Source of the DNA: Methanoculleus marisnigri JR1
Lineage (GTDB): Archaea; Halobacteriota; Methanomicrobia; Methanomicrobiales; Methanoculleaceae
Direction: 5' to 3'
NCBI RefSeq assembly: GCF_000015825.1
Contig: NC_009051.1
Coordinates: forward strand, 738,695-802,694
DNA: 64,000 bases
Below the pieces are notes generated by a model. It was not told the origin of the DNA. It saw nothing but the letters and a program-made list of their open reading frames with translations, and made no database searches. The first letter of the stretch is position 1; each line of letters opens with the position of its first letter. Below, one piece after another: positions 1-64,000 of the stretch. The position numbers and the translations under genes were made by a program.

Positions 1-1
1 C

Positions 2-370
2 GCCACGGAGGGTCTGCACGACCCGGCCGCCCTGAACAACAGGGGTGTGGCGCTTGAAAGGCAGGGCCATTACGAGGAAGCGCTCGCTGCATTCAGTGCG
101 GCGATACTCTGCGACAACGACGACGTCTATGCCTGGAACAACCGGGCGGTGATCCTCACCCGGCTCGACCGCCCCCAGGAGGCGGCGCTTGCGTGCAGGC
201 AGGCGCTCGCGATCGACCGGTCGTGCATCTTTGCCCTGGTGACGTACGGCATGGTGCTCGGCAGGCTCGGGAACTACCCTGAGGCCGAACGTGTTCTTGC
301 GGTGGCCGAAGACCTCGACCCGCAGGCCCGGGCGCTCTATCCTGGGAACTCGACGATGACCCGGGCTTGA
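2..370 (+). CDS. TPR-repeat protein, 5' partial
   Basis: The frame is open from base 2, so this is the C-terminal end of a longer protein; the GTG at 47 is only an internal codon. About three tetratricopeptide repeats are visible, with the usual W/Y-N-N-R-G/A-x-L and Y-x-E-A-L spacing (ALNNRGVALERQGHYEEAL, then AWNNRAVILTRLDRPQEA, then YGMVLGRLGNYPEAERVL). TPR arrays are helical protein-binding scaffolds, and the partner cannot be told from here. No membrane segment is visible. A T-run at about 388-392 follows the stop. Confidence is high for the fold and low for the function. Confidence 0.85.
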   Translation, partial: ATEGLHDPAALNNRGVALERQGHYEEALAAFSAAILCDNDDVYAWNNRAVILTRLDRPQEAALACRQALAIDRSCIFALVTYGMVLGRLGNYPEAERVLAVAEDLDPQARALYPGNSTMTRA

Positions 371-591
371 TTGAGGAGAATCACTCATTTTTCCGGGGCC
401 CGAGGGGCCGATACACTGTTAGGTGCGATACGGTTCCGCCGTATGGTGCAACCCCATGCCCCCCCCGCCCGACTCCCCGGTCGGCATCGCGAGACCGCCG
501 GGTTCGTCCGAACTCCCGGAGAACCTTACGTTTTTATTCTCCCTGCCGCATAGAGTATACAATCGAGTGCCTCCGGCACGGAGTCGATCCC

Positions 592-1944
592 ATGAAGACG
601 CTCATACTTGCAGGCGGGAGCGGCACCCGCCTCTTCCCGCTCTCGAGGGAACACTACCCAAAACAGTTCATCCCGCTGATCGACGACGAGTCTCTCTTCC
701 AGAAGACCGTGAAGAGGGCGCTCCTCTTCTCCTCGCCGCAGGAGATCGCGATCGTCACGAACACCGATCACCGGTTCCTGGTCCGGGACCAGCTCGCCGC
801 CATCGGGTGCGACTGCCGCGTCCTCGTGGAGCCGGTGGGCAAAAACACCCTGCCGGCGATCTACTACGGTGCCCGCGAGATCACCCGGGAGGACGGGCCG
901 GATACGGTTGCGGTTCTCCCCTCGGATCACCTGATCACCGCTGCCGGGCAGTTCCACGATGCATTCCGCCGGGCGGAGCGGCTTAGCAAGGACTACCTGG
1001 TTGTCTTCGGGGTGCGGCCGACCTCGCCGCACACCGGATACGGCTATATCCGCCCCGGCGAGCCTCTCGGCGACGGCTCAACCGTGGACGCCTTCGTCGA
1101 GAAGCCCGATCTCGAGACCGCCGACCGGTACGTCGCCGATGGCTACCTCTGGAACTCCGGCATGTTCTGTTTCGACGCGGGTCTCTTCCTTGCCGAGTGC
1201 GAGGCGTGCACACCGGAGGTGGCCCGGGCGTTCGAGCAGCCCCTCGCCGAGGCATACGGTGCGGTCCCCGCTCTCTCCATCGACTACGGGATCATGGAGA
1301 AGACCCGCAAGGCGGCGGTCGTGCCGCTTGAATGCGACTGGAGCGACGTGGGGAACTTCGACGCACTTTACACCGCCCTTAAAAAGAACGGGAGCGGTAA
1401 CGCCGTCAGGGGCGAGCATATCGGGATCGACTCCTCCGAGAACCTGATCATCGCCGACCGTCTGGTCGCCACTGTCGGGGTACACGACCTTGCCATCGTC
1501 GAGACGAAGGATGCGATCCTGGTCGCCGCCCGGGACGAGGCCCAGCGGGTGGGCGAGATCGCAAAAGCCCTCCGCGAGAAGGGGGATTCGCGTGCCCTCT
1601 TCCACACGCAGGTTCACCGGCCCTGGGGCTCCTACACGAACCTCGAGGAGGGGCAGTCCTATAAGATCAAGCGGGTCACCGTCCCCCCGAATCGCCGCCT
1701 CTCCCTCCAGATGCATCATCACCGCTCCGAGCACTGGGTGGTCGTCACCGGGTGCGCCGAGGTGACGATCGGGGACGAGGTCTCCCTCCTCCGAAACGGC
1801 GAGTCGACATTCGTCCCTGCGGGAACTGTTCACCGGCTCGCGAACCCCGGCCTCCTGCCGCTCGAACTGATCGAGGTCCAGATCGGGGAGTACACCGGCG
1901 AGGACGATATCATCCGGTTCGAGGACGACTTCGAGCGGACGTGA
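592..1944 (+). CDS. manC: Mannose-1-phosphate guanylyltransferase / mannose-6-phosphate isomerase (type II)
   Basis: Makes GDP-mannose from mannose-1-phosphate and GTP, a sugar donor for surface glycans and glycolipids. The 450-residue product opens with the nucleotidyltransferase loop LILAGGSGTRLFPLSRE followed by YPKQF, has the EKPD and WNSGMF motifs in the middle, and ends in a cupin domain (from about residue 340) with the metal-binding histidine cluster QMHHHRSEHW typical of the type II isomerase half. Length matches bifunctional ManC/AlgA-type proteins. The ATG at 592 begins exactly at the signature (MKTLILAGG); the frame stays open upstream, but that stretch looks non-coding. Neighbours give no obvious glycan cluster in the window. 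Confidence 0.93.
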   Translation: MKTLILAGGSGTRLFPLSREHYPKQFIPLIDDESLFQKTVKRALLFSSPQEIAIVTNTDHRFLVRDQLAAIGCDCRVLVEPVGKNTLPAIYYGAREITREDGPDTVAVLPSDHLITAAGQFHDAFRRAERLSKDYLVVFGVRPTSPHTGYGYIRPGEPLGDGSTVDAFVEKPDLETADRYVADGYLWNSGMFCFDAGLFLAECEACTPEVARAFEQPLAEAYGAVPALSIDYGIMEKTRKAAVVPLECDWSDVGNFDALYTALKKNGSGNAVRGEHIGIDSSENLIIADRLVATVGVHDLAIVETKDAILVAARDEAQRVGEIAKALREKGDSRALFHTQVHRPWGSYTNLEEGQSYKIKRVTVPPNRRLSLQMHHHRSEHWVVVTGCAEVTIGDEVSLLRNGESTFVPAGTVHRLANPGLLPLELIEVQIGEYTGEDDIIRFEDDFERT

Positions 1945-2050
1945 GCCGCCGGACGGGACCCCCATCCCCCCGTGAGCAAACCGATATAATCCCGGGGTAC
2001 ATAGAATATAGGAGCCGATGCCGCGGGTCTCGGTGGTTTAGATTTCTTGT

Positions 2051-2123
2051 ACCCCCGTAGTGTAGTGGTCAATCATGCAGGACTTTGGATCCGGCGACGG
2101 CGGTTCGAATCCGCCCGGGGGTA
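2051..2123 (+). tRNA. tRNA-Gln (TTG)
   Basis: A cloverleaf folds from 2051 to 2123: acceptor ACCCCCG pairs with CGGGGGT (2116-2122), discriminator A at 2123, T-arm GGCGG/CCGCC around TTCGAAT, and anticodon loop CTTTGGA at 2083-2089 with anticodon TTG (2085-2087). CCA is not encoded and there is no intron. The anticodon stem CAGGA/TCCGG holds an A-G mismatch at the second pair (28-42). A TATA-like ATAGAATATAGG lies at 2001-2012 and a T6 run at 2217-2222 could stop transcription. Confidence 0.93.
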
Positions 2124-2216
2124 CTACATTCGCCCGGCCTTCACATTGCCGTATCTTGCTTCCGTGTGAGTATTTCGTGGGACTCTCATCCTGTTCGGCG
2201 GCGAAACCGGAAGGGA

Positions 2217-2222
2217 TTTTTT
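2217..2222 (+). terminator. T-run after tRNA-Gln
   Basis: Six consecutive T residues about 95 bp after the tRNA and just before the DUF3795 gene. Archaeal RNA polymerase terminates at such oligo-T tracts; no hairpin is needed. Confidence 0.4.
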
Positions 2223-2244
2223 GGCGTACGGCGAGCATACGAGA

Positions 2245-2640
2245 ATGACCCATCTCTCTCCTCTCCTGATCGCCCCCTGCGGCATAAACTGCGGGCTCTG
2301 CATCGCCTACCTGCGGGAGAAGAACAGATGCCCGGGCTGCCGGACGGAGGATGCCGGCAGCCTGAACGCGTATTGCGCCCGGTGCAGGCTCCGGCAGTGC
2401 GAAGACCGTACGGGGGAGTACTGCTACGAATGCGCCGGATATCCCTGCACGCGGCTGAAACGCCTGGACAAGCGCTATGCAAAATACCGGACGAGCGTGC
2501 TCGAAAACCTGCGCGAAATACGGGAGCGGGGAGTCGCGGAGTTCGTCGAACAGGAGAAGGTCCGCTGGACATGCCCGGAGTGCGGGAATATCCTCAGCAT
2601 GCACAGGGATCGCTGCCTGCACTGCGGCCGGACGTGGTGA
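2245..2640 (+). CDS. DUF3795 family cysteine-rich protein
   Basis: A 131-residue cytoplasmic protein, rich in Cys. The N-terminus reads IAPCGINCGLCIAYLREKN followed by CPGC, the hallmark of DUF3795. More Cys pairs follow, including CARC and YCYECAGYPC, and a C-terminal CPEC...CLHC pair suggests a second zinc-ribbon-like knuckle. These spacings imply metal or Fe-S binding, which is inference; the biochemical role of the family is not known to me. The ATG at 2245 is preferred to the TTG at 2221, because the domain begins within 10 residues of it. It stands alone between tRNA-Gln and enolase, with a T7 tract (2693-2699) after it. Confidence 0.85.
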   Translation: MTHLSPLLIAPCGINCGLCIAYLREKNRCPGCRTEDAGSLNAYCARCRLRQCEDRTGEYCYECAGYPCTRLKRLDKRYAKYRTSVLENLREIRERGVAEFVEQEKVRWTCPECGNILSMHRDRCLHCGRTW

Positions 2641-2692
2641 GGAAGAAGCATCACCTGCACCGCCGCCTGGATGAGCCTGGTGCCGTCGATAC

Positions 2693-2699
2693 CTTTTTT
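2693..2699 (+). terminator. T7 tract between DUF3795 gene and eno
   Basis: Seven T residues 53 bp after the DUF3795 stop codon and 38 bp before the enolase start; a probable intrinsic terminator of archaeal type. Confidence 0.5.
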
Positions 2700-2737
2700 T
2701 GCGCTCGATACCCTCCCGCCCCACGGTGCCATCGAGT

Positions 2738-4030
2738 ATGACCGAGGTTGATACGAGGATACGATCAATCCATGCCCGCGAGATACTGGACTCAAGGGGT
2801 AACCCGACCGTCGAAGCGGATGTCACGCTTGCCGGCGGGGCGTCCGGGCGTGCTGCGACCCCGTCCGGCGCATCGACCGGGAAGCACGAAGCCGTCGAGT
2901 TCCGGGACGGCGTAAAAGAGCGTTACGGCGGCAAAGGGGTGCAGAGACCCGTCAGCCAGATCAACGGCGAGATCGCCGTTACCCTGCAGGGCATGGACGC
3001 CGGCGATCAGGCGGCGGTGGACGAGGCGCTCATCGATCTCGACGGAACACCGAACAAACGGAACCTGGGCGCCAACGCCACGCTTGCGGTCTCCATGGCC
3101 GTCGCCCGGGCTGCCGCCGCTGCAGAGGGTCTCTGGCTCTGGGAGTACCTGGGAGACCCGTTAAAGCCGCTCCTTCCCGTCCCCATGATGAACATCCTCA
3201 ACGGCGGGGTTCATGCCAACTGGCAGGGGCCGGATTTCCAGGAGTACATGATCGCTCCCTACGGCGCTCCGGGCATCGCGGAAGCGGTCAGGTGGGGGAG
3301 CGAGACCTACCATGCGCTCAAAGATATCCTCAAAGCCCGGGGTTACACGACCTGCGTCGGCGACGAAGGCGGGTTTGCCCCTGCAGTCTCCACGAACACC
3401 GAGCCGCTCGACCTGATCGTTGAAGCAATCGAACGTGCCGGATATGCGCCCGGCGAGGAGATCGGGATCGCCCTCGATCCGGCGTCGAGTGCGTTCTACA
3501 ACGACGGCGTCTATAACCTCAGGACCGAAAGGCTGACCCTGACCGCTGCCGAGATGGTGGACCGGTATCGTGACCTTGTGGCGGCATACCCGGTCATCGT
3601 CATCGAGGACGGGCTTGCCGAGGACGACTGGGACGGCTGGCGGCTGCTGACCAGAACGATCGGCGATCGGGTGGAACTCGTCGGCGACGACCTCTTTGTC
3701 ACGAACGTCGATCGGATCGATATGGGTATCCGGAAGGGGGCCGCCAACGCCGTCCTGATCAAGCCCAACCAGATCGGGACGGTGATCGAGACGATCGCCG
3801 CGGTGCGTCTCGCCCAGCAGCAGAACTGGGGCGCGATGGTCTCCCACCGGAGCGGCGAGACCGTCGACACGTTCATCGCCGACTTCACCGTCGCCATGCA
3901 GACCGGCCACCTCAAGACCGGCGCACCGGCGCGGGGCGAACGGGTGGAGAAGTACAACCAGCTCATCCGGATCGAGGAGGCGGCCGGGGATACGGCCCGG
4001 TATGCCGGACGGAGCGGGTTCGTCCGGTAG
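2738..4030 (+). CDS. eno: Enolase (phosphopyruvate hydratase)
   Basis: Interconverts 2-phosphoglycerate and phosphoenolpyruvate in glycolysis and gluconeogenesis; cytoplasmic and Mg-dependent. The product is 430 residues, the usual length. It starts with the family N-terminus (IHAREILDSRGNPTVEAD), carries the flexible loop GASTGKHEAVEFRDG, the metal ligands in IALDPASSAF, VIEDGLAEDDW and LVGDDLFVTN, the base lysine in LIKPNQIGT, and the signature SHRSGET near the C-terminus. The ATG at 2738 fits the family start; the GTG at 2699 in the same frame adds residues unlike enolase. It appears monocistronic, with 133 bp before the next gene. Confidence 0.97.
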   Translation: MTEVDTRIRSIHAREILDSRGNPTVEADVTLAGGASGRAATPSGASTGKHEAVEFRDGVKERYGGKGVQRPVSQINGEIAVTLQGMDAGDQAAVDEALIDLDGTPNKRNLGANATLAVSMAVARAAAAAEGLWLWEYLGDPLKPLLPVPMMNILNGGVHANWQGPDFQEYMIAPYGAPGIAEAVRWGSETYHALKDILKARGYTTCVGDEGGFAPAVSTNTEPLDLIVEAIERAGYAPGEEIGIALDPASSAFYNDGVYNLRTERLTLTAAEMVDRYRDLVAAYPVIVIEDGLAEDDWDGWRLLTRTIGDRVELVGDDLFVTNVDRIDMGIRKGAANAVLIKPNQIGTVIETIAAVRLAQQQNWGAMVSHRSGETVDTFIADFTVAMQTGHLKTGAPARGERVEKYNQLIRIEEAAGDTARYAGRSGFVR

Positions 4031-4163
4031 TGGGGGATTGGTCTCTGAGACCCGTATCGGCAGTGGAATCTCCGGCGCGGCGGAGAAGCAGTCCCGGATC
4101 GCGCTGCAACTCTCCGGTGTTCCACATACTTCTTAAGGCCTCCCTCCCAGATCATGGGTGACC

Positions 4164-5351
4164 ATGGAAAGCGCTGCCCTAGCAATTGAGATTCAAATGA
4201 GCCTCCTCCTCTTCCTCGCGCTCGCCGGCTACCTCGTGGCATCCCGCATCAACCAGTCGGCGACGATCGGGGCGATTCTCGTGGGGGTTCTGGTCGGACC
4301 GAGCGTACTCGGCCTGATTACTTACACGGACTTCGTCGCGACCCTGGCGCATCTCGGGGCTATCATCCTCCTCTTCGTCATCGGTTTCGAATTTAACATC
4401 AGGGATATCCTCGATCCGCGCTACGGCGTCATCGGGCTTGTCGGCGTGGTCGTCCCGTGGATAGGCGGCTACGCCACCGCCGTCTTCTTCGGGTTCGATT
4501 TCGCGAGCGCGGTCTTCGTCGGCACGGCGCTGACAGCGACGAGTATCGCCATAACCGCAAACGTTCTCAAGGAGATCGGCGTGCTCCAGACCCCGGCAGC
4601 GAAGGCAATCATCGGCGCTGCGGTCATCGACGACGTCCTCTCCCTCCTTGTGCTTGCCGTCTCCACCGATCTGGTGGTGAGCGGGGATATCTCGGTGGTA
4701 TCGGTCGGCGTGATGCTCGGCAAAGCCGTTGGATTCATCGTTGTCGCCGGTGCTGTCGGGTACTTCGGCATCCGAAAGGTCATCGAGCGAATGGACGCAA
4801 CTCCCCTGGCGCGGAAATATCCGGAATTCGTCTTCATCTTCGCCATGATGGTGGCGTTCCTGTATGCGATGCTCGCCGACCTGGTGGGCTTATCGGGCAT
4901 CATCGGTGCGTTCCTTGCCGGGGTCGCCTTTGCCGGCGTCGAGCTCCGGCAGAGTAAGGGCGTCCACGAGGGCGCCGAATACTTCCAGATCGTCTTCGCT
5001 TCGATCTTCTTCGTATCGCTCGGGATCCTCGCAGATGTCCGCGCGCTCACATCCGACATGGTCCTCTTCCTGGTGGTGCTGACCCTGATCGCCATCGTTA
5101 CCAAGGTCGTCGGGTGTGCTCTCCCTGCCCGGGCGATGGGGATGTGCCGTGAGGACTCCCTCATCATCGGGTTCGGGATGGCGCCGCGGGGCGAGGTGGC
5201 GATGATCGTCGCCCTGATCGGGCTGGAATCGGGGCTGATCGGCCAGAGTATCTTCGTGGTGATCGTCCTGATGAGCCTGCTGACCACGCTCATCACTCCG
5301 ATCGTCTACCGGAACTGGTTCTACAAAGGTGCATACTGCCCTGTCGACTGA
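4164..5351 (+). CDS. CPA2-family (Kef-type) monovalent cation/proton antiporter
   Basis: A 395-residue integral membrane protein with about twelve hydrophobic segments. The early stretch (GYLVASRINQSATIGAILVG, then GPSVLGLI) and the middle motifs VFVGTALTATSIAIT and AAVIDDVLSLLVLAV match the CPA2 cation:proton antiporter core, where the DD pair is the transport site. It lacks the C-terminal TrkA-N domain found in KefB/KefC, so it is closer to NapA-like Na+/H+ exchangers. The likely role is pH or sodium balance, important in a methanogen that couples energy to Na+. ATG 4164 and GTG 4158 are both possible starts. It stands alone and converges on the ferritin-like gene. Confidence 0.9.
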   Translation: MESAALAIEIQMSLLLFLALAGYLVASRINQSATIGAILVGVLVGPSVLGLITYTDFVATLAHLGAIILLFVIGFEFNIRDILDPRYGVIGLVGVVVPWIGGYATAVFFGFDFASAVFVGTALTATSIAITANVLKEIGVLQTPAAKAIIGAAVIDDVLSLLVLAVSTDLVVSGDISVVSVGVMLGKAVGFIVVAGAVGYFGIRKVIERMDATPLARKYPEFVFIFAMMVAFLYAMLADLVGLSGIIGAFLAGVAFAGVELRQSKGVHEGAEYFQIVFASIFFVSLGILADVRALTSDMVLFLVVLTLIAIVTKVVGCALPARAMGMCREDSLIIGFGMAPRGEVAMIVALIGLESGLIGQSIFVVIVLMSLLTTLITPIVYRNWFYKGAYCPVD

Positions 5352-5406
5352 TGCAGGGGAAGAGCCCGCACCCTTTTCTTCAAATATCCTCTTCCCTCTC
5401 CGTGCG

Positions 5407-5412
5407 AAAAAA
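5407..5412 (-). terminator. T6 tract ending the ferritin-like gene
   Basis: On the minus strand a T6 run lies 28 bp past the stop of the gene at 5440-5895, in the short gap where it converges with the antiporter gene. Confidence 0.45.
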
Positions 5413-5439
5413 GAATAGCGGAACCGCGAGGCCTCGCCT

Positions 5440-5895
5440 TCACCAGACCTCCGGGAACGCCATGTTGGTGTAGATGTCCTCGAGGCGCGCCTTGTGGCCC
5501 CGCTCCATCGAGGCAAGGCTCTCGAAGAGCTCGATCTGCTCCGGATCCACGCTGAGGCTCGCGAGTTGGGTGTACATCTGCATCGCGTCGAGTTCTTTTC
5601 TGATTGCGATGACGAGGCCGTCGAGCGGCTTCAAGTCGGCCGAGAGCGGGGGTGTCTCCAGGGTTTGGGCGACTTTGTAGTCCCGCTTCGTGTCAAACCC
5701 GAGTTTCGCGGGTTCCTTCGTGAGAAAGCCCTCAAGGGTCTTCCGATGTTGGCTCTCCTCCCCGGCAAGTTCGTTGAAGAGGTTCTTTAAGTTCTCATCC
5801 GTGACCTTCTCCCTGACCGTGCGGTAGAAGGTGTATGCCTCGATCTCGCGGTCGATGGCATTCGATATGATGGAACGGTATTCTTCAGTGTCCAT
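5440..5895 (-). CDS. Ferritin-like / rubrerythrin-domain protein
   Basis: A 151-residue all-helical protein with a diiron-type four-helix bundle. The pattern is E in IDREIEAYTFY, then EESQH in helix 2, then E in RKELDAMQMY and MERGHK in the last helix, giving the two E...ExxH sets that bind the metals. There is no C-terminal rubredoxin domain, so this is a short rubrerythrin/ferritin-like member; such proteins usually act in peroxide reduction or iron handling in anaerobes. ATG at 5895 is chosen; a GTG at 5907 in frame adds four residues. A TATA box GGTTTAAAAG at 5930-5940 gives a transcription start near 5910. Single-gene unit. Confidence 0.85.
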   Translation of the reverse strand: MDTEEYRSIISNAIDREIEAYTFYRTVREKVTDENLKNLFNELAGEESQHRKTLEGFLTKEPAKLGFDTKRDYKVAQTLETPPLSADLKPLDGLVIAIRKELDAMQMYTQLASLSVDPEQIELFESLASMERGHKARLEDIYTNMAFPEVW

Positions 5896-5929
5896 GACTT
5901 CATGCACCGGTGGGACAGTAGCATCCGGG

Positions 5930-5940
5930 GCTTTTAAACC
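5930..5940 (-). promoter_or_regulatory. TATA box of ferritin-like gene
   Basis: Minus-strand GGTTTAAAAGC lies about 40 bp before the ATG at 5895, leaving a leader of roughly 15 bases. It matches the archaeal box A shape. Confidence 0.5.
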
Positions 5941-6006
5941 TTGTCAGGGGCGGGGTTTGGTAGGGTGCCTTGACTCGTGGGCGAGGGATCGCGGTGGTGG
6001 CCATGG

Positions 6007-6038
6007 TGGGGCGGGTTCGGGGGAATGGGGGAAGGGGG
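6007..6038 (+). other. G-quadruplex-prone G-run cluster
   Basis: Five runs of three to five G residues separated by one to three bases stand in a row on the plus strand, inside the 540-bp gap between the ferritin-like gene and thrS (5896-6437). This satisfies the usual G3+N1-7 rule for a G-quadruplex. No gene is supported in the gap; it otherwise holds the repeat at 6139-6252. Confidence 0.5.
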
Positions 6039-6138
6039 TTGGACAGTAGGTGCTGCCCAGCCGCGTGGTACTTGCACTCCTGCGCTTGAAGACCTTTGGT
6101 CGTATCTCGTAACTGACAGCCCTTCGATTAACTGGCAT

Positions 6139-6252
6139 GGATTTCGAGGGGTATCGCGTCTGGGGAGGGGTTTCAGGGGAGGGGGGAGACCCCCCTCCCC
6201 TGTCCCCACCCCCCCGTGGCGATACTCCCACGGTCCACTACATTGGGATTTT
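6139..6252 (+). repeat. Dispersed GC-rich repeat, copy A (inverted core)
   Basis: The left end GGATTTCGAGGGGTATCGC and the right end GGCGATACTCCCACGGTCCA, followed by a GGG-T5 tail, match in the same orientation the ends of two other elements at 47946-48105 and 58172-58360. The G/C-rich core at 6158-6219 is the reverse complement of the core of the 47946 copy. Homology to that copy also extends to the left (GTGGTACTTGC near 6065). The element is non-coding and lies between the ferritin-like promoter and the end of thrS. Confidence 0.8.
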
Positions 6253-6428
6253 TCCTCGCTTCGGTCGTTTTGTTTGTTGCAACTTGCACCAGATGGCGAT
6301 CACGCTCCGGTTCTAACGAACCGTCGTGCTTCGGGAACCAAGCGTCTTCTCAAGTTCCCACCGCTCCGGCAGTCGCTCCCCATGAGGGTATACACTCGCT
6401 GGAAAAATGGAGGACCTTCCGGCCCAGC

Positions 6429-6435
6429 AAAAAAA
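6429..6435 (-). terminator. T7 terminator of thrS
   Basis: A run of seven T residues on the minus strand begins two bases past the thrS stop codon. Confidence 0.55.
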
Positions 6436-6437
6436 GA

Positions 6438-8273
6438 TTAAATAAACCGGGGCTTCCGCGAGAGAAGCCTCGGCGTGTAGAGCGGGCGGAAGGGCTTTCC
6501 AGCGGTTTCGAGCTTGACCGCCTGGACGAGTTCGCTCTCGGTCATCGACTCCTTGAAAGGCTTCTTCTTCTCCGAGAGCTTCCGGATGGTGACCATGAGC
6601 CGGCCGGTCTCGGCCTCCTGGTCGCCGATCACCGCGACGTAGGGCACCCAGTCCATCCCGGCCTCGCGGATCTTCTTGTTCACGCTCTCGTCCCGGTCGT
6701 CGACGTCCGCCCGGATGCCGGCCGCGTTCAGCCGGGTGTCGATCTCTTCCGCGAAACAGATGTGCCGCTCCGCCACCGGCACCAGCCTGACTTGGGTCGG
6801 GGCGAGCCAGGTCGGGAACGAGGGAACCTCCTGTGCCGCGGTGCCCTCGAGCATCGCGCAGATCACCCGCTCGATCGAGCCCGTCGGCGAACAGTGGAGG
6901 ATCGGGGGGTGGACCTCCGTTCCGTCCGGGGCGTAATACTTGATATCGAACCGGTCGGCGCTCTCCACGTCGATCTGGACGGTCGGGTTCTCGATGGGTC
7001 TCCCCTGTGCATCGATCGCCGCAAGATCGACCTTTGCTATCCAGTAGTGGGTCCGCTCCGAGAGAACCTCGATCAGCATCGGCACGCCAGACTTCGCGAC
7101 GATCCCCTTCACCCAGAGTTCGTACTGCTCGAAGAAGTCGCGGGTGCACCGGAAGACCCCGACAAGCGGGGTCTCGAGATCCTCGCCGGTCTTCCAGCCT
7201 ATCGCGAGCTGCTCCTCGAACGCCGTGAGCGCGCCGTCCATGTCCCGGCAGAGGGTGTGCATATCGGGCATCGTGAAGGCGCGCAGACGCTTCAGCCCGA
7301 TCACCTCGCCCTTCTGCTCGTGGCGGAACGAGTAGGTCGAGAGCTCGTAGAGTTTCATCGGGAGGGTGTTCGGGGAGATGTGCATGTCGTGCATGATCGA
7401 GAACATCCCGAAACACGCCGCGAACCGGAGCATCATGTCGCGGTTGCCGCTCTTGAACCGGTACTGCCGCTCCCCGAACTTGGCCGCGTGCTCCGCGATC
7501 GCCGCATCACCGAGGTCGTACATCACCGGGGTCTCGACCGGCATCCCGCCGTAGTCGAGCACCTGTGTAAGGACGTAATCGGAGAGAAGGTCCCGGATCA
7601 GCTTGCCCCGGGGCATCCAGCGGTGGTTTCCAACATCCGCACGTGGTTCGTACTCCACGAGTTCCTTCGCACGCATCAGGTCGACGTGCACCGGCTCGGC
7701 CCCTTCCGGCCCCGGATACCCGAGTTCCTTTCGGATCAGGGCGGCGAAGGGCGTCTCCTCCTTCGCGTAATCGGCCGCGTTTTTGCGGTCCCCCTCGGGG
7801 GTGATGACGAAGAACTCGTGCTCGATCTCCTTCTTTGGCGCGGCAGCCCCTTCGCCCGGGAGGATCGTCCGCGAGAGCTCGGAGAGCGGATGGCCCTTGC
7901 AGGAGAGCGAGAATGCCTTGTACCAGCCGAACGGCGCGCGTTTCACGACGAAGCCGTCCGTACCGACGAGGGCCCCCTCGATGCCCTTAAGAACACTCAC
8001 CGCCGCCCCCGGCGATGCAAGGTCGGAGGAGAGGTGGGCGTAGGGGTAAATCATGATATTGGTGGTGCCGAGCTGCCGGGCGGTGGCGACGATCTCGTCG
8101 GCCGCCTGCCTGACGGCATCCTCGATGTTCTCCTCGTCGACAGACTCAACCGCGCAGAAGACGGCAAGCGCCTCATCGAGGGCGTCCTTTTGGACGGCGT
8201 CCTCTTCGGCGACCTTCGTCTTCTTCCGGGCCTCGTATTCGATATGATCAGAGTGGATTAGAAGAAGTCGCAT
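6438..8273 (-). CDS. thrS: Threonyl-tRNA synthetase, archaeal type
   Basis: Charges tRNA-Thr with threonine. The 611-residue protein starts with the archaea-specific editing domain ([18 protein letters not shown], residues 1 to about 140), a D-aminoacyl-tRNA deacylase-like fold that removes mis-attached serine. It continues with the class II catalytic core, including motif 2 ([18 protein letters not shown]) and motif 3 ([13 protein letters not shown]), and a C-terminal anticodon-binding domain (from about residue 490, with [17 protein letters not shown]). A TATA box at 8312-8322 gives a start about 20 bases before the ATG, with a GGAG ribosome site. Monocistronic, with a T7 terminator. Confidence 0.97.
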
Positions 8274-8285
8274 TGGTATCTCCAG

Positions 8286-8322
8286 TTGAATCGTTCAATA
8301 TCTGTTTTCCTGCTATATAGTG
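8286..8322 (-). promoter_or_regulatory. thrS promoter with a small palindrome
   Basis: A minus-strand TATA box (CACTATATAGC, about 8312-8322) sits 40-50 bp before the thrS ATG. In the leader, TTGAA-TCG-TTCAA at 8286-8298 is a perfect 5-bp inverted repeat that could be an operator or a small hairpin; no regulator is known. Confidence 0.5.
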
Positions 8323-8384
8323 CATGACGCTCGGCGGGCGGGGAGCATGTGCCCCGGACCGACGCTCTCGCCGGATTCCCGGCA

Positions 8385-8948
8385 TCACTCCTCTGCGCGG
8401 CGCGCGTTCTCGTGGTAGCGGGAGAGGGTCGCCTGCTGCTGGTCCATGTACTTCGCGTCCTGCTTCATGTTGTACGGGCGCGCGGCGCGATCTGTTCTGT
8501 AGAAGACCAGTTGCCCGATAGGCATCCCCGCGTAGACCTTGACCGGCCGGGAGTTCACGTTGCACATCTCGAGCGTGATCGTCCCCCGAAAGCCCGCGTC
8601 GATCCAGCCTCCCGTCTGGTGGAGTTCGACCCCGAGACGCGCGATGCTGCTCTTTCCCTCGATGCTCGCAACGATGTCGTCGGGGAGTTCGATCGCCTCG
8701 AGCGTCTCGGCGAGGAGGAACCGTCCCGGTGCAAGGACGATCGAGTCGGCTACCATCTCTTCGGTGTCTCTGCAGACGGTCTCGCTGTCGTAGGGGTCGA
8801 TCACGGTCTCTCCCGGAACGTACCAGACAAAGTGCGAACCGAGCCTGATATCCAGGGAATTTGGCTGAATCAGGCCGGGTTCAAAGGGATCAACCCTGAT
8901 ATGCCCGCGCCTGATGCGGTCTTCTATCTGCCAGTCGACAAGAATCAT
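8385..8948 (-). CDS. dcd: dCTP deaminase
   Basis: Deaminates dCTP to dUTP (some archaeal members also hydrolyse dUTP to dUMP) on the path to dTMP. The 187-residue product has the trimeric dUTPase-like fold motifs: [13 protein letters not shown] near the start, the active-site block [26 protein letters not shown] with its catalytic Glu, and [22 protein letters not shown]. Start ATG at 8948. It lies 22 bp after the methylase gene at 8971-9669, as the last gene of the long minus-strand run from 17.2 kb. Confidence 0.95.
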
Positions 8949-8970
8949 TCCACTCTATTTCTCCCGCAAA

Positions 8971-9669
8971 CTATTCTTTGTTTTCGAGATGCCACTCCGT
9001 CCGGCGCATCAGCCCGTGAAGCGTGCTCGCCTCGCGGATGGTCAGTTTCGTCCGGCCGAGCACCCGGCGGATCAGGGTCATCGTGTTCTCCCGCTTGAAG
9101 TCCGGGTGGTCGATACGGTTCAGGAACGCGTCGATGTGCCGGTAGAGCGAATCCATCTCGACGGGGCTCGCGAGGGGATAGGTCCCCCGCGGCAGGTTCG
9201 CGAGCTCGTAGCAGAGGATGCCCACCGCGTGGGAGAGGTTGAGGATCGGGTAGATCTCCGAGGTCGGGATGGTGCAGATGAGGTTTGCGCGCGCGAGTTC
9301 GGTGTTCGCGAGCCCCCAGTTCTCCCGCCCGAAGAGGATCGCGACCGTCCCGTCGATATCGCCGACGATCTCCCTGACCTCCGCCGGTGCGTAGTAGGGC
9401 ATCCGCATCGGGGTGCAGACCGACTTGCTCACCTCCCCGGTCGTCGCGACCACGAAGTCGAACTCGTTATAGACCTTCTTGATCGTCATCCGCCGGGCGT
9501 CCTCGAGAACGTCGCGGGCGTGGGAGGCGCGCATGATCGCGTCGTCGCCGAGCGTGCAGGGGTTGACGAGAACCAGCCGGGTGAACCCGAAGTTCTTCAT
9601 CACCCGTGCGGTAAACCCGACGTTCCCCTCGTAGAGGGGCTCGATCAGGACGATTGAGATCTCAGGCAT
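8971..9669 (-). CDS. trmJ: SPOUT tRNA 2'-O-methyltransferase, TrmJ-like
   Basis: A 232-residue SpoU/TrmH-family methylase that should methylate a ribose 2'-OH using SAM. The N-terminus IVLIEPLYEGNVGFTARVMKNFG is motif 1 of the family (N and R in NVGFTAR). Motif 2 is AILFGRENWGL, and motif 3 is IYPILNLSHAVGILCYEL; together these build the trefoil-knot SAM site. The DDAIMRASHARDVLE segment is typical of TrmJ, which modifies C32/U32 of tRNAs in bacteria and archaea; that substrate is inferred by family. It sits 3 bp downstream of GGGP synthase within the minus-strand run. Confidence 0.88.
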   Translation of the reverse strand: MPEISIVLIEPLYEGNVGFTARVMKNFGFTRLVLVNPCTLGDDAIMRASHARDVLEDARRMTIKKVYNEFDFVVATTGEVSKSVCTPMRMPYYAPAEVREIVGDIDGTVAILFGRENWGLANTELARANLICTIPTSEIYPILNLSHAVGILCYELANLPRGTYPLASPVEMDSLYRHIDAFLNRIDHPDFKRENTMTLIRRVLGRTKLTIREASTLHGLMRRTEWHLENKE

Positions 9670-9672
9670 GCC

Positions 9673-10365
9673 TCACTGTACCGCCCGGACCGTCGCCCGG
9701 AGCACGTCGATCCCTTCCTCGTAGACCGCGTTCCCCACGACAATAGTATCGGCATAGCGCCCCATCTCCGCCGCCTGCTCGGCCGAACGGATCCCGCCGC
9801 CGTAGTAGAGGGTGGCGTTCTCGACAGCTTCGGACGCCGCCTGCACGATTGCGGGATCCCCGTAGGTTCCGCTGTATTCGATGTAGACGATCGGGAACCG
9901 GAAGTAGCGGTCCGCGACCTGTGCGAACGCGGCAACGTCTCCGGTCGAGAGGCTGCAGTCCGCCCCCGTTACCCGGCCGACGGCGGAGTTCGGGTTGAGG
10001 ACGATGTAGGCCTCGGGCACCACCATCTCCCAGTCGATGCCGCTCGCCTGGCGCAGCCAGGCGTAGTGTTTCCCGACGATCCAGCGGACGTCGTTCGTGT
10101 TCAACACGCTCGGCACGAAGAGGTGATCGATACCCCCGTCGAAGATGGCGCAGTCGGGGCTCGCCGGTTCCACCACCAGCGGCAGCCCATAGGCGGAGAC
10201 CAGATCCAGGAGTTCCTGGAGGTTCTCCCGCGTCACGTTCAGGGTGCCCGAGAGCATCAGGGCATCGGTCCCGCTCGTTGCGATCTCCTCGACGGCTCCT
10301 CTCGGGAGGCGTTTATCGGGGTCAAGTTTCGTTACGTGTGCCCAGGTCTTCCAGTTCGCGTGCAT
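9673..10365 (-). CDS. Geranylgeranylglyceryl phosphate synthase
   Basis: Forms the first ether bond of archaeal membrane lipids by joining geranylgeranyl diphosphate to sn-glycerol-1-phosphate. The 230-residue protein has a PcrB/GGGPS TIM-barrel pattern: a strand ending THVTKLDPDKR-like (here WAHVTKLDPDKRL), ATSGTDALMLSGT, PEAYIVLNPNSAVGRVTGAD, YIEYSGTYGDP, and the phosphate-binding YYGGGIRSAEQAAEM. This is the short group I-like form common in Methanomicrobiales. The start ATG at 10365 is 4 bp after the topA stop, so it is almost certainly co-transcribed with topA. Confidence 0.94.
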   Translation of the reverse strand: MHANWKTWAHVTKLDPDKRLPRGAVEEIATSGTDALMLSGTLNVTRENLQELLDLVSAYGLPLVVEPASPDCAIFDGGIDHLFVPSVLNTNDVRWIVGKHYAWLRQASGIDWEMVVPEAYIVLNPNSAVGRVTGADCSLSTGDVAAFAQVADRYFRFPIVYIEYSGTYGDPAIVQAASEAVENATLYYGGGIRSAEQAAEMGRYADTIVVGNAVYEEGIDVLRATVRAVQ

Positions 10366-10369
10366 GGTG

Positions 10370-13165
10370 TCACTTCAGGTGGCCGATGTAGTCGCGGAGT
10401 CTGGCCTTCGGGATGCCGGTGACGGAGGAGACCTCCTCCGGGTCGGCAACACGGAGCGTTGCGGCGTCGTAGATGCCTGCAAGGTAGAGCCTGTCCACGG
10501 TCGCTTCGCCGAGTCCGGGGACCTCCAGGAGTTCTTTTCGCCCGCGCTCAAAGACTGTCCTGGAGATCTTCTGGGGGGCAGGGCGCCCGAGGTGCCTGCA
10601 GACCAGATCCACATGTTTATGTACGGTTTCCGGGTTAATGCCGGTTTTGCTTGCAAGGTAGGGGATGGGGAGATAACAGAAATCGTCGAGAGTCGCGACG
10701 CCGCCTGCCTGGTACTTCTTCAGGCTGACCGCGGGAACTCCGGCCTCCCGGAGGGCGCGCTCGTTGCAGAGCCCGCGGGCGGCTTCCAGGAGTTCGGCTC
10801 CGGCAGCCTCCGGGATCCCGGCCTTCTTGAGCGCGGCGGGTTCGGCCACCGAGAGCGCGTGGATATCGCCGATCCCCTGTCCGAGGAGATTTTTGATGAT
10901 CTTCGCGTGGCTCCGGCCCCTTCTCGGGGGCACAATCTTCCGGACGAACTTCCTGAGTTCCGAACGGCGGCGGAGAACCTCGAGTGCATCCTCTGCCTCT
11001 CTCGCGAGTTCTACGGCCTCTTTTGTGCCGACGTCGACGGCCTTTGCGAGGTCTTCAGGCTGCATGCCCGCAATCTCGGAGACCGTGTAGATGTGCTGCG
11101 CGTGCAGGCGCTGCATGAGATCGTCGGTCATCGAGGGCATCATCCGGAGCGCCTCGACGTTCGAGGTGATGTGACTGCAGAGCGGGCAGCCGATGTCCCA
11201 CGGCCGGGCGCCCTTCCGGATCAGGCGGACGTGGGAGAGGTTGTGCTCCGGACAGGTCGCTTCGACCCGGATTGCCTTGCCCCAGGTGCTGCCGGGCAGG
11301 CTGATGTTGAACCGGCACTCGGGGTAGCCGGTGCAGCCGATGAACTGGGAGACGCCGATGTGCCGGATCCGGAGATCGTGGCCGCAGTCGGGGCAGGGGC
11401 CGACGGTATGCTCCTCGGCGGTCTGTTCCATGATCTCGGTGCCGATCTCCGACTTGTGCGCCTCGAGTTTGTCGAAGACCCTATGCAGCATCTCGCGGGA
11501 CTCGGTGACGACGTCGTCGCGGGAGCGCTGGCTCTGTTTGATGAGCTGCATGTGCTCCTCGAGCGTCTGGGTCATCTCCGGCTCCGTGATCGTCTCGGCG
11601 TGGTTGTCGAGGGCGTCGATGACGGCTCTCCCGACAAGCGTCGGGCGGAGCGGGTTGCCTTCCACGTAGCGGCGGGAGACGAGTTTGCCGATCACCTCGT
11701 GCCGGGTGCTCTTCGTGCCGAGGCCGAGTTCCTCCATCACCTGGATGAGCCGGCTCTGGGAGTAGCGCGCCGGCGGCTGCGTCTCCTTCTCCTCGAGGTT
11801 CACGTTCTTGATCGGCAGCCGTTCACCCGGGGCGAGCACCGGGAGGATGTTCTCCTTCGCTTCCGAGTAGGGGTAGATCCGGCGCCACCCGGCGTAGAGG
11901 AGCCTGCCGCCCGTGGCCTTGTAGGCCTCGCCGGACGCGTCGAAGGTGCACCTGGTGGTCGCCCAGTTCGCGTCGGGAGAGAGGGTCGCGAGGAACCGCC
12001 GCACGACGAGCTCGTAGACCTTCCACCGGTCCTGCCCGAGAGCCTCGCGGGTCGCGGAGCCCGTCGGGTGAATCGGCGGGTGGTCGGTGCTCTCCTTCTT
12101 GCCCCGGGTCGGGACGGGCCGCCGGTTCTGCTGCACCCAGGCGACGTCCTTGTCGAAGACGCCTCCTTTGAGGGTATTGAGGATCGCGTTCAGGTTCAGC
12201 GATTTCGGGTAAACCGTGTTGTCGGTCCTCGGGTAGGAGATGTACCCGTTCATGTAGAGGTCTTCGGCAAGCCGCATCGCGTTCGCCGCCGAGAGGCCCA
12301 GGCGGCTCGCCGCGACGATGAAGGTCGTGGTGTCGAACGGCGTCGGCGCCCGGTCGTTCTTCTGCCCTTCTTTCACGTCCGTGACGACGAGCGGCTCCTT
12401 TGTCCCCGCTTCCGCGGCGAGGGCCGCTTCGTGGTCGGTGAACCGCCCGGCGGTATGCCGCGCCTCGATCGTTACGCCGTCTTTCTCGGTTGCAAGCGAG
12501 AGCATCCAGTAGGTCTGGGGGACGAAACTCTCGATCTCACGCTCCCGCTCGACGATCATGGCGAGCGTCGGGCTCTGCACCCGCCCGACGGAGAGGATGT
12601 TCGTGCCGCCCCGGCGTGCCGCGAGGCTGATGAACCGGGTCAGCGATGCCCCCCACATCAGGTCGACCGTCTGGCGGGCCTCGCCGGCAGCCGCGAGGTC
12701 GAAGTCGAGGTCGGTCAGGTTCTCAAACGCTGTGCGGATCTCCGCCGGGGTTATCGCGGAGAACCGGGCACGGTTGATCCTGACGTTGGGGTTCACCGCA
12801 CGGACGAGTTCGTAGGCCTCCTTTCCGATCAGTTCTCCCTCGGTATCATAATCGGTCGCGATGGTGACGAGATCCGCTTTCCTCGAGAGTTTCTGGATGA
12901 GGTTGACGATCTTCTTCTCGGTCGGCTTCTTGACGATGCCTGCGTCGATGAGGGTTCGCGGCGTGTGGGTCTCGCTCCGCCAGTTCGTGTAGCCGGGCTC
13001 GAAGTCTACCTCCACCACGTGCCCTTTGAGGCCGACCACCGTCTTCGTGTCGAAGGAATACGTGGATACGCTTCCGTCCTTTGTCGCTCTCACTTTTTCG
13101 TTGCCGGCGAGGATCTGCGCGATCCGGTTTGCCGAGATGTTCTTTTCTGCTATGATCAGATGCAC
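10370..13165 (-). CDS. topA: DNA topoisomerase I (type IA)
   Basis: Relaxes negatively supercoiled DNA by single-strand passage. The 931-residue protein begins with the Toprim domain (MHLIIAEKN, with the acidic triad in TDYDTEGELIG). The catalytic tyrosine is Tyr311 in GYISYPRTDN. Downstream are at least two zinc-ribbon Cys sets (CPDCGHDL...CTGYPECRF, then CPEH...CPLC) and a long C-terminal tail of helix-hairpin-helix-like repeats (for example VPGLGEATVDRLYLAGIYDA and VTGIPKARLRDYIGHL). There is no helicase domain, so it is not reverse gyrase. The start is a GTG at 13165, 7 bp after gatB. Confidence 0.96.
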   Translation of the reverse strand: MHLIIAEKNISANRIAQILAGNEKVRATKDGSVSTYSFDTKTVVGLKGHVVEVDFEPGYTNWRSETHTPRTLIDAGIVKKPTEKKIVNLIQKLSRKADLVTIATDYDTEGELIGKEAYELVRAVNPNVRINRARFSAITPAEIRTAFENLTDLDFDLAAAGEARQTVDLMWGASLTRFISLAARRGGTNILSVGRVQSPTLAMIVEREREIESFVPQTYWMLSLATEKDGVTIEARHTAGRFTDHEAALAAEAGTKEPLVVTDVKEGQKNDRAPTPFDTTTFIVAASRLGLSAANAMRLAEDLYMNGYISYPRTDNTVYPKSLNLNAILNTLKGGVFDKDVAWVQQNRRPVPTRGKKESTDHPPIHPTGSATREALGQDRWKVYELVVRRFLATLSPDANWATTRCTFDASGEAYKATGGRLLYAGWRRIYPYSEAKENILPVLAPGERLPIKNVNLEEKETQPPARYSQSRLIQVMEELGLGTKSTRHEVIGKLVSRRYVEGNPLRPTLVGRAVIDALDNHAETITEPEMTQTLEEHMQLIKQSQRSRDDVVTESREMLHRVFDKLEAHKSEIGTEIMEQTAEEHTVGPCPDCGHDLRIRHIGVSQFIGCTGYPECRFNISLPGSTWGKAIRVEATCPEHNLSHVRLIRKGARPWDIGCPLCSHITSNVEALRMMPSMTDDLMQRLHAQHIYTVSEIAGMQPEDLAKAVDVGTKEAVELAREAEDALEVLRRRSELRKFVRKIVPPRRGRSHAKIIKNLLGQGIGDIHALSVAEPAALKKAGIPEAAGAELLEAARGLCNERALREAGVPAVSLKKYQAGGVATLDDFCYLPIPYLASKTGINPETVHKHVDLVCRHLGRPAPQKISRTVFERGRKELLEVPGLGEATVDRLYLAGIYDAATLRVADPEEVSSVTGIPKARLRDYIGHLK

Positions 13166-13171
13166 TGCGGA

Positions 13172-14587
13172 TTACACCCCGCCTGTATCAATATACTCGG
13201 ATACGATCTTCCCGAGTTCCCGCGGGTCCGCCCGCCCGCGGGTTTCTTTCATCACCTGCCCCACGAGGAAGTTCAGGGCGCCTTTCTTTCCGGCCCGGTA
13301 GTCCTCCACCGCCCGGGGGTTCGCGGCGACCGCCTTCTCGACGACCTGCGCGAATTCGTCTCCCGTGGCCCTGGCGAGCCCTTCGCGCTCCACGATGACA
13401 GCGGGAGGCTCGCAGGGCTTGCCGGCGGCGCAGGCATCGAGCATCTCCCGCAGAACCTGGACGCCGACCGTATCGGTGATGGTCTCCGTCCGCAGAAGCG
13501 CGAGGAGTTCCGCGATGCGTTCGGCCGGGACGGCGGCGATGCCCATGTCGCGGTAGTTGAGTTCCCCGAGCAGGGTGTCGGCAACCCAGGTGGCGGCGAG
13601 AACCGGGTCGACATGGGCGACCGCCTCGTAGAAGTCGGCGAGTTTCGGGTCGCCGGTCAGCGTCCGGGCGTGGTTGAGTGATATGCCGTACTGCGTCATG
13701 AACCGGTTCTTCCGGGCGACGGGCAGTTCGGGCAGATCGATTGCCGCGACCCGGTCCGCGACGCGGAGCGGCCGGAGGTCGGGCTCGGGGAAGTAGCGGT
13801 AGTCGTGCTCTTCCTCCTTGCTGCGGGCGGAGGTGGTGATCCCGCGGCCTTCCATGAAGTGGCGGGTCTCTCTCGTCACCTTCTGGCCGCGCCGGAGCAG
13901 GTTCTTCTGCCGGGTCACCTCGAACGTGAGGGCTTTCTCGACGCCCTTGTAGGAGGAGATGTTCTTGACCTCGACCCGTTCGGAGCCTTCGAGGGAGATG
14001 TTTGCGTCCACGCGGAGGCCGCCCTCCCGGTCGCCGTCGAAGACACCGAGGTACTCGAGGATCGTCCTGAGCTTGTTGAGGAACCGGCGCGCCTCCTGCG
14101 GGGAGCGCATGTCCGGCTCGGTGACGATCTCAAGGAGCGGGATACCGGACCGGTTGTAGTCGACGAGCGAGTACTTCGAGCCGCCCGCGACGTGGACGAG
14201 CCTCCCCGGGTCCTCTTCGAGGTGCACACGGGTGATCCGGACGATCTTCTCGTGCCCCTCGTCGTCCTCGATCTCGACCGTCCCTTCGACCGCGAGCGGT
14301 TTGTCGTACTGTGTGATCTGGTAGGCTTTCGGGAGGTCGGGGTAGAAGTAGTTCTTCCGGGCGAACTCCGACTCTTCCAGGACTTTCATGTCGAGGGCTT
14401 TTGCAACCTTCAGGCCGTAATCGACCGCTTTTTTGTTCAGGCGCGGGAGCGCCCCGGGGAGGGCGAGACAGACCGGACAGCAGTGGGTGTTCGGTTCGTC
14501 GTCGCGGTAGTCCGTCGAGCACCCGCAGAAGAGCTTTGTCGCGGTCGAGAGCTGGACGTGGATCTCGAGCCCGACGATCGTCTTCAT
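13172..14587 (-). CDS. gatB: Asp/Glu-tRNA amidotransferase subunit B
   Basis: The tRNA-binding kinase subunit of GatCAB, which phosphorylates the side chain of mischarged Asp-tRNA(Asn) (or Glu-tRNA(Gln)) before amidation. The 471-residue protein has the expected start [19 protein letters not shown], the zinc site with CGC and [11 protein letters not shown], the family signature [19 protein letters not shown], and a C-terminal YqeY-like tail domain. The frame is open to 14695, but the ATG at 14587 is preferred: it matches the family N-terminus and overlaps the gatA stop (ATGA), implying coupled translation. Confidence 0.96.
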
Positions 14588-15885
14588 GCCCTCACCTCCT
14601 GCTCGTAGGCATAAGCGGTATCGACGACGCGGTCGTCCTCGAACTGCCTTCCCATCAACTGGAGCCCCACGGGGAGGCCGTCCACCCTGCCGCACGGGAC
14701 GGATATCGCCGGGATGCCGGCGAGGTTCGCGGGCACCGTGAGGATGTCGGAGAGGTACATCGAGAGCGGGTCGGACTTCTCGCCGAGGCGGAAGGCCGTC
14801 GTCGGCATCGTCGGGCCGGCGATGACGTCCGCTTCCCGAAGGGCCCGTTCGAAGTCCTCTTTGATGTTGCGGCGGGCCACCTGCGCCTTCGCGTAGTACC
14901 GGCCGGCGTAGCCCGCCGAGAGGGCGAAGGTTCCTAGCATGATCCGGCGCCGGACCTCGGTGCCGAACCTCTCCTGCCGCAGGTCCTGGTAGGCCTCGTG
15001 CCAGGACTTCCTGGTGTCGACCGCCGGGCCGTAGCGGACGCCGTCGAACCTCGCGAGGTTCGAGGAGGCTTCGCTCGTGCAGATGACGTAGTAGGCCGCG
15101 AGCGCGTGCCGCATGCCGGGGATGCTCACCGGGACGGTCTCTGCCCCGAGCCCTTCGAGAACCCCGATGGCGTCGCGGACGGTCTTTGCAACGCGGGGGT
15201 CGACGCCTTCGCCGAAGTACTCCTCCGGTATCCCGACCCGGAGCCCTTTGATCTCGGCCGACGGCCGGTGGTCGTACGGACGGTCGAGCATCGTCGAGTC
15301 GCGGGGGTCATAGCGCGCGATCACCGACATCAACTTCGATACGTCTTCGACCGTCCGTGCCATCGGCCCGATCTGTTCGAGGGAGTTCGCGTAGGCGATG
15401 AGGCCGTAGCGGGAGACCCGGCCGTAGGTGGGTTTGAGGCCCACGATCCCGCAGAATGCCGCAGGGCACCTGATCGAACCGCCGGTATCGGTGCCGAGCG
15501 CCATCGGGACGAGGCCCGCGGCGACGGCGGCGGCGCTCCCGCCGGACGATCCGCCGGGCACCCGCTCCGGGTCGACTGGGTTTTTAGTGGGGGCGAACGC
15601 GCTCGTCTCGGTGGTGGTGCCCATCCCGAACTCGTCCATGTTGGTCTTGCCGACGATCGCGGCTCCAGCCTGCCGGAGGAGTTCCACGACGTAAGCGTCA
15701 TACGGCGGGACGTAGCCTTCGAGGATCTTCGATGCGCAGGTGGTCTGGATGCCCTTCGTGGATATATTGTCCTTGACCGCGACGGCGGTGCCGGCGAGTG
15801 CCCCGTCGGTGAACGGCGCTCTACTGCAGGTGGTGATGAAGGCGTTGTACCGGTCGTCCGGCGAGAATTCGAGGGTTCCCGCCAC
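14584..15885 (-). CDS. gatA: Asp/Glu-tRNA amidotransferase subunit A
   Basis: The glutaminase subunit of GatCAB: hydrolyses glutamine and channels ammonia to GatB. The 433-residue protein is an amidase-signature enzyme with the catalytic Lys in AVKDNIS, and the two catalytic serines in the [15 protein letters not shown] block and in [18 protein letters not shown]. It is slightly shorter than bacterial GatA (about 480). The start is GTG at 15885, directly abutting the gatC stop. In archaea GatDE handles Gln, so the main job of this GatCAB is expected to be Asn-tRNA(Asn) formation. Confidence 0.96.
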
Positions 15886-16155
15886 TCACATCACCCTCGG
15901 CGCCTTGATGAACCCGTTCTCGGTCGACCCTGCGTTCGCGAGTGCCTCTTCCTGCGAGAGACCGGGCCGCGGCTCGTCGTCCCGGAATACGTTCACAGCC
16001 CCGGCGTCCGGGGCGCTTTCTCCCTCGACGGTGTCGAGAACCTCGAAGTAGTCGAGGATCGCGTTGAACTGGGTGGTGAACTCCGGCACCTCGTCTTTTG
16101 AAATGCCGATATCCGCAAGTTCTGCTATATGTTCAATATCGCTCTCAGTAATCAT
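15886..16155 (-). CDS. gatC: Asp/Glu-tRNA amidotransferase subunit C
   Basis: The 89-residue clamp subunit that holds GatA and GatB together. The sequence shows the two N-terminal helices (ITESDIEHIAELADIGIS, then FTTQFNAILDYFEVLDTV) and the extended tail with FRDDEPRPGLSQEEALANA that wraps the other subunits, all typical of GatC. The ATG at 16155 overlaps the end of the AsnB-like gene by 11 bp, so all four genes look translationally linked. Confidence 0.95.
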   Translation of the reverse strand: MITESDIEHIAELADIGISKDEVPEFTTQFNAILDYFEVLDTVEGESAPDAGAVNVFRDDEPRPGLSQEEALANAGSTENGFIKAPRVM

Positions 16156-17188
16156 GTTCCGCCCTACTGATCTCCGTTAAGTACCCTTGTACCGACTTTT
16201 TATAACCGTTGTCACGTGCGAGCCGTTGCATCGCTCTCCAGATCCCGCTCCCGTATTGCATCGCTTTCTTCTCGGCCGTGGCGATTTCGGCGGGAATGTG
16301 GCGTTTGGCGACCTCGCGCAGGGGGTGTTTTCTCACCCCTCCGCGCACCCGCTCGGCGGCCGGGATCGCTTGAGCGGCGCGCACCACCCTGACGTCGAGG
16401 TAGGGCATCGAGAAGTATGCCCCGTGAAGCGCCGCCACCACCTGATCCCGCGTTCTCTGGCGGGCGAGGTCCGCGAAGTCCCGTTCGAGCTCCGCCGCGA
16501 GGTCGGGAGAGGTGAGGTAGCGGGCGTAGCCGCCGAAGAGCTCGTCCGCCCCCTGCCCGGCAAGGATCCGGGTATGGCCGTTCTCTTCCGCCCACGCGGC
16601 GACGAAGGAGAGGGTCGTCGCGATCGAGGCCTCGAGGGGGTTCGTCGGGTCGGGGATGACCCGGACGACCCGGGCGAGTGCCTCCGCGACCTCGTCCTCT
16701 GTCGGGGTGACGATTGCGAGGTCGAGCCCCATCATCCGGGCGGCCTTCTCCGCCCGCTCGAGATCGTGCGACCCCTGGAGCCCCACCGCCACGCAGGGGA
16801 GGCGGGCGAGGTGGGCGACGAGAGCAGAGTCCACGCCGCCGGAGAACGCCACCGCGCCCTCATCGCTCCGGAGACCGACCGCGGTGACGATCGCCTCCTC
16901 GAGGGTGCAGGGCGCCGGATCGGGGGCTACCCGGGCTATCTCTCTTCCGCCAGAGCAGACGGTCCCCGGCGGGACGGGGCCGGGCACGATCCCGAGGGCG
17001 TCACGGGCGATGCAGTCACCGTAGGTGAGCAGGAACTCGCCGCCGCACGGTGCGAGAGCTTCCGGCCCGTCTTTGAGCATCCGCTCTACATCGGCAGGGG
17101 AAAGCCGCACCCCGTCACGTTCGATCCAGCCCTTCAGGTTCATGGTCGGCATATTCCGTAATCCGGCAGGTATCGCCATGAGGCTCAC
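16145..17188 (-). CDS. Asparagine synthase-domain (PP-loop) protein with degenerate glutaminase domain
   Basis: A 347-residue protein (332 if started at the ATG at 17143, which fits the alignment as well). The C-terminal two thirds is an AsnB-type ATP-pyrophosphatase: SGGVDS at residues 116-121 binds ATP, and LAGQGADELFGGYARY is the second AsnB signature. The first 110 residues look like a shrunken glutaminase domain: GGEFLLTYGDCIARDALGI recalls the AsnB core, but the catalytic Cys at position 2 is missing. It could use free ammonia or adenylate another acid. It leads the gatCAB operon, so a link to Asn or Asn-tRNA supply is inferred, not shown. Confidence 0.82.
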   Translation of the reverse strand: MSLMAIPAGLRNMPTMNLKGWIERDGVRLSPADVERMLKDGPEALAPCGGEFLLTYGDCIARDALGIVPGPVPPGTVCSGGREIARVAPDPAPCTLEEAIVTAVGLRSDEGAVAFSGGVDSALVAHLARLPCVAVGLQGSHDLERAEKAARMMGLDLAIVTPTEDEVAEALARVVRVIPDPTNPLEASIATTLSFVAAWAEENGHTRILAGQGADELFGGYARYLTSPDLAAELERDFADLARQRTRDQVVAALHGAYFSMPYLDVRVVRAAQAIPAAERVRGGVRKHPLREVAKRHIPAEIATAEKKAMQYGSGIWRAMQRLARDNGYKKSVQGYLTEISRAEHDY

Positions 17189-17223
17189 GCGGTACGCGGA
17201 CGCCTCAAAAAACGGATCTGTGT

Positions 17224-17251
17224 CAGTGTTTGCACTGTTAAATTATAAATG
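17224..17251 (-). promoter_or_regulatory. Promoter of the AsnB-like/gatCAB run, with palindrome
   Basis: The minus strand has a TATA-like ATTTATAATTTAA (17238-17250). Directly downstream, CAGTG-CAAA-CACTG (17224-17237) is a perfect 5-bp inverted repeat lying where an operator would block initiation. Transcription would start near 17215, ahead of the two candidate start codons. Confidence 0.5.
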
Positions 17252-17742
17252 TGCGTACACCGGTCGGCGCGAGATGCGGGCGGTTCGGAGGGTTTCGGCC
17301 GGAATCTGCCCTCCCCGGGCTGAGACGGCTGCCCGAACCCGGCGAAGCGTCACCTCGGGCGCGTGGCCTTGCCGCCTCGCTACGTGTTTGCATGGTATCT
17401 ATTGGGGGTGGCGATATATGTTGTGTGCTATTTGTTGCGGGTATAATCACATATGATCATATTTTTATTATTGTTAGTATTATTCCCTCATAGTCAGCCG
17501 CGGAGAGACTTGCCCGGCTGAAGAGGCAATGGTGAATGTTGCATGAGAGAGGGAACGATGAGAACACTGTCTCGCTGGTTATCGGCGTGATGCTTATGCT
17601 GGACGTGACGTCAGGGTCACGTTGTGGTATCGCTACGGGAAGAGACCGGTGCATTCTGCGCCGCCCGCAGACCTTGAACTGATTACAATGGAGGCCGCGC
17701 ATCCCTCCCGGTTGAAATCCGGGATTCCTGCGCGACGATACT
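17252..17742 (+). other. Gene-free 490-bp upstream region of the FmdE-like gene
   Basis: No ORF here looks coding. An AT-rich block at about 17440-17485 (with CATATGATCATATTTTTATT) is the best promoter candidate for the gene at 17743, which would give a leader of roughly 250 bases. Within that leader are CAGCCG/CGGCTG arms at about 17501-17522, a CGTGAC/GTCACG inverted repeat near 17600-17616, and a further CCCGG-rich pair just before the start, so an RNA structure is possible. Confidence 0.4.
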
Positions 17743-18828
17743 ATGAAGAATGTTATTAAGCTGTTATCCGGCATCCTGCTGGTATGCCTGCTCTGCTTCC
17801 CGGCAATGGCGGCATTGCCGGACGCGGATCGTATGGACGAACTGGGACAGCGTGCGGCATTGACCGCGATGGACCAGTTGAAATTCAGTAAAGGTGATCC
17901 GAATGTCCTTGTTTTGACCAACGCCGGTCGTGCCGTCGTGGACGGCCAGACGACCGAGCGGGCGGTATCGGGGATCACAAAGGTAAGCGGCCTGCAGAAC
18001 GGGGACAACACGCTCTGGCAGGTGAACCGGGCCGACTGGAAACCGCTCTGGTTCTACTTTTATAACAAGAAGTCCGGAGAGGCCGTCTACCTGGTGCCCG
18101 ACGAAGCCAGTTACACCAAAAGTCCGGCCGAACTGAAGGCGACGCCCCTCCTTAAGACATTCTCGAAGGTCGTTGTCGTCACCGGCGACCTGAATAAGAT
18201 GCTCGCCGACACCGAGGTAGGGAATGCGACCATGAAGGACCTGGGTGACGCGTCCTCGCTGGTTCCGATCGCCAACGCATGGGCGCACGGGGCACCGTAC
18301 GACCTCATGTCGTGCGTCATGCTCCACAATCACTTCTGTCCCGGTGTATCCAGCGGATATCTGCTCGCAACGTACGTCGAGCAGGAGATGCCGATCACCA
18401 ACGATACTTCCTATGTGGTCATCTCCTGTCCCATGTGGTGCAAGGACGACATATTTCCGATCCTCTGGGACCTTACCCCCGGAAAAGGCGGCCACTACAT
18501 CTTCCCGCTCTCCGGGGAAGACGAACAGGCACTGACGGAGGCGTACGGCACCCGCCCGGCGGGAATCTTCATCCGCTGGGATGGTCAACAGAAGACCGGC
18601 CGTGCGCTTGCCCTTGGGTTCCAGTTCGATTCGACGCCCTGGACCGGGCCTTCGTGGGGAGAGAAGCCCACACGGACCGTCGAGATGGTCCAGAACATCG
18701 GGAACCCCGGGGACTACGTCACGGTGATGGAGGAGTTCGAGGTGAACGAACAGATGCTTGCCGACCTGAAGAATCCGGCCAACAATCCCTATGAGGTGGT
18801 GGGGATGCTGTGCGCGACCAGTGCGTAA
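17743..18828 (+). CDS. Secreted FmdE-family protein
   Basis: A 361-residue protein with a clear signal peptide (MKNVIKLLSGILLVCLLCFP, cleavage near AMA at residue 23). The C-terminal half has the FmdE core: MSCVMLHNHFCPGVSSGYL at about 190-206, with His-x-His-x-x-Cys-Pro-Gly as the metal-binding signature, followed by YVVISCPMWCKDD. FmdE proteins are named for co-occurrence with molybdenum formylmethanofuran dehydrogenase, but their own activity is unclear; this one is exported, so it is not a dehydrogenase subunit. A role in metal or cofactor capture outside the membrane is a guess. Stand-alone gene; a hairpin follows at 18872-18915. Confidence 0.82.
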   Translation: MKNVIKLLSGILLVCLLCFPAMAALPDADRMDELGQRAALTAMDQLKFSKGDPNVLVLTNAGRAVVDGQTTERAVSGITKVSGLQNGDNTLWQVNRADWKPLWFYFYNKKSGEAVYLVPDEASYTKSPAELKATPLLKTFSKVVVVTGDLNKMLADTEVGNATMKDLGDASSLVPIANAWAHGAPYDLMSCVMLHNHFCPGVSSGYLLATYVEQEMPITNDTSYVVISCPMWCKDDIFPILWDLTPGKGGHYIFPLSGEDEQALTEAYGTRPAGIFIRWDGQQKTGRALALGFQFDSTPWTGPSWGEKPTRTVEMVQNIGNPGDYVTVMEEFEVNEQMLADLKNPANNPYEVVGMLCATSA

Positions 18829-18871
18829 TCCGAGAAGTGTTCCTTTGATCCGGGTCTTTGGACTCATGGTT

Positions 18872-18957
18872 CCCGTAGTGATGCAATGAGTTTGTCCCAA
18901 AACATCACTACCGGGAGGGGGATACCCGCTCACACCTTGCGGTGCTCACGGATGAAG
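18872..18957 (+). repeat. Hairpin and partial copy of a GTCCCAAAAC-bearing repeat
   Basis: CCCGTAGTGATG (18872-18883) and CATCACTACCGGG (18903-18915) form a stem around a loop containing GTCCCAAAA. The following GGGAGGGGGATACCCGCTC closely matches sequence inside the MITE-like element at 21105-21335, whose end also carries GTCCCAAAA. It may act as a terminator for the upstream gene. The rest of the 18829-19177 gap shows no supported gene. Confidence 0.55.
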
Positions 18958-19177
18958 GATTATCTCCATTGGGTGGTTGCTGAGCGCTTCTTGGCTTACC
19001 ATACTGGTCTGGCTGGATGGGTTATATCGCCGCTGCCGTCCGCGTGGTAACCGCACGGTGGGGAGCACGGGAGAAGGAGAGTGATATGTGAAGGCGGCGA
19101 TGGCGCAACCTGTTAACGTTTTGCGGTCCATAATGCCACCGGTAATCGCCTTCATGCGGCATGTCTCCGCTCTTCAC

Positions 19178-20323
19178 TCATTCCTGCTTTCGCAGTCTGA
19201 GCAGACATGCCGTGAGAAGCAGTGCACCCGCTGCAGAAACTACCTCAAATCCCGGCGATGCGGGTGCCGCCGGATCTTCGAGCGGGATCGCATACAGGTC
19301 GTTTCCATCGCTCACGACGATCGTTCTGCCGTCGGGAGACCACTGCTGCATCATGTATGCCGGGTTATCGGGGCCGAGGGGTGCGAGGCCGGAACCATCG
19401 CTCTTCATCACCCAGAGCGCCCGGTCCCGCGACTCCGACCGGAAGGCGATCCTGGTACCGTCCGGCGACCAGACTGGTGATGTGTCCCGGTTTCCGGTTG
19501 TCAATTGCTCCGAACCCGATCCGTCGCTATTGATAATTCGGAGAGAGAACTCCGGCAATGTCCCCGGCGGTGACGCGACGACGTAGGCGATCCTGGTGCC
19601 GTCCGGGGACCAGGAATACTCGGATACGCTCCCCTCGCTGAACGTCACCTGTGTCTTGCCCGTTCCGTCGCTCTGCATGGTCCAGATCTCCCGGTTCCCG
19701 GATCTGTCTGCGAGGTATGCGATCCTGTCCCCCTGCGGCTGCCACAGGGGCAAACGCGCATCTCCATCGGTCGTCAGCTGCTTCTTGTTGCCGCCGTCCG
19801 CGTCCATGATCCAGATGTCCGCTTCCGTGCGGATGGCCGAGAGGTTCACTTCCTGGATGGCTGCATCATCGAAGAGGCAGGAGGTATAGACGATCCGCTT
19901 TCCATCGGTGTTCCAGTCCGCCCCGTAGCCGGATAGCCCCGGAATGGGGACGATGCGGCCGCCTTCGGTCAGGCGCACCCTCCCGGTCCCGTCCGGGTTC
20001 ATTGTCCAGAGGTCGAGCCCTCTTCCACCGTCGGAGAGGAAGAGGAGTTTCTTCCCGTCCGGTGACCAGGGATCGAACTCGGTGAAAAGATTCCACGAAC
20101 GGTCGTCCGTCACCGGTACCGGGTTTTGGCCGTCGCGCTCTATCACCCGGATGCCGGCATGAACTCCGTCGGATGAGACGAAGGCGATCCTGGCGCCGTC
20201 CGGTGACCAGAAGGGGTACGAATCGAATGCCGAATCGTTTGTCAGCTGGACGACGGGTGCGGCCGCTGCCGGGAGAGCGGACGCGATCAGCAGCAGGACG
20301 ATACATATCGTTTTTCGGTTCAT
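19178..20323 (-). CDS. Secreted TolB-like PD40 beta-propeller with C-terminal anchor
   Basis: A 381-residue exported protein. It opens with a signal peptide (MNRKTICIVLLLIASALPAAAA), followed by about seven PD40/WD40-like blades, each with a W-S-P-D-G-x-x-I-A-F core. The C-terminus PASPGFEVVSAAGALLLTACLLRLRKQE-like region (SPGFE, a hydrophobic stretch, then basic residues) has the layout of an archaeal PGF-CTERM archaeosortase signal. Such propellers usually bind proteins or glycans at the surface; the ligand is unknown. The ATG at 20323 has GGAGAGG upstream and a TATA box at 20347-20360. No Tol system is present, so the TolB label is structural only. Confidence 0.85.
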   Translation of the reverse strand: MNRKTICIVLLLIASALPAAAAPVVQLTNDSAFDSYPFWSPDGARIAFVSSDGVHAGIRVIERDGQNPVPVTDDRSWNLFTEFDPWSPDGKKLLFLSDGGRGLDLWTMNPDGTGRVRLTEGGRIVPIPGLSGYGADWNTDGKRIVYTSCLFDDAAIQEVNLSAIRTEADIWIMDADGGNKKQLTTDGDARLPLWQPQGDRIAYLADRSGNREIWTMQSDGTGKTQVTFSEGSVSEYSWSPDGTRIAYVVASPPGTLPEFSLRIINSDGSGSEQLTTGNRDTSPVWSPDGTRIAFRSESRDRALWVMKSDGSGLAPLGPDNPAYMMQQWSPDGRTIVVSDGNDLYAIPLEDPAAPASPGFEVVSAAGALLLTACLLRLRKQE

Positions 20324-20346
20324 ACAGGCCTCTCCTGTGCGTCTCA

Positions 20347-20360
20347 TGGATATATTTCGG
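20347..20360 (-). promoter_or_regulatory. TATA box of the beta-propeller gene
   Basis: Minus-strand CCGAAATATATCCA, about 30 bp before the ATG at 20323, leaves a very short leader containing the ribosome-binding GGAGAGG. Confidence 0.5.
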
Positions 20361-20559
20361 CACATTTCCTTCCCATTGCGATACTATGTCACTCGAAATT
20401 CCGTAACAGTGCCTGGAGGGACACGGAACCGCAACGGCTATCCCCTGGCAGCCAGCAGCCCTATTGCCCTCCGGGCACGTATTTGGGGGCCGGGATACGA
20501 CGGCAATCGGGGTTCCCGGCCCCCGCGGGATACCGTACACGGTGTCACCGTTCAAGGCG

Positions 20560-20590
20560 TCAACGTTCCCCCATATACCTTTTCTGTGAC
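20560..20590 (-). promoter_or_regulatory. Orphan copy of the lipoprotein-operon promoter
   Basis: These 31 bases match the promoter at 45104-45134 at 28 positions, including the TATA box GGTATAT and the upstream GTCACAGAAAA. Unlike that site, no start codon or lipoprotein-like ORF follows on the minus strand. It may be a relic, or drive an untranslated RNA. Confidence 0.55.
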
Positions 20591-21104
20591 AAACATCGAA
20601 CTGTCGTGGCTGTACCCGGGCCGTCGCATTCTCCTGATACGCGCTCGTTGTTCCATCTCCCGGCAGTACTGCCGACATCCAGTGGAAATATACCTCGATC
20701 CCCGGATCGCGGGTATGAGTGCATACTCCGGTAAGAACCCTGCATACCTTCCCCAAATATCGAAACCCGGTGGAATAATCGGCTTGCCTCCGATGCAGCC
20801 CTTCCCGGGGAGCGAAAGTGCGCGCCCGTCTATCATCGGATATCCGTCCGCATGAACCGCGTGTATGCGACGGCAAAGACGACGACGGGAGAGGATCAGC
20901 GCCACCACGCTCGACCATATCCCGCCGAGTGTATCTTCAAGGGTCGCCCCGGAGAGGTGTGAATCCTCAGGATCGGGATGCCCCTCAGGGAGCGTCCATC
21001 GAGCATCGTCAGGTGCGCGTCCGGTGAACCGTCGTGCCTGGGAGTTGCGATCGCCGGGAGCAGGGCGGGACGGGGTTTAACAAACCCGTTGTTCTCGTAT
21101 CGAT
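20591..21104 (+). other. Gene-free stretch
   Basis: Open frames exist on both strands (for example minus 20552-20908) but none resembles a protein family, has a ribosome site, or shows convincing codon use. Nothing else is recognised here. Confidence 0.4.
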
Positions 21105-21335
21105 GAAGTCGTCCCAAAACGCTTCTGCTGGGAGGGGGGCACCCGCTCGAAGACCTCTGGTCTTCTCAAGCTCCCTCCGGTCGCACCTCCCCGGACCCTC
21201 CCCCGCGTGGCGATAGCTAATGGGAAGCCGTGTCAGAGATCTGGCGCAGGAAGTTGCTTAATTCGTTTAGAACGTACGTAAGAGCGCTCTAAACGACGTG
21301 GATCTTCAACCACGAGGTACTTTTGGGACAACTTC
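21105..21335 (+). mobile_element. 231-bp MITE-like element with 15-bp terminal inverted repeats
   Basis: The ends are GAAGTCGTCCCAAAA (21105-21119) and TTTTGGGACAACTTC (21321-21335), inverted copies with one mismatch. The inside has no transposase. It contains a GC-rich segment related to the dispersed repeats (GGGAGGGGGGCACCCGCTC and GCGTGGCGATAG) and a perfect 9-bp hairpin TCGTTTAGA/TCTAAACGA at 21263-21296. The size and ends suggest a non-autonomous element moved by an IS located elsewhere. No clear target duplication is seen. Confidence 0.65.
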
Positions 21336-21639
21336 GATTGGTTCCCGGGGCACTGCCCGGCATGACAGCGGTGCCGGGTTTGGTCGGACGGCGAAAGACC
21401 GGGACGGTGACGGCGTAGGAGTTTATGTTAAAAATGTCAATACTGTATTACTTGATGTTAATAATAGTAAATTATATAATACTGGCCGTTCTATCTCCGA
21501 CCGGCGGGCGGTGGCGGAACCTCCTGTTCCGCGGCCCGGGCCGCGGGAAGGGCCATGGCCACCTCACCGGGCTCCCGGAGCTCATCGTCGCCGCCTGCCG
21601 AACTGCCCTGCACGGCCGGCGGGGCAGAGGTGACTGACC

Positions 21640-21972
21640 ATGAAAAAATGTATTCAATCCGAGAAAGGCGAGATCCTCCTCGACACCGACCGCGATGCCT
21701 GGCTCTACCTCGCGCCGCGGGGTGGTGACGCAGGCGGGGCATTCGGGCGCGGAAGGGATCTCTACCTGCACGAAGAGGAGGGGCTGCCTGACATCTACTA
21801 CATCCATACCTGGTCGATGGTGCCCGGCGAAGACGAGCAGATACAGCCCATCTCCATCGTCTCCGCCGAGGAGTTCCTGGAGTCGCGGGGGCTCGTGCTT
21901 GCCGCATACCCGGAACAGAGGGGGAGCCGGGTGCTGCGGTCGTACGGCTACGGCATTGCGGAAGAGTTCTGA
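21640..21972 (+). CDS. Hypothetical small protein
   Basis: A 110-residue soluble, acidic protein that I do not recognise. It has no signal peptide, membrane segment or Cys motif. The middle reads DLYLHEEEGLPDIYYIHTW and SIVSAEEFLESRG, with alternating hydrophobic residues suggesting a small alpha/beta fold. Support for coding is good: GAGGTGA precedes the ATG by 7 bases, and an AT-rich promoter-like block (with TTATATAATA near 21472-21481) lies about 160 bp upstream. It is isolated, between the MITE-like element and the membrane/winged-helix pair. Confidence 0.65.
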   Translation: MKKCIQSEKGEILLDTDRDAWLYLAPRGGDAGGAFGRGRDLYLHEEEGLPDIYYIHTWSMVPGEDEQIQPISIVSAEEFLESRGLVLAAYPEQRGSRVLRSYGYGIAEEF

Positions 21973-22292
21973 GACCACATGGTTCCGGGCGGGGGCAGGG
22001 CCGCCCTCGCCGCCATGAGTTCGTGCAGGTGCGATCCCGCAGACACCGTCTCCGCGTCATTGTTCTCCCGGCCGTGACGACCGAAGACCGGGTGGTGGAG
22101 ACCGTCGGTGCGGAACAAGCGACCCGGGAAGGGAATCATTGATCCGGGCATCCTCGGGGGGTCAACCGCGGCATCCTTTCCTCTGCTTCTGTCTCTAAAT
22201 AGTCATAAAAGCATACACAGGGTATTCATGCACCGATCCTGAAAGACCGGCGCCGTACCCACTCCGGATACGTATCTTAGTTTCATTCTCTT

Positions 22293-22311
22293 TATTTGCA
22301 GAACGCAAATA
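22293..22311 (+). promoter_or_regulatory. Operator-like palindrome before the membrane/winged-helix pair
   Basis: TATTTGC-AGAAC-GCAAATA is a perfect 7-bp inverted repeat, 25 bp before the ATG at 22337. It lies at the promoter of a two-gene unit that ends in a winged-helix DNA-binding protein, so autoregulation is a natural hypothesis. The rest of the gap (21973-22292) has no supported gene. Confidence 0.5.
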
Positions 22312-22336
22312 GATAGATAGACCGGTGAAAACCCCC

Positions 22337-22987
22337 ATGCACGAATCAGCACTTGCCCGGTTCAGAAGCGAGACCCGGCACTTCTATATCGTTGCCATCG
22401 CGAACATCGTCTTTGCCGCACTTGTGATGGCGTTCGGCATCAGCGTGATCGTCGGAGAGGCGGTCTCCATGTACGAGACGTTCTCCACCGCGCAGTATGT
22501 GATCTATTCCCCGGTCGTCCTGTTCGTCGCGCTTGTTGCCGCCCTTACGGGCTTTCGCTGGCTTCTCACCAGCGTCCGGGTCTTCGAAGGAATCGAGGTG
22601 ATCAAGGACGACCTCGATGGGATGGGAGGCGAGGTCCCGGACGAGGCTCTCACCCGCCTCATCGTAAGCATGCTCTCCCACTACCGCGACAACCGCGCAA
22701 CCGTCCGCACCATGATCCTGGTCTGCACGCTCGGCGGCGTCTGCTCGTTTCTTCTCGGGCTCGCTGTCAGCCTGGAGCACCTCTCCGTCTCAGCGGACGG
22801 TATCTCCTTCACCATCAACAACTACCTGGTCATCACGTTCATGCTCCTCACGCTCGGGATCGCCCTCGTCAGCCTTGCCTCCTCGTACTACTTCTCCCGG
22901 TTCGCAAACGTCTGGGACGAGCGGCTCGACGAGATCGAGGAGTCCGAGGCTCTCCTGAAAGAAACGCTGGAGACGGATCGGCGATGA
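22337..22987 (+). CDS. Four-helix membrane protein of unknown function
   Basis: A 216-residue protein with four predicted membrane helices in two pairs: residues about 17-38 and 55-75, then about 130-150 and 168-190, separated by a soluble acidic loop (EVIKDDLDGMGGEVPDEAL) and followed by a charged C-terminal tail (DERLDEIEESEALLKETLE) that could form a coiled coil. I recognise no family. The GTG at 22325 is an alternative start. Its last four bases overlap the next start codon (ATGA), so it is translated together with the winged-helix gene; a membrane sensor that works with that DNA-binding partner is an inference. Confidence 0.8.
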   Translation: MHESALARFRSETRHFYIVAIANIVFAALVMAFGISVIVGEAVSMYETFSTAQYVIYSPVVLFVALVAALTGFRWLLTSVRVFEGIEVIKDDLDGMGGEVPDEALTRLIVSMLSHYRDNRATVRTMILVCTLGGVCSFLLGLAVSLEHLSVSADGISFTINNYLVITFMLLTLGIALVSLASSYYFSRFANVWDERLDEIEESEALLKETLETDRR

Positions 22988-23259
22988 GCGGGCGCAGGAC
23001 GGCGTTCGAGATCTACTGGGAAATCCTGGTCTTCTGCAGAACGCCGCAGTCGTTTACCGCCATCATCAACCGGTGCGACCTGAACTCAAAGACCGGCCAG
23101 GAGTATCTCCGGTTTCTCGTGGAAAAAGGGTATATCGTTGAAGTGGCGGAGGGGGACAGGATCCGGTACGTCGCCACCGAGAGGGCCGGGGAGTACACCG
23201 CGCTCTTCAGCTCGCTCTATCGAAAACTCTTCGATGCCCCTCCCCGGTTCAAGCTATGA
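22984..23259 (+). CDS. Winged-helix DNA-binding protein
   Basis: A 91-residue single-domain protein. The sequence AFEIYWEILVFCRTPQSFTAIINRCDLNSKTGQEYLRFLVEKGYIVEV has the helix-turn-helix-wing pattern of small archaeal regulators: a recognition helix around NSKTGQEYLRFL and a beta wing around GDRIRYVATERAGEY. Such proteins bind DNA as dimers. It overlaps the membrane protein gene by 4 bp, and the palindrome at 22293-22311 is a candidate target. It converges with purB, 18 bp away. Confidence 0.83.
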   Translation: MSGRRTAFEIYWEILVFCRTPQSFTAIINRCDLNSKTGQEYLRFLVEKGYIVEVAEGDRIRYVATERAGEYTALFSSLYRKLFDAPPRFKL

Positions 23260-23277
23260 AGGCCGCTTAAGATCCCT

Positions 23278-24618
23278 TCACCGGCAGAGCGGCGTGAGTT
23301 TCTCGATCAGCCGCTCCACCTGCCGGACGGCCGTCCCGATGTAGGCGTCCGGGTCGAGGAGTGCGTTGAGTTCCTCGCGGGTGACGAACTTCGTGACCTC
23401 CGGCCGCTCGCCGAGCACCTGGCTGAGGTCGCGGTCCTCGGCGAGGGCCTGCATGCTCGCCGTCCGCATCGCCTCGTGGGCCTCCTGCCGGCTCATGCCC
23501 CGCCGGGTGAGGTCGATCATCACCGACTCGGCGAGGTTCACGCCCCGGAGCAGCATCAGGTTTTTCCGGATGTTTGCTTTGTTGAACTCGAGGCCCTCCA
23601 TCACGTTGATCATCACGTTGAGGATGTGGTCGGCGAGCACCGACGCCTCGGGAAAGAGGGCCCGCTCGGGGGAGGAGTTCGTCAGGTCGCGCTCGTCCCA
23701 GAGGACGTTGTTCTGCAGTGCCGGCTCGACCGCGGAGCGCACGATCCGGGCAAGGCCGCAGACCTGCTCGCTCTTTATCGGGTTTCGCTTGTGGGGCATC
23801 GTGCTCGAGCCCACCTGCTTCTTCCCGAACGCCTCCGCGAGCTCCCCGATCTCGGAGCGCTGCATCAGCCGGAGTTCAAGCCCGATCTTGTCGAGGGTGG
23901 TCGCGATGTTTGCAAGGAGCATGAAGTACTCCGCGTAGCGGTCCCGCGCTATGATCTGGTTCGAGACGTCCACGGCTCCGATCCCGAGGAACTCCATCAT
24001 CGTCTCCTGAACCTCGATCCCGGCATCCCCGAGCGCCGCCTGGGTGCCTACGGCACCGGTGAGCTGCCCGACGACGACCCGGGGTCGCATCTGGCGGAGG
24101 CGCTCGATGTGGCGGGAGACCTCGCTCGCCCAGATCGCGAACCGGAGGCCGTAGGTCGTCGGGACGCCGATCTGCCCGTGGGTGCGGCCGGCGCAGACGA
24201 GGGTCTTCGTCTCGGCGCTCCGGGCAAGAAGCACGCAGAGGAGTTTACCGAGTTTCTCCTCGATAAGCATGAGGCTCTCACGGACCTGCAGGGCGGTCGC
24301 CGTATCCAGGATGTCGTTCGAGGTCGCGCCGTAGTGAATCCACCTGCCCGCATCGCCGCAGACCTCGGTGACGGCCTTGACGATCGCCATCATGTCGTGG
24401 TTGATCTCGGCCTCGATCTCCTTCGCCCGCTCGAGGCGCGCTTCCGGCGCGCGTGTCGCGATCGTCTCCGCATCCTCGCGGGGGATCATCCCGTGCGCCG
24501 CCTCCGCTCGTGCCAGCGCCACTTCGGCCGTGACGATAGCTCGGAAGCGGTTCTCCTCACTCCAGACGGCACGCATCTCGGGGGTGCCGTACCGGTAGTC
24601 GATGGGATGGGTTGCCAT
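23278..24618 (-). CDS. purB: Adenylosuccinate lyase
   Basis: Catalyses two fumarate-releasing steps of purine synthesis (SAICAR to AICAR and adenylosuccinate to AMP). The 446-residue protein belongs to the fumarase/aspartase superfamily: conserved region 1 YGATSNDILDTATALQ, region 2 RTHGQIGVPTTYG with the catalytic His, and signature 3 GSSTMPHKRNPIKSEQ with the catalytic Ser loop. The N-terminus (IDYRYGTPEMRAVWSEENRF) matches archaeal PurB. Start ATG at 24618. Monocistronic; no other pur gene is nearby. Confidence 0.96.
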   Translation of the reverse strand: MATHPIDYRYGTPEMRAVWSEENRFRAIVTAEVALARAEAAHGMIPREDAETIATRAPEARLERAKEIEAEINHDMMAIVKAVTEVCGDAGRWIHYGATSNDILDTATALQVRESLMLIEEKLGKLLCVLLARSAETKTLVCAGRTHGQIGVPTTYGLRFAIWASEVSRHIERLRQMRPRVVVGQLTGAVGTQAALGDAGIEVQETMMEFLGIGAVDVSNQIIARDRYAEYFMLLANIATTLDKIGLELRLMQRSEIGELAEAFGKKQVGSSTMPHKRNPIKSEQVCGLARIVRSAVEPALQNNVLWDERDLTNSSPERALFPEASVLADHILNVMINVMEGLEFNKANIRKNLMLLRGVNLAESVMIDLTRRGMSRQEAHEAMRTASMQALAEDRDLSQVLGERPEVTKFVTREELNALLDPDAYIGTAVRQVERLIEKLTPLCR

Positions 24619-24815
24619 GGTTGGTACTTGTTTGGCTTACCGCGTTAAAAAGGGGTCGTGGCCTACGGGAGGACGCCTGTGAGTTAACCGCCGTGTCTAC
24701 CCGTTTTCGGCCGTGCTACGAACAGTGCTGTTTTCCCGGCCGCTTTGGGGGCCCGACTACCGTTCGTGTCCTCCGGGGAGCGGTGCAGGGCTCCCTGCGG
24801 TTTCGGGGAGGTAAA

Positions 24816-24882
24816 CCTTCCGGTTCCGGAAGATGACCCTTCCGGTTCCGGAAGATGACCCTTCCGGTTCCGAAAGGTAAAA
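24816..24882 (+). repeat. Array of three 22-bp repeats upstream of the PAS-HTH regulator
   Basis: Three copies of a 22-bp unit (CCTTCCGGTTCCGGAAGATGA, with starts near 24816, 24838 and 24860) lie in tandem; the third is diverged and ends in the palindrome GGTAAAATTACC. Each unit holds the near-palindrome TTCCGGTTCCGGAA. The 22-bp period places the units on about the same face of the helix, as for a multi-site operator. They lie about 85 bp before the regulator gene at 24967. The remaining parts of the 24619-24966 gap show no gene. Confidence 0.65.
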
Positions 24883-24966
24883 TTACCGTTCCTGCCTACG
24901 TAACACTGTAGGTCACTCGCCGGGCGCGATCCCGTGCGGACCCGGCGGGCCAGGAAGATGGTATCC

Positions 24967-26373
24967 ATGAGCGAGCAGCAGGAGAAGTTCAGCAGAATCA
25001 TCGATCTCCTCGAAGAGCATTCGCCGCGGGGTCTCTCAATCTCTGCAATTGCTCGTAAACTCGGGATGAACCGGGCCACTGTCTCCAAGTACCTCGAGAT
25101 GCTCGAGTCGAGCGGGGATGTGAGCATGCAACGGTTTGGCCGGTCGAAGTTATATACCCCGGCACGGCGGGTCCCGCTCTCGGAACTATTTGATCGTCTC
25201 TCGAACGCACTCGTCGTCCTGGATGCAGACCTCCGTGTCCTTACGGTAAACACGAGTTTCATCAAAATGCTTGGCATCCACAATGAGAGAATGATCGTCG
25301 GGATCCCCCTCTACGACCTGAACCTCCGCATCTTCACGGATTCAACCGTCATGCGGAATATTGAAAGGATCCGGCAATCGGGCCCTTATCTCTCCGAGAT
25401 GCAGTACATCGAGGACAGCACAAACCACATATATTATCTTGAGTTCGCGCCGATTGTCTCCCACGTCGGAAAGCCGGGGATCATGATCAGCCTGCAGGAT
25501 ATCACAACCTGGAAGAACACAGAAGAAGCCCTGAAGGACTCTGAGAAAAAGATTCGAACAATATTTGAAAAAGTCCCGAGCGGGATCATTCTCTTTACGG
25601 CCAGCGGCACCATTCTCAACGCTAATCGCGCGTCCCTGGAGATCCTCGGCCTGAAACATATCCAGGAACTGGCGAAAGGAAGCATCTTCGATATCTCCTG
25701 CAATAAGGGGAAGCTCCTTGAGTTGATCCGGCAGGGAAAGATCGCCGAGACGGAACTTGCCTGTGACTTCGACAGCCTGAAACGAGATCAGCAGATTCCG
25801 AGCGCCCGGTCGGGCATCGCTTACTTCAATGTGATCTTCACCCCGATCACGCGCGATAGCGGGGGGGCTCCAAACGAGTTTGCCATGCTCTTCAGGGATA
25901 TCACTACGGAGCGGCTGGCCCGGAAGGAACTGGCTTTCAAGGAGACGCGTTACCGGTCGTTCTTTGAGAATACCTGTAATGGCGTCCTGATTTACGAGCC
26001 GATTGACGGAGGAAACGAGTATATCTTCAAAGACGTCAATCATGCGACGGAGAAGATCCTCCAGATGGAGAAGGCCGACCTGGTAGGAAGAAAACTCTTT
26101 GAGGTCTTCCCTGATCTTCCCGACCCTGATGTCCGCGAAGCCCTGATCCGCGTTCTGGGGACCGAAAAACCAGAATTTCTGCCACCCCTCCAGTACCGGA
26201 AAGGGGAGGCCTCGCCGTGGATCTGGCACTATATCTTCAAGTTGCCCTCCGGGGAGATCGCGTCTTTCATGATAGATGTGTCGGAAGTTGTCCGCGAAGA
26301 GGCTGAAACGCCGTCCCCGGCGCGCTGTGCTCATATCCTGCAGGAGGACAGCGTCCCTGGAAACAATATATAA
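24967..26373 (+). CDS. HTH-PAS transcriptional regulator/sensor
   Basis: A 468-residue cytoplasmic protein. The N-terminus is a helix-turn-helix (residues about 1-60: FSRIIDLLEEHSPRGLSISAIARKLG and NRATVSKYLEML), followed by three PAS domains: about 70-185 (LSNALVVLDADLRVLTVNTSF), 190-310 (KVPSGIILFTASGTILNANRAS) and 320-440 (FENTCNGVLIYEPIDGG), each ending in a conserved strand such as ISLQDITTWKN. There is no histidine-kinase or output enzyme domain, so it is a one-component regulator sensing a ligand or redox state. ATG 24967 is preferred because AGGA lies about 10 bases upstream; ATG 24958 is also possible. The repeat array upstream is a candidate target. Confidence 0.88.
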   Translation: MSEQQEKFSRIIDLLEEHSPRGLSISAIARKLGMNRATVSKYLEMLESSGDVSMQRFGRSKLYTPARRVPLSELFDRLSNALVVLDADLRVLTVNTSFIKMLGIHNERMIVGIPLYDLNLRIFTDSTVMRNIERIRQSGPYLSEMQYIEDSTNHIYYLEFAPIVSHVGKPGIMISLQDITTWKNTEEALKDSEKKIRTIFEKVPSGIILFTASGTILNANRASLEILGLKHIQELAKGSIFDISCNKGKLLELIRQGKIAETELACDFDSLKRDQQIPSARSGIAYFNVIFTPITRDSGGAPNEFAMLFRDITTERLARKELAFKETRYRSFFENTCNGVLIYEPIDGGNEYIFKDVNHATEKILQMEKADLVGRKLFEVFPDLPDPDVREALIRVLGTEKPEFLPPLQYRKGEASPWIWHYIFKLPSGEIASFMIDVSEVVREEAETPSPARCAHILQEDSVPGNNI

Positions 26374-26815
26374 TAGTATCTATTATTGTTGAACCTAATC
26401 CCCTCGCTTACTACTCCTGCTTTTTTTACCGTTCGGGGAGTACGCCTGGTTAAGGGCGCTTAAAATCCCAATGTGTCTCAGGAATGTGGAGAGCGCTCGT
26501 CAATACGATCTCATCTGGTTGTGGTGAGTATCCGGGTATTTGATATTTCCGGTCTTGCAATGTTGAACAATAATCAATACCTATATGGTTGGCTACATTT
26601 ACTACTCTCTTTGTGGACAATTAGTCCGCACATAGCAGGATCGGAAGAGGTACCTGTATGGGGTAGGACGGCCGTGATCCGCTACAGGCAAGTGGAATTG
26701 ACGTGCGGGCCCCGGCTACCATACCAGTGCTCTGGTTAGCGCTGGTAATGTATTAACGTTCTGGTAGGCCTGCCTATAGTCGGGTGACTCTGCCGATCTT
26801 CAGGAGACCAGAACC
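26374..26815 (+). other. Gene-free 440-bp gap before adf
   Basis: AT-rich in the middle (about 26555-26620). An ORF at 26473-26739 has no ribosome site and unlikely composition, so it is not annotated. The last 60 bp hold the adf promoter region; CAGGAG at about 26801-26806 is the adf ribosome site. Confidence 0.4.
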
Positions 26816-27808
26816 ATGAAAACGCAAATAGGTTACTTTGCATCCCTTGAGCAGTATCGCCCAATGGATGCGCTGGAACAGACAGTCAGAGCAGAGAATG
26901 TCGGTTTCGACTCGATCTGGGCGGATGACCACTTCCACCCGTGGTACCATGACAATGCGCAGTCGGCGCAGGCCTGGGCCTGGATGGGTGCGGCACTCCA
27001 GGCCACCAAAAAGGTGTTTATCTCGACGTGTATCACCTGCCCGATCATGCGGTACAATCCGGCCATCGTTGCACAGACGTTCGCCACACTCCGGCAGATG
27101 TACCCCGGACGGGTGGGCGTCGCCGTGGGCGCCGGCGAGGCGATGAACGAGGTGCCGGTCACCGGCGAGTGGCCGAGCGTTCCGGAGCGCCAGAACATGA
27201 CCATCGAAGCGGTCAAAGTAATGCGCAAACTCTGGGAGAGCGATGAGCCCGTCACCTTCAAGGGCGAGTACTTCACCCTCGACAAGGCGTTCATGTACAC
27301 CAAACCCGACGACGGGGTGCCCCTCTACTTCAGCGGTCTTGGCCCCAGGGGTGCAAAACTTGCCGGCACGTACGGCGACCATCTCATGACCGTCGCGGCC
27401 GCCCCGTCGACCCTCAAAGACGTCACCATCCCCAAGTTTGAGGAAGGCGCCCGCGAGGCCGGGAAGGACCCGGGCAAGATGGAGCGCGCCATGCTCATCT
27501 GGTACTCGGTCGACCCCGACTACGACAAAGCGGTCGAGGGCAACCGGTTCTGGGCAGGATGTCTCGTCCCCTCGATGTTCAAGTACAAGGTCTATGACCC
27601 GAAGGAGGTCCAGCTCCACGCGAACCTCGTCCACTGCGACACCATCAAGGAGAACTACATGTGTGCCACAGACGCCGAAGGGATGATCAAGGAGATCGAG
27701 CGGTTCAAAGAGGCGGGCATCAACCACTTCTGTCTCGGAAACTCCAGCCCGGACGTGAACTTCGGTATCGATATCTTCAAGGAGATCCTCCCGGCTGTCA
27801 GGGACTGA
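26816..27808 (+). CDS. adf: F420-dependent secondary alcohol dehydrogenase (Adf-like, LLM family)
   Basis: Oxidises secondary alcohols such as 2-propanol to ketones with coenzyme F420, feeding electrons to methanogenesis. The 330-residue product is a bacterial-luciferase-like TIM barrel and reads almost like the characterised Methanoculleus Adf: MKTQIGYFASLEQYRPMDAL at the start, SIWADDHFHPWYHDNAQSA, FISTCITCPIMRYNPAIVAQ, VAVGAGEAMNEVPV with the F420-binding bulge region, and INHFCLGNSSPDVNFG near the end. The length is identical to the known enzyme from memory. An ATG with CAGGAG about 10 bases upstream marks the start. A cupin gene follows 39 bp later. The substrate range cannot be read from sequence. 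Confidence 0.93.
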   Translation: MKTQIGYFASLEQYRPMDALEQTVRAENVGFDSIWADDHFHPWYHDNAQSAQAWAWMGAALQATKKVFISTCITCPIMRYNPAIVAQTFATLRQMYPGRVGVAVGAGEAMNEVPVTGEWPSVPERQNMTIEAVKVMRKLWESDEPVTFKGEYFTLDKAFMYTKPDDGVPLYFSGLGPRGAKLAGTYGDHLMTVAAAPSTLKDVTIPKFEEGAREAGKDPGKMERAMLIWYSVDPDYDKAVEGNRFWAGCLVPSMFKYKVYDPKEVQLHANLVHCDTIKENYMCATDAEGMIKEIERFKEAGINHFCLGNSSPDVNFGIDIFKEILPAVRD

Positions 27809-27847
27809 ACCGGGATCTCCCGGTTCAATCCGATTTATGGAGCACCT

Positions 27848-28237
27848 ATGGAAAACCAGAACATCGCCGAATTCCTGGATAAGGGGAGGGCCTTCTTCTC
27901 CGCCGAAGTGGCGGGAAGGCGGATCGTGTGGTACCCGAACCCGGCATGGGCCGGTGTCACCCTTGCGGACCTCGCATCGGGAGCGGATACGAACGGGTCA
28001 TTCTCCACCCATCTGGTCCGGCTTCAAAAGAACTGTGAGGTCCCCGACCATCTCCATGAGAGCCAGTGGGAATGGAACGCCGTACTCGACGGTCGCGGGA
28101 AGATGATCCTCGACGGACAGGAGATACCCTTCAAGTCCGGGGACACATTCACCACGCCCCCCGGGGTCCGCCACACGGTTGTTGCCGATAAGGAGGATGT
28201 CGTCCTGCTGGCGGTCTTTGCCCCCGGCCCGAAGTGA
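27848..28237 (+). CDS. Small cupin-domain protein
   Basis: A 129-residue single-domain beta-barrel. The cupin motif 1 is CEVPDHLHESQWEWNAVLDGRGKM, with His and Glu in the metal-binding positions, and motif 2 is FKSGDTFTTPPGVRHTVVA with PxGxxH. One divalent metal is expected. It lies 39 bp after adf on the same strand and has its own weak ribosome site, so co-transcription is likely, but whether it serves alcohol metabolism is unknown. The family covers many enzymes and binding proteins. Confidence 0.85.
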   Translation: MENQNIAEFLDKGRAFFSAEVAGRRIVWYPNPAWAGVTLADLASGADTNGSFSTHLVRLQKNCEVPDHLHESQWEWNAVLDGRGKMILDGQEIPFKSGDTFTTPPGVRHTVVADKEDVVLLAVFAPGPK

Positions 28238-28391
28238 AGGCAGGGGACCCCCTGTCTCATTCTCCCCCAATACCGCATCTCCGTGCTCGGGATGCCCGGA
28301 TGCGTTTTTCATCTCTATGACGCCATACATCTCGCTACTGGAAAACCGGAATCACCACCCGAAAGTCGACGGAATCCATTCTGGATAGCCG

Positions 28392-29390
28392 TCATATCCA
28401 CTCTTTCTTTTTAAAGTAGAGAAGCATCGCGAGCGCGACACCCAGCATGAGGAGGAGAACGAGCAGGTAGCCCCAGGGCGAGTCTTCGAGCGGTATGTCC
28501 CTGAGATTCATCCCGTAAAACCCGGTGATGAAGCTTAAAGGAATGAAGATGCTCGCGACGATGGTGAGGATCGTCGTGATCTCGGCGAGCTTGTTGTTCT
28601 GGTTCGAGGTATGGAGATCCATCACGCCGGAGAGCGTATCCCTGGTATACTCCGCAACCTCTGCCGCCTGGATGCACCGATCGTAAATATCCCGGAAGTA
28701 CGGGATCGTCTCCTTCCGGACAAGGCTCAACTCCCGGCTTGCGAGCGACCCGAGAACCTCGCGTGCCGGGACGGCCGCTCTCCGGATGGTCAGGAGATCT
28801 TCCTTGAGTTCGTAGATCTGTTTTAAGGCAAGCGGGTCCGCGGAGGCCAGAACCCTGCCCTGAAGGTCTTCCACCCGGTCGTCGACCGCGTCGAGGATGG
28901 CGAGGTAGACGCCCACCATGGCGTCGAGGAGCGTGTAGACGAGAAAATCCGGCCCCGCGCCCCGGAGGACACTCAGCTCGTTCCTGAGCCGCTCCCTGAC
29001 CTGTTCGAAGACCTGGAACGGCTGCTCGCGGAACGTTATGACGTAGTTCTCTCCGAAGATCAGGCTGACCTGCTCGCTTGCGACCCTGCCGTCTCTCTCC
29101 GAGAGCATCCTCGCGATGACGGCGACGTAGGTCCCGAACTCCTCCACCTTCGGCCGCTGGTCCGGGGCCGTGATATCCCCCATCGTGAGCGGGTGGATCC
29201 CCGCCTGTTTCCCGAGGATCACGAGTTCGTCGCGCTCCGGCACCCCGACGACGTCGATCCAGGTGACCGTCTCCCGGCCGATCCACGACCATGCCTCGGT
29301 GAGTTCGATGCACTCGTGCTCCTCGATGCGATCCTCCGTGTAGTCGATCACCCGGATCGAGAGTATCCCACAGGTTTTTTCCGGCCCCAT
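28392..29390 (-). CDS. corA: CorA-family divalent cation channel (copy 1)
   Basis: A 332-residue Mg2+/Co2+ channel subunit, pentameric in known structures. The N-terminal alpha/beta cytoplasmic domain (with TWIDVVGVPERDEL and HPLTMGDITAPDQRPKVEEF) leads into the long stalk helix and two C-terminal membrane helices, with the selectivity motif YGMN in FITGFYGMNLRDI and the basic end YFKKKEWI. GGAGGTG precedes the ATG at 29390 with proper spacing, which decides against the GTG at 29396 that overlaps it. It is the third member of a corA-mscS-corA trio on the minus strand. Confidence 0.94.
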   Translation of the reverse strand: MGPEKTCGILSIRVIDYTEDRIEEHECIELTEAWSWIGRETVTWIDVVGVPERDELVILGKQAGIHPLTMGDITAPDQRPKVEEFGTYVAVIARMLSERDGRVASEQVSLIFGENYVITFREQPFQVFEQVRERLRNELSVLRGAGPDFLVYTLLDAMVGVYLAILDAVDDRVEDLQGRVLASADPLALKQIYELKEDLLTIRRAAVPAREVLGSLASRELSLVRKETIPYFRDIYDRCIQAAEVAEYTRDTLSGVMDLHTSNQNNKLAEITTILTIVASIFIPLSFITGFYGMNLRDIPLEDSPWGYLLVLLLMLGVALAMLLYFKKKEWI

Positions 29391-29543
29391 CGCCACCTCC
29401 GGAGTCCCTGCTCCCCGGGGAAGAGGCGGATACGCCTTGCCGGTCCCGGCAAATCACCCGGCGAGCCGCCCGGCAGGAGTCGTGGACATCATCCCGGGTA
29501 AGGGGCATGCATCCCAAGGTATAAAACATCACTGTCGGGCAGA

Positions 29544-30527
29544 TCACGCGTCTTCGACCGGCCCGCCGTCGTAGACGATAATGTTCTCGGTCGCGATGGT
29601 GATACCGTCGGCCGCTTCGATCGCCTCGAGGAGTTTGCGGGAGAGGTCGTCCTTCGTGGCCCGTTTCCTCCGGACGTCGGTCACGTACCGGATAGAAAAG
29701 TCGATCCAGTTGTCGGTGAGGGTCAGGTAGACGGACGGCTCCACCTCTCTCCTCGGCAGGTAGTAACGCATGCCGATCCTCTCGATCTCCCGCTCGGCCC
29801 GTCCGGACGTCGCCGCCGTCTCCCGGCGAACGATATCGAGGAAGAGGGAGACTGCCCGCCGCCAGTCCGACCCGTAGGTGATGGGGATGGAGATCTCGTC
29901 CCAGACGAAGGTGTGATCCATCGTGTAGTTGAAGACCCTTGATGACAGGACGGCACCGTTCGGGACGACGGCGATCCTGCCCGTTGCCTGATCTCCCTTC
30001 ACGTCGCGGGCGTGGATCTCCAGGATCTTCGTCGCGAGGATCCCGATATCGAGAACGTCGCCCATCGTCTCGCTGATCTCGATACGGTCGCCGATCTGGT
30101 AGGTGCGCGAGACGATGATCAGGATCCCGCCGACGAAGTTCTTGAAGAGATCCTGGAGCGCGACGGCGATCCCGGCACCGATGATCCCGTAGGCGACGAA
30201 GATGTAGTTGGTGTCGATCCAGACCCGGAGGAGGATGACGGCGACGACGACGAACTTTAAGATGGACACCGTTCTCCGAAACGAGTAGCGCTCCCGCTCG
30301 TCCTTGATGCGCCGGAGGGTGAGCGACTCGACGACGAGAAAGAAGAAGTAGACGAGGCTGATCGTGAGGGACGTGTAGAAGACGCGTTCGAGGAAGATGT
30401 CCGGGTAGAGGAGTGCTGCAAGCAGGAACAGGGCCGTGGCGGTGCCGGAGATCACGATGACGGCGACGGTTCTCAGCGTCGCCCGTCTCTCTTCCTGCCT
30501 CTCCGGTTGCCGTCGGTCCGCCTGCAT
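29544..30527 (-). CDS. mscS: MscS-family mechanosensitive channel
   Basis: A small-conductance mechanosensitive channel that releases solutes on hypo-osmotic shock. The 327-residue protein has three N-terminal membrane helices (two in residues about 20-70 and one near 90), then the MscS pore-lining helix region VAYGIIGAGIAVALQDLFKNFVGG, the beta domain (TYQIGDRIEI, AVVPNGAVLSS) and an alpha/beta C-terminus. The frame is open to 30641, but that would overlap the upstream corA end; the ATG at 30527 (MQADRRQ) is the sensible start. It lies between two corA paralogues. Confidence 0.9.
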   Translation of the reverse strand: MQADRRQPERQEERRATLRTVAVIVISGTATALFLLAALLYPDIFLERVFYTSLTISLVYFFFLVVESLTLRRIKDERERYSFRRTVSILKFVVVAVILLRVWIDTNYIFVAYGIIGAGIAVALQDLFKNFVGGILIIVSRTYQIGDRIEISETMGDVLDIGILATKILEIHARDVKGDQATGRIAVVPNGAVLSSRVFNYTMDHTFVWDEISIPITYGSDWRRAVSLFLDIVRRETAATSGRAEREIERIGMRYYLPRREVEPSVYLTLTDNWIDFSIRYVTDVRRKRATKDDLSRKLLEAIEAADGITIATENIIVYDGGPVEDA

Positions 30528-30631
30528 ACCCCTCGCCCTGCTTCTCCTCGCAGCAAGATGGCGCGGACTTCGACGCAACGGGATATAATGGTATCCGGGC
30601 TTATGGGGTGGGAAGGGGTGGCGGCCGCGGT

Positions 30632-31657
30632 TCAGATCCACCCTTTCTTCCTGAAGTAGAGGAGCATCGCGACCGCGACGACCGCCATCGAGGCGAGGGC
30701 CGCAGGGTAGCCCCAGGGATGGCTGATCTCCGGCATGTAGGCGAAGTTCATGCCGTAGACCCCGGCGATGAAGGTGAGCGGGATGAAGATGGTGGCGATG
30801 ACGGTGAGGACCTTCATGATCTCGTTCATCCGGCTGCTCTGGCTCGAGAGGTAGACGTCGAGGATTCCGGACATCGTATCCCGGTAGGTCTCCACGGTCT
30901 CGGCAACCTCTATGGTGTGGTCGTAGACGTCCCGGAAGTAGACGAGCGTCTGTTCCCCGATCAGGGGCGATTCGCCCCGTTCGAGTTGTGCAACCGCTTC
31001 GCGGAGCGGCCAGACCGAGCGCCGGAGCGCTATCAGGGATCGTTTTAAGGCATATATCACCTGCAGTGTCCCGCGGTCGGGGTCAGCCACCACCTCCTCC
31101 TCGACCGCCTCGATACGCTCCCCGAAGACCTCGATCACAGAGAAGTAGCCGTCGACAATCGCGTCGAGCAGGGCATAGAAGAGGTAATCCGGCCCAACGC
31201 TTCGGAGCCGCCCGGCTCCTGCACGCAGCCGCTCCCGGATGCGCTCGAAGACGTCGCCCGGGTGTTCCTGGAAGGATACGACGTAACCTCTCCCGAGCAC
31301 CAGGCTGACCTGCTCGCTATGGAACTCGCCGTCTCCGGGAGCGAGCATCCGGACTGCAACGTAGAGGTAATCGCCGTAATCCTCGATCTTCGGCCGCTGG
31401 CGGGTGTTCGCGATGTCCTCCAGGGTCAGGGGGTGAATCCCGACGGCATCCCCGACCGCCTGGATCACCCCGGTATCGTGGACGCCGTCGACGTCGATCC
31501 AGATGACCCCCTCATGGAGGACGGAGAGCCGGAACTCCCCCGGCAGCGTGTACGTTCGCTCTTCGAGGCGGGACTCATCGTAGTCGATGACCGTGACGGT
31601 GACCGGTCGTGAGCGGGGGGCCGCTCCACCCGTCACCTGGTCGTCGTGCAGGCTCAT
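30632..31657 (-). CDS. corA: CorA-family divalent cation channel (copy 2)
   Basis: A 341-residue paralogue of the gene at 28392-29390 with the same layout: IWIDVDGVHDTGV and HPLTLEDIANTRQRPKIEDYGDY in the cytoplasmic domain, stalk helices, YGMN in FIAGVYGMNFAYM, and the basic end YFRKKGWI. The two proteins differ in most positions, so the duplication is old, and they may carry different ions. Start ATG at 31657. The DUF5654 gene lies 54 bp upstream on the same strand. Confidence 0.94.
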   Translation of the reverse strand: MSLHDDQVTGGAAPRSRPVTVTVIDYDESRLEERTYTLPGEFRLSVLHEGVIWIDVDGVHDTGVIQAVGDAVGIHPLTLEDIANTRQRPKIEDYGDYLYVAVRMLAPGDGEFHSEQVSLVLGRGYVVSFQEHPGDVFERIRERLRAGAGRLRSVGPDYLFYALLDAIVDGYFSVIEVFGERIEAVEEEVVADPDRGTLQVIYALKRSLIALRRSVWPLREAVAQLERGESPLIGEQTLVYFRDVYDHTIEVAETVETYRDTMSGILDVYLSSQSSRMNEIMKVLTVIATIFIPLTFIAGVYGMNFAYMPEISHPWGYPAALASMAVVAVAMLLYFRKKGWI

Positions 31658-31711
31658 AGGATATCCGGGTGGTTCAGGTGGGTTTATCGAAAATGAAGGG
31701 ATTTTTGGGCT

Positions 31712-31966
31712 TCACCTTCTTGTTGCCGCTATCTCATCCTCTCTCTTCGCCTTCGCTGCAGCGCGGCCGATCAGGATGACCGCGATCACCGCGATGATCG
31801 TCACGACGATGGCATACACGAACATGGCGACAAGCGAGCTCTGATCTCCAAAAATCTCCGCGAAAAGTTCCTGAATGGCTCCGTTCCATGCGAGAGCGGC
31901 GATCAGGCCGAATGCAGCCGCGAGAAGAGCCGATACCTTTTCAATGACCTCAGCCTTGAGTGACAT
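31712..31966 (-). CDS. DUF5654 family small membrane protein
   Basis: An 84-residue protein with two membrane helices (about 10-28, EKVSALLAAAFGLIAALAWN, and 44-66, LVAMFVYAIVVTIIAVIAVIL) joined by an acidic loop IQELFAEIFGDQS, and a basic tail. This is the DUF5654 pattern, found mainly in archaea and without known function. It heads the minus-strand ion-channel cluster (this gene, corA, mscS, corA) and has a TATA box about 35 bp upstream. Confidence 0.82.
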   Translation of the reverse strand: MSLKAEVIEKVSALLAAAFGLIAALAWNGAIQELFAEIFGDQSSLVAMFVYAIVVTIIAVIAVILIGRAAAKAKREDEIAATRR

Positions 31967-31994
31967 ACAGTCTCACCGGCGAGCGGTAAGCGGG

Positions 31995-32007
31995 CTAATA
32001 TATAATA
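31995..32007. promoter_or_regulatory. Divergent TATA element
   Basis: CTAATATATAATA reads as a TATA box on both strands and lies between the DUF5654 gene (minus, start 31966) and the helicase gene (plus). The minus transcript would begin about 10 bases before its ATG; the plus one near 32030. Confidence 0.5.
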
Positions 32008-32105
32008 CTTCCGCAAGGGCGTCCCGGTCTGCGCCCTCCCTCCCTTCCGCCGTTCGGGCAGTACCGCCACCGTTCACTTTCGCCCCGGGCACCCAAACTA
32101 CATTG

Positions 32106-34139
32106 ATGTCAGCCGTCGAACTGTATGCAATGGATAGCCTCGACGACTGGTTCCCGTACCGGGAGTACCGGCCCCATCAGCGGGAGATGCTTGAAGCGGC
32201 CGCCTCCATCGCACGCGACGGCGGCATCGCCATGATCGATGCGCCGACCGGGAGCGGCAAGTCGAGCGTGGTCTCCGCGCTCCTCGCGGAGAGCCGGGGA
32301 CGAAAAGTGCTCGTCGCCGTCCGGACCATCAGCCAGCTCGCCACGTTCATGCGCGAGCTCGAGCTCATCCGGAAGAAGCGCGGCAACCTCAAGTTCGCCT
32401 ACCTCATCGGCAAGTCAAGCATGTGCCCGCTCGGCGGCGAGGGCGATATCTACCGGCGGTGCGAGGGCGTCAAGTCTTTCTCGACGGCGCTGATGCGGGA
32501 GCGGGCGCAGAAGGGCTCGCTCGTCCCGGCGAACGATCGCCAGATAAAGCAGCAGATCCGCAAGATGGACCCGGAGCACCCGCTCATCTGCCCTTATTTC
32601 ATCCACGGCAAATCGTTCGTGGAGCCCGAGGACGGAGGACTGAAGATGATCCCGTCGGCGGCCCTGCGTGTCCGGGCCGAGCGGGTGAGCACCGAGCTGA
32701 TCTGGCCTGACCAGCTCGCCGGGTTCTGTGGCGATATCTGCCCTTATGATACGATGATGCATGCTGCCCGGGACGCCGACGTGGTGCTCGTGAACTTCTA
32801 CCACCTCTTCGACGACATGATCCGGGAACAGCTCTACCAGTCGCTTGGGATCGAGGGGCACGACGCCCTGCTGCTCATCGACGAAGCGCACAACTGCGGA
32901 GACGTCGTCCAGAGCATCGAGAGCGTGACGATCGAGGAGCGCGACATCGTGCAGGCCGGTCACGAACTCTCCGGACGGCGGCGATCGCCGCAGGCGGACG
33001 CCATAGTCCAGATCCTGCCGCAGATCACCCGGTTCATGGAGGCGCTCAAGGGCTCTTATGAGACGGAGGACTTCTTCGAGCCGCCGGTCTTTCAGAAGAT
33101 GATCCTGTCCGGCACGCTCTACCGGAGCGTGGAGGAGATCGTGGACGACCTCCTCAAGATCAGCGAGGGGATTCGCGAGAAGAATATGCAGGCGGGCGAG
33201 TTCCGGGAGAGCGCAATCGAGCGGCTGACCGAGTTCTTCTACCGGATCTTCCGCTCCGCCGCCGACCCGGCATACCTCACGGTCTACCGCAAAGAAGAGG
33301 ACGGGGCTGTGGCGCTCGAGGTCCGAAACATCGACCCGAGCACCAAACTCCAGGACATCGCCCGGGCGCACGCCTGTTGCGTTTTGATCTCGGGGACGCT
33401 CTCCCCCATCGAGAGTTACCGCCGCTACTACTTCGGCGACCTTCCCGTCACGGCGATGTCGCTCCCGAACTCCTTCCCCCCACAGAACCGCCGCATCTTC
33501 TGTGCAAACGACATCACCACCGCCTACTCGATGCGCCGGGACAGAGAGAACCTCGCACGGACCGAGGACTACATCACCACGTTTGCCCGCCTCCCCGGGA
33601 ACCTCGCGGTCTATTTTCCCTCCTACGACCTCCTGAACACCTTTGCGGAGCGGTGCGCACCCCGCATCAGAAAGAAGCAGATCTACATCGAGTCCAAGGA
33701 TGCCACAGCCTCGGCCGCGATGCTCCGGGAGTTCATGGCCCTCCCGGGAACCGGCCGCTCGGGCATCCTCTTTGCGGTCTGCGGCGGCAAGTGGAGCGAG
33801 GGCCTGGACTACCGCGGCGAGATGCTCTCGGGGGCGCTCGTCATCGGCCTCCCGCTCGCGCCGTTCAACCGTGTCAGGAGGATGGTGATCGACTACTTCC
33901 GGATGAAGTTCGGGGAGGAGGGGGAGTTCATCAGTTACACCCTCCCGGCGGTCAACCGCGCCCTGCAGGCGCTCGGCCGGGTGCTCCGGACGCCCGATGA
34001 TCGGGGTATGCTCATCCTCGGGGACAGAAGGTTCCTGGAGCGCCGGGTTCATGCGGGGCTGCCGCCGTGGATGCAGGAGGAGATGACGGCATGCACCGTC
34101 GAAGCGTTCCGAAAGGAGGCCGAGAGATGGCGATCCTGA
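32106..34139 (+). CDS. XPD/DinG-type superfamily 2 DNA helicase
   Basis: A 677-residue ATP-dependent 5'-3' helicase. Motif I is MIDAPTGSGKSSVV near residue 50; motif II is LLLIDEAHNCGD; later motifs include LISGTLSPIESYRRYY, CGGKWSEGLDYRGEML and ALQALGRVLRTPDDRG. Cysteines at CPLGGEGDIYRRC, CPYF and CGDICPYDTMM between motifs Ia and II fit the four-Cys [4Fe-4S] cluster of XPD/DinG enzymes, which serve in repair and R-loop or G4 resolution. ATG 32106 is chosen; ATG 32130 (MDSLDDW) is about equally good. The next gene, ogt, overlaps its end by 13 bp, which fits a shared repair role. Confidence 0.92.
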   Translation: MSAVELYAMDSLDDWFPYREYRPHQREMLEAAASIARDGGIAMIDAPTGSGKSSVVSALLAESRGRKVLVAVRTISQLATFMRELELIRKKRGNLKFAYLIGKSSMCPLGGEGDIYRRCEGVKSFSTALMRERAQKGSLVPANDRQIKQQIRKMDPEHPLICPYFIHGKSFVEPEDGGLKMIPSAALRVRAERVSTELIWPDQLAGFCGDICPYDTMMHAARDADVVLVNFYHLFDDMIREQLYQSLGIEGHDALLLIDEAHNCGDVVQSIESVTIEERDIVQAGHELSGRRRSPQADAIVQILPQITRFMEALKGSYETEDFFEPPVFQKMILSGTLYRSVEEIVDDLLKISEGIREKNMQAGEFRESAIERLTEFFYRIFRSAADPAYLTVYRKEEDGAVALEVRNIDPSTKLQDIARAHACCVLISGTLSPIESYRRYYFGDLPVTAMSLPNSFPPQNRRIFCANDITTAYSMRRDRENLARTEDYITTFARLPGNLAVYFPSYDLLNTFAERCAPRIRKKQIYIESKDATASAAMLREFMALPGTGRSGILFAVCGGKWSEGLDYRGEMLSGALVIGLPLAPFNRVRRMVIDYFRMKFGEEGEFISYTLPAVNRALQALGRVLRTPDDRGMLILGDRRFLERRVHAGLPPWMQEEMTACTVEAFRKEAERWRS

Positions 34140-34594
34140 CCGGGTCGTGCCGGTTCGGCCTGTGGCACGTCCACGTCGCATGGCAGGACGACCTCGTCTA
34201 CCGGGTGCGGTTCGCGCGTGAGAGCATCGCAGGGTCGGTCCCGGAAGAGATCCTCCGCTACTGCGCCGGGCGGCCGGCGGATCTTGCCTCCCTCCGGAGC
34301 GTCGCGACCGAGGGCGACTCGACCTTTGCCGGGATTTACCGTGCGGTCCGGGCAATCCCCTGCGGGGAGACCGTCACCTACGGTGAGGTTGCCCGGATCG
34401 TCGGAACCGCGCCCCGGGCGGTCGGGGCGGCGATGGCCCGGAACCCGACCCCGATCGTGGTGCCCTGCCACCGGGTCGTCGCGAAGACCGGCATGGGCGG
34501 TTTCTCCCCCGATCTCGCGATCAAAGAGATCCTGCTTGAGATGGAGCGCCGGGGAGATGTCTGCGCGCCGGAAAAGCGAGGAATTAACAGGTAA
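34127..34594 (+). CDS. ogt: Methylated-DNA--protein-cysteine methyltransferase
   Basis: A suicide repair protein that takes alkyl groups from O6-alkylguanine onto a cysteine. The 155-residue product has the conserved helix-turn-helix region (IPCGETVTYGEVARIVGTAPRAVGAAMARNPTP) with the arginine finger, and the active site VPCHRVV with the acceptor Cys, followed by GGFSPDLAIKEILLEME. The ATG at 34127 has GAAAGGAGG upstream inside the helicase gene, and the two frames overlap by 13 bp. It forms a repair pair with the helicase. Confidence 0.95.
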   Translation: MAILTGSCRFGLWHVHVAWQDDLVYRVRFARESIAGSVPEEILRYCAGRPADLASLRSVATEGDSTFAGIYRAVRAIPCGETVTYGEVARIVGTAPRAVGAAMARNPTPIVVPCHRVVAKTGMGGFSPDLAIKEILLEMERRGDVCAPEKRGINR

Positions 34595-34615
34595 CTCCGC
34601 CATAATACTATTGAA

Positions 34616-35527
34616 ATGAAGATCGTGGTCCTGGGTGCCGGGGCGGTCGGGCTGACCGTTGCTGCAAAGTTGTCCCGCGTTGCGGACGTTCACGCCGTAG
34701 CGAGGACGCGGCACGCGGATGCGGTACGGAAACGGGGTTTTCTAATGACTGGTATATGGGGAGAGGGCGCATACCGGTTCAGCTGCTCCGAGGATCTCCC
34801 CGACGCGTGGCGGGACGCCGACTACTACATCGTCGCCGCAAAGTCCACCGGCACGGAGGCGATCTGCCGCCAGTTCGCCGACGCCGTCGGGGGGCGCGAG
34901 GTGGTGAGTCTCCAGAACGGTATCGGAAACGAGGAGATCATCACGCGGTTCACCGACCGGGTCATCGGCGCCATGATCATCACCGGGTTCGAGTGGCGGA
35001 GCGACGCGTCGGTCCACGTCTCCGTGGAGGCGGCGCCCATGAAACTCGGGCGGTTCCCGTCCGGTACGGATGACGCGGTCGAGCGTCTCGCCGCCCTCAT
35101 CCGGGAGGCCGGTATCCGGGCGGAGGCGACCGCCGGCATCAGGACGGACATCTGGGGCAAGACCCTCTACAACTGCGCGTTAAACCCGCTCGGTGCCCTC
35201 ATGAACGTCCCTTACGGCGCGCTCGTCGATCCGCACGCATGGGCGGTCGTCGCCGCGATTGTGGAGGAGGCTTACCGGGTGGCGGAGGCCGAGGGCGTCC
35301 CCCTCCCCTGGGAGACCGCGGAGGCGTACCTGGAGTATCTCCGGACGACCCAGCTCCCCGCGACGGCCGCCCACCACTCGTCGATGCTCCAGGATATCGC
35401 CGGCGGGAGGAAGACCGAGATCGACTTCATGAACGGTGCGGTGGCGGCGCTCGCCGAGAAGCACGGCATCGATGCGGCTTACAACACCTGTATCGCCGAA
35501 CTGATCCGCTTCCGGGAGCAGATCTGA
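34616..35527 (+). CDS. panE: 2-Dehydropantoate 2-reductase (ketopantoate reductase)
   Basis: Reduces ketopantoate to pantoate with NAD(P)H in coenzyme A synthesis. The 303-residue protein starts with a Rossmann dinucleotide loop VLGAGAVGLTVAAKL, continues with VVSLQNGIGNEEII and GKTLYNCALNPLGALMNVPYG, which hold the catalytic lysine and conserved Asn residues, and ends with SSMLQDIAGGRKTEIDFMNGAV, the family C-terminal motif. Start ATG at 34616, 21 bp after ogt. It is probably in the same transcript as ogt and the MobA-like gene that follows 18 bp later. Confidence 0.93.
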   Translation: MKIVVLGAGAVGLTVAAKLSRVADVHAVARTRHADAVRKRGFLMTGIWGEGAYRFSCSEDLPDAWRDADYYIVAAKSTGTEAICRQFADAVGGREVVSLQNGIGNEEIITRFTDRVIGAMIITGFEWRSDASVHVSVEAAPMKLGRFPSGTDDAVERLAALIREAGIRAEATAGIRTDIWGKTLYNCALNPLGALMNVPYGALVDPHAWAVVAAIVEEAYRVAEAEGVPLPWETAEAYLEYLRTTQLPATAAHHSSMLQDIAGGRKTEIDFMNGAVAALAEKHGIDAAYNTCIAELIRFREQI

Positions 35528-35545
35528 CGGCCGGGAGAGAAGAGC

Positions 35546-36169
35546 ATGCGATCTGCGATAGTCCTTGTCGGCGGAGCGGCACGGCGTGCCGGTGGGCGGG
35601 AGAAGTACTTCTTTACGTTCCGGGGCAAGACCTTCATCGACCGCCTCATCGACACCCTGAAGGAAGTGGCGGACGAGATCGTGGTCGTCGCGCGGGATCC
35701 CGGGCAGTGCGAGCGGTTCGGCCATATCGGGGATATCAGGTGCATATCGGACGTCCGGCAGGGTCTCGGCCCCATCGGCGGCCTGCACGCGGGGGCGCTC
35801 GCGGTGCACGGCGAATACGTCTTCGTTGCCGCCTGCGACATGCCCTGCATCCACCCGGGGGTGGTCCGGCTGCTCTTCGATGCCGCCGTCGGCTACGATG
35901 CCGCCATTCCCTGCTGGAACGCCGATATGCTCGAGCCGCTCCACGCGGTCTACCGGAGGAGCGCACTGCTCGGCTACCTGGAGGAGCACGAGTCGCTCTC
36001 GCTCCGGGCGATGATCTGGAGCCTCGATACCCGGTACGTTGGCGTGGAGAAGATTCGCGAGATCGATCCGGGTCTCCTGACGTTTACGAATATCAACAAT
36101 CTCGAAGACCTGGAGTCGATCGATCCTGCGGCAGGGCACGATACCGACGACCCGCGTGACCCTTGCTGA
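35546..36169 (+). CDS. mobA: MobA-like molybdenum cofactor guanylyltransferase
   Basis: Transfers GMP to molybdopterin, making the guanine dinucleotide form of Mo/W cofactor used by formylmethanofuran dehydrogenase and formate dehydrogenase. The 207-residue protein has the nucleotide-binding start AIVLVGGAARRAGGREKYF (the usual GGxSxRxGxxK with small changes), DVRQGLGPIGGLHAGA, and the metal-binding VAACDMPCIHP. The altered loop means another NTP-transferase substrate is possible. GGGAGAGAAGAG precedes the ATG. Last gene of the ogt-panE-mobA run. Confidence 0.87.
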   Translation: MRSAIVLVGGAARRAGGREKYFFTFRGKTFIDRLIDTLKEVADEIVVVARDPGQCERFGHIGDIRCISDVRQGLGPIGGLHAGALAVHGEYVFVAACDMPCIHPGVVRLLFDAAVGYDAAIPCWNADMLEPLHAVYRRSALLGYLEEHESLSLRAMIWSLDTRYVGVEKIREIDPGLLTFTNINNLEDLESIDPAAGHDTDDPRDPC

Positions 36170-36402
36170 ACGTTTGGAGCCCCGACCCGTAAGCGGGTGG
36201 GGGGCCGCCCTCCGTACCGTCCTTGCGGGCATTCCGGTCGTGAACCGTCCTTTTCTCGTGACCCGGCTCAGGGTTCCCCGGGCCCTTAAAATGTTCTACC
36301 GGTATTCCCGAAACCGCGGCGGCCTCCGGCCGTCCCTGATTGAGGCCGGGCAGGAGCCGGAGAACCGTCCCGGAACCCTGATGCGGAACGTTGCCCGAAA
36401 GA

Positions 36403-36413
36403 CATATATATTA
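36403..36413 (+). promoter_or_regulatory. TATA box, probable leaderless start
   Basis: CATATATATTA is centred about 26 bp before the ATG at 36434, so the transcript should begin at or next to the start codon. The GTG at 36419 in the same frame would lie upstream of the expected transcription start. Confidence 0.6.
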
Positions 36414-36433
36414 TCTCCGTGGATCAGGGCCTG

Positions 36434-37660
36434 ATGTCATCGGGGGAAGTGACTTCATCCAGTTCTACCGTTAGGGTCCGGGCTTGTTCCGGGCTTGTGG
36501 ATTCCGGGCGTATCAAGAGGGTGCTCCTTCTGTTATGCTGCCTTACCGCTGCCCTGTGTGGGGTTGCCTCCGCGGACGAGGGGGGGGAGTATGTTCCGGT
36601 CTGGGGGCAGGGGGCCAACGGCCCCGTCAGTTCCGTGGCGGTCACGCACGACGGTTCCATGATCGTCGCCTCTGCAGGTTCGGTGGTCTACGTTCTTGAC
36701 CAGCAGGGAAATGTTCTCTGGGAGAGCCCCGCCGGTTCGCGGGTGAACAGTGTCGGGATATCGCCCGAAGGGTCGCGGATAGGCGTTGCTGCAGACAAGC
36801 TCTATCTCTACGACGGGGACGGAGACCTGCTCTGGACCGAGAAGACGGGTTTTGTCTACCGGAGCGTGGATCTCTCATCGAACGGCACGTATGTCGCCGC
36901 CGGCTGCGACAACGGCGCGGTCTACATCTTTGATCGGAACAAGAAGCAACTCTGGGATTACGATATGGGGACCGACAGCTACGATCTCGCGATATCGAAG
37001 AACGGCCGCAGGATCGCGATCGGCTGCGATAACCAGGGGGTCTATCTCCTCAACAGCAGGGAGGGAGAGTCCTGGAGTTACGGAACCGGCAAACTGGTGA
37101 GGGGGATTGACCTCACCCCCGACGGGCGGTTCGTGGCGGCCGGATCGGTCGACCGGTGCCTCTATCTCTCCACGGGGGAGGGGGAGCACCTCTGGAAATA
37201 TCCCGTGGGGGATGCCGTCATCTCAACGGCCCTGACGAACGAGGCTAAGAGGATCTTCGCTGCATCCGGCAGGACAATCTACGTCTTCGACCGCACGGGA
37301 ACCGAGGTCCAGAAGATCGCCCTCAAGGGCCGTGCGGAGTCCGTCGCCGTGACCCCCGACGGTTCGTTCCTCGTCGTCGGGGGCGGCGAGGGCGATCGGT
37401 CGATCCGTCTCTTCACAAACGATCCGGACCTGGTCGAGACCTGGAATCCGCCGGAGGCTGTGATCAACGAGACCGAACCGTCGGAAAACACGACGACCGG
37501 CGTGACGGTCCCCCCGACCCCCGAGGACACTGGCACGGATACAGCGGCGGGAGTGAGCGCCGATGCCCGAGAGGAGGTCCCGATAACCTCAAGGGTGGTT
37601 GGGTGGGTGGAGAACATCCTCTCCCTTCTCTTTGAACCCCGGGATGATTTCCTGGCCTGA
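36434..37660 (+). CDS. Secreted PQQ/WD40-like beta-propeller protein
   Basis: A 408-residue exported protein: an N-terminal 25-residue polar stretch leads into a signal segment (RVLLLLCCLTAALCGVASA) and about eight blade repeats with Y-V/L-x-D-x-x-G-N/E-x-L-W cores (YVLDQQGNVLWESPAGS, YLYDGDGDLLWTEKTG, YIFDRNKKQLWDYDMG, YLLNSREGESWSYGTG and others). A Thr/Pro-rich linker (TTTGVTVPPTPEDTGTDTAAG) follows and a short C-terminal helix ends the protein. Propellers of this type serve as binding scaffolds outside the membrane. The long N-region before the hydrophobic core is odd, so the true start could be the GTG at the Leu-Val-Asp stretch. Confidence 0.82.
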   Translation: MSSGEVTSSSSTVRVRACSGLVDSGRIKRVLLLLCCLTAALCGVASADEGGEYVPVWGQGANGPVSSVAVTHDGSMIVASAGSVVYVLDQQGNVLWESPAGSRVNSVGISPEGSRIGVAADKLYLYDGDGDLLWTEKTGFVYRSVDLSSNGTYVAAGCDNGAVYIFDRNKKQLWDYDMGTDSYDLAISKNGRRIAIGCDNQGVYLLNSREGESWSYGTGKLVRGIDLTPDGRFVAAGSVDRCLYLSTGEGEHLWKYPVGDAVISTALTNEAKRIFAASGRTIYVFDRTGTEVQKIALKGRAESVAVTPDGSFLVVGGGEGDRSIRLFTNDPDLVETWNPPEAVINETEPSENTTTGVTVPPTPEDTGTDTAAGVSADAREEVPITSRVVGWVENILSLLFEPRDDFLA

Positions 37661-37686
37661 TCCCTTTATTTTAGCCCGATAGGGCG

Positions 37687-38451
37687 CTAAATCCGGTGCC
37701 TGCTCCCGCTTGCGTCGCGCGCGTAGCGCCCGAACTCGCTGTCGATCAGGACGTCGCCGGAGAAGACGGGGCCGTCCCTGCAGACCCGCAGGCCGTGCGG
37801 GTCGGTGCAGCACGATCCGCAGAGGCCGACCCCGCACTTCATGTAGCGATGGAGGGAGAAGAGTCCCCGTCCGGCACATCCTTCCCGGTCGAGGACGGCG
37901 AGCACCGCCGCCATCATGATCTCGGGCCCGCAGACGCAGATGTGGTCGAAGTCGGCGAGATCCACCCTCGACATGAGTTCCGTCACGAACCCGTGGTGCC
38001 CGGCGGTGCCGTCGTCGGTCGCGACCATCAGCGTCGCCGCATCGCGTATCCTCTCCGCGAAGAGGAGTTCGGAGGCCGTTCTGGCGCCGAGGAGGAAGGT
38101 GTCCACCTGCCCGGTCGTGACAAGCGGCAGCAGCGGGGAGGCCCCAACGCCGCCGCCGACGACAAGTGTTCTGCCGGAGACGGCAAACCCGTTCCCGTAC
38201 GGACCCCGTATCCCGATCCGGTCGCCCTCGTGCATCGCAAAGAGAGCGGCGGTCGCGTCGCCGACCTTCTGGACGGTGATCGAGGACGGGGAGGAGAGGG
38301 CCATCGGGACCTCGTCCACGCCCGGCACCCAGACCATCACGAACTGGCCCGGCCGGGCGGCGATCTCGCGGTCGAAGACGAACGTCCTGATCGACGGTGT
38401 TTCCTCCACGATCTTTGTTATCGTAACCGCTGCGGGCATCTGCTCATGCAT
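37687..38451 (-). CDS. pyrK: Dihydroorotate dehydrogenase electron transfer subunit
   Basis: Passes electrons from dihydroorotate oxidation in PyrD to NAD via FAD and a [2Fe-2S] cluster. The 254-residue protein has the ferredoxin-reductase FAD fold (ARPGQFVMVWVPGVDEVPMAL, GPYGNGFAV, VVGGGVGASPLLPL), the nucleotide site (VCGPEIMMAAVL) and the C-terminal cluster motif with Cys residues in KCGVGLCGSCC and VCRDGPVF. ATG 38451 overlaps the pyrD stop; ATG 38439 is an alternative. Forms an operon with pyrD. Confidence 0.93.
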   Translation of the reverse strand: MHEQMPAAVTITKIVEETPSIRTFVFDREIAARPGQFVMVWVPGVDEVPMALSSPSSITVQKVGDATAALFAMHEGDRIGIRGPYGNGFAVSGRTLVVGGGVGASPLLPLVTTGQVDTFLLGARTASELLFAERIRDAATLMVATDDGTAGHHGFVTELMSRVDLADFDHICVCGPEIMMAAVLAVLDREGCAGRGLFSLHRYMKCGVGLCGSCCTDPHGLRVCRDGPVFSGDVLIDSEFGRYARDASGSRHRI

Positions 38452-39331
38452 GGGCGCACCCCACGATCTCGCCCGCGTCGACGCCGTCGCTGCTGTAGAG
38501 GTCGTCTGCAATCGCAGCAAAGATCCCGATCTCGTCGATGACGGCGCTCCCGATCTCGACGGCGCTTGCTCCCGCCATCATCATCTCGACGACGTTGTCG
38601 GCGGTGGAGACTCCGCCGCACCCGACGATCGGGATGGAGCAGGCCTCGTAGAGGTCGTAGACGCACCGGACGGCGACGGGGAAGATGGCCTTCCCCGAGA
38701 GTCCGCCGAACCGGTTCCCGAGCACCGGCCGCCGGAGCGCCGTCGATATCCGCATCGCTTTCACGGTGTTGACCGCGACGATCGCGTCCGCCCCTCCGCG
38801 CTCCGCGGCCGCCCCGATCTCGGCGATATCGGCGACGTTCGGGGTGAGTTTCACCCAGGTCGGAACCCCGAGGGAGGCTACGGCCCGGGTGCACTCCTCG
38901 ACGAGAGCCGGGTCGCTCCCGATCGCCGCCCCGTAGCCCTCCGCGTGGGGGCAGGAGAGGTTCAGTTCGAGCCCGGATGCCGTGCCGGCGAACCACCCGG
39001 CGACCGTCCGGAACTCCTCCGGTGTCCCCCCGAAGATGCTCACGATCACCGGCTCGCCCGCGAGAGAAGCCAGTTCGCCCTTGAACGCGGCCGAGGGGTT
39101 CGGCAGGCCCATGGCGTTGATGATGCCGCCGTCGACCACGACGAGGCAGGGGCCGGGGTGCCCCTCTTTCGGGCTCGGGCCGATGGATTTCGTGACCACA
39201 CCGCCCGCGCCGTTCGCGAGAATACGGGCGAGCGACGCCCCGGTGGTACCGAGGACGCCGGCCGCGAGCAGCAGGTGGTTCCTCAGTCGGACGCCGCCGA
39301 CCTCGATGGGGCCTGGATAAAGCGTAACCAT
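38444..39331 (-). CDS. pyrD: Dihydroorotate dehydrogenase, catalytic subunit (class 1B)
   Basis: Oxidises dihydroorotate to orotate in pyrimidine synthesis; FMN-bound TIM barrel. The 295-residue protein shows the class 1 motifs NAMGLPNPS, NLSCPHAEGYG with the conserved Cys as catalytic base region, VKLTPNVADI, NTVKAMRI, FGGLSGKAIFP and GCGGVSTADNVVEMMMAGASAVEIGSA for FMN phosphate. Start ATG at 39331. A TATA element centred near 39357 implies a leader of about zero bases, so the transcript is probably leaderless. pyrK follows with an 8-bp overlap. Confidence 0.95.
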   Translation of the reverse strand: MVTLYPGPIEVGGVRLRNHLLLAAGVLGTTGASLARILANGAGGVVTKSIGPSPKEGHPGPCLVVVDGGIINAMGLPNPSAAFKGELASLAGEPVIVSIFGGTPEEFRTVAGWFAGTASGLELNLSCPHAEGYGAAIGSDPALVEECTRAVASLGVPTWVKLTPNVADIAEIGAAAERGGADAIVAVNTVKAMRISTALRRPVLGNRFGGLSGKAIFPVAVRCVYDLYEACSIPIVGCGGVSTADNVVEMMMAGASAVEIGSAVIDEIGIFAAIADDLYSSDGVDAGEIVGCAHA

Positions 39332-39349
39332 TGAAAAAAGGTAGGAGTA

Positions 39350-39365
39350 GAGTATTATTATACTC
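39350..39365 (-). promoter_or_regulatory. pyrDK promoter, palindromic TATA element
   Basis: GAGTATTATTATACTC has perfect 6-bp inverted arms (GAGTAT/ATACTC) around the TATA region. It is centred about 26 bp before the pyrD ATG. The arms could also bind a regulator; nothing in the window suggests which. Confidence 0.55.
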
Positions 39366-39536
39366 TCGCGCCAAGTGTACTAACAGGAAAGTATGTGCTC
39401 CGCTCTCCGGAGCCCGGGTACCGGCACGGGAAGCGGTAAAGAGGCTCTTTTCCCCGCCGGATCGTTATTCTCCGTGCAGTCGGGAGCCTCTTTGCGCGCA
39501 TAACATATACCACTACTTAGAATCAGGACCGATACT

Positions 39537-40403
39537 ATGACCTCGCTTGCAATCTTGGGCGTCGGAAAGGTGGGGGGCGAGACGGCGTTCCTCTCCGCCG
39601 CGCTCGGTCTCGTAGACGAGATCGTCGTCTACGACGTATACGAGCCCCTCCTCCGGGCACAGGTGCTCGACCTGCAACACACGGGTATCGACGTTGCGAT
39701 CTCCACCGAAACGGCGGCGATGCGGGATGCGGATATCTTCGTCTTTGCGGCGGGCACCCCGAGGACACCGGATATCAAGACCCGGGCCGACCTCCTCGAG
39801 GCCAATATCCCGGTGGCGAAGCGGTGCAGCGAGCTCCTGGAGGGGTTCCCCGGTGTCGTCATCTCCGTCACGAACCCGATGGACGCGAACAACTACGGCC
39901 TCTGGAAGATGATGGGCATCGACCGGCGGCGGTGTATCGGTTTCGGCAGCCAGCTCGACAGCGCGCGGTTTGCCGGTTTCCTCCGCGAGGTTGGGATCCC
40001 CGGGCCGGCCTGGGTGCTCGGGGAGCACGGCGATCGCCAGGTGCCGGTCTTCTCGAAGACCGGCAGCGATCTTGATACCGGTGAGCGCGAAGCAATCCTC
40101 TCCCGGATGCGGGGGGCGAGCATGGAGGTGATCCGCGGCAAAGGGGGGACGGTCTTTGGGCCCGCGTATCACATCGCCATGCTGATCCGGGCGATCCTCC
40201 ACGACCGGCGCGAGGTGCTGCCCTGCTCGTGCGTGCTCGACGGTGAATTCGGTCTTTCCGGCTGTTCCCTCGGCGTCCCTGCCCGGATAGGCCGCGAGGG
40301 CATCCTCGGCATCGAGGAGTGGGAACTCGATACCTGGGAGTCCGCGAAGATGGCGGAGGCGGGAGCGTTCGTGCGGGAACTCTGCAGGAGATTCGATGGT
40401 TGA
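39537..40403 (+). CDS. mdh: Malate/lactate dehydrogenase family protein
   Basis: Interconverts malate and oxaloacetate with NAD(P)H, part of the incomplete TCA pathway of methanogens. The 288-residue protein has the Rossmann loop LAILGVGKVGGETA (G-x-G-x-x-G), the coenzyme acidic residue in IVVYDVYE, SVTNPMDANNYGLWKM, the substrate region with GSQLDSARFAGFL (LDSAR), and the catalytic His in VLGEHGDRQVP. Malate versus lactate choice is not fully certain. A TATA box lies near 39501-39511. Its stop overlaps the start of polB. Confidence 0.9.
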   Translation: MTSLAILGVGKVGGETAFLSAALGLVDEIVVYDVYEPLLRAQVLDLQHTGIDVAISTETAAMRDADIFVFAAGTPRTPDIKTRADLLEANIPVAKRCSELLEGFPGVVISVTNPMDANNYGLWKMMGIDRRRCIGFGSQLDSARFAGFLREVGIPGPAWVLGEHGDRQVPVFSKTGSDLDTGEREAILSRMRGASMEVIRGKGGTVFGPAYHIAMLIRAILHDRREVLPCSCVLDGEFGLSGCSLGVPARIGREGILGIEEWELDTWESAKMAEAGAFVRELCRRFDG

Positions 40404-42861
40404 CCGGGTGCTTGAGTCCGGCATGAGCGTTCCGGCAACGCTGGAGGACTTCGGGAAGATCCGTGTCGGTATTCATCAAGTGGAGTACGGTAACGTCGGT
40501 GCCGATACCCCGGTCGTTTATATCTTCGGTCGGGACGCATCCGGAAAGGCCATTCAAGTCAGGGTGAGCGGTTTTCGGCCCTACTTCTATGCGCCTGCCG
40601 ATCTGGTGGATGGCAGATCTCTCCCGCAGGAGATCGTCGGCGTTGAAGAGAATACGACCTACCGCTCTATCCAGGGCGTTCCCCTCCGGCGGCTCTACAC
40701 CCGGCGTCCCGGCGATGTCCGTGCCGTCCGCGATGTATTTTCGCACCACTATGAGGCTGATATCCCGTTTACCACCCGGTTCATGATAGACTGCGGTCTT
40801 ACCGCCGGTGTCGAATTACCTGCCGGTGCAGTTGAATCGTTCGATGGTGCCTTTGAGATCGAGTGTTGCGAACTCGCGCCGGCCGAGATCAAGGCTCCTG
40901 CACGCACCTGCATCATGGATATCGAGTGCGTGGACGAGCAGGGGTTCCCCGAGCCCGAGCGCGACCCGATCATCTGCGTCACCTGCTGGGACTCGTTCGA
41001 CGACGACTACACGACTCTCCTCTGGCAACCCGGCGAGGCGGCGGGCGATGCGCCCGATCTTTGCGTCCAAGAGCGGCACCGGGTCGTCCGGTACCCGGAC
41101 GAGATCGCGATGCTCAAGGGGCTCGTCGACTACGTCAAAAAACGCGACCCCGATATCCTCTCGGGCTGGAACTTCGTAGAGTTCGATATCCCCTACATCG
41201 TGAAACGGATGGGGGCGCTCGGCCTCAAGGCCGAGGATCTCGCTCGTATCCCGGGACAGACCGAGCGAAACGCCGTCCGGGGCCGCTCGATCTTCGATCT
41301 CCTCGGCGCTTACCGGAAGATGCACCAGGCCCAGAAGGAGTCGTACCGGCTCGATGCGATCGCCGGGGAGGAACTCGGGGTGACGAAGGTCCGCTACACC
41401 GGGACGATCACCGACCTCTGGCGTACCGACCCGAAGCGGCTCGTGGAGTACAACTACCGCGACGTCGAGCTCTGCGTCGGGATCGATCAAAAGAACAACA
41501 TCATCGAGTTCTACCGGGAGATCGCCCGGTACGTCGGGTGCCCGCTCGACCGGACGCTGAACTCGTCGAACGTCATCGACATCTTCGTTCTCCGGAAGGC
41601 GTCGGGCACGTTCGTTCTCCCCTCAAAAGGGCTCGCTGCAGGTGACGAGTTCGAGGGGGCGACCGTCTTTGAGCCCGCGACCGGTCTAAGGGAGAACGTG
41701 GTGGTTCTCGACCTGAAATCGCTCTACCCTATGGCGATGATGACGATCAACGCCTCGCCCGAGACGAAGAACCCGGACGGCGAACTGCGGGCCCCGAACG
41801 GCATCCGGTTCTCCCGGGAACCGGACGGGCTGACACGGAGCATCATCGCCGAGCTCCTGGAGGAGCGGGACGAGCGCAAGCGGCTCCGAAACCTTTACCC
41901 CTTCGGGTCGCCGGAGTACGTCCTTTACGACCTCCAGCAGAACGTCCTGAAGGTGATCATGAACTCCTACTATGGGGTCTCGGGCTACACCCGGTTCAGG
42001 CTCTACGACCGCGAGATCGGGTCGGCCGTCACTTCGGTCGGCCGGGCGATCATCAGGCACACCCGGGATATCATCACCAATCTCGGCTATACTGTGCTCT
42101 ACGGCGACACTGACTCCTGCATGATCGAGGTTCCGCCGGGCGATCTCGAGGCGACCATTGCGCGGGCGAGGGAGATCGAGGCGAAGCTGAACGCGAGCTA
42201 CGGCGACTTCGCGAAGACCGAGCTGAACGCCGATACGCATTACTTCTCCATCAAGTTCGAGAAGGTCTACCGCCGTTTCTTCCAGGCAGGCAAGAAGAAG
42301 CGCTACGCGGGGCACCTGGTCTGGAAGGAGGGCAAGGACGTCGACGAGGTGGACGTCGTCGGCTTCGAGATCCGGCGCAGCGACTCTCCGCAGATCACGC
42401 GGGAGGTGCAGCGTGCCGTCATCGAGATGATCCTTCGCGGGGACGCGTTCAGCGACGTGCAGGCGTATCTCCGCGACGTCATCCGAAAGTACCGCCGGGG
42501 GGAGTACTCCCTCGACGAGGCCGGCATTCCGGGCGGTATCGGGAAGAGCCTGGATAGTTACGAGAACGACGACGCCCACATCCGGGGCGCCAAGTACTCG
42601 AACATGCATCTCGGGACCGACTTCAAGCGGGGCAGCAAACCCAAACGCGTCTACATCAAGGCCGTCACGGCGAAGTACCCGCGAACGGACGTGGTCTGCT
42701 TCGAGTATGCCGACCAGGTGCCGCCGGAGTTCGTCGTCGACTGGGAGACGATGCTTGAAAAGACGCTCAAAGGCCCTCTCTCGCGGATCATCGAGCCGCT
42801 CGGGTGGGACTGGCACGACGTCGACCCCTCGCGGACGACGCTCTTTGATTTCGGGATGTGA
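40396..42861 (+). CDS. polB: DNA polymerase, family B
   Basis: Replicative or repair polymerase with proofreading, 821 residues. The exonuclease domain has ExoI DIEC at 175-178, ExoII NFVEFDIPY and ExoIII YNYRDVEL; the polymerase domain has motif A DLKSLYPMAM with Asp439, motif B KVIMNSYYGVSG and motif C YGDTDS at 569-574. The N-terminus (KIRVGIHQVEYGN) is the usual archaeal PolB NTD. All catalytic acids are present, so both activities should work. The start ATG at 40396 overlaps the mdh stop by 8 bp; co-transcription with mdh is likely. Confidence 0.96.
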   Translation: MVDRVLESGMSVPATLEDFGKIRVGIHQVEYGNVGADTPVVYIFGRDASGKAIQVRVSGFRPYFYAPADLVDGRSLPQEIVGVEENTTYRSIQGVPLRRLYTRRPGDVRAVRDVFSHHYEADIPFTTRFMIDCGLTAGVELPAGAVESFDGAFEIECCELAPAEIKAPARTCIMDIECVDEQGFPEPERDPIICVTCWDSFDDDYTTLLWQPGEAAGDAPDLCVQERHRVVRYPDEIAMLKGLVDYVKKRDPDILSGWNFVEFDIPYIVKRMGALGLKAEDLARIPGQTERNAVRGRSIFDLLGAYRKMHQAQKESYRLDAIAGEELGVTKVRYTGTITDLWRTDPKRLVEYNYRDVELCVGIDQKNNIIEFYREIARYVGCPLDRTLNSSNVIDIFVLRKASGTFVLPSKGLAAGDEFEGATVFEPATGLRENVVVLDLKSLYPMAMMTINASPETKNPDGELRAPNGIRFSREPDGLTRSIIAELLEERDERKRLRNLYPFGSPEYVLYDLQQNVLKVIMNSYYGVSGYTRFRLYDREIGSAVTSVGRAIIRHTRDIITNLGYTVLYGDTDSCMIEVPPGDLEATIARAREIEAKLNASYGDFAKTELNADTHYFSIKFEKVYRRFFQAGKKKRYAGHLVWKEGKDVDEVDVVGFEIRRSDSPQITREVQRAVIEMILRGDAFSDVQAYLRDVIRKYRRGEYSLDEAGIPGGIGKSLDSYENDDAHIRGAKYSNMHLGTDFKRGSKPKRVYIKAVTAKYPRTDVVCFEYADQVPPEFVVDWETMLEKTLKGPLSRIIEPLGWDWHDVDPSRTTLFDFGM

Positions 42862-42999
42862 CCTTCCCCGAACCGGCGATAGCACGGCCCGGTCGACCGG
42901 GGTTCTGCACCCCTGGTTCGTGCCGGCTCTCTCTACGCACGGAAAACGGCGTGAAAACCCTGGTCCCGTGGCCCGGAGTTACTCTGCTTCTTCCCCCCT

Positions 43000-43657
43000 T
43001 TATACAAGTTCGAACTCCTTGGTGAGGTTGCGCCCGTACCATATCCGGTACTTTCCGGGGGTAAGGGGGTCGTCGTGAATCCGAATCTCATATGGGTGTA
43101 CAGGACTTCCGCTCGCCTCCGCAGTATCCCACCAGTCTGTAGTGTTCCATCGCACCCGTTCCTCCGTCCAGCTGTATTTGAGATCTCCGGCTGCCCTTTC
43201 CTGAGCTGAGGTTCGATAGAGCGTCCAGTTTTGTCCCGGATTGAGGTAGCACCTTGCACATGGAGTACACCCGGCATCGCCGATGATCTCCCATGTGCCT
43301 ATATTGTTCCCCGGCGTGCCCCCGGATGCGTTCGTGACCCACTTATCGATCCGCCACGGGGACGGGTTGCTGAATTCCACCTGTTCATCGCCGCAGTTGA
43401 CGATGCCGAACTCCACCACATCCCCGATATGATAGACGTTCCTGTCCGTGAAGACGTAGACATCGTTCACCGGCTCCCCCGGGCAGACCCCGGACGGGCC
43501 GCAGAATCCCTCGGGTACGGTGCAGGTCTCGCAGGGTTCCGGTGTCGGTTCTGGCGTGATGTTTACGGCGGTATCGGCCAGTCCCAGGCACCCGGCCGGT
43601 TGCGAGGACGGCGATGAGGGCTATCGCCGCGATGCATGGGGGAATACGTGACTTCAT
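43000..43657 (-). pseudogene. Lipoprotein family copy 1, frameshifted at the lipobox
   Basis: The third gene of a tandem lipoprotein family. Start ATG at 43657 (MKSRIPPCIAAIALIAVLAT) matches copy 2, and from about 43590 down to 43000 the other frame matches the mature parts of copies 2 and 3 (VYVFTDRNVYHIGDVVEFGIVN, RWNTTDWWDTAE). The shift falls at 43593-43599, where CGGCCGG replaces the CGGCGG of copy 3: one extra C, inside the codons for the lipobox ATAGC. As read it gives an aborted peptide and an unexported remnant (43000-43470 from an internal ATG). It is a true decay event, a sequencing error, or a phase-variable site. Confidence 0.75.
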
Positions 43658-43751
43658 TGTGGTTTCTCCGGTTGCGTGCACATCCTTACCCCTCCTGGTG
43701 AACGGGACCCACCGGGCTGCGCGCTGGCACGGGGCCGCCTGCTCAACGCCA

Positions 43752-44378
43752 TCATACGAATGCGAACTCCTTGGTGAAGTTGAGGTTGCCCTCTACGTAA
43801 TGTATCCGGTCCCCCCGGGATATCCCGATCCAGGGGTACCGTATCCGGTATGTCCCGGGGGTGAGGGTGACGTTGTCGTTCATCGGCCGTACCTCTCTCC
43901 CCCACTCTGGAGTATTCCAGTCTGTAGTATTCCACCGCGTCGTCTCTGTCTCTCCGGGATGAAGAGGCCATGCCATTGTTTGAACAAATCCTGCAACATG
44001 GCCGACCATCTCCCACGTACCGTCGGTATCGTTGTCCGGTGTGCCCCTGGGTGCGTTTGTGATCCATCTTTCAACCTGCCACGGAGATGGGTGAGCAAAC
44101 ATTATGCGTTCATCGCCGCAGTTGACGATGCCGAACTCCACCACCTCCCCGATCCGGTAGACGTTCCTGTCCGTGAAGACATAGACGCCGTTCACCGGCT
44201 CCCCCGGGCAGACCGCGGGCGGGCCGCAGAATCCTTCGGGGACGGTGCAGGTCTCGCAGGGCTCCGGTGTCGGTTCCGGGGTGGCATTTACGGCAGTATC
44301 GGCCGGTCCCAGGCACCCGGCGCTGGCAAGGACGACGAGGATTATCGTTGCGATGCATGGGGGAATACGTGACTTCAT
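43752..44378 (-). CDS. Lipoprotein of a tandem paralogous family, copy 2
   Basis: A 208-residue exported lipoprotein. The signal peptide MKSRIPPCIATIILVVLASAGC ends with the lipobox Ala-Ser-Ala-Gly-Cys. A short Pro/Thr linker leads to a conserved four-Cys segment (CETC, FC, VC at spacing 2, 7 and 5), then a beta-rich domain (VYVFTDRNVYRIGEVVEFGIVN, PSPWQVERW, LTPGTYRIRYPW, ending FTKEFAFV). The domain looks like an Ig-like sandwich, as in Big_14/BsuPI-type domains, but this is only a resemblance. GGAG precedes the ATG. It lies 65 bp after copy 3 and 94 bp before copy 1. The function is unknown; the Cys set may bind metal or form disulfides. Confidence 0.8.
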   Translation of the reverse strand: MKSRIPPCIATIILVVLASAGCLGPADTAVNATPEPTPEPCETCTVPEGFCGPPAVCPGEPVNGVYVFTDRNVYRIGEVVEFGIVNCGDERIMFAHPSPWQVERWITNAPRGTPDNDTDGTWEMVGHVAGFVQTMAWPLHPGETETTRWNTTDWNTPEWGREVRPMNDNVTLTPGTYRIRYPWIGISRGDRIHYVEGNLNFTKEFAFV

Positions 44379-44443
44379 TGTGGTTTCTCCAGTTGTGTGC
44401 ACATCCTTGTGCCTCCGGGGGCCGGAGTTATCCGCTTCTCCCA

Positions 44444-45094
44444 TCACACGAACTCGAACTCCTTGGACGCGTTGTTATACGCGTTGTTATCGTACCATAC
44501 CTTGTCGTACCATACCCGGTATATCCCGGGAGCAAGAGGGTCGTCGCTGATCTGATATGAGGACCCATCACTCCTCATCCGATATTGAAACGGTACTACG
44601 TGGTCTCCTCTCCTCTTTGCGGTCTCCCACCAGTCCGTAGTGTTCCACTGCATCGTCCAGTTCCCCCCAGGATTGAGGTACATCGTCTCGCCTGTACTAA
44701 ACCACCCGTCGACGCCGATCGTCTCCCACATGCCACCGGTACAATTCCCCACCACCCAGTAACCTACCAGATAAGTGAACCCGGACGCGTTCGTGACCCA
44801 TCCCTGAATCACCCACGGAAATGGGCTAAACGCCTTTCGTTCATCGCCGCAGTTGACGATGCCGAACTCCACCACCTCTCCGATCCGGTAGATGTTTTTG
44901 TCTGTGAAGACGTAGACACCGTTCACCGGTTCCCCCGGGCAGACCGCGGGCGGGCCGCAGAATCCCTCGGGGACGGTGCAGGTCTCGCAAGGCTCCGGTG
45001 TGGCGTTTACGGGCGGGCTGGCTGGTTCGAGGCACCCGGCGGTTGCGAGGACGGCGATGAGAACCACAACCTGGATGCACGATCCGGCGTACAT
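44444..45094 (-). CDS. Lipoprotein of a tandem paralogous family, copy 3 (first gene)
   Basis: A 216-residue lipoprotein, first in the transcription order. The signal peptide (MYAGSCIQVVVLIAVLATAGC) ends in the lipobox Ala-Thr-Ala-Gly-Cys. The CETC...FC...VC segment and the following VYVFTDKNIYRIGEVVEFGIVN match copy 2 almost exactly, while the later region (WVTNASGFTYLVGYWVVGN, NNAYNNASKEFEFV) has diverged, so the N-terminal half is under stronger constraint or was recently converted. The promoter at 45104-45134 places transcription start at the ATG, probably leaderless. Ig-like beta domain by resemblance; no known partner. Confidence 0.82.
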   Translation of the reverse strand: MYAGSCIQVVVLIAVLATAGCLEPASPPVNATPEPCETCTVPEGFCGPPAVCPGEPVNGVYVFTDKNIYRIGEVVEFGIVNCGDERKAFSPFPWVIQGWVTNASGFTYLVGYWVVGNCTGGMWETIGVDGWFSTGETMYLNPGGNWTMQWNTTDWWETAKRRGDHVVPFQYRMRSDGSSYQISDDPLAPGIYRVWYDKVWYDNNAYNNASKEFEFV

Positions 45095-45103
45095 GGTTGG
45101 AAA

Positions 45104-45134
45104 TCAATGTTCCACTATATACCTTTTCTGTGAC
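45104..45134 (-). promoter_or_regulatory. Lipoprotein operon promoter
   Basis: Minus-strand GTCACAGAAAA followed by the TATA box GGTATATA; the box centre is about 26 bp before the ATG at 45094, so a leaderless mRNA is expected. The same 31 bp occur at 20560-20590 with three changes. Confidence 0.65.
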
Positions 45135-45437
45135 ACGCGTCTACACATCGGAGGTATCGGACCGATTCTTTCCCTGAAAACGGCCGTTACGAGGCGGGAA
45201 TCGGAGCCGCGCGAATGATGAAGATCCCGCCTGACAGATGAGGCCCCGGTCCCGGGACGGATCGTGGGCAAACACACTCATCCATGTGTATGGGCATCAT
45301 CTACCCCGCCCGGGGTGCCGGGGCTCGCCGGAGCTGGACTGACAGTGAATGGGTGTTCAAATCCCGAAAATGGAACGCTCCTCTCTTAGGTAGAGGACTA
45401 TCGAAACGTCGTTGTAAAAGTGTTGTGAAGGGCCGCC
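45135..45437 (+). other. Gene-free 300-bp gap
   Basis: No supported ORF, RNA gene or clear repeat is seen between the lipoprotein promoter and the end of the gene at 45438-45851. Confidence 0.4.
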
Positions 45438-45851
45438 TTACGCGAGACCCCTTCTCGCACGCTCCTCCTCGAGGAACGCGCTCCGCTCGATGTTCTTCGC
45501 CCAGGCGATGCGGCCGCCGACGATCTGCCAGTTGCCCATCTCCAGGACGTCGACTCCCTCGGGAACCTCCGGGACGGCCGCCCCGCCGGGCACGACGAGA
45601 ACAGCCCTGTCGGCGTTGCTGGCGCTTGCGGCAGCCTCGAGTGCCTCAACGGCACCTGCCGGGACACTGGGAGTCATCTTCACGTTCACGAGCACCCGCT
45701 CCGTCCTGCCGGCGACCCGGCGGGAGAGCAGACCCTCCGGCTGCGCACTGCCGGCGGGGGACCATGAGAACTGCCACCCGTCCAGGGGAGAGAACCGCCG
45801 GGCGAGGGCCTTCTGGACATCAAGATACGTAGAATCCTTTATGCCACCCAT
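45438..45851 (-). CDS. Hypothetical protein, possible restriction-endonuclease-like fold
   Basis: A 137-residue soluble protein not clearly recognised. The middle reads VLVNVKMTPSVPAGAVEALEAAASASNADRAVLVV and then VPEGVDVLEMG, a strand-helix-strand order like the Mrr/PD-(D/E)XK core, where a V-x-V-K strand is followed by a helix and a G/A-V-L-V strand. The full acidic catalytic set is not evident, so nuclease activity is only a possibility. The ATG at 45851 has GAGG upstream, and a TATA box GAATATAAGC (45887-45896, minus strand) fits. Single gene. Confidence 0.62.
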   Translation of the reverse strand: MGGIKDSTYLDVQKALARRFSPLDGWQFSWSPAGSAQPEGLLSRRVAGRTERVLVNVKMTPSVPAGAVEALEAAASASNADRAVLVVPGGAAVPEVPEGVDVLEMGNWQIVGGRIAWAKNIERSAFLEEERARRGLA

Positions 45852-46076
45852 ATCAATATCCTCTGCTTTACTGTATGGTCATGGTCGAATATAAGCATTA
45901 TAGTTTTTCCCTTCTTCCCGTCTCTCCTCGCGTACTCGGCGACGGCGGCCGGCGGTTTCCTCTTCGCCGGAGTCGGTACGGGGCCGGGTGCACACGTTGA
46001 TCCGGGCGGCGTGCCGGGAATACACGGAGGAACACTTTTATCCTACCGCCGGTATTATGCACCGGGGTTTATTAGT

Positions 46077-46709
46077 ATGGCAGAGGCAACGCAGGAAGAG
46101 GCCGGGGTTGTGGAAGCGTACGAGAATCTGGCCCGTCAGGTGCTGGATCGGCCGGAAAGCATTCCGAGCGCCATCCACAATCTTCTCCTGAAACTGGCGG
46201 AAACGCACCCGGGAGCGGTCTACTGGATCGTCCGGAAGTTCTACCAGGAGTATCTCCGGCTCTACGTCTCCGATACCGGTTACATCGGCATCGCCGACCG
46301 ATACGAGCCGGACCTGATGTATCCGGGCGATATCGCCCTCTACGTGGTTCCCGAGAGCCCGCAGCCGGACGACGTCGTCCAGGTCACCTTCACCGACAAA
46401 GACGAGGTAAGCGTCTACGTCATCCACGCCCGGGTCATCAGGTGCAACGACGACCGGTCGGTACAGGTGGCGGATACCGGTACCGGAGAAGAGTACCGGG
46501 TCGTCGACTGGAACATCCTCGGCAAACTGGTCAGGGTCATCCCGTTCGGCTCCAACGAGTGGCAGGAGCTCTTCGCGGCGTCCGGCGTCCCGAAGGAGTG
46601 GGTGGCCACGTCGGTCGAGGAGAACATTCGTTCCGTCCAGGAGTCGGAAGTTTCCGGGAAGGACGAGGCGATCGCCGAACTCAAGCGCCGCCTCGGTGAT
46701 CTGGTTTAA
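46077..46709 (+). CDS. Hypothetical protein with S24/LexA-like domain lacking the catalytic Ser
   Basis: A 210-residue cytoplasmic protein. Residues about 75-165 (DLMYPGDIALYVVPESPQPDD, VTFTDKDEVSVYVIHARVIR, ILGKLVRVIPF) resemble the S24 peptidase fold, in which S-M-x-P-x-x-x-x-G-D-x-x-x-V is followed by a K-bearing strand and a closing G-x-V-V strand. The Ser at the active position is replaced (Asp-Leu-Met-Tyr-Pro) and no obvious Lys base stands in the second strand, so it should be inactive. A helical N-terminus and a charged C-terminal helix flank it. The ATG at 46077 was chosen after a T-rich promoter-like block near 46035. Function unknown. Confidence 0.62.
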   Translation: MAEATQEEAGVVEAYENLARQVLDRPESIPSAIHNLLLKLAETHPGAVYWIVRKFYQEYLRLYVSDTGYIGIADRYEPDLMYPGDIALYVVPESPQPDDVVQVTFTDKDEVSVYVIHARVIRCNDDRSVQVADTGTGEEYRVVDWNILGKLVRVIPFGSNEWQELFAASGVPKEWVATSVEENIRSVQESEVSGKDEAIAELKRRLGDLV

Positions 46710-46831
46710 GAGAGGCGGTTTATCCGGATGGCGGGAGGATCGGCCTTCGTATCGGCCGAGAACATAGCCGCGCCGGTATCGCCTCCCCTTTCGCACGAAG
46801 ATTTTTGAGGGGGGCGATCTATTCCTGATAT

Positions 46832-47812
46832 ATGAAGTATCTGGCAGTGCTGATTCTCGGCCTGCTGCTCATCCCGTCGGCGGTCCAGGCGCTCACCTTC
46901 CTCGGCGGAGATCAGCAGGTGATCGACACCCCCATCCCCGACGATGTGGTCGCCTCGGGCGGATCCGTGACCGTCAACGCCCCCGTAGACAGCCTGACGG
47001 TCGCCGGGGGCATGGTGACGGTGGATGCGCCGGTCGCCGGCGACGTCATCGCCGCGGGCGGCACCCTGATCGTCAACGGCGATGTCGGCGGGAAGGTGCT
47101 TGCCGCCGGGGGCGAGATCGAACTGAACGGGAACGCGACGAACGCCCTCGTCACCGGGGGTATGGTCAGGATCGGCGAGAATGCCGTCATCGAGCGTGAC
47201 GCATTCATCAGCGCGGGGGAAGTCACCAACGCGGGTTCGGTTCTGCGCAACCTGACGGTGTCGGGCGGGACGTTCAACAATCCCGGCACGGCAGGGAACG
47301 TGACGTTCGAGGAGCCGGAGGAGCCCGGACTGCTGCCCGACCTCTTCTCGGTGCTCTTCGCCGTCGGGTTCCTGATCCTCGGCCTTCTCCTCATCAGAGG
47401 GTTCCCCGACCTGTTTGCGGCGGTGGTCGGGCAGGTCGAGAAGAGCCCGGTTCTCCTGACGGTTCTCGGGTTCGTCGCAATCATCGTATCGGCGATCATC
47501 CTCGTCATCGTCGCGGTCACGGTCATCGGCCTCCCCATCGCGCTCGTCGCAGGAATGCTCTTCATCGTCGCCCTGATGCTCTCGTCGCTCTTTGTCGCGT
47601 ACGCCCTCGGGGACGTCATCGCTTCCCGGGCGGGGTGGGAGACGGGGCGTTCGTGGATCTTTGTCCTGGGGTTCGTGATCCTGCAGGTCCTCACCTTCAT
47701 CCCGCTGCTCGGGACGATCGTCCAGATCGTCGCGGTCAGTCTCGGCTACGGGGGGCTGCTCTACGCTCTGAGGGGCGTCTCTCCGTTCCGTGCCGGTGGT
47801 GGCGGGGCGTAG
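46832..47812 (+). CDS. Bactofilin-like/polymer-forming membrane protein
   Basis: A 326-residue membrane protein. After a signal peptide (MKYLAVLILGLLLIPSAVQA) come about ten short repeats of the bactofilin type, such as SGGSVTVNAPVDSLTVAGG, VTVDAPVAGDVIAAGG and LIVNGDVGGKVLAAGG, forming a right-handed beta-helix (residues about 40-165). Four hydrophobic helices follow (about 170-190, 205-235, 240-260 and 275-310), ending in a Gly-rich tail. The exported helix-plus-membrane layout is common in archaeal and bacterial cell-surface assemblies, perhaps a scaffold in the pseudo-periplasm. A T7 run after the stop is the terminator. Confidence 0.83.
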   Translation: MKYLAVLILGLLLIPSAVQALTFLGGDQQVIDTPIPDDVVASGGSVTVNAPVDSLTVAGGMVTVDAPVAGDVIAAGGTLIVNGDVGGKVLAAGGEIELNGNATNALVTGGMVRIGENAVIERDAFISAGEVTNAGSVLRNLTVSGGTFNNPGTAGNVTFEEPEEPGLLPDLFSVLFAVGFLILGLLLIRGFPDLFAAVVGQVEKSPVLLTVLGFVAIIVSAIILVIVAVTVIGLPIALVAGMLFIVALMLSSLFVAYALGDVIASRAGWETGRSWIFVLGFVILQVLTFIPLLGTIVQIVAVSLGYGGLLYALRGVSPFRAGGGGA

Positions 47813-47816
47813 TATC

Positions 47817-47823
47817 TTTTTTT
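47817..47823 (+). terminator. T7 terminator after the bactofilin-like gene
   Basis: Seven T residues 4 bp after the stop codon. Confidence 0.55.
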
Positions 47824-47945
47824 GGCCGAATGCCCTCAGTCCGGCAGATTCACCGCAACCTTGCTAATATCATAGGGTTTTTCCGGGGACGTTATCGGCA
47901 TGCGGAATCGCCGGTGGTACTTGCTACCTGCTATACCCCATTTAC

Positions 47946-48105
47946 GGATTTCGAGGGGGTATCGCCATGGGGGGGTGGGGACAAAGGGGAGTGCGAGCGC
48001 AGCGAGCATGAGAAACTCGAAGAGTTTCGAGGGGGGTCTCCCCCCTCCCCTGAAACCCCTCCCCCAGACGCGATAGCCACCACGGTCCAGTTGATCGGGT
48101 TTTTA
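47946..48105 (+). repeat. Dispersed GC-rich repeat, copy B
   Basis: Full copy with left end GGATTTCGAGGGGGTATCGC, a G-rich arm, an insert containing GCGAGCGCAGCGAGC and the hairpin pair AACTCGAAGAGTT, a C-rich arm, and right end GCGATAGCCACCACGGTCCA followed by GGG-T5. Compared with copy A it has the core the other way round. It fills most of the 420-bp gap between two convergent genes (47812 and 48233), which otherwise holds no gene. Confidence 0.8.
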
Positions 48106-48232
48106 TCGAGATCTTACTGCTCTGAGGTGCTATCGAAGAGCCCGTTCTGCAATCGGTTCCTGTTTTCTCTTCTCGCCTGTGATAAGATGACGGTAACTAT
48201 ACCTGAGTGCCGGCAGGAGGAGTAACTCCTGC

Positions 48233-49573
48233 TTACATATCCGCCAGCCTGCCCCCTTCTCCTCCCAAACCCCCGACCGGCTCGATCCGCGTCCCCGGCA
48301 GGACGACCAGATTGTAGGCATCGTGGTCGCGGTTGAACCGGACGAGAACCCCGTAGAGCCGGACGATGTCGCCGTAGGGGAGACCTGCGAGCGCGTCGCG
48401 GTTCGTGCCGCGGAGGGTCGCCGGGACGACGGCATACGTGGGGTCCGCGGGCGTCCCGTCGCAGACCTTGTAGACCTTCGTCCGGTTATCCCCGAGGTTC
48501 CTGGACATCAGCGCGGCGACGACGTTGATCTTTTTGTCGCGGTGACGGCGGAGGTGGGAGAGGGGAGCGAACTTCGCCCCCGGCGGGACGCGGTAGGCGT
48601 GCTGCGTCTTCGCATCTTTGCGCAGGAGCGCTGACGAGTATTTGATATCGACGTTCATGAACCGGTAGCCGTCTTTCCCCGCCGCGAGCCGCTCCATCAG
48701 CCGGGTCGGCCGGATGTCGCCCTTCTGCTCGAACGTCCAGCACCGGGCGGGGTTGCAGGCGGTTCCCCGGATGAACGAGCAGGGGCTGTAGACGGTAAGG
48801 CCGCGCTCCGCGATCGCCCGCACGGTCTGCCGCATGGCGGTGGAGTTCGCGAGGTCGGCGGGCTCCACGACGACGATCGTCCCGTCGGGCGCGAGCTGTT
48901 CGGCGAGGCCGGCGACGAGATCGGCGCGCCGGTCGGTATCGAGGTGGCGGAGTTCGTTCAAGACGTTCGAGAAGACCATGAGGTCTATCCGGTCGGGCAG
49001 GTCCCCGGCCTCGAGCGCCCCGATGTCGGCACGGATGGGTTTATGCACCTGCACGGCGTTGCCTCGCGCCGCGGCGGCGACCGGGACGAGGGCGTTGTAG
49101 GCCTCGAGGTGCTCCTCCGATCGTTCGACGGCGTAGACATCCGCGGAACCGTTCCCGAGCCGTCCGAGAAGGTCGATGACGGCGAGCGGCACGACTCCCG
49201 GCCCGGTGCCGAGATCGAGGATGCGCATCCGGGGTTTTGCGAGCCCCTGGTTGATGACCTGCCAGAGGATGTGCTCGAACTGCACCAGGTAGACCGGCGC
49301 GTGGTAGGCCAGGTAGCCGAGAACCTGGTAAGCCTTCCGGTAACTCACCTGTTTCTCGTTCCAGTACCGGCTCTTCTGGGCGAGGATGGCGTTACGCATC
49401 CGGTCGAGCACGACCGGGTCGTCCCAGGACTTGGCGGTCTTCTTCTCGATGTAGGACTCGACGATTCTCTGGATATAGTCCGGAACCTCCGGCTTCTCAA
49501 AGAACGCGAGCTGCCGCTCGCGCCCGGCATCGTCGACCGCTAACGGCCCTTCAACGCTACCCCGCTCACTCAT
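48233..49573 (-). CDS. Rsm22-like SAM-dependent methyltransferase
   Basis: A 446-residue protein of the Rsm22/METTL17 family, ribosome-associated in mitochondria and widespread in archaea. Motif I of the Rossmann methylase is LDLGTGPGVVPLAVIDLL (about residue 120), then FSNVLNELRHLD and TIVVVEPADL. A conserved Cys set, CSFIRGTACNPARCW (about 265-280), matches the [4Fe-4S]-binding region of METTL17. The C-terminal part resembles an OB-like RNA-binding domain. The likely substrate is rRNA or the assembling small subunit; activity is inferred. The 110-bp palindrome lies upstream of its start. Confidence 0.85.
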   Translation of the reverse strand: MSERGSVEGPLAVDDAGRERQLAFFEKPEVPDYIQRIVESYIEKKTAKSWDDPVVLDRMRNAILAQKSRYWNEKQVSYRKAYQVLGYLAYHAPVYLVQFEHILWQVINQGLAKPRMRILDLGTGPGVVPLAVIDLLGRLGNGSADVYAVERSEEHLEAYNALVPVAAAARGNAVQVHKPIRADIGALEAGDLPDRIDLMVFSNVLNELRHLDTDRRADLVAGLAEQLAPDGTIVVVEPADLANSTAMRQTVRAIAERGLTVYSPCSFIRGTACNPARCWTFEQKGDIRPTRLMERLAAGKDGYRFMNVDIKYSSALLRKDAKTQHAYRVPPGAKFAPLSHLRRHRDKKINVVAALMSRNLGDNRTKVYKVCDGTPADPTYAVVPATLRGTNRDALAGLPYGDIVRLYGVLVRFNRDHDAYNLVVLPGTRIEPVGGLGGEGGRLADM

Positions 49574-49651
49574 GGCATACCAGCTCGGCAGGATGGGTAA
49601 TACAGGTTGCGGGCGCCAAAAGGTGCTTCATGTCTTCCAGGACTTTTACAC

Positions 49652-49761
49652 ATTTCATACCGCTATTTCGCGATCTTCGCGCCTTCGCGTGAGCCAAAGG
49701 TTTTGAGACCCGGATTGGGTCTCACGCGAAGCCGCGAAGGGCGCGAAGGGGCATATGAAAT
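49652..49761 (+). repeat. 110-bp near-perfect palindromic element
   Basis: Left arm 49652-49693 begins ATTTCATA and contains TTCGCG runs; right arm 49720-49761 is its inverted copy, ending TATGAAAT, with only scattered differences. The loop carries a second inverted pair GAGACCC/GGGTCTC. It lies between iorB and the Rsm22-like gene, both on the minus strand. It is not coding and could fold as one long hairpin in DNA or RNA. The rest of the 49574-49820 gap has no gene. Confidence 0.75.
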
Positions 49762-49820
49762 ACCTGGATGCGGTTGACGGTAGTGATGGGGAGAGCGGGG
49801 AAACCCCGGGAGCCTCCCGA

Positions 49821-50408
49821 TCAGGGCGCGCCGGCGCCCTTCTCCCGGCCGAGCCGGAATGCTGCGGTGTTGGCCTCGACGGTTTTTTGCGGCACGCACC
49901 GCCGCACCGCCTCTTCGAGGGTCTCGGGCTGCAGCGGGATGTCGCCCGACGCAGCCCCGAGCATCACGATGTTCTGCGAGAGGATGCTCCCCGCCTCCTC
50001 TGCGAGGCTCGCGGCGTCGATGCAGGTGACGTCGAGGTCGGCGAGCGCGGCGAGGATGCTCTCCTCGTCGGGGACGTCGAGATCCTGCTGGTAGACCGAC
50101 GTCGGGACGACCAGGTGCCGGTTCACGACAAGCCTCCCTCCTGCCGGGAGGTAGTGCCGGTAGCGGAGGGCTTCGAGGAGGTCGAAGGCGACGAGGAGAT
50201 CGGCCGTCCCCGGCACGATCAGGGAGCCGTGCTTCCCGTCGATGCGGATGTGGCTCTCCACCGACCCGCCGCGTTGCGCCATCCCGTGGGTCTCGGCGCT
50301 CCGGACGGTCCGGTTCTCGAGGATGCACGCCTCCCCGAGGACGTTCGAGGCGAGAACGGTTCCCTGGCCGCCGATTCCGACGATCAGGATGTCGAACGAA
50401 GGTTTCAT
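49821..50408 (-). CDS. iorB: Indolepyruvate:ferredoxin oxidoreductase, beta subunit
   Basis: The small subunit of the enzyme that oxidatively decarboxylates aryl pyruvates from aromatic amino acids to aryl-acetyl-CoA, reducing ferredoxin (also used in reverse for aromatic amino acid synthesis in methanogens). The 195-residue protein is the gamma-type domain of 2-oxoacid oxidoreductases: ILIVGIGGQGTVLASNVLGEA, SAETHGMAQRGGSVESHIRI and ADLLVAFDLLEALR. Start ATG at 50408 overlaps the iorA stop (ATGA). Confidence 0.94.
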   Translation of the reverse strand: MKPSFDILIVGIGGQGTVLASNVLGEACILENRTVRSAETHGMAQRGGSVESHIRIDGKHGSLIVPGTADLLVAFDLLEALRYRHYLPAGGRLVVNRHLVVPTSVYQQDLDVPDEESILAALADLDVTCIDAASLAEEAGSILSQNIVMLGAASGDIPLQPETLEEAVRRCVPQKTVEANTAAFRLGREKGAGAP

Positions 50409-52174
50409 CGCCGTCCCTCCATGACGATCGCGCCCGACGGACAGATGTCCGCGCAGACGCCGCAGCCGGCGCAGAGTTCGGTTATCGTCGCGTTCTTATC
50501 AACGAACGCGATCGCCGGGCAGCCGAACGACCGGCAGGCGCCGCAGCCCGTGCACCGCTCGGGGTCGACCGTGTAGGGTTTGCGCTTGATCCCGCTTCTC
50601 CGTGCGGTGATGACGCAGGGCTGCTTCGCGATGATCACCCGGACGCCCCTCCTCTCCTTCGCCTTTCGGAAGGTGTCGAGGAGCACGGGCAGGTCGTAGG
50701 GGTCGACCGTCTCGACCCAGGAGACCCCGCACGACCGGCAGATCGCATCGAGCGATATCGGGGTGCTCTCCTCGCCCGTGGCCGTCATTCCGGTGTTGGG
50801 GTTCGGCTGGTGGCCGGTCATGGCGGTGATCCGGTTGTCCAGGATGACGACGACCATGTCCGCGCCGTTGTAGACGGCGTTCAGGAGCCCCGGTATGCCC
50901 GTGTGCAGGAACGTCGAGTCGCCGATGGTCGAGACCACGGTGCGCTCCTCTCCCGACCGGGCGATCCCGCTCCCGACGGTGATCGAGGCGCCCATGCAGA
51001 TGGTGGTGTCCACCGCGCCGAGCTGGAGCCCGAGGGTGTAGCACCCGATGTCGCTCGGGAAGATGCCGTCGCGGAAGACCTTCCGGATCGCATAGAATGT
51101 CGGCCGGTGCATGCACCCTGCGCAAAGGATCGGCGGACGGGGCGGCACACCCTGGGCCGGGGCGGCCGCCGGGAAGGTCGTCGTGGGACTCATACCCGCC
51201 TTCTGGAGCGCGGCGGCGACGATCGCCGGGGTGAACTCCCCTTCATATGGGACCGTGCCGGTCATCTTACCGACGACCTCGGTCTTCGTCGCCACCTGGC
51301 GAACGACCTCCTCGACGACCGGGTCGAGTTCCTCGACGACGAGGACCTTCTCGTGCCGGTCGACGAAGGCCGCCAGCCACTCCTCGTCGATCGGGTAGGC
51401 GCCGACGATCGCGAGCGAGACGTCTTCGGGGAGCACCTCCTGGACGTAGGCGGCCGAGACGCCGCTCGCGACGACGGCGGTTCTGCCCCGGACGGTGTGG
51501 CGGTTGTAGCCGAGCTCGACCAGCCGCCGTTTAAGTGCCGGCTGTTTCTCGTTCAGGACCTTATGCAGCACCCGGGTGTGCGCGGGGATGACCACGTACT
51601 GCTTCGGGTCGCGCTGGAACTCGGCGGTCCGGTATTCGGTGCCGACCTCTCCAAGGTCGACGTCGCTCTTCGAGTGGCAGATCCGGGTGGTGGGGCGGAA
51701 GATGACCGGCAGACCGAACTCCTCGGAGAGGGCGAAGGCGTCCCGTATCATGTCGTGCGCTTCCTGGACCGAAGCCGGGTCGAGGCAGGGGAGCCGGGCG
51801 AAGTGCGCGTAGCGCCGGGTGTCCTGCTCGTTCTGGGAGCTGTGCGCGAAGGGGTCGTCGGCGGAGAGGACGACGAACCCGCCGGTCACCCCGGTGTATG
51901 CGCTCGTCATCAGGGGGTCGGCCGCCACGTTCAGCCCGACGTGCTTCATGGTGCAGAGTGCGCGGACCCCGCACCAGGCGGCGGCGAGCGCGTTCTCGAA
52001 GGCGACCTTCTCGTTCGTGGACCATTCCACGGTGAAGGGCCGCTCCTTCTGCACCCGGAGGATATCGATCACTTCGGAGGACGGCGTTCCCGGGTAGCCG
52101 CTGGCGAAATCGATGTTTGCCTCCAGGCATGCGTGAGCGATGCCCTCGTTTCCGAGTAGGTATCGTATTGCCAT
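50405..52174 (-). CDS. iorA: Indolepyruvate:ferredoxin oxidoreductase, alpha subunit
   Basis: The 589-residue catalytic subunit. The N-terminal pyrimidine-binding domain (YLLGNEGIAHACLEANIDFASGYPGTPSSE) is followed by the TPP-binding domain with GDSTFLHTGIPGLLNAVYNGAD and VVILDNRITAMTGHQPNP, and two C-terminal [4Fe-4S] motifs, CTGCGACRSFGCP and CAGCGVCADICP, that pass electrons to ferredoxin. ATG 52174 fits the family start; a TTG at 52186 adds four residues. iorB follows with overlap. tRNA-Ile is divergent, 340 bp away. Confidence 0.95.
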   Translation of the reverse strand: MAIRYLLGNEGIAHACLEANIDFASGYPGTPSSEVIDILRVQKERPFTVEWSTNEKVAFENALAAAWCGVRALCTMKHVGLNVAADPLMTSAYTGVTGGFVVLSADDPFAHSSQNEQDTRRYAHFARLPCLDPASVQEAHDMIRDAFALSEEFGLPVIFRPTTRICHSKSDVDLGEVGTEYRTAEFQRDPKQYVVIPAHTRVLHKVLNEKQPALKRRLVELGYNRHTVRGRTAVVASGVSAAYVQEVLPEDVSLAIVGAYPIDEEWLAAFVDRHEKVLVVEELDPVVEEVVRQVATKTEVVGKMTGTVPYEGEFTPAIVAAALQKAGMSPTTTFPAAAPAQGVPPRPPILCAGCMHRPTFYAIRKVFRDGIFPSDIGCYTLGLQLGAVDTTICMGASITVGSGIARSGEERTVVSTIGDSTFLHTGIPGLLNAVYNGADMVVVILDNRITAMTGHQPNPNTGMTATGEESTPISLDAICRSCGVSWVETVDPYDLPVLLDTFRKAKERRGVRVIIAKQPCVITARRSGIKRKPYTVDPERCTGCGACRSFGCPAIAFVDKNATITELCAGCGVCADICPSGAIVMEGRR

Positions 52175-52186
52175 TGTTCCACTCAA

Positions 52187-52516
52187 CTATACTTCTATCA
52201 TCGGTTTTCAACATAGCCCTTTGGATGCCTGTCCGGAACATTCCAGTGCCGAAACGCCGGGTATTGCGTGTAGTCACGACGGCCCGTATCTTTGCGCACC
52301 ATCGTTCACCGGGGAGAATTGGCGGTTGCGTCCTCGATGCGGGCATGCGCACCGGCTCCTTTTCCGGGTGGGTACCGATCCCTGGAGTTCGCCCCGAGCC
52401 GTTGCCCCTGCCTGTTCTTTGCCGCCGCCGTTCTCCGACGATTCAGGAGCAGAGTCCTTGCACAACCTTTAAATTGAAGATTGTACAATATTTGTAGGCA
52501 CTAATACAGGTGTTTC
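52187..52516 (+). other. Gene-free gap with the tRNA-Ile promoter
   Basis: No ORF is supported. TACAATATTT near 52484-52493 is a good TATA box for the tRNA-Ile gene, about 25 bp upstream of it. The iorA promoter must lie in the left third, but no clear box was found. Confidence 0.45.
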
Positions 52517-52589
52517 GGGCCCGTAGCATAGCTGGTGGTGCACCCGGCTGATAACCGGGAGGTCATGCGTTCGAATCGCATCGGGCCCA
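52517..52589 (+). tRNA. tRNA-Ile (GAT)
   Basis: A clean cloverleaf: acceptor GGGCCCG (52517-52523) pairs with CGGGCCC (52582-52588), discriminator A at 52589, T-arm ATGCG/CGCAT around TTCGAAT, and anticodon stem CCCGG/CCGGG around loop CTGATAA with anticodon GAT (52550-52552). No intron, CCA not encoded. Confidence 0.96.
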
Positions 52590-52613
52590 TCGTTTCTCAT
52601 ATTATCTCGTTTT

Positions 52614-52686
52614 CAGGAGTTGTTTGAACAGGTAGTGCACCCGGCAGATCACCGGGAGGTCGTGCGTTCGAATCTCGGTTTCCTAC
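52614..52686 (+). pseudogene. Degenerate tRNA-Ile copy
   Basis: Between 52631 and 52674, 40 of 44 bases match tRNA-Ile(GAT), including the CCCGG/CCGGG anticodon stem. The anticodon loop is CAGATCA, with U33 changed to A, and the T-stem no longer pairs (GTGCG against CTCGG). The would-be acceptor (CAGGAGT against TTTCCTA) keeps only about five weak pairs. It is therefore likely non-functional: a decayed duplicate or the scar of an integrative element. The rest of the gap to 52815 shows no gene. Confidence 0.65.
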
Positions 52687-52815
52687 CGTTCTCTTTACGC
52701 TATGCCTTTCTCCAGGTCGCCTGTCCAAAATTCATGCCGCATTTGCGGTTATCCGGTGATATTCTCTCTCACTTCGAGTCGCGGGAAACGGGAGGCGATA
52801 CAAGAGCGCATCCGT

Positions 52816-54102
52816 TCAGCTTCGTTCCTGCGGTCGCCGCCGGTAAACGATGTGCTCTAGCCCGAGGACGGTGACGATGCCCACGACAAAGCCGTTCGTG
52901 AGCAGGGGGCGGATCATTGCCGGGAGACCTGCGGCGACCTCCGGAGGCAGGAAGGCCACCAGCGTCCCGAGAAGGAGGGGAATGCCGACGATCAGCCCTC
53001 CGTCGAACGTCCCGACCGCCCCGCTCTCCTGCCCGAGCATGAGCCCCGCTGCGATCTGGGCGGCCATGACGTAGGCGAGGACGACGCCGATGACCGGCGC
53101 GGGGATGCTCTCCAGGTAGCCGATGGCAAGCGGCGATGCGGCCATGAGCGCAATCGCTATCGCGGCCGGGACGAGGGCGAACCGGGACGCGCACCCGGTG
53201 GCGGCGATGATGCCCGGGGAGAGCGAGAAGTTCACCGGGCCGATCACTCCTGTAACGCCCGCGAGGGCGTTCCCGAGACCGGTGACGGCCACCCCGCGGT
53301 TCACCCGTTCGCCCATTCCGTCGGCCTTGAGCAAACTGCCCACCGACTGGATCGACCCGAGGTCGTTCGTGGCAAGCGCGAGGTAGCAGATCAGGAACGC
53401 TGCGAGCACCCCGGCGTCGGGCACGGCAAGCGGCGCGAGAAGGTTTTCAGGCAGCGCGACGAGGGCGGTATCCGCGGGCGGCAGGGAGACCGCACCGAAG
53501 AGGGCGATATAAACCGGGGTGCCGAGGAGGATCGCCCAGAGCGCCAGGGTCGATCGCCAGATGCCTCTAAGAAATCCGTGTGCGGCGAAGAGAGCGAGGG
53601 TGAGCCCGACGGCAAAGAGGAAGGTCTGCGTCGCCGGAACCGTGCCGCCGCCGTCCGTGATGAGATCGAGGATGGTGGGTGCGAGGGTGAACGCGATGAG
53701 CATGAGGACGACCGCGACCACCCGGGGCGTGAAGAGCCTCTGGAGGTGCCCGATGAGGCCGGTCGCCGCGAGACTGGCGAGGAGGAGCCCGCCGATCAGG
53801 ATTGATGCGTTGATTGCCCCAAATCCTGCATCGAGGCTTGCAAGGATGCCGACCAGGAGCACCGTCGCCGGGCCGAGCACCAGAGGGAGCCTGTGCCCGA
53901 GATACACCTGCGCGAGCAGCACCAGCGCGACGAGAAGGAAGAGTCGCTGGAGGTACAGGACGGTCGATCCGTTGGCCTCGAGCCCGGCAACCACCCTGCC
54001 GATGATGAGGACGAGGGGAACGCTCACCGCGAGCCACTGCAGGCCGAAGATGAGGAGCGACGCCGGTCGCGGCCGGTCGTCGATGCCGTAAGCGAACTCC
54101 AT
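52816..54102 (-). CDS. NCS2-family (xanthine/uracil-type) permease
   Basis: A 428-residue membrane protein with about 12-14 hydrophobic segments. The motifs are those of nucleobase:cation symporter family 2: FGLQWLAVSVPLVLIIG at the start, ATNDLGSIQSVGSLLKADGM, and GNALAGVTGVIGPVNFSLSPGIIAATGCASR, in the region that carries the substrate and ion contacts. Uracil or xanthine import is the usual job, but the substrate cannot be fixed. The ATG at 54102 has AAAGGAG 10 bases upstream, a strong ribosome site; the frame is open further, without support. Single gene. Confidence 0.88.
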   Translation of the reverse strand: MEFAYGIDDRPRPASLLIFGLQWLAVSVPLVLIIGRVVAGLEANGSTVLYLQRLFLLVALVLLAQVYLGHRLPLVLGPATVLLVGILASLDAGFGAINASILIGGLLLASLAATGLIGHLQRLFTPRVVAVVLMLIAFTLAPTILDLITDGGGTVPATQTFLFAVGLTLALFAAHGFLRGIWRSTLALWAILLGTPVYIALFGAVSLPPADTALVALPENLLAPLAVPDAGVLAAFLICYLALATNDLGSIQSVGSLLKADGMGERVNRGVAVTGLGNALAGVTGVIGPVNFSLSPGIIAATGCASRFALVPAAIAIALMAASPLAIGYLESIPAPVIGVVLAYVMAAQIAAGLMLGQESGAVGTFDGGLIVGIPLLLGTLVAFLPPEVAAGLPAMIRPLLTNGFVVGIVTVLGLEHIVYRRRPQERS

Positions 54103-54354
54103 GGTAGTGGCTCCTTTTAGAACCGCCGGACCCTGCAGCGGGTCTTGCGGCGCATGAAGGGAGTGTATCGTCCACGGCAAGATAGGATTTCCCATTCCCG
54201 TCTTTCATGGAAAAGTCACTTATTTACGCTCTGCACGGCGAATTATCTCTATGGTTACCAACGGTCATGCGACCGAACTTCTCCGCATGCCCCCCGATAT
54301 CCGTCCCGTACTCTCCCGGCCCTGTGCCGTGCGGCGCGGGAGGAGGAGGCGGGT

Positions 54355-55281
54355 ATGAGCGCCGTCGAGGTCCGGGGGCTCTCGCGCTCCTTCGACGACC
54401 GCGAGATCCTCCGCGACGTCTCGTTCACCGTCGGGCACGGCGAGATCTTCGGCTACCTCGGCCCGAACGGCGCCGGGAAGACCACGACAATCCGGATCCT
54501 GCTCGGCCTCCTTGCCCCCGGCGCGGGCGAGGTCCGGGTCCTCGGGAGGGATCTCGCCGTCGACGACGATGCGCGGGCGCGGGTCGGGGTGCTCTTCGAG
54601 AACAACGGTCTTGCCGACCGGATGAGCGCCGCCGGCAATCTGGCCTACTACGCCGGGCTCTACGGCGTCGAAGAGCCTGTGGAGAGGATCGACGAACTCC
54701 TCGCGCTCGTCGACCTCGCCGACCGGCGGGACGACCCGGTCGGGACGTTCTCGACCGGCATGAAGCGGAAGCTCGGTATCGCCCGGGCGATCCTCCACCG
54801 GCCCGAGGTGGTCTTCCTCGACGAACCCTCCTCCGGCCTCGATCCCGGCGCACAGAGGATGGTCCGCGACCTTATCGTCGAACTCTCCCGGCGGGAGGAG
54901 ATGACCGTGTTCTTAAACTCCCACCACCTCGACGAAGTCCAGCGGATCTGCTCCACGGTCGCGATCCTCGCCGAGGGCAGGCTCCGGGCATTCGACTCGG
55001 TAGAGAACCTCACCAGGGCCTCCGGCCGCCCGGCCGTGACGGTCTCCCTCGCCGGTGCCGGCGAGGGCGCGTGCGAGGTCGTGGGGAACCTGCCGTACGT
55101 CACCGGGTGCGAACCGGACGGCGACGCCCTCCACTGCACCCTCGCCGACCCGGGTGCGACACCGGATCTCGTCGCGGCCCTCGTCGGGGCGGGGTTCCGG
55201 ATCGAGGAAGTCCGCCGGTCGTCCCGGTCGCTTGAGGAGATCTATCTCGAACACGTCGGCCAGGCGGAGGGCGGGGCATGA
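54355..55281 (+). CDS. ABC transporter ATP-binding protein
   Basis: A 308-residue ATPase subunit. Walker A is GPNGAGKTTTIR (about residue 38), Q-loop follows, the ABC signature is FSTGMKRKLGIARAIL, and Walker B is VVFLDEPSSGLDPGA. The C-terminal 80 residues are an extra domain common in DrrA/NatA-type exporters, followed by SLEEIYLEHV. The ATG at 54355 has GGAGGAGG upstream, while the longer frame to 54145 has no support. The permease gene overlaps its stop. It probably exports a drug, ion or lipid; the substrate is unknown. Confidence 0.93.
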   Translation: MSAVEVRGLSRSFDDREILRDVSFTVGHGEIFGYLGPNGAGKTTTIRILLGLLAPGAGEVRVLGRDLAVDDDARARVGVLFENNGLADRMSAAGNLAYYAGLYGVEEPVERIDELLALVDLADRRDDPVGTFSTGMKRKLGIARAILHRPEVVFLDEPSSGLDPGAQRMVRDLIVELSRREEMTVFLNSHHLDEVQRICSTVAILAEGRLRAFDSVENLTRASGRPAVTVSLAGAGEGACEVVGNLPYVTGCEPDGDALHCTLADPGATPDLVAALVGAGFRIEEVRRSSRSLEEIYLEHVGQAEGGA

Positions 55282-55976
55282 GCACGCTCGCCGTCATCGC
55301 CCGGCGCGAGATAAGGCTCGCCCTCCGGAACCGGAGTGCCCTCATCGCGGCGCTCATCTTCGCCGTATGGTTCCCGGTCATGTCGGCCCTCGGGATCGCT
55401 GCAAGCGCCGGTGAAGACGCTACGGCCGTTGCCGGCGGCATCGCCGCAATCACCCTCCCGGTCGGGGCATTTATGGGCTATCTCTTCTGCGCCGACGCCT
55501 TCCTCCGGGAGAAGCGGGACGGCTCCATCGAGACGCTCCTCTGCACCCCGGTCTCTCTCCGCCGCCTCTGGGAGGGGAAGGCCGTCGGGGTCGCCGTGCC
55601 GGCGTACCTGATGACCCTTGCCTCGGCCGCAGTGACCATTGCGGTGGTTTACACCTTGTCGAGCGCTCCTATAGCCGGCGAACCCCTGCTCATCCTTCAC
55701 CTCGCGGTCGTCGTCCCGGTCTGGATCGCCGCTGCGGCGGGGCTCATCGGCGCGGCCCAGCTCGCGCTCGGGATGCGGGAGAACCAGATCCTCGGGTTCG
55801 TCTTCATCTTCGGGTTCATCTTCCTCATCGTCGTGCTCCAGGGCGTCACACCGGGCGGGGGCCTCTCGGTGACGACGGAGGGTATTTTCGCGGCAGCAGG
55901 GCTCGCGCTCCTCGCTCTCGCCCGCTTCATCGCCGGGAAGGTGACGAAGGAGCGGATCGTCCGGACGATCCCGTGA
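55278..55976 (+). CDS. ABC transporter permease (ABC-2 type)
   Basis: A 232-residue membrane partner of the preceding ATPase; the start codon overlaps its stop (ATGA). About six helices (residues 22-40, 50-70, 105-130, 140-165, 170-190 and 200-220) with the ABC-2 pattern, including EKRDGSIETLLCTPVSLRRLWEGKA after helix 2, which is the typical coupling region. It is at the low end of the family size. No substrate-binding protein is present, as expected for an exporter. Confidence 0.9.
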   Translation: MSTLAVIARREIRLALRNRSALIAALIFAVWFPVMSALGIAASAGEDATAVAGGIAAITLPVGAFMGYLFCADAFLREKRDGSIETLLCTPVSLRRLWEGKAVGVAVPAYLMTLASAAVTIAVVYTLSSAPIAGEPLLILHLAVVVPVWIAAAAGLIGAAQLALGMRENQILGFVFIFGFIFLIVVLQGVTPGGGLSVTTEGIFAAAGLALLALARFIAGKVTKERIVRTIP

Positions 55977-56138
55977 GGTGGTAGGAGAGTAAAAGCCCCT
56001 CCACTTTTGGCCGGCCGATCTCTCTGCCGGAAGACAGTATGCTACCGAAGAACGACGGCAATGCAGGATGCCTGCGGCTGAGGCGGCTGGATCGTCCGGA
56101 CCAAAAAGTATTGCCGGCCTCCCGGAGGGCCGGTGTGC

Positions 56139-57416
56139 TTACAGCGTCTCGCTGCCGTAGAGGTAGGGCCTGAGGGCCTTCGGGATCGTGACCGAGCCGT
56201 CCTCGTTCTGGTTGTTCTCGAGGATCGCCCGGATCGCGCGGGAGGTCGCGATCGCGGTGCTGTTCAGGGTATGCACGTAGCGCTTCTCGGTGAACTCGGT
56301 CGGGTTGCGCACCTTGATGTTCAGCCGAACCGCCTGGTAGGCCGTGCAGTTCGAGCAGGAGACCGCTTCGCGGTAGCGCTCCTCGCGCGGCATCCAGACC
56401 TCGAGGTCGTACTTCTTCGCGGCGACCGTCCCGATATCTCCCGTGCAGATCGAGACAATCCGGTAGGGAAGGCCGAGCCGCTGGAAGACCTCCTCGGCGT
56501 TCGCCATCAGTTCCTCGTGAAGGTCCCAGGACTGCTCCGGCGTCGCGTAGATGAACTGCTCCACCTTGTGGAACTGGTGGACCCGGAAGAGCCCTTTCGT
56601 ATCGAGCCCGTGCGCCCCGATCTCGCGGCGGAAACACGGGCTCAGCCCCGCAAGCCGGAGCGGCAGATCCTTCTCCTCGAAGATCTCGTCGCAGTACATC
56701 GCGGCCATCGGGTGCTCGCTCGTCGCGATGAGGTACTCGTCCTCACCGTCGATCCTGTACATGACGTTCTCGAAGTCGGCGAGGTCGGTCACGCCCTCGT
56801 ATGCGGCCCGGTTCATCATGTAGGGCGGAATGATCGGGGTATACCCGTGTTCGACGAGGATATCCATCGCGAACCGCTGGAGCGCCATATCGAGCAGGGC
56901 GAGCCTGCCCTTCAGGAAGTAGAACCCGGATCCGGCAATCTTCGCCGCGCGTTCGAAGTCCGCCCAACCGTGCTCGACGGCGAGCGCGCCGTGGTTCTCC
57001 AGGTCGAACGCAGGGATCTCCGGTTCGCCCCATCGCCGGATCTCGACGTTCTCGGAGTCGTCCTTGCCGACGGGCACGCTCTCGTGGAGGATGTTCGGGA
57101 GCCGCATCAGGCGGTAGCGTACCGCTTCGGTGAGCGTCTCGCGTTCCGTCTCCACCTCCTTGATCCGTTCCGGGAGGCCTGCGGCTTCGGCGAGGAGTTC
57201 GGTGATATCGTTCCCCGCCTTCCTCGCCTGGCTGATCTCGCGGGAAATGACGTTTCTCCGGTTGCGGAGATCCCCGATCGCAACGGTGAGTTCCCGTGCC
57301 CTCCTGTCCATCTCCAGCACCTCGTCGACCCAGGCCAGTTTCTCGGTGTCTCCTCTCTTCGTGAGGTCTGCCCGGACGATCTCGGGGTGTGCACGAACGA
57401 ACTTCAACTCAAGCAT
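56139..57416 (-). CDS. serS: Seryl-tRNA synthetase
   Basis: Charges tRNA-Ser (and tRNA-Sec if present) with serine. The 425-residue protein is the common bacterial/archaeal SerRS type, not the rare methanogen type found in some Methanosarcina and Methanococcus. It has the N-terminal tRNA-binding coiled coil (residues about 30-105: LRNRRNVISREISQARKAG), then motif 2 (SPCFRREIGAHGLDTKGLFRVHQFHKVEQF) and motif 3 (YQAVRLNIKVR region with Ser-binding Cys/Asn). The ATG at 57416 (MLELKFV) is the family start; ATG 57440 is an alternative. A T5 run follows the stop. Confidence 0.94.
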   Translation of the reverse strand: MLELKFVRAHPEIVRADLTKRGDTEKLAWVDEVLEMDRRARELTVAIGDLRNRRNVISREISQARKAGNDITELLAEAAGLPERIKEVETERETLTEAVRYRLMRLPNILHESVPVGKDDSENVEIRRWGEPEIPAFDLENHGALAVEHGWADFERAAKIAGSGFYFLKGRLALLDMALQRFAMDILVEHGYTPIIPPYMMNRAAYEGVTDLADFENVMYRIDGEDEYLIATSEHPMAAMYCDEIFEEKDLPLRLAGLSPCFRREIGAHGLDTKGLFRVHQFHKVEQFIYATPEQSWDLHEELMANAEEVFQRLGLPYRIVSICTGDIGTVAAKKYDLEVWMPREERYREAVSCSNCTAYQAVRLNIKVRNPTEFTEKRYVHTLNSTAIATSRAIRAILENNQNEDGSVTIPKALRPYLYGSETL

Positions 57417-57573
57417 ACTGTCTCGTACGTACTTCGCCATGACGGTATATGGTCGTGTTGCCCTTCCTCGATGATGAACGCGGATGGCTCCCGGGCAGAG
57501 AGCCCGGACCCTGTCCCGCCGCTCCCGCACACGAAACCTACTCTTATAATTCCCGGCGAACCAACCCATTAGC

Positions 57574-58026
57574 ATGGATAAGAACCAGAAGACCGTTCTG
57601 GTGGTGGGTGGCCTCATTGCGCTCGCGCTGTTCTTCATCGAGCCTTTTTTCGGCCTCATAGCGCTGGTGCTCATGATCGCTATCCTGATGAGCCTCCATA
57701 TCATGGGAGACACGGGGAACTACCCGCTCGTCACCGTGGATCTCTCGGAGGATGCGCGGGAGATCATCGTCACCAATACGGGGACCGCGAAGGCGCAGAG
57801 GATCCATGTCGCCCTCGTCCCGCTCAACATCGAGTTCGAAGTCGCCTCGCTCGACCCTGACGAGGAATCCGGGTTCAACCTGCCGTCGATGGTCTCGGAG
57901 GCAAAAGCGGTCGTCACCTACGAAAACACCGAGGGACAGCAGTTCCAGCGCTCGTATCCGCTCACGGCGCTCGGGGCCGGGCGCGACCTCACCGAACCGC
58001 TCATTCCCATCTTCGGACGGCGGTGA
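57574..58026 (+). CDS. Small membrane-anchored protein, unknown
   Basis: A 150-residue protein with two closely spaced N-terminal membrane helices (residues 7-21 and 24-45: VLVVGGLIALALFF, FFGLIALVLMIAILMSL), then a soluble beta-rich domain (VDLSEDAREIIVTNTGTAKAQRIHVALV) that looks like a small Ig-like or CARDB-like sandwich; NTGTAKA is a typical CARDB turn. No known family is certain. A TATA box CTTATAATT (about 57542-57550) is near 26 bp before the ATG, so the mRNA is probably leaderless. It is divergent from serS and followed by repeat copy C. Confidence 0.75.
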   Translation: MDKNQKTVLVVGGLIALALFFIEPFFGLIALVLMIAILMSLHIMGDTGNYPLVTVDLSEDAREIIVTNTGTAKAQRIHVALVPLNIEFEVASLDPDEESGFNLPSMVSEAKAVVTYENTEGQQFQRSYPLTALGAGRDLTEPLIPIFGRR

Positions 58027-58171
58027 AGGGTTAGGGGCGGGGGAAGGCAGCGTATTGATAACGGTGGACTGCCTCTGCCGGTCGCCCCACTATATCCTGC
58101 GGGTGCCAAAGCCTGCCGAAGCCTCGGGGTGTCTCGCCGATTGCTCATAGGGACACCACGAACCCGTGCAC

Positions 58172-58360
58172 GGATTTCCATTGGATATCGCCACGGGGGG
58201 TGGGGACAATGGGGAGTGCGACCGAAGGGAGCATGAGAAGAACGAAGTTCTTCGAGGGGGGCGCACCCCCCTTCGCACCTCCGGTGCTCAAGCTCGCTTC
58301 GCTCGCACTCCCCGTCAGCCCCTCCTCGCACCCACCACGGTCCACTGCACCGGGCTTTTA
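58172..58360 (+). repeat. Dispersed GC-rich repeat, copy C
   Basis: Left end GGATTTCCATTGGATATCGC, then CACGGGGGGTGGGGACAA as in copy B, an insert with GGGAGCATGAGAAGAACGAA and hairpins GAAC/GTTC, and right end CCCACCACGGTCCA, followed by GGG-CTTTTA. The internal insert differs from copy B, with a long GC-rich stretch (GCTTCGCTCGCAC). It occupies the gap between convergent genes (58026 and 58477), which otherwise holds no gene. Confidence 0.78.
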
Positions 58361-58463
58361 ATGAGTCCTGTCTGTCCGTCTATTGCAGCACGCATGCAGC
58401 GATCAAATCCCCCCAGGGAGGCCCGCGAAACCCGGCACCCCTTGATATCCGGGGGCGCTTTCC

Positions 58464-58470
58464 AAAAAAA
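58464..58470 (-). terminator. T7 tract after the gene at 58477
   Basis: Seven T residues on the minus strand begin 6 bases after the stop codon. Confidence 0.55.
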
Positions 58471-58476
58471 TGTTTT

Positions 58477-59001
58477 TCAGGACCCGAGATACTCGAGCGT
58501 CCGCGCGAGCGCGGCCGTCAGCTCCTCGTCCTTCTGCGCGTACTCGTAGAGCGCCCGGTAGAGGATGAAGACGAGCTCGTAGCCGTAGACCTCGAACGCC
58601 TCCTCCGGCGCGAGCGGCGCGAGGTATGAGTCCGTCCGGATATCGGTGTTGGTGTACATCAGTTCATGGAAGGCCCCGTCTTCGTCGAGAACACAGATCT
58701 GCGCATCGACGGGCTTTGTCGGGTCGTCGGGGCGGTAGGGGAGCGGGTCGCCTTTCCCGAGAACGATCATCTTCTTCTCGTAGAACTCCTGGTCGTAGAG
58801 ATCCCCCGACGCTTCCCTCTTTGCGCGCCGGAGCATCTCGAGCCCGATCTGCTTCACGACCGGCGCCGTATCGGCGGCCATCCGCGCAAGAAGGGCACCC
58901 ATGCTGCCCCGGAGTTCCGAGGCCGATTCTTCCTTCTTCGCCTGCAGTTCCTCAAGGGTTTCGAGGAGGCGGGCGTATCCCTCTTCGATGATCGGATCCA
59001 T
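58477..59001 (-). CDS. Hypothetical protein, conserved-looking
   Basis: A 174-residue acidic, mostly helical soluble protein. The first 70 residues (EEGYARLLETLEELQAKKEES) can form a coiled coil, the centre (KKMIVLGKGDPLPYRPDDP, AQICVLDEDGAFHELMYTN) is beta-rich, and the end (EEAFEVYGYELVFILYRALYEYAQKDEELTAAL) is helical. No family is recognised. It lies 50 bp after the zinc ABC permease gene on the same strand and before a T7 tract, so it may be the last gene of that operon, although a separate role is equally possible. Confidence 0.7.
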   Translation of the reverse strand: MDPIIEEGYARLLETLEELQAKKEESASELRGSMGALLARMAADTAPVVKQIGLEMLRRAKREASGDLYDQEFYEKKMIVLGKGDPLPYRPDDPTKPVDAQICVLDEDGAFHELMYTNTDIRTDSYLAPLAPEEAFEVYGYELVFILYRALYEYAQKDEELTAALARTLEYLGS

Positions 59002-59051
59002 TGCTCACTCACCTCTTGCGTAAGCGGGCATAAGCGCACCGGTTTGTCCTG

Positions 59052-59861
59052 CTAGTCGCCCTGCCGGAGGCGCTCGGCCCCGAGGGCGCCCGCATACGCG
59101 AGCGTGCTCACGAGGATGATCGTCGCGCCCGAGGGGACGTCGAGGAGGTAGGAGAGCAGGATCCCCGCAACGGTGAAGACGATGCCGAGGATGACGGCGA
59201 GGAGCATCATGCTCCGGATGCGGGTGGTGTAGAGGCGGCTGATCGCCGCCGGGAGCGTCAGGAGCGCGATCACCAGGATGATCCCCACCACCCGGATCAG
59301 CATCACCACGGTGAGCGCAATCAGCACGAGGAGGAGGAGCGAGAGCCGCTCGACCGGGAGGTTCATGACCGTCGCGTAGTCCGGGTCGAACGTGATCGCC
59401 TGGAGCTCCCGGTAGAGGAGAGCCACGACGGCGACGATGATAACGACGAGCACCCCCATCAGCAGGATGTCTCCCCTTGGGACGAGGAGGATGTTCCCGA
59501 AGAGGTAGGAGAAGAGGTCGGGGGCGAATCCCGGTGTCAGGTAGACGAAGAGGATCCCGATGGCCATCCCCGCCGCCCAGACCGCGCCGATGATGGTGTC
59601 CATCTGCTGCCGGGCACGGAGCTGGAGCGTGCCCATCCCGAGCGCCGTCGCCACGGTGAACCCGGTCGCGCCGAGGAGCGGGTCTATCCCGAGGAAGTAG
59701 CCGAGGCCGATCCCCCCGAAGGCCGCATGGGATATGCCGCCGCTGACCGAGACCATCCGCCGCACCACGACGTAGGTGCCGATGATGCCGCAGGCCACGC
59801 TCGCGAGCACCCCGGCGATGAGGGCGTTCCTGAAGAACTCGAATCCGAGAATCTCGAACAT
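59052..59861 (-). CDS. znuB: Zinc/manganese ABC transporter permease
   Basis: The membrane subunit of the metal importer, 269 residues, with about eight helices. The ABC-3 family pattern is clear: LASVACGIIGTYVVVRRMVSVSGGISHAAFGGIGLGYFLG near the start, and RVVGIILVIALLTLPAAISRLYTTRIRSMM in the coupling region, ending LAYAGALG. A longer frame continues upstream to 60650 but is the shadow of the ATPase gene; the ATG at 59861, 2 bp after that gene's stop, is the natural start. Whether zinc or manganese is moved is not fixed by sequence. Confidence 0.93.
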   Translation of the reverse strand: MFEILGFEFFRNALIAGVLASVACGIIGTYVVVRRMVSVSGGISHAAFGGIGLGYFLGIDPLLGATGFTVATALGMGTLQLRARQQMDTIIGAVWAAGMAIGILFVYLTPGFAPDLFSYLFGNILLVPRGDILLMGVLVVIIVAVVALLYRELQAITFDPDYATVMNLPVERLSLLLLVLIALTVVMLIRVVGIILVIALLTLPAAISRLYTTRIRSMMLLAVILGIVFTVAGILLSYLLDVPSGATIILVSTLAYAGALGAERLRQGD

Positions 59862-59863
59862 AC

Positions 59864-60631
59864 TCACTCCTCCTCCGTATGCTCCGAAAAGACCCGGTGC
59901 GGAACCCCGTGGGCGATGAGATCGACCGGGCAGTGGTATGCGGCTTCGAGCATATCCGGCGTGATCTCGTTCGTGTCGTGCGTGTAGAGGCGCCGGTTTA
60001 AACAGGCGACCCGGGTCACGTGCTCCGGGATCACCCCGATGTCGTGGGTCACGAGGACGATCGCCATCCGTTCGCGGAGTCGGTCGAGGATACTGTAGAA
60101 CTGCGCCGCTGTCGGGGCGTCCACGTAGACCGTCGGTTCGTCGAGGAGCAGCACTTTCGGGTCGCCGACGAGCGCCCGGGCGATGATCGCCCGCTGCTGC
60201 TCCCCGCCGGAGAGATCCCGGATCTGCCGGTCGGCGAGATCGGCGATGCCCATCATCCTGAGCGCTTCCTCCGTCCGGGCATGGTCTTCGGCCCCGTAAC
60301 GCCGCGGGAACCGGGTGATGTGGCCGAGGCGGCCGGAGATGACCATCTCCCGCACGGTGATGGGATACTCGAAGTCGAACGTCCGGAACTGGGGGACGTA
60401 ACCGAGTTCCTTCCTCGCCGCCGCCCCCGTGCCGCCGAGGATCCTGACCGTGCCGCAGGAAGGTTGGAGGAGACCGAGGATCACCTTGAGAAGCGTCGTC
60501 TTCCCGCCGCCGTTCGGCCCGATGATCGCGTAGAAGTCGTCCTGGTGGACGGCGAGGTTCACGTCTTCGAGAACGGTATGGCCGCGCAGCCTGACTCGGA
60601 CGTCCTCGACCTCGATCACGGGAATGGTCAT
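59864..60631 (-). CDS. znuC: Zinc/manganese ABC transporter ATP-binding protein
   Basis: The 255-residue ATPase subunit. Walker A is GPNGGGKTTLLKVIL; the signature is IRDLSGGEQQRAIIARALV; Walker B is VLLLDEPTVYVDAPTAAQF; the switch His is in VLVTHDIGVIPEHV. The N-terminus (IEVEDVRVRLRGHTVLEDVNLAVHQDDF) is usual for metal ABC ATPases. Start ATG at 60631 overlaps the stop of the binding-protein gene (ATGA), and its own stop is 2 bp from the permease, so all three subunits are co-translated. Confidence 0.94.
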   Translation of the reverse strand: MTIPVIEVEDVRVRLRGHTVLEDVNLAVHQDDFYAIIGPNGGGKTTLLKVILGLLQPSCGTVRILGGTGAAARKELGYVPQFRTFDFEYPITVREMVISGRLGHITRFPRRYGAEDHARTEEALRMMGIADLADRQIRDLSGGEQQRAIIARALVGDPKVLLLDEPTVYVDAPTAAQFYSILDRLRERMAIVLVTHDIGVIPEHVTRVACLNRRLYTHDTNEITPDMLEAAYHCPVDLIAHGVPHRVFSEHTEEE

Positions 60632-61530
60632 GGTCTGCCGCTCTCCGCAAACGCCGAGGCCACGCGTTGCATGTTCGCGAGGTAGTCCTTCGCGAGCGGG
60701 CTCACCGTCACCACGGTGCCCCCGATCGCGTCCGCGATCACCTCAGCGCTCCGGGTGGAATGCTCGGGCGACGCGAATATCACCTTTATCTTCTCCTCCT
60801 CCGCCTGCTTGATGAGGTGCTCCAGCCTCTGCGGCGAGGGCTCCTTGCCCTCGCTCTCGATCGGCACTTCAGCAAAGCCGTAGTCCCGGGCGAGGTAGGC
60901 CCACGACGAGTGGTAGACCATGACCGTTTTCACTCCCGATGCGGCGAGCGCACCGGTGATCTCGGCGTCGAGGGCGTCGAGTTCCCCGAGGTAGGCATCG
61001 GCGTTCCGACGGTAGTCTTCGGCGTTCTCCGGATCAACCGCTATGAGCCCTTCGCGGATCTCCTCAACCATGACCCTCGCGTTCTTCGGGGACGTCCAGA
61101 TGTGTGGATCGGCTCCCGCATGATCGCCCTCACCGGTCGCGATCAGGTCGACGCCGCACGAACAGTCGACGACCAGCATCCCGGGGTTCAGGGCGGCGAT
61201 CTTATCCCGCCAGGCGAGTTCGAACTCGATCCCCGAACCGACCACGGCGTACATATCCGCCTCCGCGACGTCGGCGAGGACCCCCGGCGGGGGTTCGTAG
61301 GTGTGCGGGTCGGCTCCCGGCGGCACCAGCAGGATCACCCGGACGTGATCGCCGCCCACCCGTTCTACGAACTCCTCTTCGGGCGGTATGGTGACTGCGA
61401 CGACGATTTTCCCGTCATTCTGCCGGTCGGTGCCGGTGCATCCCGCCGTGGCTGCCGCCAGCAAAAAGACCGTGAATACGGCTGCGACGAGAGATAGAGA
61501 AGTGGTATTGCTGTTGCCATTCGTCCCCAT
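60628..61530 (-). CDS. znuA: Zinc/manganese ABC transporter substrate-binding lipoprotein
   Basis: A 300-residue surface metal-binding protein. The signal peptide ends in the lipobox Ala-Thr-Ala-Gly-Cys (FLLAAATAGC). Cluster 9 binding motifs are PGADPHTYEP (first metal His), the DPHIW loop (second), VYHSSWAYLARDYG and IKVIFASPEHSTRSAEVIA (Glu/Asp end). A His-rich loop of the ZnuA type is short (EGDHAGADPH), so Mn2+ or Zn2+ are both possible. ATG 61530 is chosen; the regulator operator lies just upstream (61547-61563), and the expected start of transcription is at the ATG. Confidence 0.92.
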   Translation of the reverse strand: MGTNGNSNTTSLSLVAAVFTVFLLAAATAGCTGTDRQNDGKIVVAVTIPPEEEFVERVGGDHVRVILLVPPGADPHTYEPPPGVLADVAEADMYAVVGSGIEFELAWRDKIAALNPGMLVVDCSCGVDLIATGEGDHAGADPHIWTSPKNARVMVEEIREGLIAVDPENAEDYRRNADAYLGELDALDAEITGALAASGVKTVMVYHSSWAYLARDYGFAEVPIESEGKEPSPQRLEHLIKQAEEEKIKVIFASPEHSTRSAEVIADAIGGTVVTVSPLAKDYLANMQRVASAFAESGRP

Positions 61531-61546
61531 CGTTCTCCACTCCAAA

Positions 61547-61563
61547 TTTGGTAGTTATCTAAA
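61547..61563 (-). promoter_or_regulatory. Operator-like palindrome overlapping the znuA TATA box
   Basis: TTTAGATAACTACCAAA on the minus strand is an imperfect inverted repeat (TTT-G ... C-AAA arms) of the size seen for DtxR/MntR-type sites. Its AATTTAGATA part also serves as a TATA box about 26 bp before the znuA ATG, so a bound metal regulator would block initiation. The regulator gene lies 30 bp upstream. Confidence 0.5.
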
Positions 61564-61592
61564 TTTTCCCCGCGCCAGGAGACGTTCCGCCG

Positions 61593-62036
61593 TCACCCGC
61601 GGTACCCGCCGCGAGAACCGCAGCAGCGGTGATCGTGCTCGATCTCCCCGCAGACGCTCATTATCGGGTGCCCGAGCGACGTGCACATCCTGTCGGTGAG
61701 TTCCTTCGTGAAGCACTGCTCGATCTTCTTCGCTTCCCTGCAGGCCTCTTCGGGCTCGAGCCCGTGGCGGCTGAGCACCAGGGCGACGATCCGGTGACGG
61801 CGGACCAGGAACCGGGCGTATTCGGTGCCGAGCGTCGTGAGCCGCACCCCGTGGTAGGGCGTATGCTCGATGTATCCCGCTTTTGCAATATCCGTGAGCG
61901 CTTTCGTCACCGTCGAGGGCGCGACGGAGAAGTGGACGGCGATCTCGGTCGTCTTCACGACATTGCCCTGCATGTGGATGTACTTGAGGTATTCCGCCTT
62001 CTTTGAGGAGAGTTCTTGCCCGGTGATCCCCTGCAT
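61593..62036 (-). CDS. DtxR-family metal-dependent transcriptional regulator
   Basis: A 147-residue repressor. The winged-helix domain (KKAEYLKYIHMQGNVVKTTEIAVHFSVAPSTVTKALTDIAKAGYIEHTPYHGVRLT) is followed by the dimerisation helices (RRHRIVALVLSRHGLEPEEACREAKKIEQCFTKELTDRM) with the family metal ligands (the E-x-x-C/H and H residues). The C-terminus CGEIEHDHRCCGSRGGYRG ends short, without the SH3 domain, and carries an extra Cys/His cluster. It precedes znuA by 62 bp and is the expected controller of the metal ABC operon, sensing Zn2+ or Mn2+. Confidence 0.9.
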   Translation of the reverse strand: MQGITGQELSSKKAEYLKYIHMQGNVVKTTEIAVHFSVAPSTVTKALTDIAKAGYIEHTPYHGVRLTTLGTEYARFLVRRHRIVALVLSRHGLEPEEACREAKKIEQCFTKELTDRMCTSLGHPIMSVCGEIEHDHRCCGSRGGYRG

Positions 62037-62079
62037 GGGAAGAGGATACGCCTTGACGGAAGAAAAAGTTTCGGTGGGG

Positions 62080-63303
62080 CTAAATCCCTTCGTCGCCGGA
62101 GGTGATCAGTCCGGCGGTGACGTAGTGCCGGCGGTTCCCGGTTATCGCAGCCTTCCCGGCAAACCCGAACGGGAGATCCTCTTTCACGACGACGTTGAGG
62201 TAGCAGGGGTTGCGGCAGACGGTCGATCCCGGCGCGTTCTTCTCGGTCGCGACGATCGATGTCTCCCGCCCGATCCAGCGCTCGTTGTAGGAGTCGTAGA
62301 CCCGGTTTGCTTCGGCGAGCAGCGTCCGGGAGCGATCTTTGCGTATCCGCTCGGGGAGGTCTTTTAAGGCCGCGGCGGGCGTTCCGGGCCGCCGGGAGTA
62401 GCGGGTGATGTTCACCTTCACGAACGCCGCCCTCCGGAGGAGTTCGAGCGTCTGTGAAAACTCTTCGTCCGTCTCTCCGGGAAACCCGGTGATAAAGTCG
62501 GAGGAGATCATCATATCTGGATAACGCTCCCGGAACGCATCGACGATCCGGAGAACGTCGGCGGCAGTGTAGCCGCGTTGCATCCGCTCGAGGACGGTAT
62601 CGGAGCCTGACTGGACGGGGAGGTGGAGGAATCGGAAGATCTTCTTGCTCTCGTAGGCGTCGACGAGGGGCTCAAGGATCCCGAGCACCGTGGCCGGGTG
62701 CATCATCCCCGGCCTGACGGCGAACCTCCCGGGGATCTCTGCTATCTCTTGCAGAAGATCGGGGAGCGACTCGCCCCGGTCAAGCCCCCATGCGGCCACG
62801 TCCTGCCCGGTCAGCTGGATCTCGCAGGCGCCTGAGGTGACGAGAGCCCGGACGGCGTCGGCGATCGCTTCGCGCGGTGCGCTTATCAGCCGCCCCCGGG
62901 CGAGCCGGGTGATGCAGTAACTGCACCGGCCGACGCATCCGCTCGCCACCTGCACCACGCCGGTTGCCCCCGGCCCCCGGGTGCCGACGCTGCCGGCACG
63001 TTCGTGGATCTCGTCCGGGCGGATGACGTGCGGCGTGCAGACCGAACGAATCTTATCCAGCTGGACGACCGGCATGCATCCGGTCACGTAGAGGTCGCGG
63101 TCGGCGAAGAGAGCGAGGCGCCGGAGCATCTTTCGTTCGGTCGCGCCGATCACCGTGCAGGTGTTGACGATGACGGCGTCCGCCTCTTCCGGGTGTTCGG
63201 TCATGGTGCAGCCGAGCCCGTCCAGTATCGCCGCGAGCCTCTGTGTGTCGGCATGGTTGTAGGTGCACCCGTAGGTCTCGATGTAGACCCGTCTATCCTG
63301 CAG
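62080..63303 (-). CDS. tRNA methylthiotransferase (archaeal e-MtaB type), start codon unclear
   Basis: A radical SAM enzyme that adds a methylthio group to t6A37 of tRNA. Its radical SAM motif is CVGRCSYCITRLARG and the TRAM-like C-terminus reads ANRVYDSYNERWIGRE. The first in-frame ATG (63204) would cut off the UPF0004 domain start, whose conserved Cys is read upstream in the same frame (RVYIETYGCTYNHADTQ). No ATG, GTG or TTG exists between there and the frame's TGA stop at 63376-63378; a CTG at 63303 is the best candidate start, giving 407 residues. The gene ends 43 bp before the metal regulator; a separate transcript is likely. Confidence 0.85.
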   Translation of the reverse strand: MQDRRVYIETYGCTYNHADTQRLAAILDGLGCTMTEHPEEADAVIVNTCTVIGATERKMLRRLALFADRDLYVTGCMPVVQLDKIRSVCTPHVIRPDEIHERAGSVGTRGPGATGVVQVASGCVGRCSYCITRLARGRLISAPREAIADAVRALVTSGACEIQLTGQDVAAWGLDRGESLPDLLQEIAEIPGRFAVRPGMMHPATVLGILEPLVDAYESKKIFRFLHLPVQSGSDTVLERMQRGYTAADVLRIVDAFRERYPDMMISSDFITGFPGETDEEFSQTLELLRRAAFVKVNITRYSRRPGTPAAALKDLPERIRKDRSRTLLAEANRVYDSYNERWIGRETSIVATEKNAPGSTVCRNPCYLNVVVKEDLPFGFAGKAAITGNRRHYVTAGLITSGDEGI

Positions 63304-63435
63304 TCCCTCAAACGTGATGGCGATCGACTCCCCCTGCGCGCGGTCGGTGGCCGGCCCGGGTTCCCGGCGGTCCGGTCACCCCTATCGGTCGGAGGATAGT
63401 TTCCTCCTCTTTCGACCGGATTCGTGACGAGCACA

Positions 63436-63444
63436 ATACTTAAA
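63436..63444 (+). promoter_or_regulatory. TATA box of aspartate dehydrogenase gene
   Basis: AATACTTAAA lies about 30 bp upstream of the ATG at 63471; the leader would be only a few bases. Confidence 0.45.
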
Positions 63445-63470
63445 CGCTGACATTACAACTTCTTTATTCG

Positions 63471-64000
63471 ATGATTAAAATAGGGTTGCTAGGATGCGGC
63501 AACGTCGGGCATATCATCGCCACACACGCCGAGAGCATCCAGGTCACCGCCGTCTTCGATATCATCCCCGGGCGGGCGGAGACACTCGCGGCACTCTGCC
63601 ATGCCCGGCCCTACACGGACTTCGACGCCTTCATGCAAGAGGACTTCTCGATCGTCGTGGAAGCCGCCTCGGTCGACGCCGTCAGGATATATAGCGAAGC
63701 GGTCCTCCGGTCGGGGCGAGACATCGCCGTGCTCTCCGCGGGAGCTCTCGCGGACGACGAGTTCCGCGAGCACCTCATCGAGGTCGCACGGGAGATGGGA
63801 AAGAAGATCCGCATCCCGAGCGGCGCCATCGTCGGACTCGACAACCTCAAGGTCGGCCAGATCTCGCCGCCGACGCAACTCCTCCTGCGGACGACGAAAC
63901 CTCCCGCGTCGCTCGGGATGACCGCCGAAGCTCCGACCGAGATATTTAAGGGGCTGGCACACGAGTGTATAAAACAATACCCTAAAAACATCAACGTCGC
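63471..64000 (+). CDS. L-aspartate dehydrogenase, 3' partial
   Basis: Converts L-aspartate to iminoaspartate for NAD synthesis. The 176 visible residues begin with a Rossmann loop IGLLGCGNVGHIIA, followed by VTAVFDIIPGRAE, the family strings VEAASVDAV and VLSAGALADDEF, KIRIPSGAIVGLDNLKVG, and PTEIFKGLAHECIKQYPKNINV, the last being the substrate-binding turn of AspDH/NadX. The frame runs off the right edge. It is divergent from the methylthiotransferase gene and probably followed by nadA/nadC, outside the window. Confidence 0.9.
   Translation, partial: MIKIGLLGCGNVGHIIATHAESIQVTAVFDIIPGRAETLAALCHARPYTDFDAFMQEDFSIVVEAASVDAVRIYSEAVLRSGRDIAVLSAGALADDEFREHLIEVAREMGKKIRIPSGAIVGLDNLKVGQISPPTQLLLRTTKPPASLGMTAEAPTEIFKGLAHECIKQYPKNINV

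Follow-up and report, generated by a model that had tools for sequence, protein, structure and literature searches.

The genome of Methanoculleus marisnigri JR1 carries about 70 intergenic hairpin repeats. In each, distinct ends (L and R) enclose a core that can face either way and whose two arms, alpha and beta, also differ from each other. Core swapping, rather than the flipping of a switch in place, is probably responsible for the inverted cores. This hairpin family with flippable cores is so far unreported. It is not described in the passages found of the genome paper (PMC3035220) or of the comparative paper (PMC2686161), and a literature search found no MITE papers naming the genus.

The window, meaning the whole stretch of DNA that was analysed, comprises 64,000 nucleotides and corresponds to bases 738695-802694 of a single 2,478,101-bp contig. 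Copies A, B, and C of the repeat lie within it and have the following parts:

6136..6151, + strand: L end of copy A, CATGGATTTCGAGGGG (direct reading; L-end family patterns)
6152..6224, + strand: core of copy A, with the alpha arm (TTTCA variant) on the L side and the beta arm on the R side (core from direct reading, core alignment, and hairpin fold)
6152-6157 and 6219-6224, + strand: TATCGC and GCGATA, respectively, bordering the core of copy A (direct reading)
6225..6252, + strand: R end of copy A, CCCACGGTCCA, plus an outer part containing a T tract (direct reading; R-end patterns)
47943..47959, + strand: L end of copy B, TACGGATTTCGAGGGGG (direct reading; L pattern)
47960..48075, + strand: core of copy B, opposite to A, with beta on the L side and alpha (TTTCA variant) on the R side
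within 47960..48075, + strand: nested module of copy B, between the beta arm and the apical palindrome
48076..48105, + strand: R end of copy B, CCACGGTCCA, plus an outer part containing a T tract (direct reading)
58169..58185, + strand: L end of copy C, CACGGATTTCCATTGGA (direct reading; L pattern)
58186..58334, + strand: core of copy C, with beta on the L side as in B, nested modules, and no right GCGATA box
58335..58359, + strand: R end of copy C, CCACGGTCCA, and its outer part

The original prediction held that copies A (6139-6252) and B (47946-48105) share co-oriented ends around a core that is inverted between them, and both parts are borne out. Direct reading gives the ends of A as GGATTTCGAGGGGTATCGC and GCGATACTCCCACGGTCCA and those of B, in the same orientation, as GGATTTCGAGGGGGTATCGC and GCGATAGCCACCACGGTCCA. 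When the core of A is reverse-complemented, 72 of its 73 bases are identical to the core of B (alignment score 54.0), compared with 57 identities and a score of 20.8 when the two are co-oriented. The maximum score among 500 mononucleotide shuffles of A is 8.2, which rules out chance as the source of the inverted core. An independent repeat search finds a 36-nt inverted match, 100% complementary, between 6162-6197 and 48029-48064. The moderate co-oriented score arises because copy A alone is a 77% quasi-palindrome with 39-nt arms; the relative orientation of the two cores is still fixed by the asymmetric arms. What had been taken for an insert in B is one extra nested palindromic module. Copy C, at 58169-58359, had been overlooked, and its core is oriented as in B. 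Hairpin folding of A and B is more favourable than that of shuffled sequence (z of -3.8 and -3.2, respectively). The neighbours of copy A, two minus-strand genes, are ThrRS-like and ferritin-like by their translations; copies B and C each sit between convergent genes.

The window also contains repeats of other kinds. At 43316-45052 are three direct repeats of ~214 nt, spaced ~725-731 nt apart, the second and third being 91% and 75% identical to the first; they are apparently a tandem gene triplication. A short tandem array with a 22-nt unit containing CCTTCCGGTTCCGGAAG occupies 24793-24876. The tRNA-Ile gene at 52517-52589 has a 44-nt stretch that recurs at 91% identity 97 nt downstream (region 52517-52674). 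ARAGORN makes no tRNA call at this downstream stretch, which is possibly a partial tRNA copy.

Across the genome, copies were located by pattern and the stretches around the matches were then analysed. The L end is matched 61 times, the R end 45 times, and the alpha arm 50 times, and the merged matches form 71 clusters. The R pattern is present in 32 of 35 genomes of the genus. Copies outside the present genome (G000) were sampled mostly with this R-end pattern, which biases the end counts there, and figures for the pairing of ends are therefore quoted for G000.

A minimal copy is ~96-110 nt long. The L end has the consensus CACGG[A/C]TTTCNNNNGGATATCGC and the R end GGCGATANNCCCACGGTCCA. Conserved sequence reaches a few bases beyond L and ~16 bases beyond R, which closes in a T tract. 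L and R have only their inner part in common, a short inverted repeat around TATCGC followed outward by a partly shared CCC.GT.CA, and the remainder differs. The alpha arm reads GGGGNGGGGCTGACGGGGAG or a TT[T/G]CA variant, whereas the beta arm has a short form, GGTGGGGACAGGGGAG, and a long form, which adds a hairpin and a stretch of GTAGAGACAGGGGAG. The arms are separated by an apical palindrome made up of runs of G and C. Larger copies, up to ~500 nt, hold nested palindromic modules such as GAGCACCGAAGGTGCGA, and core size in the family ranges from 60 to over 400 nt around an exact shared box of 6-7 bp. The nested modules (e.g., GAGCACCGAAGGTGCGA and CTCGAAGACCTTCGGTCTTCTC) recur in cores and ends throughout the family (L028-L098), are gained and lost between orthologs, and resemble a second tier of very small hairpin repeats.

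No clean empty sites that would reveal a target duplication were found; repeat-free orthologs differ over larger stretches. No Rfam model matches near its gathering score, and weak matches to miRNA-precursor hairpins, in seven loci, fall far below it. The 20-nt R pattern occurs in five IMG/VR contigs, and these matches are taken as chance because no repeat surrounds the pattern in any of them.

The arrangement of ends and arms shows two frames, each fixed within itself. When the analysis is anchored on cores, 225 of 226 contain one alpha and one beta arm. Conversion of the core arm by arm, which predicts alpha-alpha and beta-beta cores, is rejected by their numbers in this set (1 and 0). Of the 53 cores in G000 with both ends identified, 48 are flanked by L and R, against ~26 predicted by random pairing; a minority of five have two L ends instead, and R-R is absent (these are core-anchored counts, a looser pattern having inflated the L-L class to 49). 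Within these frames alpha adjoins L in 22 copies of G000 and R in 26 (binomial P = 0.67). With L-R and alpha-beta both fixed and alpha beside either end, the two frames are joined in random register. The core does not always keep one orientation to the ends in the wider set either: among copies with both ends in eight genomes, 94 are B-like, 83 are A-like, and 11 are unclassified. The A/B pair is one example of a family-wide property.

Core orientation is nonetheless partly heritable. The beta subtype is associated with orientation, with ratios of 43:23 for the short form and 24:76 for the long form in a table that includes non-independent orthologs, and nearest-neighbour cores in this genome are co-oriented in 35 of 46 cases. 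These links to subtype and to the nearest neighbour indicate that flips are occasional and not continuous.

Cores and ends have separate histories. Among within-genome pairs whose cores are at least 0.85 alike (n = 57), 33 are co-oriented. Identity of the L ends is 0.697 in these similar-core pairs and 0.698 in random pairs, and that of the R ends is 0.758 and 0.747, the ends being only 23 and 29 nt long, which limits the resolution per pair. Cores of at least 100 nt give the same outcome, in that similar cores do not have more similar ends than random. Near-identical cores occur in both orientations within one genome (L062/L071 and L130/L145); in the latter pair, from G007, cores of 249 and 246 nt at unrelated loci are 94% identical and contain the same nested modules in opposite orientation. 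Since copies with similar cores do not share ends, the cores move from copy to copy without their ends.

Comparison of the same site in different species gives the converse picture. In same-site pairs of the same orientation the ends are 0.925 alike and the cores 0.641, and 16 of 48 such pairs combine ends at least 0.9 alike with cores below 0.7. The ortholog of copy A in G025 has the same site, orientation, and end type, with a different alpha subtype and added modules. Internal sequence is shared between copies independently of their flanks, as in a repeat family homogenised by gene conversion.

With strict flank matching on both sides, core orientation is opposite between species at four of ~40 comparable sites, the denominator being approximate because the 42 components include duplicate records. 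Most same-site orthologs retain their orientation, which is unlike a fast switch. One flip is at locus C, where G000 and MH98A differ from G025; it is taken from an earlier strict comparison, as the loosened pattern split this locus between components. Another separates L055 from L197, which share both unique flanks up to the repeat (left flank 110/110 identical). In the third, where the flanks match less well, L231 and L202 differ from L236, and in the fourth L389 in G003 differs from L068/L381/L390/L393. An early count of many flipped orthologs was discarded, having been inflated by repeats that share an intergenic region but differ in their immediate flanks. None of the four flips is a mere reversal of a near-identical core; content or arm subtype differs too. 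The arm subtype itself changed in two of the four, and this link between flip and subtype change is only suggestive (Fisher P = 0.07, four flips).

Other rearrangements are seen around copies B and C. Locus B shows L-R, R-L, and L-L arrangements across species, with partly shared flanks. Between G000 and G025 its right flank is shared and its core inverted, and it was rejected as a clean same-site inversion and left uncounted because the left flanks differ. At locus C (58026-58480; L362, L364), the metagenome-assembled contig L362 has the entire repeat with its flanks reversed between two genes. A small hairpin with the stem GGTGTCCC/GGGACACC adjoins the repeat there, and the orientation of its loop relative to the repeat is opposite to that in G025.

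The data show directly that the two orientations are near parity, that the L-R and alpha-beta pairings are fixed, that cores are decoupled from ends, and that flips occur at the same site; whole-core replacement fits this better than inversion in place. The account we favour, at somewhat better than even confidence, is that cassette-like cores are replaced from other copies and joined either way round, which scrambles their orientation. Over evolutionary time, the core would act as a cassette that is swapped for the core of another copy, most likely through ectopic recombination or gene conversion between copies. The resident L-R pair of ends would stay, and the incoming core could enter in either orientation because the same box, in inverted copies, flanks the core on each side. 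Recombination or repair at the hairpin would drive the exchange, perhaps started by hairpin cleavage, and the short box would decide the joint. The joints are placed at, or within ~5 nt of, the TATCGC/GCGATA boxes bordering the core; the 4-5 nt inside the box follow neither core nor end cleanly, which locates the joint only to near the box. Ectopic gene conversion is the simplest known process for such replacement. The polyploid euryarchaeon Haloferax volcanii carries out efficient gene conversion between its chromosome copies, according to PMC8223754, and PMC11276520 likewise describes efficient conversion between chromosome copies in a polyploid haloarchaeon. The comparisons caught no donor-recipient pair at one site within a species.

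The original prediction attributed the inverted core to inversion between the 6-bp TATCGC/GCGATA arms. The inverted relation is real, general, and present also at the same site between species, whereas simple inversion on these arms is not its best explanation. In-place inversion of the hairpin interior between short inverted boxes, by template switching at the replication fork or by cruciform processing, is an unlikely alternative, though it may contribute. It would account for the orientation differences at the four same-site orthologs, the copies do fold as hairpins with cores bordered by inverted boxes, and spacer inversion through template switching at short inverted repeats is an established process (PMC8604942). 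Inversion in place would, however, leave the same segment in both orientations at one site, and all four flips differ in content, two of them in arm subtype. Template switching also homogenises the arms (PMC8604942), but all save one of the 226 cores keep theirs unequal. Spacer inversions in the yeast study altered 2-5 bp flanked by arms of >9 bp (PMC8604942), against 6-7 bp for the exact box here, around a core of 60 to over 400 nt. As cores already move between ends, flipping in place is not needed.

Site-specific inversion or cassette exchange by a dedicated recombinase targeting the TATCGC-bordered hairpin is improbable. The defined borders, near-equal orientations, and fixed L-R pairing are what it would produce, but most same-site orthologs are stable in orientation, the exact shared box is just 6-7 bp, and the translations beside A, B, and C reveal no evident recombinase gene. 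A related and bolder proposal, in which a dedicated exchange process with a nuclease or recombinase of its own acts on this hairpin and shuffles cores genus-wide among ~70 docking sites in either orientation, would be a long shot. That the core is a separate small mobile element, inserting either way into L-R target repeats, is similarly improbable. It agrees with the separate histories of cores and ends and with one core-less L-R copy, TATCGCCACCCCAAGGCGATA in G011 (L394), but it predicts many such copies, none of which is found among loci up to L379, and the lone case may be a deletion. The ends also prolong the hairpin stem, which is not expected of an unrelated target. Least likely of all is that whole repeats of two fixed versions were inserted independently into the same intergenic regions, with neither exchange nor inversion of cores. 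Some apparent flips with different immediate flanks may be separate insertions, locus B differs between G000 and G025 in its left flank as well as its core orientation, and orientation is partly inherited together with core subtype. This explanation is largely refuted by the near-identical cores found both ways in one genome (L062/L071, L130/L145), by the shared unique flanks of L055/L197, and by ends that do not follow cores.

BOX elements, like the present repeats, are modular, being composed of boxA, boxB, and boxC. To our knowledge, neither random core polarity nor decoupling of core and ends has been described for them. The BOX elements of pneumococcus (PMC3049150) resemble the present family in being small interspersed repeats, there bacterial. 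REPINs, or REP doublets (PMC3116915), are likewise short, dispersed, extragenic, and present in many copies per genome, with inverted ends around a variable spacer that form a hairpin. In contrast to them, the present host is an archaeon, the ends are non-identical with their pairing kept, and the spacer-like core has a polarity of its own that is random with respect to the ends. Spacer inversion by template switching (PMC8604942) and the small hairpin-loop inversions of plastids (e.g., PMC6824564) also leave the sequence between inverted arms in both orientations. In this family, unlike these, the core is 60 to over 400 nt, the arms stay different, and content changes with orientation. Sponge mitochondria (PMC2800124) and Volvox organelles (PMC2670323) likewise have non-coding hairpin palindromes spread in intergenic DNA, as repetitive hairpin-forming elements in the former and palindromic repeats in the latter. 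The repeats here differ in belonging to a free-living archaeon and in combining unequal ends with cores that can be exchanged.

Small palindromic repeats are commonly regarded as single self-copying units, and in this family the ends and the core have separate histories. Differences in orientation between repeat copies need not imply inversion in place. The family offers a way to test whether hairpin DNA guides cassette exchange, and the histories of its cores are a natural record of archaeal recombination that can be read by comparing species.
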